Virus record (IMG/VR): IMGVR_UViG_3300046011_001650
Location: 1-20,286 of that record
Direction: 5' to 3' (one strand)
DNA length: 20,286 nt
From: a virus
Shown: piece after piece, positions 1 through 20,286 of the stretch
Layout: each line of letters begins with the position of its first letter
How positions within the stretch are numbered: the first letter of the stretch is position 1
Notes under the pieces: generated by a model
Database searches by the model: none
What the model was told of the DNA's origin: nothing
The model's input: only the letters and a program-made list of their open reading frames with translations
Position numbers and translations under genes: made by a program

Positions 1-1050
1 ACTTTCATACTTAGTACCTTCATTACCTTGTTGAATTCCTACTACTCGGAGAGAAGTAGTTTCTTCACCTTTGAATTTAACTTGAGTCTGTGATCTTTTA
101 GGTTCCCAAATAGTATCAGTATTTTTAAGAATGATACCTTCATATCCTTTAGAGTAGTAATTCTCATATACAGTTTTTGCTTCATCTAATGATTTGACCT
201 CTACACTTGGAACTAGATTAATTTTACCACGAAGATTCAGACTAATGAGACGATTATATCTGTGAACGTAAATCATTTCTTCTTTACCCTTCACCCAATT
301 ATCGTAGGAAATAATATCCCATACAGTCATAGTAATCAATTCAGCTTCTTCAGGAGTAATCGTACCTTTGTTAGCTTTATTCAGAATACCGTTACCGATT
401 GCACGAGGAACCACCACACCCCATTTAGTAACCAACAATTCTCCATCAAATACTACATTCATACCACGAGCAGCATCTAGGAATTCTTGCTCAAGATTTC
501 CTAACAAATCAAATGTCTTACCATTACGAGAATAAAAAGTAACTGCACCATTGTAAACTACAACATTACATCTCAACCCATCCATCTTGAGTTGAGCCAT
601 AGCAGGATACTTGATTTTAGCAAGTACTTTGTCGTTCATTGGAGAACACAACATAACGTCAAAGGTAGGAATCAAATCCTTCCACACTTTGTTAATAGTA
701 GGAACACCAATACCACAATCAAGGTCCTTCTTAATAATCAACTCGATTACTTTAGCATCATCAACAGAAACGTCAGAAAGGATATTAGATAAGACTTCGA
801 TTGCTTTATTACCAGTCACTTTACGATCAGCAAGATCATTCATACGTTCCAATGCTTCAACCAACTCAATGTTGTTTCCATTGGTAGAATAAGCAGGAAT
901 CTTACGTTGGTAGTAATTGATATGAGAAGCAAAGGTTCTCACGAGAACAGATTTGAGTAAACTGTTATCTACATGACTTTTCAAGATAGACTCTTTGTCT
1001 AATCTTGATGATGTAGATTTAAGTTCATTAATGATAGGATAGATGCTCAT
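1..1050 (-). CDS. ATP-dependent DNA ligase (T4 gp30-like), 3' end outside window
   Basis: Seals nicks in duplex DNA during phage replication, recombination and repair, through a ligase-AMP intermediate. The first 350 residues are visible and the frame is open at the left edge. The adenylation motif KMDG is at residues 155-158, so Lys155 is the AMP-accepting lysine; T4 ligase has its lysine at a similar depth (159). Later nucleotidyltransferase motifs are present: FDGELL around residue 200, EGIILKN (motif IV) and KFK (motif V) near the edge. An N-terminal helical domain of about 130 residues precedes the catalytic core, as in T4 ligase. The ATG at 1048-1050 is preceded by GAGGAATT, and the gene has its own promoter module at 1088-1116. 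Family assignment is secure; orthology to gp30 is inferred from motif spacing and the T4-like context. Confidence 0.93.
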   Translation of the reverse strand, partial: MSIYPIINELKSTSSRLDKESILKSHVDNSLLKSVLVRTFASHINYYQRKIPAYSTNGNNIELVEALERMNDLADRKVTGNKAIEVLSNILSDVSVDDAKVIELIIKKDLDCGIGVPTINKVWKDLIPTFDVMLCSPMNDKVLAKIKYPAMAQLKMDGLRCNVVVYNGAVTFYSRNGKTFDLLGNLEQEFLDAARGMNVVFDGELLVTKWGVVVPRAIGNGILNKANKGTITPEEAELITMTVWDIISYDNWVKGKEEMIYVHRYNRLISLNLRGKINLVPSVEVKSLDEAKTVYENYYSKGYEGIILKNTDTIWEPKRSQTQVKFKGEETTSLRVVGIQQGNEGTKYES

Positions 1051-1087
1051 TTTGTAATTCCTCTTCAAGTTTTATTAAGTTACGGCT

Positions 1088-1116
1088 ATTGTCCCACGTC
1101 CTTGTGGAAAGGTCAA
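1088..1116 (-). promoter_or_regulatory. sigma70-like promoter P1 for the ligase gene
   Basis: On the minus strand: TTGACC (-35, 1111-1116), 17-nt spacer, GACAAT (-10, 1088-1093), followed by GCCGTAACTTAA and an AGAGGAATTA Shine-Dalgarno leader. The spacer holds the imperfect dyad CCAC/GTGG. It is one of three near-identical modules (see 1884-1911 and 2169-2196). The match to the sigma70 consensus suggests early expression by host polymerase. Confidence 0.75.
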
Positions 1117-1119
1117 CAA

Positions 1120-1473
1120 TTATGTATTAGAAATCCAATCTTGTTCTACTGTAAGGAAACTTGGAATCTCTGGAGTTCTTTTGTATTCCCACCACTCAGA
1201 ACCATCATACTCTGCTCGTTCCATCCAGGATCCATCATCAAAATACACTTCACCATGCAGCTCTTGACTACCATACCCATCATCATAGTTAAAATCTAAA
1301 TCTTTCATAAAGGACTCTAACTCATATTGTTCAAAACCTACTGGTAAGTAAGCGTGAGCACTAGACACCTCTGAAAATCTTTTGTATGATACCCAAGCAC
1401 ACTTTACAGATACTGAATATTTTTTAGTAATATCATCAAGAGCATCAACAAGTTCTTTCTTTGCATTTATCAT
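1120..1473 (-). CDS. hypothetical acidic phage protein, 117 aa
   Basis: Not recognised. It is a small soluble-looking protein, acidic and aromatic-rich in its second half (DDGSWMERAEYDGSEWWEY), with no membrane segment, signal peptide or cysteine cluster. The ATG directly follows the TAA of the upstream gene (1474-1476), so the two are probably translated together from promoter P2. It ends just before promoter P1 of the ligase gene, with the stop codon only 4 nt upstream of the -35 element. Small early genes of this kind in T4-like phages often encode host-takeover factors, but nothing in the sequence shows that here. Confidence 0.75.
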   Translation of the reverse strand: MINAKKELVDALDDITKKYSVSVKCAWVSYKRFSEVSSAHAYLPVGFEQYELESFMKDLDFNYDDGYGSQELHGEVYFDDGSWMERAEYDGSEWWEYKRTPEIPSFLTVEQDWISNT

Positions 1474-1827
1474 TTAAGCCACCAATACGAATTCAGGAGA
1501 GAAGTATTCACGTTCAGCAATAGGATCTTGGATGTCTTCTAAGTAATCGCCATTGAATTTAGTACCAAACACCATTTCTTTGAAGTTATCTTTCAGGAAT
1601 TGTGTAGCAAAATCAGAGAACGATAAGTCGTGGCTGTTGTATGCATAGTTGAACTCTACACATCTTTCAACGCGATTTGCTTCAACTTCAATTTCTTCTA
1701 CTGAAGTGATGTTAGCATTTTTCATTCTAGCAAAAGCAATCACTTTGAATGCTTGTTCTAGTTGTTTGTTAGAAGTTTGTTGGAAAGCTGGAGTAGCTGA
1801 AACAAATTTAGTAGTACCTTTTCTCAT
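1474..1827 (-). CDS. hypothetical phage protein, 117 aa
   Basis: Not recognised. The N-terminal third is basic and Gln/Asn-rich, the middle is predicted helical and glutamate-rich (SVEEIEVEAN), and the C-terminus is acidic (DIQDPIAEREYF). No catalytic motif or transmembrane segment is visible. The ATG at 1825-1827 follows ATAGGAATTATAAA, the leader shared with the ligase gene and the 70-aa gene. It is first in a two-gene unit driven by promoter P2, whose 5' leader carries a 7-bp hairpin (1857-1875) not present in the other two copies. Its identical length to the downstream 117-aa gene seems coincidental: I see no clear sequence similarity between them. Confidence 0.75.
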   Translation of the reverse strand: MRKGTTKFVSATPAFQQTSNKQLEQAFKVIAFARMKNANITSVEEIEVEANRVERCVEFNYAYNSHDLSFSDFATQFLKDNFKEMVFGTKFNGDYLEDIQDPIAEREYFSPEFVLVA

Positions 1828-1856
1828 TTTATAATTCCTATATCAAGTTTAAATTT

Positions 1857-1875
1857 GTTAACCCGATTGGTTAAC
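1857..1875 (-). promoter_or_regulatory. 5' leader hairpin downstream of promoter P2
   Basis: GTTAACC and GGTTAAC form a perfect 7-bp stem around a 5-nt loop, in the transcribed leader between promoter P2 and the 117-aa gene. The corresponding leaders of P1 and P3 lack this insert, so it may tune mRNA stability or translation of this unit only. Confidence 0.45.
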
Positions 1876-1883
1876 TTACGGCT

Positions 1884-1911
1884 ATTATCCATCAATTGAT
1901 GGAAAGGTCAA
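1884..1911 (-). promoter_or_regulatory. sigma70-like promoter P2 with palindromic spacer
   Basis: On the minus strand: TTGACC (1906-1911), 16-nt spacer, GATAAT (1884-1889), then GCCGTAAGTTAA. The spacer contains the perfect palindrome CCATCAATTGATGG. It drives the two 117-aa genes. Confidence 0.75.
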
Positions 1912-1919
1912 CACTTTAT

Positions 1920-2132
1920 TTAAATAATTTCACATCTTTTTATTAAAATATCCATCTGAGCTTTAGTCAGATTCATATCTTTCAACATATTGCTGAAAGC
2001 AGATTCGTAGTAACCAGTGACATAAGCATAGTTCACTGTTTTATCAACATTCCAACTAGCATTTCGAGATGATTCTTTTGCATTTTCAAATAATGCATCT
2101 AAACTTGCTTGGATTTGTTGTTCTTTGTTCAT
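1920..2132 (-). CDS. hypothetical small helical protein, 70 aa
   Basis: Not recognised. The start was placed at the ATG at 2130-2132 (MNKEQQIQA) because it follows the conserved GAAGAGGAATTATAAA leader at the right distance. An in-frame start six codons upstream would lie inside that ribosome-binding leader. The product looks like a compact helical protein, Asn/Lys-rich, with no cysteine motif or membrane span. It has its own promoter (P3) and ends just upstream of promoter P2, giving a string of short, separately promoted early genes. Confidence 0.72.
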   Translation of the reverse strand: MNKEQQIQASLDALFENAKESSRNASWNVDKTVNYAYVTGYYESAFSNMLKDMNLTKAQMDILIKRCEII

Positions 2133-2168
2133 TTTATAATTCCTCTTCAATTTATTTAACTTACGGCC

Positions 2169-2196
2169 ATTATCCTTGATTATAGGAAAAGGTCAA
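2169..2196 (-). promoter_or_regulatory. sigma70-like promoter P3
   Basis: On the minus strand: TTGACC (2191-2196), 16-nt spacer, GATAAT (2169-2174), then GGCCGTAAGTTAA and the GAAGAGGAATTATAAA leader. The spacer has the short dyad TCCT/AGGA. It is the third copy of the module and serves the 70-aa gene. Confidence 0.75.
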
Positions 2197-2245
2197 CACT
2201 TTTATTATATCATTTGAAGAAATTAATTATCAATGAAATATTGAT

Positions 2246-2273
2246 AATAAGAAAGCCAGCACGAGGCTGGCTA
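2246..2273 (-). terminator. Rho-independent terminator of the nrd operon
   Basis: In minus-strand RNA, AGCCAGC, a 5-nt loop and GCTGGCT form a perfect 7-bp GC-rich stem (2254-2260 with 2266-2272), followed by the T-rich tail TTTCTTATTAT. The TAG stop of the acetyltransferase gene lies in the upstream foot of the stem. Confidence 0.82.
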
Positions 2274-2771
2274 TTTGAATACGAGGTATTGGATATCGTT
2301 TATCATAGTTAGGTGTGATATCGATAATCCTAGCTTCTCTGCGAGTCTGATAGAAGCAGTATTCTTTGCATCTACATGATAAGTGATAGGATTATATTGG
2401 TCCATGAAGAGTCTGCATGATTCATAAGCAATCCCTTGATTTCTGTATCGTCTCAGAATTATAATTGAACCAATTTTGTAATATTGGAAATCCTCAACTT
2501 CAAAGTGGAATTTCTCTTCTTCTGTGAATGTATTTCGGGGGAATGATAATCCTACTGGATCGTCATTGTACTTGATCACCATCATTGGCATTTGAGCTTC
2601 GTCCAACAATCGCTCTAGTAATCTTTTTCTAAGTCTAAATTCCAGAACTCTGTCTGGTATATAGTGTATTCTATCAAACCAGTCTCTACCAGTAAATTCA
2701 GATTCAAAAAATTCTCTATAGATTGGTAGAAACTTCGAATCATAATCATAGGTAAATTCTATGGTAACCAT
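2271..2771 (-). CDS. GNAT-family N-acetyltransferase
   Basis: Transfers an acetyl group from acetyl-CoA to an amine; the substrate is unknown. The GNAT core lies in the second half: strand GSIIIL followed by RRYRNQGIA (residues 107-115), the pyrophosphate-binding motif A, then HVDAKNTASIRLAEKLG (132-148), the typical motif B region with the Asn and the 'AEKLG' turn. The N-terminal ~75 residues are aromatic and acidic and probably form the acceptor side. The ATG follows AAGGAG, which overlaps the upstream gene's TAG. It is the last gene of the operon and its stop codon is within the terminator. Phage GNATs can modify host or phage proteins or small molecules; no evidence here chooses between these. 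Confidence 0.85.
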   Translation of the reverse strand: MVTIEFTYDYDSKFLPIYREFFESEFTGRDWFDRIHYIPDRVLEFRLRKRLLERLLDEAQMPMMVIKYNDDPVGLSFPRNTFTEEEKFHFEVEDFQYYKIGSIIILRRYRNQGIAYESCRLFMDQYNPITYHVDAKNTASIRLAEKLGLSISHLTMINDIQYLVFK

Positions 2772-2774
2772 AGG

Positions 2775-2942
2775 CTACTCCTTGATTCTGTTAGCTTCCT
2801 TACTTCTCCGAATGGTCTCTTCACTAAAGAAATCTGGGTGGTAGTTTCCATCCTTATCCAGAATCTTTGCCTTATAGAGCAACTCCATCCTCTGCTCCTT
2901 AGTTAGGAATTCGTATATCTTAATTCCATCAATATTTATCAT
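2775..2942 (-). CDS. hypothetical 55-aa protein
   Basis: A short basic/acidic helical protein (MINIDGIKIY start, RSKEANRIKE end) of unknown role. The start at 2940-2942 was preferred over an upstream in-frame ATG at 3002 because it forms a 4-bp ATGA overlap with the stop of the preceding GIY-YIG gene, the same coupling seen repeatedly in this operon. The longer version would overlap that gene by more than 60 bp. The DGNYHPDFFSEETIRRS stretch suggests a turn followed by a helix; no known motif is recognised. Confidence 0.65.
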   Translation of the reverse strand: MINIDGIKIYEFLTKEQRMELLYKAKILDKDGNYHPDFFSEETIRRSKEANRIKE

Positions 2943-3370
2943 TTGAATAATGTCCGTACATGATTTCTGTGTATTTTTCCACCAACAAAGGCATTGTACC
3001 ATTTGTCTGGTTGAATTAGTACTTCATTAATAATCTGTTCTTTCATTTCAAGATAGGAGCATTCACCTTTGGTTTGGCAGAAGTGAATAATTTCACGAGT
3101 GAATTTATCTTCTCCTAGTGCTTTAACGTCGTTCTGGAGTTCTAAGGAAGATGACCAATAAGTTCTCCAATCGGAGTCAACTTTAGTTTTGATACGTTTC
3201 TTCTTTTTCTCACCAGACTTTAGAGTGACTGTCTTGATGGAAGTTTTAGCAAACTTTGCTAGCTTCTTTCCAATATACTGGCGACCATCTACCAGATTAG
3301 TGATTAGGTAAACAAATCCTTCACAATCTGGTAGCTCGGTCACTGGATTACCATTATAGGTCCAACTCAT
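2939..3370 (-). CDS. small GIY-YIG-fold nuclease-like protein
   Basis: Contains the GIY-YIG nuclease signature in variant form: FVYLI at residues 19-23 and QYIGKK at 31-36, then DWRTYWSSS (67-75) and a conserved Glu in YLEMKEQI (106-113) at the position of the metal-binding glutamate, followed by YNAF and Asn/His residues near the end. At 143 aa it is a bare catalytic domain with a lysine-rich insertion (residues 50-63) and no separate DNA-binding region, unlike the two large GIY-YIG homing enzymes in this window. It is embedded in the operon by ATGA overlaps on both sides, so it looks like a settled operon member rather than a recent invader. It could be a free-standing endonuclease, a domesticated homing nuclease or a repair nuclease. 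Confidence 0.75.
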   Translation of the reverse strand: MSWTYNGNPVTELPDCEGFVYLITNLVDGRQYIGKKLAKFAKTSIKTVTLKSGEKKKKRIKTKVDSDWRTYWSSSLELQNDVKALGEDKFTREIIHFCQTKGECSYLEMKEQIINEVLIQPDKWYNAFVGGKIHRNHVRTLFK

Positions 3371-3516
3371 TCGTCCTCTAGGCCATCGTCATCATGCAAG
3401 ATAGGACTACCGCATACCGGACAATAGATAACGTCATTCTTCTCGACGCCATCTGTTCTTATAGTTACCATTCCTTGTGTTTCACATGAATCACAATCAA
3501 ACATTTGTTTTATCAT
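3367..3516 (-). CDS. 49-aa zinc-ribbon peptide
   Basis: The product has two cysteine knuckles, CDSC (residues 8-11) and CPVCG (32-36), the layout of a small zinc ribbon, and an acidic tail (DDDGLEDE). The ATG at 3514-3516 follows AGGGAAG four bases after the nuclease stop, and the TGA overlaps the ATG of the GIY-YIG gene (ATGA). The size, tight packing and cysteine spacing support a real gene. Its job is unknown; zinc ribbons in phage operons often bind nucleic acid or polymerase subunits. Confidence 0.75.
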   Translation of the reverse strand: MIKQMFDCDSCETQGMVTIRTDGVEKNDVIYCPVCGSPILHDDDGLEDE

Positions 3517-3520
3517 CTTT

Positions 3521-3946
3521 CTACTTCCCTGTTATACTACACCAAGACTCTTTCTTTTCTCCAAAGTAAGGTCGAGCATAGCCTTGTTTAATTAATTCTT
3601 CAGATAGCAATTTGCCATCCAATATTACGTCACCTAATACTCGTCCACCAAATTTATCCCATTCTTTAATAGAGACTTGATGAACTTTAGAACTAGCAAC
3701 CAATCGTTTTGTGAATTCTGTAGCTGAATTACCTTTACTAGCTTCAATAGTACAATGAGCTCTGAATCCTTTCTCAGGAGTATCAACACCTAATACCCGA
3801 AGCGATAATACAGGTTTCAGTGGTTTGGGTAAGAATTCTGCTTTGAATTCTACAGTATCCCCATCAATGACTCTAGTGATGGGGAAGTTATAAACCTCGG
3901 CCGAAACCGAGGAGCTTAACAGTAATAATAAAAATAATTTCTTCAT
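3521..3946 (-). CDS. Exported thermonuclease (staphylococcal nuclease family)
   Basis: A Ca-dependent endo/exonuclease of the SNase fold with a Sec signal peptide. Residues 1-16 (MKK, leucine run, SVSA) form a signal sequence with a likely cleavage before EVYN. The catalytic set is in place: VIDGDT (27-32, calcium Asp), R50 in RVLGVDTPE with D55 and E58 (counterparts of SNase R35, D40, E43), and R102 in KFGGR (R87 counterpart). The ATG at 3944-3946 was chosen because it overlaps the preceding TGA (ATGA) and begins a proper signal peptide; an upstream TTG is possible. Export to the periplasm is unusual for a gene inside a nucleotide-synthesis operon. It could degrade DNA in the periplasm for nucleotide salvage or block superinfecting DNA; both are inference. 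Confidence 0.88.
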   Translation of the reverse strand: MKKLFLLLLLSSSVSAEVYNFPITRVIDGDTVEFKAEFLPKPLKPVLSLRVLGVDTPEKGFRAHCTIEASKGNSATEFTKRLVASSKVHQVSIKEWDKFGGRVLGDVILDGKLLSEELIKQGYARPYFGEKKESWCSITGK

Positions 3947-4182
3947 AAAGTTTTCCAACCAGTTTCAGTTCGAACCTTAACAGGATCTTCCGTCTCGATC
4001 CAAACCTTAGCACCACAGGATAATGGATCATCTGGCTTATATATCACCTTCCCATTTACAAAATCAACTTCATGGCCATACAAGTTCTCCTTGTATGTCT
4101 TACACGTGATAACAGGATTACGTTCTCCTGATTTAGCATTAGCTTTAATCACGTGTTGGTTAATGTGAATGATTCGTTTCAT
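3943..4182 (-). CDS. conserved phage protein of unknown function, 79 aa
   Basis: It begins MKRIIHINQHVIKANAK and ends with LSCGAKVWIET followed by a short basic tail. I recognise this as a type of small protein common in phages and some bacterial mobile DNA, but no function is known to me. It is beta-rich by appearance, with two cysteines and no membrane segment. The start is three bases past the nrdA C-part stop and the stop overlaps the nuclease start. Its position immediately after the ribonucleotide reductase gene suggests co-expression with nucleotide metabolism. Confidence 0.75.
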   Translation of the reverse strand: MKRIIHINQHVIKANAKSGERNPVITCKTYKENLYGHEVDFVNGKVIYKPDDPLSCGAKVWIETEDPVKVRTETGWKTL

Positions 4183-4185
4183 AAA

Positions 4186-5181
4186 TCAACCATGGCACGA
4201 AATGCACTCGGATTTATTAGTTTGCACTCCACTTTCTGATCGAATATAGTACAGACTTTTAATGTATGGGTCCAAAAATGCCATCTTATGAACTGAACTA
4301 ATATACTCTTCAGTCTCTTCAGAACTAAAGAACAGATTGATACTTTGAGCTTGATCAATATACTTCTGACGTACTGAAGCCAATCTAATGATCTGAGTTT
4401 GGTCAATTTCAAAAGCAGTCTTGAACACTAACTTCTCTTCGTCAGTAAGCCAATCAACGTGCTGTACTGAACCTTTATGATTGATAATGTCCTTCACTAC
4501 TTCTTCAGAATAAACGTCCTTCTCTTTCATTAGTTTGAGTAAGGTAGGATTCACTCGATCAATCTTTCCAGCTGCAGTATTCTGTACGAAGGCGTTTTTG
4601 TATATTGGTTCAATGCCTTGGCTAACGGAACCACATATCAGAGCAGAACTCAGGTTAGGAGCAATAGCAATTCTGTGAGTATTTCTTACACCATATCCTT
4701 TACACCATTCTGGTTCTCCAAATGCTGAAGCCATCCATTGAGAAGCTCTTAACGATTCATCATGAAGATGTTTGAAGATTTCTGTATTCTTCAGATTAGC
4801 TTCGAATGATTCAAATGCAATATTGTGTTCTTGGAGATATGTGTGGAATCCTAACAATCCTAATCCTAGAGCTCGGCTTTTAGTAGCAAATCGTACTACC
4901 TTTTCCATCCCAGTAATTTTACTACCAATATTGATTAGGTCTTGATTCACACAATCAAGAAATACTGTTGCATCAAATACCGCAGTAGTATCTTTCCACT
5001 CATCATAGAGAGAAGCATTCATTGATGATAATACGCAACTAAAGGTATGGTCGTCATCAGAGAACAATTGTATTTCTGAACAATTGTGTACCAATATGTC
5101 ATTGGCAAAAAAATTATGATTATCTTCTACCGATATGTCATAAACGTCTTCTTCATAATCTAAATATTCAATTGCTATCAT
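4186..5181 (-). CDS. nrdA: NrdA C-terminal part with C-intein: IntC-NrdA(C)
   Basis: The second half of the class I ribonucleotide reductase large subunit, made as a separate protein. Residues 1-33 are an intein C-terminus (VYDISVEDNHNFF, then ANDILVHN) ending in the His-Asn pair used for Asn cyclisation. Cys34 is the +1 extein residue and also begins CSEI, the counterpart of E. coli C439/E441, so the splice nucleophile is the thiyl-radical cysteine itself. The next cysteine (FSCVLSS) matches C462, LYYIRSESG carries the Tyr pair of the radical path (Y730/Y731), and SECISCHG gives the C-terminal CxxC reductant. The ATG at 5179-5181 has its own AAGAGG site. The protein can only complete NrdA by trans-splicing with the product of 6161-7300. 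Confidence 0.93.
   Translation of the reverse strand: MIAIEYLDYEEDVYDISVEDNHNFFANDILVHNCSEIQLFSDDDHTFSCVLSSMNASLYDEWKDTTAVFDATVFLDCVNQDLINIGSKITGMEKVVRFATKSRALGLGLLGFHTYLQEHNIAFESFEANLKNTEIFKHLHDESLRASQWMASAFGEPEWCKGYGVRNTHRIAIAPNLSSALICGSVSQGIEPIYKNAFVQNTAAGKIDRVNPTLLKLMKEKDVYSEEVVKDIINHKGSVQHVDWLTDEEKLVFKTAFEIDQTQIIRLASVRQKYIDQAQSINLFFSSEETEEYISSVHKMAFLDPYIKSLYYIRSESGVQTNKSECISCHG
5083..5181 (-). other. C-intein half (IntC, 33 aa) of a split NrdA intein
   Basis: It starts with MIAIEYLDYEEDVYDI and ends with FFANDILVHN followed by Cys. This matches intein blocks F and G (final His32-Asn33). The size of about 33-40 residues is usual for natural IntC fragments. The last block closely resembles the ending of known phage/metagenomic NrdJ-type split inteins. 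Confidence 0.92.
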
Positions 5182-5190
5182 GTTATCCTC

Positions 5191-6105
5191 TTAAATATAA
5201 TCTATAGGGTTTAAATCTTTACACCACTTTTGATGTATCTCACGCTTGTATCCAGTTCGTTCTTCTACTATCGGAAATAGATCCTTTCCATAATTGAATC
5301 TATACTTGGACAAAGATTTTGGAAATTGTAAACCAGTTTTCAACATATACACCTTTCTGAAAAATGCCAGTGATGGAATATTCTGCAACTTGTTGCTGAG
5401 TAGTATAAATTCTTGTAAAAACTCTTCGTTTGTTATACCACTAAACCTGCTATTATTTTCGCCATCCGTATTACTAGTAGCGCCACTCCAATCTTCAGTC
5501 AACCTTTCATCATTTATTGAACAATATATACGTTCACCTGTCACCTTATTATAATATGTATGATTTCCTTTAGAATGATGAACCCATTCACCTGATAATA
5601 TTTTTGGATGATTTTTATCAAAAGATCCCATTATATCTCCAGTAATTACACATTTAACTGGAAATGTGTCTTTCCTTGATTCAGAAATCCTTCTTATACC
5701 ATCTTCAGTTTGCCATCCATGATTGTGTCGAAAATCTGAACTATTTTGTTTCATCCAGGCATAAGATGATCTTACCTTATTAGATATTATGGTAGGAATG
5801 CTTCCGTACCTTGGGTTAGTTTTGATGCCGTTTATAATACATCTAACTGCAACAAAATCGCCCCTATCACCATAGGCTTTATATCTCAATCTATGAGCAA
5901 ACAAATGTTCTTCAGGCAATAATACTACTAAATTAGTGTCTATATCAGTTCCACCAACCGATCTCGGAATTATATGATGAACCTCTGTATATAATGAATC
6001 GTATTGTAATCTAAAGTCATGTTGATTGCGTTCTAACATCCTTTTTCTAGGATCAGTATTCTGGCAATGTGAAACAAATTCGTCGTATAATTTTTTATAA
6101 TTCAT
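5191..6105 (-). CDS. Free-standing HNH homing endonuclease inside split nrdA
   Basis: A 304-aa protein with the HNH core at residues 41-71: EVHHIIPRSVGG with H43/H44, N58 in TNLVVL, H67 and H71 in EEHLFAH. This is the phage-type HNH layout that binds one metal and makes a nick or double-strand break. The remaining ~230 residues lack a textbook DNA-binding motif but include repeats rich in Trp/His (SGEWVHHSKGNHTYYN) of the kind found in modular homing enzymes, and probably provide specificity. The gene lies exactly between the two split-intein nrdA genes and ends 9 bases before the IntC start. It has the late promoter TATAAATA 23 bases upstream and an AAAGGAG site buried in an inverted repeat. 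The likely target is intein-less nrdA of a co-infecting phage (inference). Confidence 0.88.
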   Translation of the reverse strand: MNYKKLYDEFVSHCQNTDPRKRMLERNQHDFRLQYDSLYTEVHHIIPRSVGGTDIDTNLVVLLPEEHLFAHRLRYKAYGDRGDFVAVRCIINGIKTNPRYGSIPTIISNKVRSSYAWMKQNSSDFRHNHGWQTEDGIRRISESRKDTFPVKCVITGDIMGSFDKNHPKILSGEWVHHSKGNHTYYNKVTGERIYCSINDERLTEDWSGATSNTDGENNSRFSGITNEEFLQEFILLSNKLQNIPSLAFFRKVYMLKTGLQFPKSLSKYRFNYGKDLFPIVEERTGYKREIHQKWCKDLNPIDYI

Positions 6106-6106
6106 A

Positions 6107-6148
6107 AAATCTCCTTTAATGATATAGTATTTATAATAAAGGAGATTT
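6107..6148 (-). promoter_or_regulatory. Late promoter inside an SD-sequestering inverted repeat
   Basis: AAATCTCCTTTA (6107-6118) and TAAAGGAGATTT (6137-6148) are perfect 12-bp inverted copies separated by 18 bases. On the minus strand the loop contains TATAAATA (6128-6135), the T4 late-promoter octamer. RNA read through from the upstream nrdA part would pair the Shine-Dalgarno AAAGGAG with the upstream arm. RNA started at the late promoter would lack that arm and leave the site free. This is the arrangement known for several T4 late genes and for I-TevI. Confidence 0.87.
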
Positions 6149-6160
6149 CACTACACAGAA

Positions 6161-7300
6161 CTATTTCAATAGCAGAATATCGTTTTCTTGAAGTTGGCTT
6201 GCTTCGACGTATCCTCTATTCTCAGTGAATACCTTATGACATGGAGTACATTTTATAAACTTGCCAGTCCGTTTATCTGTAATTTTCATGAGTTTTGCAT
6301 TACGTCTCATCTGAGCGGACTTGGTAATTTTCTTCCACTCACCCACACCACTTTCTACATTATACGACCAAACCTTCCAATTTTCAACATCATCATTTTT
6401 ACCTAGGTAATTATTCAAACCTTCCATAGATACTTCAATCTCACCACTCATATCACCTTTGATATTGATTCTAGTGTCGCCCGATAAACACAAGTTAGAT
6501 GCCTTTACTGTAAGGCCCAAGTCTTTGTACATTTGAGGATTTTGGCGATTTACTTTATCGATGAACTCAAAGTATCCTTTACCAGTAATCATTTTAAGTT
6601 TCAATGCTTTCTGATATCGTTCAATTGCGTCAGGATCTCCTGCTTCTAATCTAGCAATGAACGCGTCAGTAACATTCCAACCAATATTAGCATCATCAGG
6701 TTGTTTGTTAATATAGTTAACTAATTCAAAGAAATCTGGGTGGTCAATTTCAATATAGCCAGCCCATGCTCCTCTACGTTGTGAACCTTGGCTAACGTCT
6801 CTCGACATTTGAACGTAATCTTTGAATACAGGAAGTACTCCAGAAGCACTACCTTTAATGCCCGAGATTTTAGAACCTCTAGGTCTAATACCTCCCAAGT
6901 AACTAGAAGTACCAAATCCATTCTTTGAAAGAATAGCAGCTTCTGTTTGTGAGTTATAGAATGAGAAAATAGAATCTCCTACTACTCCTCCTGAACAAGA
7001 AACAGGACAACCAAATCCAGTACCCATATTAGACAATACAGGAGTCGAAGCTGCTAACCAACCGTTCCATAATAGATTGAAGAATTTAGTTTCCCATTCA
7101 GCAGGATTACTTGTATACGAAGCAGCATGACTAGCCACTCTTGTATATACGGATTTCAAGTCTGGATGAGATGGAGTCAAGTAGCTACCTTTAAGCATCT
7201 GCCATGCAGCAGTAGTACACCAGTTAGGTAATAATCCTTGTTCTTGAAGGAGTTTACGTTCTTCACCTAATTCTTCATAAATTGATAATTCATTCACCAT
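6161..7300 (-). CDS. nrdA: NrdA N-terminal part with N-intein: NrdA(N)-IntN
   Basis: Encodes 379 aa: a 270-residue N-extein of ribonucleotide reductase alpha followed by a 109-residue N-intein. The extein shows the first redox cysteine in CPVSCSGGVVGDS (C225 counterpart), the GSQRRGAWAGYIEIDHPDF core and ends ASNL, equivalent to the E. coli Asn437 loop just before the active-site cysteine. Little precedes the barrel, so the N-terminal ATP-cone is absent. The ATG at 7298-7300 is preceded by TTGAGGAA; an earlier TTG in frame is less likely. The gene ends in LLLK-TAG directly after the intein block B region, as expected for a natural split site. Spliced with the 4186-5181 product it would give about 568 residues of alpha subunit, working with NrdB to make dNTP precursors. 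Confidence 0.93.
   Translation of the reverse strand: MVNELSIYEELGEERKLLQEQGLLPNWCTTAAWQMLKGSYLTPSHPDLKSVYTRVASHAASYTSNPAEWETKFFNLLWNGWLAASTPVLSNMGTGFGCPVSCSGGVVGDSIFSFYNSQTEAAILSKNGFGTSSYLGGIRPRGSKISGIKGSASGVLPVFKDYVQMSRDVSQGSQRRGAWAGYIEIDHPDFFELVNYINKQPDDANIGWNVTDAFIARLEAGDPDAIERYQKALKLKMITGKGYFEFIDKVNRQNPQMYKDLGLTVKASNLCLSGDTRINIKGDMSGEIEVSMEGLNNYLGKNDDVENWKVWSYNVESGVGEWKKITKSAQMRRNAKLMKITDKRTGKFIKCTPCHKVFTENRGYVEASQLQENDILLLK
6164..6490 (-). other. N-intein half (IntN, 109 aa) of a split NrdA intein
   Basis: It begins Cys-Leu-Ser-Gly-Asp (block A, Cys1 at 6488-6490) and carries KCTPCHKVFT (block B TxxH) about 80 residues in. It ends NRGYVEASQLQENDILLLK at the stop codon. The length and end point match natural split inteins, which break after block B where an endonuclease domain would otherwise sit. 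Confidence 0.93.
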
Positions 7301-7326
7301 GTAAAATTTCCTCAAGTTTTAATTTA

Positions 7327-7334
7327 TATAAATA
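7327..7334 (+). promoter_or_regulatory. T4-type late promoter for the plus-strand GIY-YIG gene
   Basis: An exact TATAAATA octamer lies 84 bases upstream of the GIY-YIG start, on the only strand that can express that gene. About five chance copies of the octamer are expected in this AT-rich window counting both strands, so position is the main support. Confidence 0.7.
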
Positions 7335-7357
7335 CGTTATATGTAAAGCAAAAAGGT

Positions 7358-7418
7358 GTTAGTCACGGATTGCACTCCTACTAACTCTAAACATTCTATC
7401 AATAATCAGGAGACTATT
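7358..7418 (+). promoter_or_regulatory. Conserved structured leader of GIY-YIG gene 1
   Basis: GTTAGT (7358-7363) pairs with ACTAAC (7380-7385). The loop contains CTCCT (7375-7379), complementary to the Shine-Dalgarno AGGAG (7408-7412). A matching leader precedes the second GIY-YIG gene (12135-12200), with the fifth stem pair changed from G-C to C-G. It may fold as a hairpin or pseudoknot that limits translation. Confidence 0.55.
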
Positions 7419-8258
7419 ATGTCCAGCACAACTATATATACACCATTCACTTATTGTATCACATTTCTCCCAACAGGGCAACGATACTATGGTGTTCGAT
7501 ATGCAAAAGGTTGTCATCCTTCTCAACTTTGGACGACCTACTTCACTTCATCAAAAATAATATCCAATCTTATAGAAGAATATAGCAAAGATTCATTCAC
7601 CTTTGAAGTTCGAAAAACATTTATCAATAAAGATTCTGCTCTATATTGGGAAACAAAATTCCTTACAAAAATAAATGCAGCAAACCATCCAGAATGGCTC
7701 AATGGTCATAATGGCGATCTAAAGTGGAATAATGTTGGTGGATATAAACTCACCGAAAAAACAGTATCCAATATGAGAAAACCAAAATCAGAATCTCATA
7801 AACTAAATATGAGAACACCAAAATCTAAAGAACGGAAACTTTCAGAAAGAACCAAATGTTTTGAGAAAACAGGATATTACTCTAATTTTGAAAATCCAGA
7901 TATTATTCAAAAATGCAAAGATTCGTATTTTCAAAATACTGGATATACTCATAATTCAAAAAATCCAGAAACTATTCAAAAGAGATCAGATAGTTATTTT
8001 GAAAAAACGGGATATGCTAACCCCTCAAAAAATCCAGAAGTGTTAGCACACCAATATGATTCGTATTTTCAAAATACTGGATATACTCACCCAAGCCTCA
8101 ATCCAGAAGTTCAAGAAAGAAAAATCCAAACCTATAAAGACACATGCTCTAAAAGACCTCCTATAAAATGCCCCTATTGCGATGTTTCTGGCAAAGGAGG
8201 CATAATGGGTAGATGGCACTTTGATAATTGTAAATTTAAACCCTTACCAACTGAATGA
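7419..8258 (+). CDS. GIY-YIG homing endonuclease 1 (between nrdB and nrdA)
   Basis: A 279-aa enzyme and the only clear plus-strand gene. The GIY-YIG domain is N-terminal: YTPFTYCITF and QRYYGVRYA, Arg in FEVRKTF, and the metal-binding Glu in YWETKFLTK. Basic linkers (MRKPKSES, MRTPKSKE) follow, then four 23-aa repeats of the SYFxxTGYxxxxxNPE type (nucleotides 7851-8126), and a C-terminal zinc finger with CPYC and HFDNC. Catalytic domain, spaced DNA-reading repeats and finger together are the standard modular plan of phage homing enzymes. The ATG at 7419 follows CAGGAG; a GTG 21 codons upstream is in frame but lies in the conserved leader. The 3' end overlaps the last codons of nrdB by 15 bp, tail to tail. 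It is probably expressed late and homes into nrdB-nrdA spacers of related phages. Confidence 0.9.
   Translation: MSSTTIYTPFTYCITFLPTGQRYYGVRYAKGCHPSQLWTTYFTSSKIISNLIEEYSKDSFTFEVRKTFINKDSALYWETKFLTKINAANHPEWLNGHNGDLKWNNVGGYKLTEKTVSNMRKPKSESHKLNMRTPKSKERKLSERTKCFEKTGYYSNFENPDIIQKCKDSYFQNTGYTHNSKNPETIQKRSDSYFEKTGYANPSKNPEVLAHQYDSYFQNTGYTHPSLNPEVQERKIQTYKDTCSKRPPIKCPYCDVSGKGGIMGRWHFDNCKFKPLPTE
7851..8126 (+). repeat. Four tandem 69-bp coding repeats
   Basis: Units start at 7851, 7920, 7989 and 8058, each 69 bp (23 aa). The shared protein pattern is (S/C)(Y/F)F-x2-TGY followed by NP(E/D) about five residues later. Units 2 and 4 are closest (DSYFQNTGYTH in both). A fifth, degenerate unit may begin at 8127. 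They probably form repeated DNA-contacting modules. Confidence 0.85.
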
Positions 8259-9239
8259 TTTTTCTTTCCACGATCTCGTGTATGATGAACCTTGAGAACT
8301 GAAAAAATCGTGCAATACTCCCGTCGAATCTATGTCTTTATAGAACCAGGTTTTAATTGGGTTGTATGTAGGCTTAAAAATTGCTTTGTATCCTAAATTT
8401 TCCAAACAAATATCCAATCTTGATTCAACAAACGCTTTTAATTGTTTATCAGTAATCCCCTTAATATTGCCCTTCTCGAATATCTTATCAATAATAATAG
8501 ATTCGTGCTCGAGAATGACTCTTGCAGTTTCTTCTAGTTCTTCTTTGAGCTGTTCTCTTCCGCTGATGGTTAACTGATCATCTTCAAAGGCTTCTTTATC
8601 CAGAGTACGGTATAACCACGCGCCAGCTTGAGAATGAAGAGTTTCATCAATAGCTGAAAAGTTGATTCCAGCATTGACATTAATCAACTTATTTTTACCT
8701 ACAGAGTTGAAATGTTTAAGAAAAGCAAATGAACTATACAGGATAGCACCTTCGATCATAGAAAACACACCGACCGATTTAAGTACATTGTATACGGTAT
8801 CTTTCTTAGTGGTTCTTTTAGCAATCCAGTTCATTCTGTTAGCTAATACTTTATCTTCTTTGTATGAGTTATAGAATTCTTCCGTATCCAATCCCAACAC
8901 TTCATTAATCTTATTATAGAATGGAGCATGAACTCCCAACTCCATAAAAGAGAATGTAGAAGCCATACGTTGGATGTCTGGTCTCGGAAACACTTTACTT
9001 ACATAGTTTTGCCAATAATCATTACCAACATTGAGTTCGTATAATGTGAATAATTTTAGGGTAGATATTACACCATGGTATTCTGCTTCAGTGCAATTGG
9101 TTTTGAGATCGTGTAGATCCTTTTCTACATCAATTTCATCAGGAAACCAAATGATAGATGCCTGTTGTTCAGCAAATTCTATAGCTGTAGGGTAATCAAC
9201 AATGTATTCCGATTTAGGAGTTAGTAGTCTAATGCTCAT
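8244..9239 (-). CDS. nrdB: Ribonucleotide reductase class I, beta subunit
   Basis: The 331-aa radical-generating subunit that pairs with NrdA. Ferritin-fold metal ligands can be assigned: E68 in LYELNVG (in place of the usual Asp), E100 and H104 in MELGVHAPFY, E163 in MIEGAIL, E199 and H202 in DETLH. Y108 lies four residues after H104, the spacing of the radical tyrosine in E. coli (H118-Y122). E100 to H104 is one residue longer than the common ExxH. The C-terminus, which docks onto NrdA, ends KEKSFSW and overlaps the convergent endonuclease gene. The ATG at 9237-9239 follows AAAAGGTG. It is transcribed ahead of nrdA, with the plus-strand endonuclease gene between them. Confidence 0.92.
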   Translation of the reverse strand: MSIRLLTPKSEYIVDYPTAIEFAEQQASIIWFPDEIDVEKDLHDLKTNCTEAEYHGVISTLKLFTLYELNVGNDYWQNYVSKVFPRPDIQRMASTFSFMELGVHAPFYNKINEVLGLDTEEFYNSYKEDKVLANRMNWIAKRTTKKDTVYNVLKSVGVFSMIEGAILYSSFAFLKHFNSVGKNKLINVNAGINFSAIDETLHSQAGAWLYRTLDKEAFEDDQLTISGREQLKEELEETARVILEHESIIIDKIFEKGNIKGITDKQLKAFVESRLDICLENLGYKAIFKPTYNPIKTWFYKDIDSTGVLHDFFSSQGSSYTRSWKEKSFSW

Positions 9240-9262
9240 ACGTCACCTTTTGTTATTGTCAT
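9236..9262 (-). CDS. possible 8-codon leader peptide before nrdB
   Basis: The frame reads MTITKGDV, with AAGGA six bases upstream and a TGA that overlaps the nrdB ATG as ATGA. The spacing fits the coupling pattern of neighbouring genes, but eight codons can arise by chance, so this is offered only as a candidate leader peptide. Confidence 0.25.
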   Translation of the reverse strand: MTITKGDV

Positions 9263-9270
9263 AAAATTCC

Positions 9271-9348
9271 TTATAATATAATTGTAAATAAAATTACCAA
9301 TGTGATTACCAAAGGTATTACTAGATAGTCTAATATTGGATTATTCAT
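9271..9348 (-). CDS. 25-aa single-span membrane peptide
   Basis: The product is short and almost wholly hydrophobic: an MNNPILDY start followed by about 17 Leu/Ile/Val/Thr/Phe residues to the end, i.e. one membrane helix. A strong GGAGG site sits just before the ATG, which overlaps the stop of the primase-domain gene as ATGA. The Asp at position 6 before the helix suggests an N-out or signal-anchor type topology, but charges are too few to be sure. The function is unknown; tiny membrane peptides are common in phage operons. Confidence 0.6.
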   Translation of the reverse strand: MNNPILDYLVIPLVITLVILFTIIL

Positions 9349-9656
9349 TTGCCTCCAAATATTTCTAAATTGATAGTGTCATCTCCTGCCTTATAATTAT
9401 CCAACTGATATTCCTGAAACATCACAGAATCCATATCCTGGATGAATTCTTGAATTGATTTTGAAATTCCACAATTGAAACACTTATAAAGCAATTTATA
9501 GTGCTTGTGGTATATATTCCCTCGTGCTTTCTTTGGATCTTTCAAAGAGTCTCCACAATAAACACAACTAAATCTCCAAGCATTCTCATTCACTACCTTG
9601 AAGTTTCTCAACTGAGAAGAAATTTTCAAAATGTACTTCTTATCAACACACATCAT
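9345..9656 (-). CDS. Stand-alone primase-type zinc-binding domain (T4 gp61 N-terminus-like)
   Basis: The 103-aa product resembles only the N-terminal zinc domain of T4 DNA primase gp61: a short basic lead-in, then FSCVYCGDS (C31, C34), DPKKARG, and KCFNCG (C59, C62) followed by an amphipathic helix. The CGDS-x4-KARG arrangement is characteristic of that family. gp61 is about 340 aa, so the catalytic TOPRIM part is missing. The frame closes with a normal stop coupled (ATGA) to the next gene, so this is not an obvious frameshift. It could be half of a split primase whose catalytic part is elsewhere, or a regulator derived from it. Either ATG at 9656 or 9653 could be used; GGGGA lies 6-9 bases upstream. 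It is the first gene after promoter 9687-9715. Confidence 0.72.
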   Translation of the reverse strand: MMCVDKKYILKISSQLRNFKVVNENAWRFSCVYCGDSLKDPKKARGNIYHKHYKLLYKCFNCGISKSIQEFIQDMDSVMFQEYQLDNYKAGDDTINLEIFGGK

Positions 9657-9686
9657 AATATGTCCCCAAATGAACTATTATAAAGA

Positions 9687-9715
9687 AGTATACAGGAAGG
9701 CTTAGGATTGTTCAA
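9687..9715 (-). promoter_or_regulatory. sigma70-like promoter of the nrd operon
   Basis: On the minus strand: TTGAAC (9710-9715), 17-nt spacer, TATACT (9687-9692). The predicted start is about 25 bases upstream of the primase-domain ATG. It is the only good promoter match in front of the operon. Confidence 0.68.
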
Positions 9716-9941
9716 CATTATTATGAATAACGCGATTTAGTGTTTTACCCTCTTTAGAATCAAAGAGTTATACGTGATATTTTAGTGTTTTTGATGAATT
9801 CGAGCAATAATGCCGATTAATGGTAATAAACTAGTGTTTACTAGAAAGTACTTTATAATTCAGGAGTTACGTAAACTATAAAGTACTTTGATTTGAATGT
9901 TGTATAAAGTTGACTTTGGTGGTATTATAGTACTAATGGCT
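9716..9941. other. Non-coding region with palindromes and repeats
   Basis: No plausible gene. Contents: TAGTGTTT three times at 9738, 9783 and 9832 (the first two within an 11-bp repeat); hairpin CTCTTT/AAAGAG at 9750-9767; hairpin CTAGT/ACTAG at 9831-9844; a perfect 13-bp inverted repeat, 9845-9857 with 9877-9889, each arm holding the palindrome AAAGTACTTT; TTACGTAA at 9867-9874; TAGTACTA at 9928-9935. It could be an operator cluster or a replication origin; there is no further evidence. Confidence 0.6.
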
Positions 9942-10379
9942 TTATTTGAATAGCTTTAGGACATCAGAGTGATCAATAAGGTATCCAATTACTATACTAC
10001 CTCCAACTACTAACCACTTCCAAGTTTCTAAGGCAGAAATTCTGTTAGAAATATCTTCTCTGTACTCATCCGATTTATCTTCATGTTCTTTAAGTTTAGA
10101 TTCAATACGGGATTCCATATCATCTAACTTATCCACAATCTCTTTAGTAGTTTCTTCCATTTTCTTGTATAGGTCCTTGACATCAGTTGTAGTTTCTTTA
10201 TTATTATTCTCGAGATTGTTTAGTCTGTTGTCGTGTACTATTAATAATCTTGATACTTCTGAAGATGCTTTAGCAATTTCTGCAACTGTATTATCTATCT
10301 TGTAAACTACATTCTGCAGAACAGCTACTTCAGTTACAAGTTTATTAAGGTCATTACATGGTGAATTATGGTCACTCAT
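9942..10379 (-). CDS. Coiled-coil protein with C-terminal membrane anchor
   Basis: A 145-aa protein: residues ~10-115 are a long heptad-rich, charged helix, and residues 120-135 (WKWLVVGGSIVIGYLI) form one membrane span near the C-terminus, with a short DHSDVLKLFK tail. This layout resembles XhlA-type and other phage lysis-associated membrane proteins. The start codon overlaps the end of the inner-membrane spanin gene by 8 bp, which strengthens a lysis link, but no holin activity can be proved from sequence. It is the last gene before the non-coding region. Alternatives are a membrane-associated superinfection or tail protein. Confidence 0.7.
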   Translation of the reverse strand: MSDHNSPCNDLNKLVTEVAVLQNVVYKIDNTVAEIAKASSEVSRLLIVHDNRLNNLENNNKETTTDVKDLYKKMEETTKEIVDKLDDMESRIESKLKEHEDKSDEYREDISNRISALETWKWLVVGGSIVIGYLIDHSDVLKLFK

Positions 10380-10953
10380 TGTTCAAATCCTTTTGTTTTC
10401 TAATCCAATCTTGGAGCGATTTAAGTTGTTCTACTACTTGATAGTATGTACCGTAGTTTCCACTGACGGATTCAACAAGGGTAGAGAGTTTAACATCGGA
10501 GGGTCCTTCATGAGAAGTTCTGGAGGATTCGGGAACTTTGTTTTCTGCGGCAGCGTTGAGCAACTCGATAGCACCAGTATTGATACTACACTTAGCATCA
10601 GATTCTTTGGTAATATATTCAGGAACTTTCTTAATAATAACATGAGTTTTGCCTTCTACTATTTTGACTTTTTCTATATATTCAGTAACAACCTTTGTTG
10701 TCACTTCAGCAGTTTTGGTTTCTAGTTGTGCAATCTGGATTTGCATATCTTTAACTTTTACTTGCCAGTTTGCTTCGTTTACCGAAACTCCTATAGCAAA
10801 TGAATTCAGGCATAGTAACATGCCTAACCCAGAATACAGAGCCATCTTGTAATGAGCAGGAATTGGTATCAATACACCTAGAACAAGTCCTAAGAATGAG
10901 ATGCCACTAAGAAGGTAGGTTAACCACTCAGGAATTAGATTCAGTAGAAACAT
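10372..10953 (-). CDS. Inner-membrane spanin (Rz-like)
   Basis: A 193-aa protein that should span the periplasm and help fuse inner and outer membranes in the last step of lysis. Two hydrophobic helices (about residues 10-32 and 36-58) anchor it. They are followed by a periplasmic coiled coil (59-100, QIAQLETKTAEV and following) and a C-terminal region with CSINTG, LLNAAAENKVP, and NYGTYYQVVEQL-LQDWI, a pattern I know from Rz-type proteins of large phages. The strongest support is the lipoprotein gene nested in the +1 frame (10434-10643), exactly the lambda Rz/Rz1 arrangement. The start overlaps the upstream gene by 26 bp. Confidence 0.8.
   Translation of the reverse strand: MFLLNLIPEWLTYLLSGISFLGLVLGVLIPIPAHYKMALYSGLGMLLCLNSFAIGVSVNEANWQVKVKDMQIQIAQLETKTAEVTTKVVTEYIEKVKIVEGKTHVIIKKVPEYITKESDAKCSINTGAIELLNAAAENKVPESSRTSHEGPSDVKLSTLVESVSGNYGTYYQVVEQLKSLQDWIRKQKDLNNE
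10434..10643 (-). CDS. Outer-membrane lipoprotein spanin (Rz1-like), nested in Rz
   Basis: A 69-aa protein read in the +1 frame wholly inside the inner-membrane spanin gene. It has a basic n-region (LLLRKF), a hydrophobic stretch, and the lipobox LSSC with the acylated cysteine at residue 28. The mature part of 42 residues is proline-rich (PNPPELL, KDPPMLNSLPLLNPS), the hallmark of Rz1 proteins. AAGG lies eight bases before the ATG at 10641-10643; a second in-frame ATG 15 codons in would leave a signal peptide too short. It should pair with the inner-membrane spanin through the periplasm. This is a true overprinted gene that simple annotation tends to drop. Confidence 0.83.
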   Translation of the reverse strand: MLLLRKFLNILPKNLMLSVVSILVLSSCSTLPQKTKFPNPPELLMKDPPMLNSLPLLNPSVETTVHTIK

Positions 10954-11437
10954 TGACTTTTCTCTTAATGACTTTCTTTTGGCCTAATTTGAATTCGGGA
11001 TTAGCAACACCTGAAGTATTATTAGCAGGAAGTACTCCACCTTCTTCATCGAGGAATTTATTAACGAGTATTTCTTCTTCGACCAATATGATATTCTTTT
11101 GGTCGATAGTTTCAAGTAATGTAGTAAATCTTGATTCTAAATTTGAATCGTCATTATGTTGGTATGATTCTTTGATTAGAAAATAAGCAGCAATAAGGTT
11201 CTTGGTGTATTTGTCTCCACCAGGTAACTTATTGAGTAATCTTTTAAGATTGAATACTAGACGTTGAAGATACGTGTAAGCATCCTTTTCTTCTGGAGTA
11301 GTAAGTTGGTTTTGCTTTTTGAGGATTTTACCATCAGCATCTATAATACCCAGTTTGTATGCTTCAGATTTATCAAATGGAGTTACTAACATTGAAAGTA
11401 TTCTCCACGCTATAAGATTATCGACTATACGTTTCAT
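10928..11437 (-). CDS. conserved T4-superfamily protein of unknown function, 169 aa
   Basis: No enzymatic motif. The region RLVFNLKRLLNKLPGGD followed by AAYFLIKE (residues ~59-90) is a pattern I associate with unassigned proteins of marine and rhizobial T4-like phages. The first 30 residues are hydrophobic/basic and the last 30 are basic (KKVIKRKVN). The ATG lies two bases after the TAG of the GIY-YIG gene and uses AGAGG within that gene. Tandem late-promoter octamers at 11479-11492, also inside the endonuclease gene, are well placed to transcribe it. It is probably a late gene; virion association is possible but unproved. Confidence 0.75.
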   Translation of the reverse strand: MKRIVDNLIAWRILSMLVTPFDKSEAYKLGIIDADGKILKKQNQLTTPEEKDAYTYLQRLVFNLKRLLNKLPGGDKYTKNLIAAYFLIKESYQHNDDSNLESRFTTLLETIDQKNIILVEEEILVNKFLDEEGGVLPANNTSGVANPEFKLGQKKVIKRKVNVSTESNS

Positions 11438-11438
11438 G

Positions 11439-12134
11439 CTATTCCTCTATACATTGATTGATATGCAAATCGTAATAATATTTATATTTATATTTCTTAT
11501 TACAAATTGGACAAAATAAATATGGTTTATTTTTCTTAGTTTCTTTTATTTTTTCAATAACCCAGTCTATTTGACTTGGGTTCGTCACACCATACTTTTC
11601 GTGTATAGTTTTTTTTCCATTAGAAATTCTTAATGACGTATGCTCTTCAGATTGCTTTCCGTATACAAAACCAGACATTCCTTTATTCCAAGGGACTCTA
11701 CCTTGAGCCGCTAATGATATATTTTTACGATGATTGTCTGATTTTACTTTACCGCTTAATGCAATTGATATATTTTCATTCCACTCATCATCGTGAACAC
11801 GACCTATATTTTTAAACTTAGTTCCACCATTATGCTTATTTATCCACATATCATTAGCGGCAGCATCAAATTTAGTCAGTATTTTAGTTTCCCACGCTAG
11901 TGTTTGCTCTACAGTAGTAAAGACTTTTCTTATTTGATAATCAAAAGAATCGATACCGTATTCACTTATTAATTTGTGTATTTCTTTGGATGATGTGAAA
12001 TACGTATTCCACAGTTGAGATGGATTTGCTATTTTATTTGTACTATTTGCATAACTGGATCCATAATACAATTGTCCTGTTACTTTGAATTTTAAAATAT
12101 ATGTATACGGTATATAAATACTTTTGCTGATCAT
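11439..12134 (-). CDS. GIY-YIG homing endonuclease 2
   Basis: A 231-aa enzyme related to the endonuclease at 7419-8258. The catalytic domain shows YIPYTYILKF, QLYYGSSYA, Arg in YQIRKVF and Glu in AWETKILTK. DNA-binding modules follow: NUMOD3-like stretches around SGKVKSDNHRKNISLAAQG, the HEKYGVTNPSQ motif, and a C-terminal zinc finger (CPIC, then H and C in HINQC). The start at 12132-12134 follows AAGGAG, mirrors the N-terminus of the other enzyme, and leaves the conserved leader untranslated. An ATG at 12209 would add 25 residues. The gene sits in the spacer between two conserved phage genes and was probably inserted by homing; the last codons contain the SD of the next gene. Confidence 0.88.
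   Translation of the reverse strand: MISKSIYIPYTYILKFKVTGQLYYGSSYANSTNKIANPSQLWNTYFTSSKEIHKLISEYGIDSFDYQIRKVFTTVEQTLAWETKILTKFDAAANDMWINKHNGGTKFKNIGRVHDDEWNENISIALSGKVKSDNHRKNISLAAQGRVPWNKGMSGFVYGKQSEEHTSLRISNGKKTIHEKYGVTNPSQIDWVIEKIKETKKNKPYLFCPICNKKYKYKYYYDLHINQCIEE
11479..11492 (-). promoter_or_regulatory. Overlapping tandem late-promoter octamers
   Basis: On the minus strand TATAAATA occurs twice, at 11485-11492 and 11479-11486, sharing two bases. They lie inside the 3' end of the GIY-YIG gene, about 42 bases before the start of the 169-aa gene. Spacing to the downstream start fits late-gene transcription. Confidence 0.6.
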
Positions 12135-12200
12135 TAGATTACTCCTTGTATTTTTGTTAGTATGGTTAGAGTTACTGGGATGTAGGAGTCCGCGAGTAAC
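12135..12200 (-). promoter_or_regulatory. Conserved structured leader of GIY-YIG gene 2
   Basis: In the minus strand GTTACT (12195-12200) pairs with AGTAAC (12171-12176). The loop contains CTCCT (12184-12188), complementary to AAGGAGT (12141-12147) in front of the start. Much of the rest (TAACTCTAA-CAT-CTA-CAA) matches the leader of GIY-YIG gene 1. Confidence 0.55.
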
Positions 12201-12241
12201 TTTTTTCATTTATTAAATTTCCTTGTTGGAGTTCTTCTTTA

Positions 12242-12589
12242 TTATAGTTTCCGAAGGACAGATATTATAGTTGGATCCAGACGACCTAAGTCTTGTTCTG
12301 GTATTCTGTTAAGATACAATAAGAATGGCAATAACATATCACCATAACTTTCATCTATTTTAAAAAGTAACATTTTGGTAGCATTATCACCAAATACATT
12401 GTAGAGAACAATTATATGATTCAGAATCAATTGTTCTCTCAGTGTATCTTGTTCCACGTACCGCTTGAATAATTTATTTATATAATCGAATCTACATAGG
12501 TCCGATTCGAATTCTCTAATGGAAAAGCACTGAGGGTTTTCATAGCAATTCATTGCAAATTGTATAAAATTCTCAGTGCTTAATTTCAT
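12242..12589 (-). CDS. conserved T4-superfamily protein (DUF7207-like), 115 aa
   Basis: A small, mostly helical protein with no catalytic motif. The order MKLSTENF, CYENPQC, EFESDLCRFDYI, REQLILNHIIVLYNVFG and PFLLYLN is the pattern of a conserved protein found near structural genes in many T4-like phages, which I recall as DUF7207. The family name is from memory. Its start is one base after the stop of the Ig-domain virion gene, so it belongs to the late transcription unit. Its normal downstream neighbour would be the 169-aa gene; the GIY-YIG gene now separates them. Confidence 0.78.
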   Translation of the reverse strand: MKLSTENFIQFAMNCYENPQCFSIREFESDLCRFDYINKLFKRYVEQDTLREQLILNHIIVLYNVFGDNATKMLLFKIDESYGDMLLPFLLYLNRIPEQDLGRLDPTIISVLRKL

Positions 12590-12590
12590 C

Positions 12591-13184
12591 TTATGCTACA
12601 GTAAGTTTGACTGCAGGTGATGTTTCACTCACAGCATTAGTAGCTGAAACGATAACACGATATTTGAATCCGTTTAAATTGGTAGGAGTCGATACGTTAC
12701 TGATTGCTAATGTAGCTGTAGTAGCACCGGTGTAAACACCAGTATTAGTTATGTCAACATATACATTGCCATTAGTAGTAGTTGATCTTTGCCACTGATA
12801 AGACAATGCACCACCGCCAGAACTGATTGCAGCAACAACTGCAAATGTAGTAGCAGCACCAGAAGCTACAGAACGTGCAACTGGTTTAGTTGTTAAAGTA
12901 ATATCATAAGTTCCCGCAGTGTCGATACCAGCATCATTAGCACGGTCGCCAGCGGCAACTGCAGTAACAGACATTGGAATTAAGCATTCTGCTTTGTGAC
13001 GGATTGCTCCAGCCGCATTTTTATACTGTTCATATAACCACCAGCCTGGACCAGTAATGCCTTTTGCTTTTGTATCTGCATCAGCGGCTTCAGTATTATC
13101 AATGAAGATTGCTTTTGCACGTTGTTCTTCGTTTAAATATTTTGGGACACTGGCATCAGTATCCGTTTTTCCCCATAAACTCAT
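12591..13184 (-). CDS. Virion structural protein with C-terminal Ig-like domain
   Basis: A 197-aa protein starting MSLWGKTDT, an opening common to virion proteins of cyanophage-type T4 relatives. The N-terminal half has AKAIFIDNTEAA, GPGWWLYEQY and RHKAECLIPM. From about residue 103 there is a bacterial Ig-like fold: YQWQRST, TGVYTGATTATLAISNVS and FKYRVIVSATNAV, with the usual Trp and Tyr core positions. Ig domains on phage particles commonly make weak contacts with cell surfaces or mucus. The ATG follows AAGGAG and an AATAAATA late-promoter-like octamer 28 bases upstream. Which virion part it belongs to is not shown by the sequence. Confidence 0.8.
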   Translation of the reverse strand: MSLWGKTDTDASVPKYLNEEQRAKAIFIDNTEAADADTKAKGITGPGWWLYEQYKNAAGAIRHKAECLIPMSVTAVAAGDRANDAGIDTAGTYDITLTTKPVARSVASGAATTFAVVAAISSGGGALSYQWQRSTTTNGNVYVDITNTGVYTGATTATLAISNVSTPTNLNGFKYRVIVSATNAVSETSPAVKLTVA

Positions 13185-13211
13185 TGTTATCTCCTTATTA
13201 GTTTGTAAATA

Positions 13212-13219
13212 TATTTATT
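13212..13219 (-). promoter_or_regulatory. probable late promoter for the Ig-domain gene
   Basis: AATAAATA on the minus strand (7 of 8 to TATAAATA), in a short AT-rich spacer 28 bases before the start codon. It is a one-base variant, so support is positional. Confidence 0.45.
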
Positions 13220-14603
13220 AGTAAATTTCTCGCCATTGGATACCACACCAAACATTTGCTGCCGCTCCTATAGATTGAGCACATACTACATAGATTTCAC
13301 TATCTGTACAATCAAAATTTTGTGTTATAAAATTTCTTTTTGCTGCAGTCGGATTACTTTCAGATCCAGTACCAGTACCTTTAGCACTACCACCAGGGCT
13401 TGAAGTACCAACAAATCCATTATCTACAACATCACCACCAGATATTGCTGTTCCTAATATAGTATATTCAACTGCACTTTCTGACGAAACGCTTGTCCAA
13501 GTAGGACTACTTAAAGTTATTGATGATAGACCTGAGAGTTTTATTAGTTTCCAATATACTGGATTCTGTTCAGCATAAACATTAACATTTCCCATTCTTA
13601 ACATTACACGATTAGGATAACCTTTAAATGTTGATTTTAATCTTATTGCTACGATTGGATAATTTGCGCCTAATGGAACATTCTGAGATGCAGTGCCTGA
13701 ATCGATTGCCCAATCTATACCTGATTCTGCATATCCACCTTCAGAAACAACAGTTGAACAAATTTGGTCAAAAGAACCACCAGTAGTTGTACCTGTATTT
13801 CTTATTTCACATCTAACTGGTAAATTTGGATTACTCATATAGACTACAGGTAAGTAATTACTGTTGTAAAATTCATGTGCAACAATCATATTACCGTTAT
13901 GAACAAAACCGCATCTTACTCTACCAACACCTAGCCACTGAAAATCAATGAAAAATATTTGTGTCTTAGTAATATCGAGAGTCCACGATCCAGATACTCC
14001 GCTGTTAGTACCATCTGTAGAAGTGCCAACAATTGTCGTATTACAAGTATCAACATTCCATTGAGCTTGAGTAACTCTTCTAGCATCGCTAGGAGTTCCG
14101 GTAGTGTCTGTTCTTATAACAAAACTTAAAGTACCGTCGCCAGCTTGTTCAAAATAGATTCCATTTCTGTCGTCAAAATAACCAGTCCGTTTAACTACAT
14201 TAGCAATAGGACTATAGAAGTTAATTGTTGACTTTATTAGTTGACTTTTACCTGGCATGTAGTTGTGATACTGTTTTGTCTGGTGTATAGCATAACTTGA
14301 ACTATTTGATGTTGTCGTTAACCTTGCAGATGCTTGATTTGCATTATGAGTAATCGTTCCACCATTAGATACGATATTCAGAAAGTTTTGATCTATACCA
14401 TAAGTATGTTTATAATCACCTAAAGTAAATGCTTCAGATATTCTTAATCTACCAAAAGCATCAGAACCTCCTGTAACAGCACTCATAGAAACAGGAAATC
14501 TATTGGTATCAGATACTACAGATCCATCATTATACACTTCAGTTGATATAGGATTTCCAACATCATTTTTAATTTCTTGATTGTTTGTAAAAAGGTAACT
14601 CAC
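13218..14603 (-). CDS. Virion structural protein (T4-like cyanophage type), 461 aa
   Basis: A large beta-rich protein with the characteristic stretch DAFGRLRISEAFTLGDYK at residues 48-65, found in structural proteins of T4-like cyanophages and relatives. The body is Thr/Ser/Asn/Gly-rich, with lectin-like strands (IYFEQAGDGTLSFVIR, IFFIDFQWLGVGRVRCGF) and a Gly/Ser-rich loop near residues 400-420. No enzymatic motif is visible. It starts with GTG at 14601-14603, overlapping the previous stop as GTGA with GGAG just upstream. The family points to the virion surface, perhaps fibre or head decoration; the exact location is unknown. Confidence 0.82.
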   Translation of the reverse strand: MSYLFTNNQEIKNDVGNPISTEVYNDGSVVSDTNRFPVSMSAVTGGSDAFGRLRISEAFTLGDYKHTYGIDQNFLNIVSNGGTITHNANQASARLTTTSNSSSYAIHQTKQYHNYMPGKSQLIKSTINFYSPIANVVKRTGYFDDRNGIYFEQAGDGTLSFVIRTDTTGTPSDARRVTQAQWNVDTCNTTIVGTSTDGTNSGVSGSWTLDITKTQIFFIDFQWLGVGRVRCGFVHNGNMIVAHEFYNSNYLPVVYMSNPNLPVRCEIRNTGTTTGGSFDQICSTVVSEGGYAESGIDWAIDSGTASQNVPLGANYPIVAIRLKSTFKGYPNRVMLRMGNVNVYAEQNPVYWKLIKLSGLSSITLSSPTWTSVSSESAVEYTILGTAISGGDVVDNGFVGTSSPGGSAKGTGTGSESNPTAAKRNFITQNFDCTDSEIYVVCAQSIGAAANVWCGIQWREIY

Positions 14604-15340
14604 ACTATTCTCCAGCCATTTCTATAAAGTAATTGAATTGCACCATTGTCTAATTGAATAATGAAACCAGTAGGATCATTATCAACAGTTCCTAAAACAG
14701 TTATTGGATTAACTGAAGCATTACCAGATTCATCTTTGATTATCAACATCCGACCAGAACTTGGATTGCTAGGTAAAGTAATAGTAGTTGGTCCGTTATA
14801 TGTAACACCAACATAGTAATCATCAGATGAGACTGTATATGTAGAAGTCGTTACATTGTTGGTAGTATAAACTATATCATGTGGATTGACTTCAGCAAAC
14901 TCAAATTTCTTTAAGGTTGCATTGTATCTCAGATATCTACCATCATAGATTGAACTTCTTACTATATCATCAAGATAACGAAGATTCACTTCACCACTAC
15001 CAGGACCAGCAAGAGAAATCTTACCCATCCATTGCTCTATAAACTTTAACTTATCTCTAATATGTCTAACGTCATTATCAACAGGACTGACTTCTGGTTG
15101 TTGATAAGATTGTTCGTTGAATAATTTAGTTAGTTCCGGCGTTAAAACAGATTCTGGTGATTCCTCCATAATAGGTTCTGGTTCAATGTAAACTTCTTCA
15201 AGTGCTTGTACCTTGAATGGATTTGATTCCTTTACCCGTTCTGATATTTCAATCAATCTATTTTCTTTTTCAGATTGTTCTTGTATCTTTGCCAATTTAG
15301 CATCAGATATCAATTTTAGGAAATCACCAAATTCTGCCAT
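14600..15340 (-). CDS. Virion structural protein, 246 aa
   Basis: The N-terminal ~90 residues are helical and charged with acidic proline-rich spacers (EEVYIEPEPIMEES). They lead to HIRDKLKFIEQWMGKIS, then GPGSGEVNLRYLDDI (110-124), a motif I associate with structural proteins of cyanophage-like myoviruses. The C-terminal ~100 residues are beta-rich (TTITLPSNPSSGRMLIIKD), typical of a fibre or spike tip domain. It is coupled to the downstream 461-aa gene by a GTGA overlap, so the two probably act in the same particle substructure. The ATG at 15338-15340 follows AAAGGG. Confidence 0.78.
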   Translation of the reverse strand: MAEFGDFLKLISDAKLAKIQEQSEKENRLIEISERVKESNPFKVQALEEVYIEPEPIMEESPESVLTPELTKLFNEQSYQQPEVSPVDNDVRHIRDKLKFIEQWMGKISLAGPGSGEVNLRYLDDIVRSSIYDGRYLRYNATLKKFEFAEVNPHDIVYTTNNVTTSTYTVSSDDYYVGVTYNGPTTITLPSNPSSGRMLIIKDESGNASVNPITVLGTVDNDPTGFIIQLDNGAIQLLYRNGWRIV

Positions 15341-15344
15341 TTGA

Positions 15345-15527
15345 TTACCCTTTGTTTAAATGTTTGAAGTATCCAATACGCTTTTCTTGCTTATTGAACC
15401 ATTCTTCGGAAGGTTTCCCCTCACCTTTATAATAGGCGAGAGGTTTACCAGATTTCTTAGAAACAATTGCCCACTTGCCGTCTACTTGTTTCAATACTTC
15501 TTCAAGATATTCTTTGAAGGTAATCAT
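15345..15527 (-). CDS. conserved small phage protein, 60 aa
   Basis: The first 11 residues (MITFKEYLEEV) resemble the short amphipathic head-targeting leader of T4 internal proteins. The rest, GKWAIVSKKSGKPLAYYKGEGKPSEEWFNKQEKR, written here only in part, is a small basic module (WAIVSKK, KPLAYY, PSEEWFNK) that recurs alone or as a domain in T4-like phage proteins. Strongly basic overall, which would suit DNA contact inside the capsid. It starts one base after the stop of the EF-hand protein gene. The role is inferred only from composition and neighbours. Confidence 0.7.
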   Translation of the reverse strand: MITFKEYLEEVLKQVDGKWAIVSKKSGKPLAYYKGEGKPSEEWFNKQEKRIGYFKHLNKG

Positions 15528-15528
15528 T

Positions 15529-16329
15529 TTAGTCTTCAGCTTCGTTATACTGAGTTGGTTTTAAGTGACCAGCAACTTTAGCAATATGAGCCGATTGAGT
15601 TCCTTGATCTACTAAGGCACCATTTACTTCATTCCATGATGTATGAGTTTTATTACCAGGTTTCAATTTTGCTAAGAAATTAACTGCACCTTTTTGTCCT
15701 AATACTTTACTCACAGCATCAGTTGCACGACTAACTGGAATATTAGTACCTTCATCAAGGTTTTCTTTAACATCGCCTTTGACTTCAGATACTTTGTATT
15801 TAATACCGTAGTATGATTTTTCGCCAGGAGATAATCCTTTATTCAATCTTTTAGCGTGTTCTTTAGCATCTTCTTTAGTTTCATGAGTTTTAACATGAAC
15901 AGGACCACCGCTACCAATAGAACCACCATGTCTATGGACTGCAAACGCTTCCATTATTTCGTATTCATCGAGTTGCTCTAATGATTCTTTAAACTCTTTA
16001 AAGTTTTTCATTCCTTTCTTTTTACGAAGTAATGCAAAATCATGAGCATCTACTTTACCATTATCATTAGCATCCAATTTCTTATGATTAGGATGAGCAA
16101 ATTTTTCGTCCATTACATCTTCTTGAACTTTAATACCGCGTTTCTTGAGTTCCGCTGCAACTCTTTGTCTTTGGTCATAACTACGAGTACCTTTAGGTTC
16201 TTTTGCATGTAATGCGTGAAGACTTGTCAAGGTATCAGTCTTGACATTACTTAGATCATGAGTTGATTCATTCATAGCAATATAAGTTTCTTGGATCGAT
16301 TGTAACGCTTCTAGTTGTTCTACTAACAT
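15529..16329 (-). CDS. Probable internal virion protein with EF-hand
   Basis: The 266-aa product has a canonical EF-hand loop at residues 86-97: D86, N88, N90, G91, V93, D94, D97 (LDANDNGKVDAHDF). It also carries SYDQRQRVAAELKKRG upstream of it and an internal MKNFKEFKESLEQLDE that resembles a capsid-targeting leader. The second half is His/Lys/Gly-rich with no known motif. This combination is seen in unassigned virion-region proteins of T4-like phages. The ATG follows AAGGAG. Calcium binding is well supported by the loop; scaffold or internal-head function is inferred from the neighbourhood. Confidence 0.75.
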   Translation of the reverse strand: MLVEQLEALQSIQETYIAMNESTHDLSNVKTDTLTSLHALHAKEPKGTRSYDQRQRVAAELKKRGIKVQEDVMDEKFAHPNHKKLDANDNGKVDAHDFALLRKKKGMKNFKEFKESLEQLDEYEIMEAFAVHRHGGSIGSGGPVHVKTHETKEDAKEHAKRLNKGLSPGEKSYYGIKYKVSEVKGDVKENLDEGTNIPVSRATDAVSKVLGQKGAVNFLAKLKPGNKTHTSWNEVNGALVDQGTQSAHIAKVAGHLKPTQYNEAED

Positions 16330-16339
16330 TTAGTTCTCC

Positions 16340-16777
16340 TTACTTTAAAATTGATTTCAACATCCACTGATGCTTTTTGTGTGCTGTTAAACGGTCTGCC
16401 AAGAAATTAGCATAACCTTGTTCATTTACTTCCTGTGATGCTTCAAATGCAGATTCCAACGATTCAATCATCAATACATTAGCTTCGTATAGATTAGTTA
16501 ACATAGTATTGACATTATCTGGTTTAACCATATCTTCATTGATTGTTTTATATCTAGTCAATTCAGTCAAACTAATAGGAGCATATACATCAAAAGTTCT
16601 AATGAATTCGGCTAGTGTATCTACTGCACCATAAGTATCTGCGTAAAAATCACCAAAGAAATCATGGAATTGTGGAAAATAGAATGATTCTACGTTCCAA
16701 TGGTATGAAGCACTTTTGAAGTATAGTACAAAGTTGTTAGCAAATACTATTCTCGAGGTTGCGATTAATTTATCCAT
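16340..16777 (-). CDS. Dps-like ferritin
   Basis: A 145-aa four-helix protein of the Dps family, which forms 12-mers that oxidise and store iron and often bind DNA. SYHWNVESF gives H26, FHDFF gives H38 twelve residues later, and VDTLAEF gives D53 and E57. These match E. coli Dps H51, H63, D78 and E82 in spacing. The remaining ligand position (D67) is Gly42, with Asp43 next to it. The C-terminal helix ADRLTAHKKHQWMLKS also fits. There is no Lys-rich N-terminal tail. It lies among late virion genes with 2-10 bp gaps, so it is probably made late and may travel in the capsid or protect DNA from Fenton damage (inference). Confidence 0.83.
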   Translation of the reverse strand: MDKLIATSRIVFANNFVLYFKSASYHWNVESFYFPQFHDFFGDFYADTYGAVDTLAEFIRTFDVYAPISLTELTRYKTINEDMVKPDNVNTMLTNLYEANVLMIESLESAFEASQEVNEQGYANFLADRLTAHKKHQWMLKSILK

Positions 16778-16779
16778 GT

Positions 16780-18468
16780 TTAGTCTCTGTTGATTGGATG
16801 AAGACGAGCATTTTCAATTTTTCTAATTTTAGGCACTAACTTCATTGCTGCTTTATCGATTAGTTTCTTTTTCTTAGCTACGATTCTTTCAATCCGTTCT
16901 TTTTCTTGGACGGTCAATTGACTCAAAGGTTTCTTTGCAAGTTTTGCTTTAAGTGCATTGATTGCGGCATTACGCGCTCGATGATTAATCTTCTGTGGAC
17001 TAGAACGAGTATGTAAAGCAATCTTCATTTTGCGTATACGTTTGCCTTGCGATTGCTTGAATCTGATAGCAGCTTTGATGCGTTCCATTCTTGATAATAC
17101 TTCAGTAAGATATGATTCGTTCATTCCATCAAGGTCTTTAACGTGAGTAACATGGTTTCCTTCATCATCAACAACATGAAGTTCATCGTCATCATAGGTG
17201 CTTAAAATATCTTCATCAGACACTTTATCAACCATGTCATCCAATTCATCATCTGACATATCATCTTCAGAATCTTCCTCATGTAATTTGTATTTGACTT
17301 TCATTCTACGTAAAGAATCGTTATCTCCATTTGGTTCTATAGTACTTCCTACTCTACCATGACCTTTACTTTCATCATCTAAATCACTTTGAGTATTTTT
17401 CAAATCATCAGAATCTTTATCTTCTGGACCACCATTATCATCTTCATCGCCATCGTTTGGATGAACTTGGTCTGGATTAATAACTCTTTTTACTTTGGGC
17501 GAACTTACTAATTTAGATGAATCTTCCTTTACTAATGCTGGCATAAGTTTTTTGTCATACATGATTCCTGCTTCAGTAGCAGTACTAAGCATATTTTTAA
17601 GAATCTTTAATGAATCTGATTTGAGTGGATTCTTTGAGAGAGTTTTGAGTGCCTTATTGATAAGTTCTTCTGGCGATGAAGAATCAGAATCAACACCAAG
17701 AGTACCAGCAACAATCTTGGCAATTTTTAGTTTGTCTGAACTTGAGTATGTCATTTCTTGTATTTTTCCTGCTGAATAAGAATCTTGGCTTCCATAATCG
17801 GATACTGCTAATTCCATTTTGTGATATGAATTCATTAAGTAATCTTCGTGATGAAGATACACGCCCAATCTTTTAAGAATATCAACGGCTACTTGCTGAG
17901 CTCTTTGGAATGCATGAAAGTCGTCTATAGACAATGAACCTGATACGATACTTTTTTGAATACCGAATGCCTGATCAGTTGCTTTGATAGCATTTAGGAG
18001 TGCTACGGGATCAATATTTGGTAATTGAGTTAGTTTGGTGTATTCGAAGATTGCTTCTTTACTTATATCAAAATTCTTGGTAGTGAATCCTTTATAAGTT
18101 ACTTGATTAGTAGTAACATTGCCAAAATCTTCTTTCAATGATTGTTTGGTTTGGTTGTCTACTACATTAACTTCCACAAGCCACTTGCGTTGAATATTGC
18201 CATCAGAATCTGTTACTGTGAGATAGTTGCTACCTCTACTGAGTATTTCTAGGTAAGTATTATTGGATTCGACTATGTCACCAACATTGAAAATCTCACC
18301 ACGAAAGTATTGTTCACGGATACTATCAAGCTCAGTGGTTTTATCAAATTCTATGTTTGGATCGGTATGCTTTGAGAATGGAGAGTTATCCAAAGACTCT
18401 ATAAGATCAACTTTACTAAAATCAATTTTACTAGTCTTTGGATTGAATAGCGATTGGTATGTTTTCAT
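16780..18468 (-). CDS. Large internal-head or scaffold-like protein, 562 aa
   Basis: Starts MKTYQSLFNPK, close to the MKTYQEFIAE leader that sends T4 internal proteins into the prohead. Domains in order: a beta-rich segment (residues ~50-110); a helical segment (~130-300); a long acidic, low-complexity linker (~330-430, e.g. DGDEDDNGG and DDMSDDELDDMVD); NESYLTEVLSRMER, another leader-like motif; and a very basic C-terminus (~460-562, KRIRKMKIALHTR, KKKKLIDKAAMKLVP, KIRKIENAR), which I recognise as a conserved tail in T4-like phage proteins. The acidic/basic split resembles core or DNA-packing proteins. A CATAAATA octamer sits 32 bases upstream of the ATG. No enzyme motif was seen. Confidence 0.75.
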   Translation of the reverse strand: MKTYQSLFNPKTSKIDFSKVDLIESLDNSPFSKHTDPNIEFDKTTELDSIREQYFRGEIFNVGDIVESNNTYLEILSRGSNYLTVTDSDGNIQRKWLVEVNVVDNQTKQSLKEDFGNVTTNQVTYKGFTTKNFDISKEAIFEYTKLTQLPNIDPVALLNAIKATDQAFGIQKSIVSGSLSIDDFHAFQRAQQVAVDILKRLGVYLHHEDYLMNSYHKMELAVSDYGSQDSYSAGKIQEMTYSSSDKLKIAKIVAGTLGVDSDSSSPEELINKALKTLSKNPLKSDSLKILKNMLSTATEAGIMYDKKLMPALVKEDSSKLVSSPKVKRVINPDQVHPNDGDEDDNGGPEDKDSDDLKNTQSDLDDESKGHGRVGSTIEPNGDNDSLRRMKVKYKLHEEDSEDDMSDDELDDMVDKVSDEDILSTYDDDELHVVDDEGNHVTHVKDLDGMNESYLTEVLSRMERIKAAIRFKQSQGKRIRKMKIALHTRSSPQKINHRARNAAINALKAKLAKKPLSQLTVQEKERIERIVAKKKKLIDKAAMKLVPKIRKIENARLHPINRD

Positions 18469-18486
18469 TTGGATTCCATCTATTAA

Positions 18487-18507
18487 TAGTACATTGTACT
18501 ATTTATG
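18487..18507 (-). promoter_or_regulatory. probable late promoter with dyad, for the 562-aa gene
   Basis: CATAAATA on the minus strand at 18500-18507 (7 of 8 to the T4 late octamer), next to the dyad TAGTAC-ATT-GTACTA at 18487-18501, in a 44-bp spacer. The dyad covers the predicted start site. Confidence 0.45.
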
Positions 18508-18512
18508 AATTT

Positions 18513-19115
18513 TTAGAACCCAGAATACTCCTTGAAGGACATGAGACTTTCTTTAATATTCATACCTTTACAGGCAAGATCCCATACTTGTTTAGCATCT
18601 GCATCGGATGCTTCTTTTGGAAGAGAATGACGGAATGATTCAAAATCTCCATCAGTAACATATTTTCTCATTGCTGTTCCAGACATAGCAGCATCCTCTC
18701 CATCTTCATCGGGATCTCTACCACCTCTACTAAGTACACCTACTTTACTGAATTTGAAGTAATCACGGCTATTAGCAAAATCAACAAATGATTTCTGGTA
18801 ATCAGCAAATCTGTCTTCTCCACATACTAGATAAACTTCATCATACCCATGTTCATTAGCATAATGAAGAATGTTGCCTGGTTGCTTAACTTTATTTTCA
18901 GCATCTACCTTAACCACACCTTTGGTCCATTTGGACATCATTTTAGCTTTATCGAGGTAAGGTAATGGATTCTTTTTGTTTTCTGAGTGAGACAAGAATA
19001 TGGCAGGATCACCATTATGTTTCTTTGCCAGTTGTTCTACTTTATCTACCAACAACATATGTCCACGATGGAATATATTGAATCGTCCAAACGCCGCTAC
19101 TAATACTTTTTTCAT
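18513..19115 (-). CDS. HxGH nucleotidyltransferase (cytidylyltransferase-like)
   Basis: A 200-aa member of the nucleotidyltransferase superfamily. FGRFNIFHRGH at residues 9-19 gives the HxGH pair (H16, H19) that activates the NTP phosphates, and MSGTAMR at 144-150 is the (I/M)SxTxxR motif closing the site. YLVCGEDRFADY is the usual substrate-side strand. Family members transfer AMP or CMP to NMN, pantetheine phosphate, glycerol phosphate and similar; the substrate here cannot be told. The C-terminal NIKESLMSFKEYSGF is an appended leader-like tail not needed for catalysis. It is packed between virion-type genes with one-base gaps. NAD salvage is one attractive role. Confidence 0.85.
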   Translation of the reverse strand: MKKVLVAAFGRFNIFHRGHMLLVDKVEQLAKKHNGDPAIFLSHSENKKNPLPYLDKAKMMSKWTKGVVKVDAENKVKQPGNILHYANEHGYDEVYLVCGEDRFADYQKSFVDFANSRDYFKFSKVGVLSRGGRDPDEDGEDAAMSGTAMRKYVTDGDFESFRHSLPKEASDADAKQVWDLACKGMNIKESLMSFKEYSGF

Positions 19116-19116
19116 T

Positions 19117-19545
19117 TTAACAGTTCCATTTTTTGAGTGCTAATGCTTTTCGAGTAGGTTCACCATTAGGTTTCTTCATAGGACCTTCAACTCCACTCAT
19201 CCGAGCACAAAATGATTTTCTACGATTAGCAGCTTTACTACCTGGTTTTAACTTAGAAGGAGGAGTAGTAACAGCTGTTTTCAAATTCCCACCAGTTCTT
19301 CTATTATAGGCATCAACTCCTTTCTGAGTCATTCCTCCAGTAGAACTCTTATGACCTTTAGCATCAATAGCATACTCTAAAAGTTCTTCATCGGAGAACT
19401 CCTCCAAATTTTCCCAAAATATTTCAGAATCGATACCATGCCTTAATGATAGTTCTTCAATAACTTCTTCTATCAAATCAAATTGTTCTTCTAAACTTGT
19501 TTCCTGTAGATTATGTTCTGCTATAAACTGATTATATGTTTTCAT
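19117..19545 (-). CDS. Probable internal head protein with T4-like targeting leader
   Basis: Begins MKTYNQFIAE, matching MKTYQEFIAE of T4 internal protein III at eight of ten positions. In T4 this leader directs proteins into the prohead and is clipped after a (L/I)xE site by the gp21 protease. Residues ~15-62 are strongly acidic and helical (LEEQFDLIEEVIEEL, NLEEFSDEELLEY). The C-terminal ~80 residues form a basic, conserved module (GGMTQKGVDAYNRRTGGN, RRKSFCARMSG, RKALALKKWNC) that I recognise as DUF6321-like. After clipping, a basic DNA-binding product inside the head is plausible. The ATG overlaps the stop of the upstream ligase-superfamily gene as ATGA. Confidence 0.8.
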   Translation of the reverse strand: MKTYNQFIAEHNLQETSLEEQFDLIEEVIEELSLRHGIDSEIFWENLEEFSDEELLEYAIDAKGHKSSTGGMTQKGVDAYNRRTGGNLKTAVTTPPSKLKPGSKAANRRKSFCARMSGVEGPMKKPNGEPTRKALALKKWNC

Positions 19546-20286
19546 TTTGCTTTACTCGCTTTGAATTCGGGAGTAGTTGTTTTTAACCACTTGCCGTTAA
19601 TGTTCATGATTAGTCCTTCTATATTAGGACCAAGCATATCCTTGCCTTTGATACCAGGATGATTAATAATGAATTCAGCAAGTTCGTCTTTACACTTTTG
19701 GATTACTGCTTTGATTCCTTCTTTCTCTTCTTTGTCTGCAGCTTTTCTTGATAACAACACTTGTTTAGCTTTATCATCAATCGAATCTAATGGAGACAAG
19801 TAACCTGAAATATCAATGTCACTAGTAGAGAGATATGGATCCAAAATCATAACATCTTTCTTGGTCATTTTGTATAGGCTATCAAGAATAGCTTTTTCGT
19901 CTGGATGAGTTTCTCCAGTAGAAGCAATCAGTACTTTATGAGGGAACAATGTCATTAATGACCCTAGTTTGTTCTTATCATATTTCACAGTAACAAAAGT
20001 AATCCAATCATCTTCTTTATCAGCAAGAGGATTATAGAATACTTCTACAACAACTTTAGTATCATTGGGAAGATTCTTAGTGATTGGAGAATTGTTAAAG
20101 AACTTTAGAATACTGTCATAATGGCCAGCACGGTCAATAGAAACCTGGTCAGCTGTACCTTTAGATAATGTAAATTTACTGAAGGACCCTTCATCATAGA
20201 TTGGCCCTGAACGACTAGATTCTACAAATGTTTTACCTGTAGAATCTTTACCTACTCTGAATCCTAATCCATCAACCTTCAATTGT
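19542..20286 (-). CDS. Ligase-superfamily nucleotidyltransferase, 5' end outside window
   Basis: Covalent nucleotidyltransferase fold (DNA/RNA ligase or capping-like). The frame is open at the right edge: QL-KVDG lies at the extreme end, so the adenylation lysine is encoded by 20277-20279 and the true start is outside the window. Later motifs: ESSRSG (near motif Ia), EVFYNP (motif III), EGLIMNINGK (motif IV) and WLKTTTPEFK (motif V). No OB-fold domain follows motif V, so it is a minimal enzyme, more like an RNA ligase or a specialised DNA ligase than the full ligase at the left end. It is coupled by ATGA to the internal head-type gene. Substrate unknown; a second, late-expressed ligase in one phage is noteworthy. 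Confidence 0.78.
   Translation of the reverse strand, partial: QLKVDGLGFRVGKDSTGKTFVESSRSGPIYDEGSFSKFTLSKGTADQVSIDRAGHYDSILKFFNNSPITKNLPNDTKVVVEVFYNPLADKEDDWITFVTVKYDKNKLGSLMTLFPHKVLIASTGETHPDEKAILDSLYKMTKKDVMILDPYLSTSDIDISGYLSPLDSIDDKAKQVLLSRKAADKEEKEGIKAVIQKCKDELAEFIINHPGIKGKDMLGPNIEGLIMNINGKWLKTTTPEFKASKAK

Follow-up and report, generated by a model that had tools for sequence, protein, structure and literature searches.

The window analysed here is the whole 20,286-nucleotide stretch of the IMG/VR virus record IMGVR_UViG_3300046011_001650, which belongs to a T4-like phage from an aquatic setting. At positions 16340–16777 of the minus strand it carries an ATG-started open reading frame (ORF; 16777 to 16340) that encodes a protein of 145 amino acids. 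This protein is a true Dps/miniferritin homologue: it matches Pfam Ferritin PF00210 (8.4e-20) and phrog_3636 (‘DNA binding protein’; 8e-24), and its best phmmer match among solved Dps proteins is Pseudomonas aeruginosa PA0962 (7e-16). Dps-type miniferritins are iron-oxidizing cage proteins that defend bacteria against oxidative damage. Comparison with two relatives at 94% identity gave a dN/dS of around 0.08 (NG86), indicative of strong purifying selection. The protein is acidic (pI 4.96, net charge of about −8; median pI of its viral relatives, 5.1) and has no lysine-rich tail at either the N or the C terminus.

An AlphaFold2 model of the monomer, based on an alignment of 60 relatives, has a mean pLDDT of 98 and a pTM of 0.91. 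Helices at residues 2–28, 34–61, 89–116 and 120–144 form a predicted four-helix bundle, and a further helix at residues 70–76 corresponds to the short helix between B and C that is the hallmark of Dps (PMC11150526). When the PDB was searched with Foldseek and VIA-align, the top matches were all Dps chains, aligned over the full length, the best being Thermosynechococcus elongatus Dps (Z 22.9, rmsd 1.1 Å). Family membership suggests that the protein would assemble as a 12-mer.

The ferroxidase positions H51, H63, D67, D78 and E82 of Escherichia coli Dps correspond, without a gap and at a constant offset of 25, to H26, H38, G42, D53 and E57 of the window protein. The inter-subunit ligands are therefore present by sequence position as H26 (codon at 16700–16702, minus strand, as for the others; site A), H38 (16664–16666; site B), D53 (16619–16621; site A) and E57 (16607–16609; bridging). 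All four are kept in 85/85 viral relatives from a sequence search; H38, D53 and E57 were not part of the patterns used for it. At position 67 the site B carboxylate is lost, codon 42 (16652–16654) being GGT for Gly, followed by Asp43. We did not count D/E67 as defining Dps because accepted members of the family are without it. An earlier note on this DNA had proposed a Dps with four of the five ligands at the family’s spacing and a Gly with an adjacent Asp at the D67 position, to be checked by a structure search; the homology searches, fold matches and gapless alignment bear out all of these points.

Gly predominates at position 42 in the 85 viral relatives (62 sequences); the others have Q, A, L, E, S or N, and none has Asp. 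Because these loci had been ordered by how closely they resemble the window protein, we repeated the count with a DNA motif in which the four ligands were fixed and position 42 was left free, scanning both viral DNA and Pseudomonadota. The 119 viral Dps found by this motif have G (58), E (19), D (12), Q (11) and S (8), more rarely A (5), L (3), N (2) and K (1), so that 31/119 are acidic (Asp/Glu); the share is 27/102 after reduction to 80% identity. In 299 genomes of Pseudomonadota, the same motif found E (48), D (11), M (13) and Q (7) at this position, that is, an acidic residue in 59/79, Met or Gln in 20/79 and Gly in 0/79. The viral and bacterial acidic shares differ with a Fisher p of 1e-10, in a comparison that covers one phylum and ignores kinship. 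At least 24 switches between acidic and non-acidic residues were counted on the tree described below. Judged from these alignments, position 67 is a soft ligand of Dps generally, and its loss is far advanced in viruses.

The D67 carboxylate of canonical Dps contacts site B via a water molecule (PMC6675082). In Dps4 of Nostoc punctiforme, neither Asn67 nor the adjacent Asp68 is a metal ligand, yet two irons are bound and Fe(II) is oxidized by O2 (PMC6675082); Gly42 therefore does not imply inactivity. Nostoc Dps4 compensates with His78 and His164 (PMC6675082), and the window protein is without these residues. Our best guess, by analogy, is that the window Dps has a working A site and a weakened B site. 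Asp43 is probably not a replacement ligand, as this position varies across the 85 relatives (N 32, D 30, E 10, K 9) and its counterpart in Nostoc Dps4, Asp68, is not a metal ligand (PMC6675082).

Other accounts of the centre were also set aside. Gly42 is found in both 94%-identical relatives (GGT in 3/3 genes) and in most of the clade, which argues against a lone mutation or sequencing error. A His-type centre, with His at positions 78 and 164, does not fit the Asp53 and Met139 found there. A DpsL- or bacterioferritin-type centre was rejected because the window sequence has no ExxH motif, the residues three before H26, H38, H133 and H136 being A23, P35, L130 and H133; DpsL PA4880 has two such motifs and the intra-subunit ligands E47, E80, H83, E130, E162 and H165 (PMC11150526). 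H136 of ‘AHKKHQWM’ was considered as a phage-specific ligand and is present in 79/85 relatives, but we make no such claim, as this motif was part of the search pattern and other Dps have related His residues.

All genes around Dps described here are on the minus strand. Upstream are a DUF6321 protein starting MKTYNQFIAEH (19117–19545), a cytidyltransferase-like protein (18513–19115) of a kind that is a recurrent neighbour of viral Dps, and a 562-amino-acid protein (16780–18468) that ends 2 nucleotides before the Dps start. The last has weak phrog_395/23027 domains, which are common to cytidyltransferase-type neighbours at other Dps loci. Directly downstream is a 266-amino-acid protein with a dockerin/EF-hand-like motif (LDANDNGKVDAHDF; 15529–16329), at a position where relatives carry ‘KHKIDKNKNGKIDAHDF’ proteins. 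It is followed by a 60-amino-acid protein starting MITFKEYLEE (15345–15527), a tail-fibre-like protein identified by PHROG match (14600–15340), a virion structural protein (phrog_1645, 9e-104; 13218–14603) and a head protein (phrog_613; 12591–13184). A possible T4-like late promoter, CATAAATA at 18507–18500, lies just before the 562-amino-acid gene; TATAAATA-like sites number 54 in the window against 67 expected, and CATAAATA therefore carries no weight.

Elsewhere in the window, the large subunit of ribonucleotide reductase is divided between two minus-strand ORFs (4186–7315). An N-terminal intein half (SNLCLSGDTRI...) closes the ORF at 6161–7315 and a C-terminal half (...NHNFFANDILVHN-C) opens that at 4186–5181. 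Between the two ORFs lies a free-standing gene for an HNH homing endonuclease (5191–6105), and the whole is a natural split-intein arrangement. There are three SegE/GIY-YIG homing endonuclease-like genes (2939–3370, 7356–8258 and 11439–12209), of which that at 7356–8258 is on the opposite (plus) strand and has C-terminal repeats of ‘SYFQNTGYTHPSxNPEV’ (DUF7487). A minus-strand gene at 3521–3958 encodes a homologue of Staphylococcal nuclease that appears to have a signal peptide and may be an exported phage nuclease.

Relatives of the window Dps were found in at least 591 viral stretches. We built a tree of 165 sequences from which the trait column (position 42) had been removed; it has few columns, many unresolved forks and a narrow bacterial sample. 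In this tree, 134 viral sequences and one contig of a metagenome-assembled genome (MAG) are split from alphaproteobacterial Dps with an SH-aLRT of 96, and on this phylogenetic evidence the viral Dps are a separate, strongly conserved clade. The MAG contig (L088; CAIOZF010000052.1, 7 kb, uncultured Gammaproteobacteria), whose Dps falls inside the viral clade, is probably phage DNA that was binned with a bacterium. Among 50,697 records of cultured phages, none encodes a protein above around 33% identity to this head-cluster clade.

The gene order is conserved across most T4-like relatives: Dps, one large protein, and then phrog_613, phrog_407 and phrog_18642-type genes, with phrog_613 placed 1–4 genes after Dps. 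Several of the T4-like contigs that share this synteny span 155–168 kb. In another group (L049), Dps lies exactly between the small and large terminase genes, after neck and tail-sheath-stabilizer genes. When the genes directly beside stand-alone viral Dps were compared with PHROGs, the matches among 138 genes included cytidyltransferase (10), large terminase (9), small terminase (7) and portal (6), and those among 137 distant genes at the same loci were chiefly DNA polymerase and primase. Some phages encode a ‘NLENRQKAIDEYGYGPLNP...’ domain in its own gene immediately preceding Dps, and others have it inside Dps-bearing ORFs (L042:7573-8001, L008:7573-8001, L168 and L171).

Genes near Dps also tend to have N termini that resemble those of T4 internal head proteins. 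The capsid-targeting signal of T4 is formed by the first ten residues, of which 4 and 7 serve targeting and 8 and 10 serve cleavage (PMC9026906). We scored same-strand genes with a pattern built on these four residues, and found it in 54/306 genes at positions −6 to +2 from Dps versus 10/370 genes further away (odds ratio 7.7, p 2e-11); 28/46 loci have at least one such gene near Dps. In the window the pattern is fitted by MKTYNQFIAE (from 19545), which matches the N terminus of a T4 internal protein (MKTYQEFIAEA), and by MITFKEYLEE (from 15527). Neither the window Dps nor the other stand-alone Dps that were scanned gave a match to the capsid-targeting pattern. Cytidyltransferase-like domains also adjoin Dps in many relatives (for example, L018:3368-6361 and L012:6165-7994), and their long forms start with MKNYRQLIKELPSK, which fits the pattern; such a nucleotidyltransferase may be carried as head cargo.

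In other phages Dps is joined to head maturation proteases. Around 18 of the 119 motif-found viral Dps lie within ORFs of more than 230 amino acids, and, of 10 such ORFs examined, 9 have matches to head maturation protease or portal-protease families in addition to Dps (best Peptidase_S78 match, 4e-44). The domain order varies, with Dps before the protease in some ORFs and after it in others. Searching viral proteins by fold gave independent hits to UniProt entries named ‘Prohead protease’ that contain a Dps domain. We found no description of a Dps–protease fusion in the open-access literature searched. Two polyproteins (L173:1-1905 and L227:306-2567) have additional phrog_2859 and HAD phosphatase-like domains, the latter matching Acid_phosphat_B and a polynucleotide kinase PHROG. 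The window Dps is a separate ORF of 145 amino acids and not a fusion; the fusions nevertheless argue for a benefit of Dps at the site of head assembly. The earlier note had also placed the gene among virion genes and beside internal-head genes. The former agrees with the head and virion PHROGs at 12591–14603, and the latter is supported both in the window and in the whole clade by synteny and capsid-targeted neighbours, and is strengthened because the fusions occur elsewhere.

We consider the chances about even that the product of the window gene is a Dps miniferritin adapted by phages for work at the head. Twelve subunits would form a cage late in infection, and the cage would be enclosed in, or associated with, the prohead. 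Its high-affinity A site (H26, D53 and E57) would oxidize Fe(II) with O2 or H2O2, and Fe(III) held in the cage would keep Fenton chemistry away from dense DNA, in the virion or at the site of packaging. In phages with fusions, the Dps domain would reach the prohead as part of the maturation protease, which could then release it by cleavage. For Dps of the T4-like clade, which have no signal of their own, entry would require binding to a partner, and the simplest idea is that an adjacent capsid-targeted protein has this role. A Dps 12-mer is too large to pass the portal intact; delivery to the host would therefore require disassembly. Chance insertion of a cargo gene can also account for placement in the head region, which counts against a role in the head. 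More generally, and with a little less assurance than an even chance would imply, we propose that many aquatic tailed phages have made Dps part of the virion. The cage, with only the A site left of its ferroxidase centre, would enter the prohead either fused to the maturation protease or together with the capsid-targeted cluster, and would shield packaged DNA from iron and peroxide between hosts or carry iron along with the particle.

The most serious alternative, to which we give a real but minority chance, is a cytoplasmic auxiliary: a normal Dps that clears Fe(II) and H2O2 and protects host and replicating phage DNA until lysis, with its location among head genes reflecting late transcription only. 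Such a role has been proposed for Dps of Lactobacillus phages (PMC6669764) and gut Gratiaviridae (PMC8008677), and it agrees with the lack of a capsid-targeting signal in the window Dps. Dps is also annotated in Grimontviridae, Streptomyces phage Comrade and Synechococcus phage S-SRM01. In Grimontviridae it adjoins genes for anaerobic ribonucleotide reductase, deaminase and primase, and in Proteus phage Privateer, Aeromonas phage BUCT695 and Comrade its neighbours are ribonucleotide reductase, deaminase, primase or thymidylate synthase genes. Placement in the replication and nucleotide regions of other cultured phage families suits an ordinary cytoplasmic role; those Dps belong to different, five-ligand lineages, and Privateer, BUCT695 and Comrade keep Asp67. 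A cytoplasmic role leaves unexplained, however, both the repeated fusions to head maturation proteases and the constant head-region position in the clade of the window Dps.

We think it improbable that the cage or domain is a retired Dps, kept as a prohead scaffold, core or spacer after its iron chemistry was lost. The loss of the site B carboxylate in most viral Dps and the fusions to scaffold and protease polyproteins would fit this idea, but a purely structural part should lose its ligands, whereas H26, H38, D53 and E57 are kept throughout the relatives, and Nostoc Dps4 is active without the D67 ligand (PMC6675082). Condensation of phage or host DNA, which the earlier note had entertained and which the family name and PHROG label would suggest, is very improbable because the protein has no basic tail and a pI of around 5, with a charge and relatives to match.

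Phage Dps have so far been read as helpers against stress in the host (PMC6669764, PMC8008677). A phage-only clade in head-gene clusters, together with the protease fusions, suggests that in some phages the particle itself is armed against iron and peroxide. If so, a single protein would offer a test both of how free virions survive in sunlit water and of the debated idea that phages carry iron. Viral Dps also provide a natural series of ferroxidase centres that are one ligand short, and a wider theme of miniferritins tied to phage head assembly is a lead to follow.

The window Dps resembles canonical bacterial Dps (P. aeruginosa PA0962 (8ff9), T. elongatus Dps (2c41), HP-NAP and Listeria Dps) in its full-length fold (Z 21–23, rmsd 1.1–1.5 Å), its BC helix and the identical spacing of four of the five ferroxidase ligands, and it shares its tail-less length with HP-NAP and Listeria Dps; it differs in having Gly for D/E67, in belonging to a separate viral clade and in its place in a phage head-gene cluster. 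The His-type proteins, N. punctiforme Dps4 and T. elongatus DpsA, likewise have no carboxylate at this position (Asn67-Asp68, compared with Gly42-Asp43), but have His78 and His164 where the window Dps has Asp53 and Met139 (PMC6675082). Dps were already known from phages, including Lactobacillus plantarum myoviruses (PMC6669764) and gut Gratiaviridae (PMC8008677); none of those previously known exceeds around 33% identity to the head-cluster clade, and the Dps of Comrade and Grimontviridae have Asp67 and lie in replication and nucleotide regions, whereas the window Dps has Gly and is linked to head genes. The internal head proteins of T4 (IPI–IPIII) are an analogous class of head cargo and share the capsid-targeting pattern with genes that neighbour the window Dps, which itself has no targeting sequence and an unrelated fold. 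The Dps–prohead-protease proteins of uncultured Caudovirales that the fold search identified (for example, UniProt A0A6J7XDU5 and A0A6J7WPK9) have 32–34% identity to the window Dps and TM-scores of 0.94–0.97; in these, Dps is covalently joined to the head maturation protease, whereas in the window it is encoded by a gene of its own.
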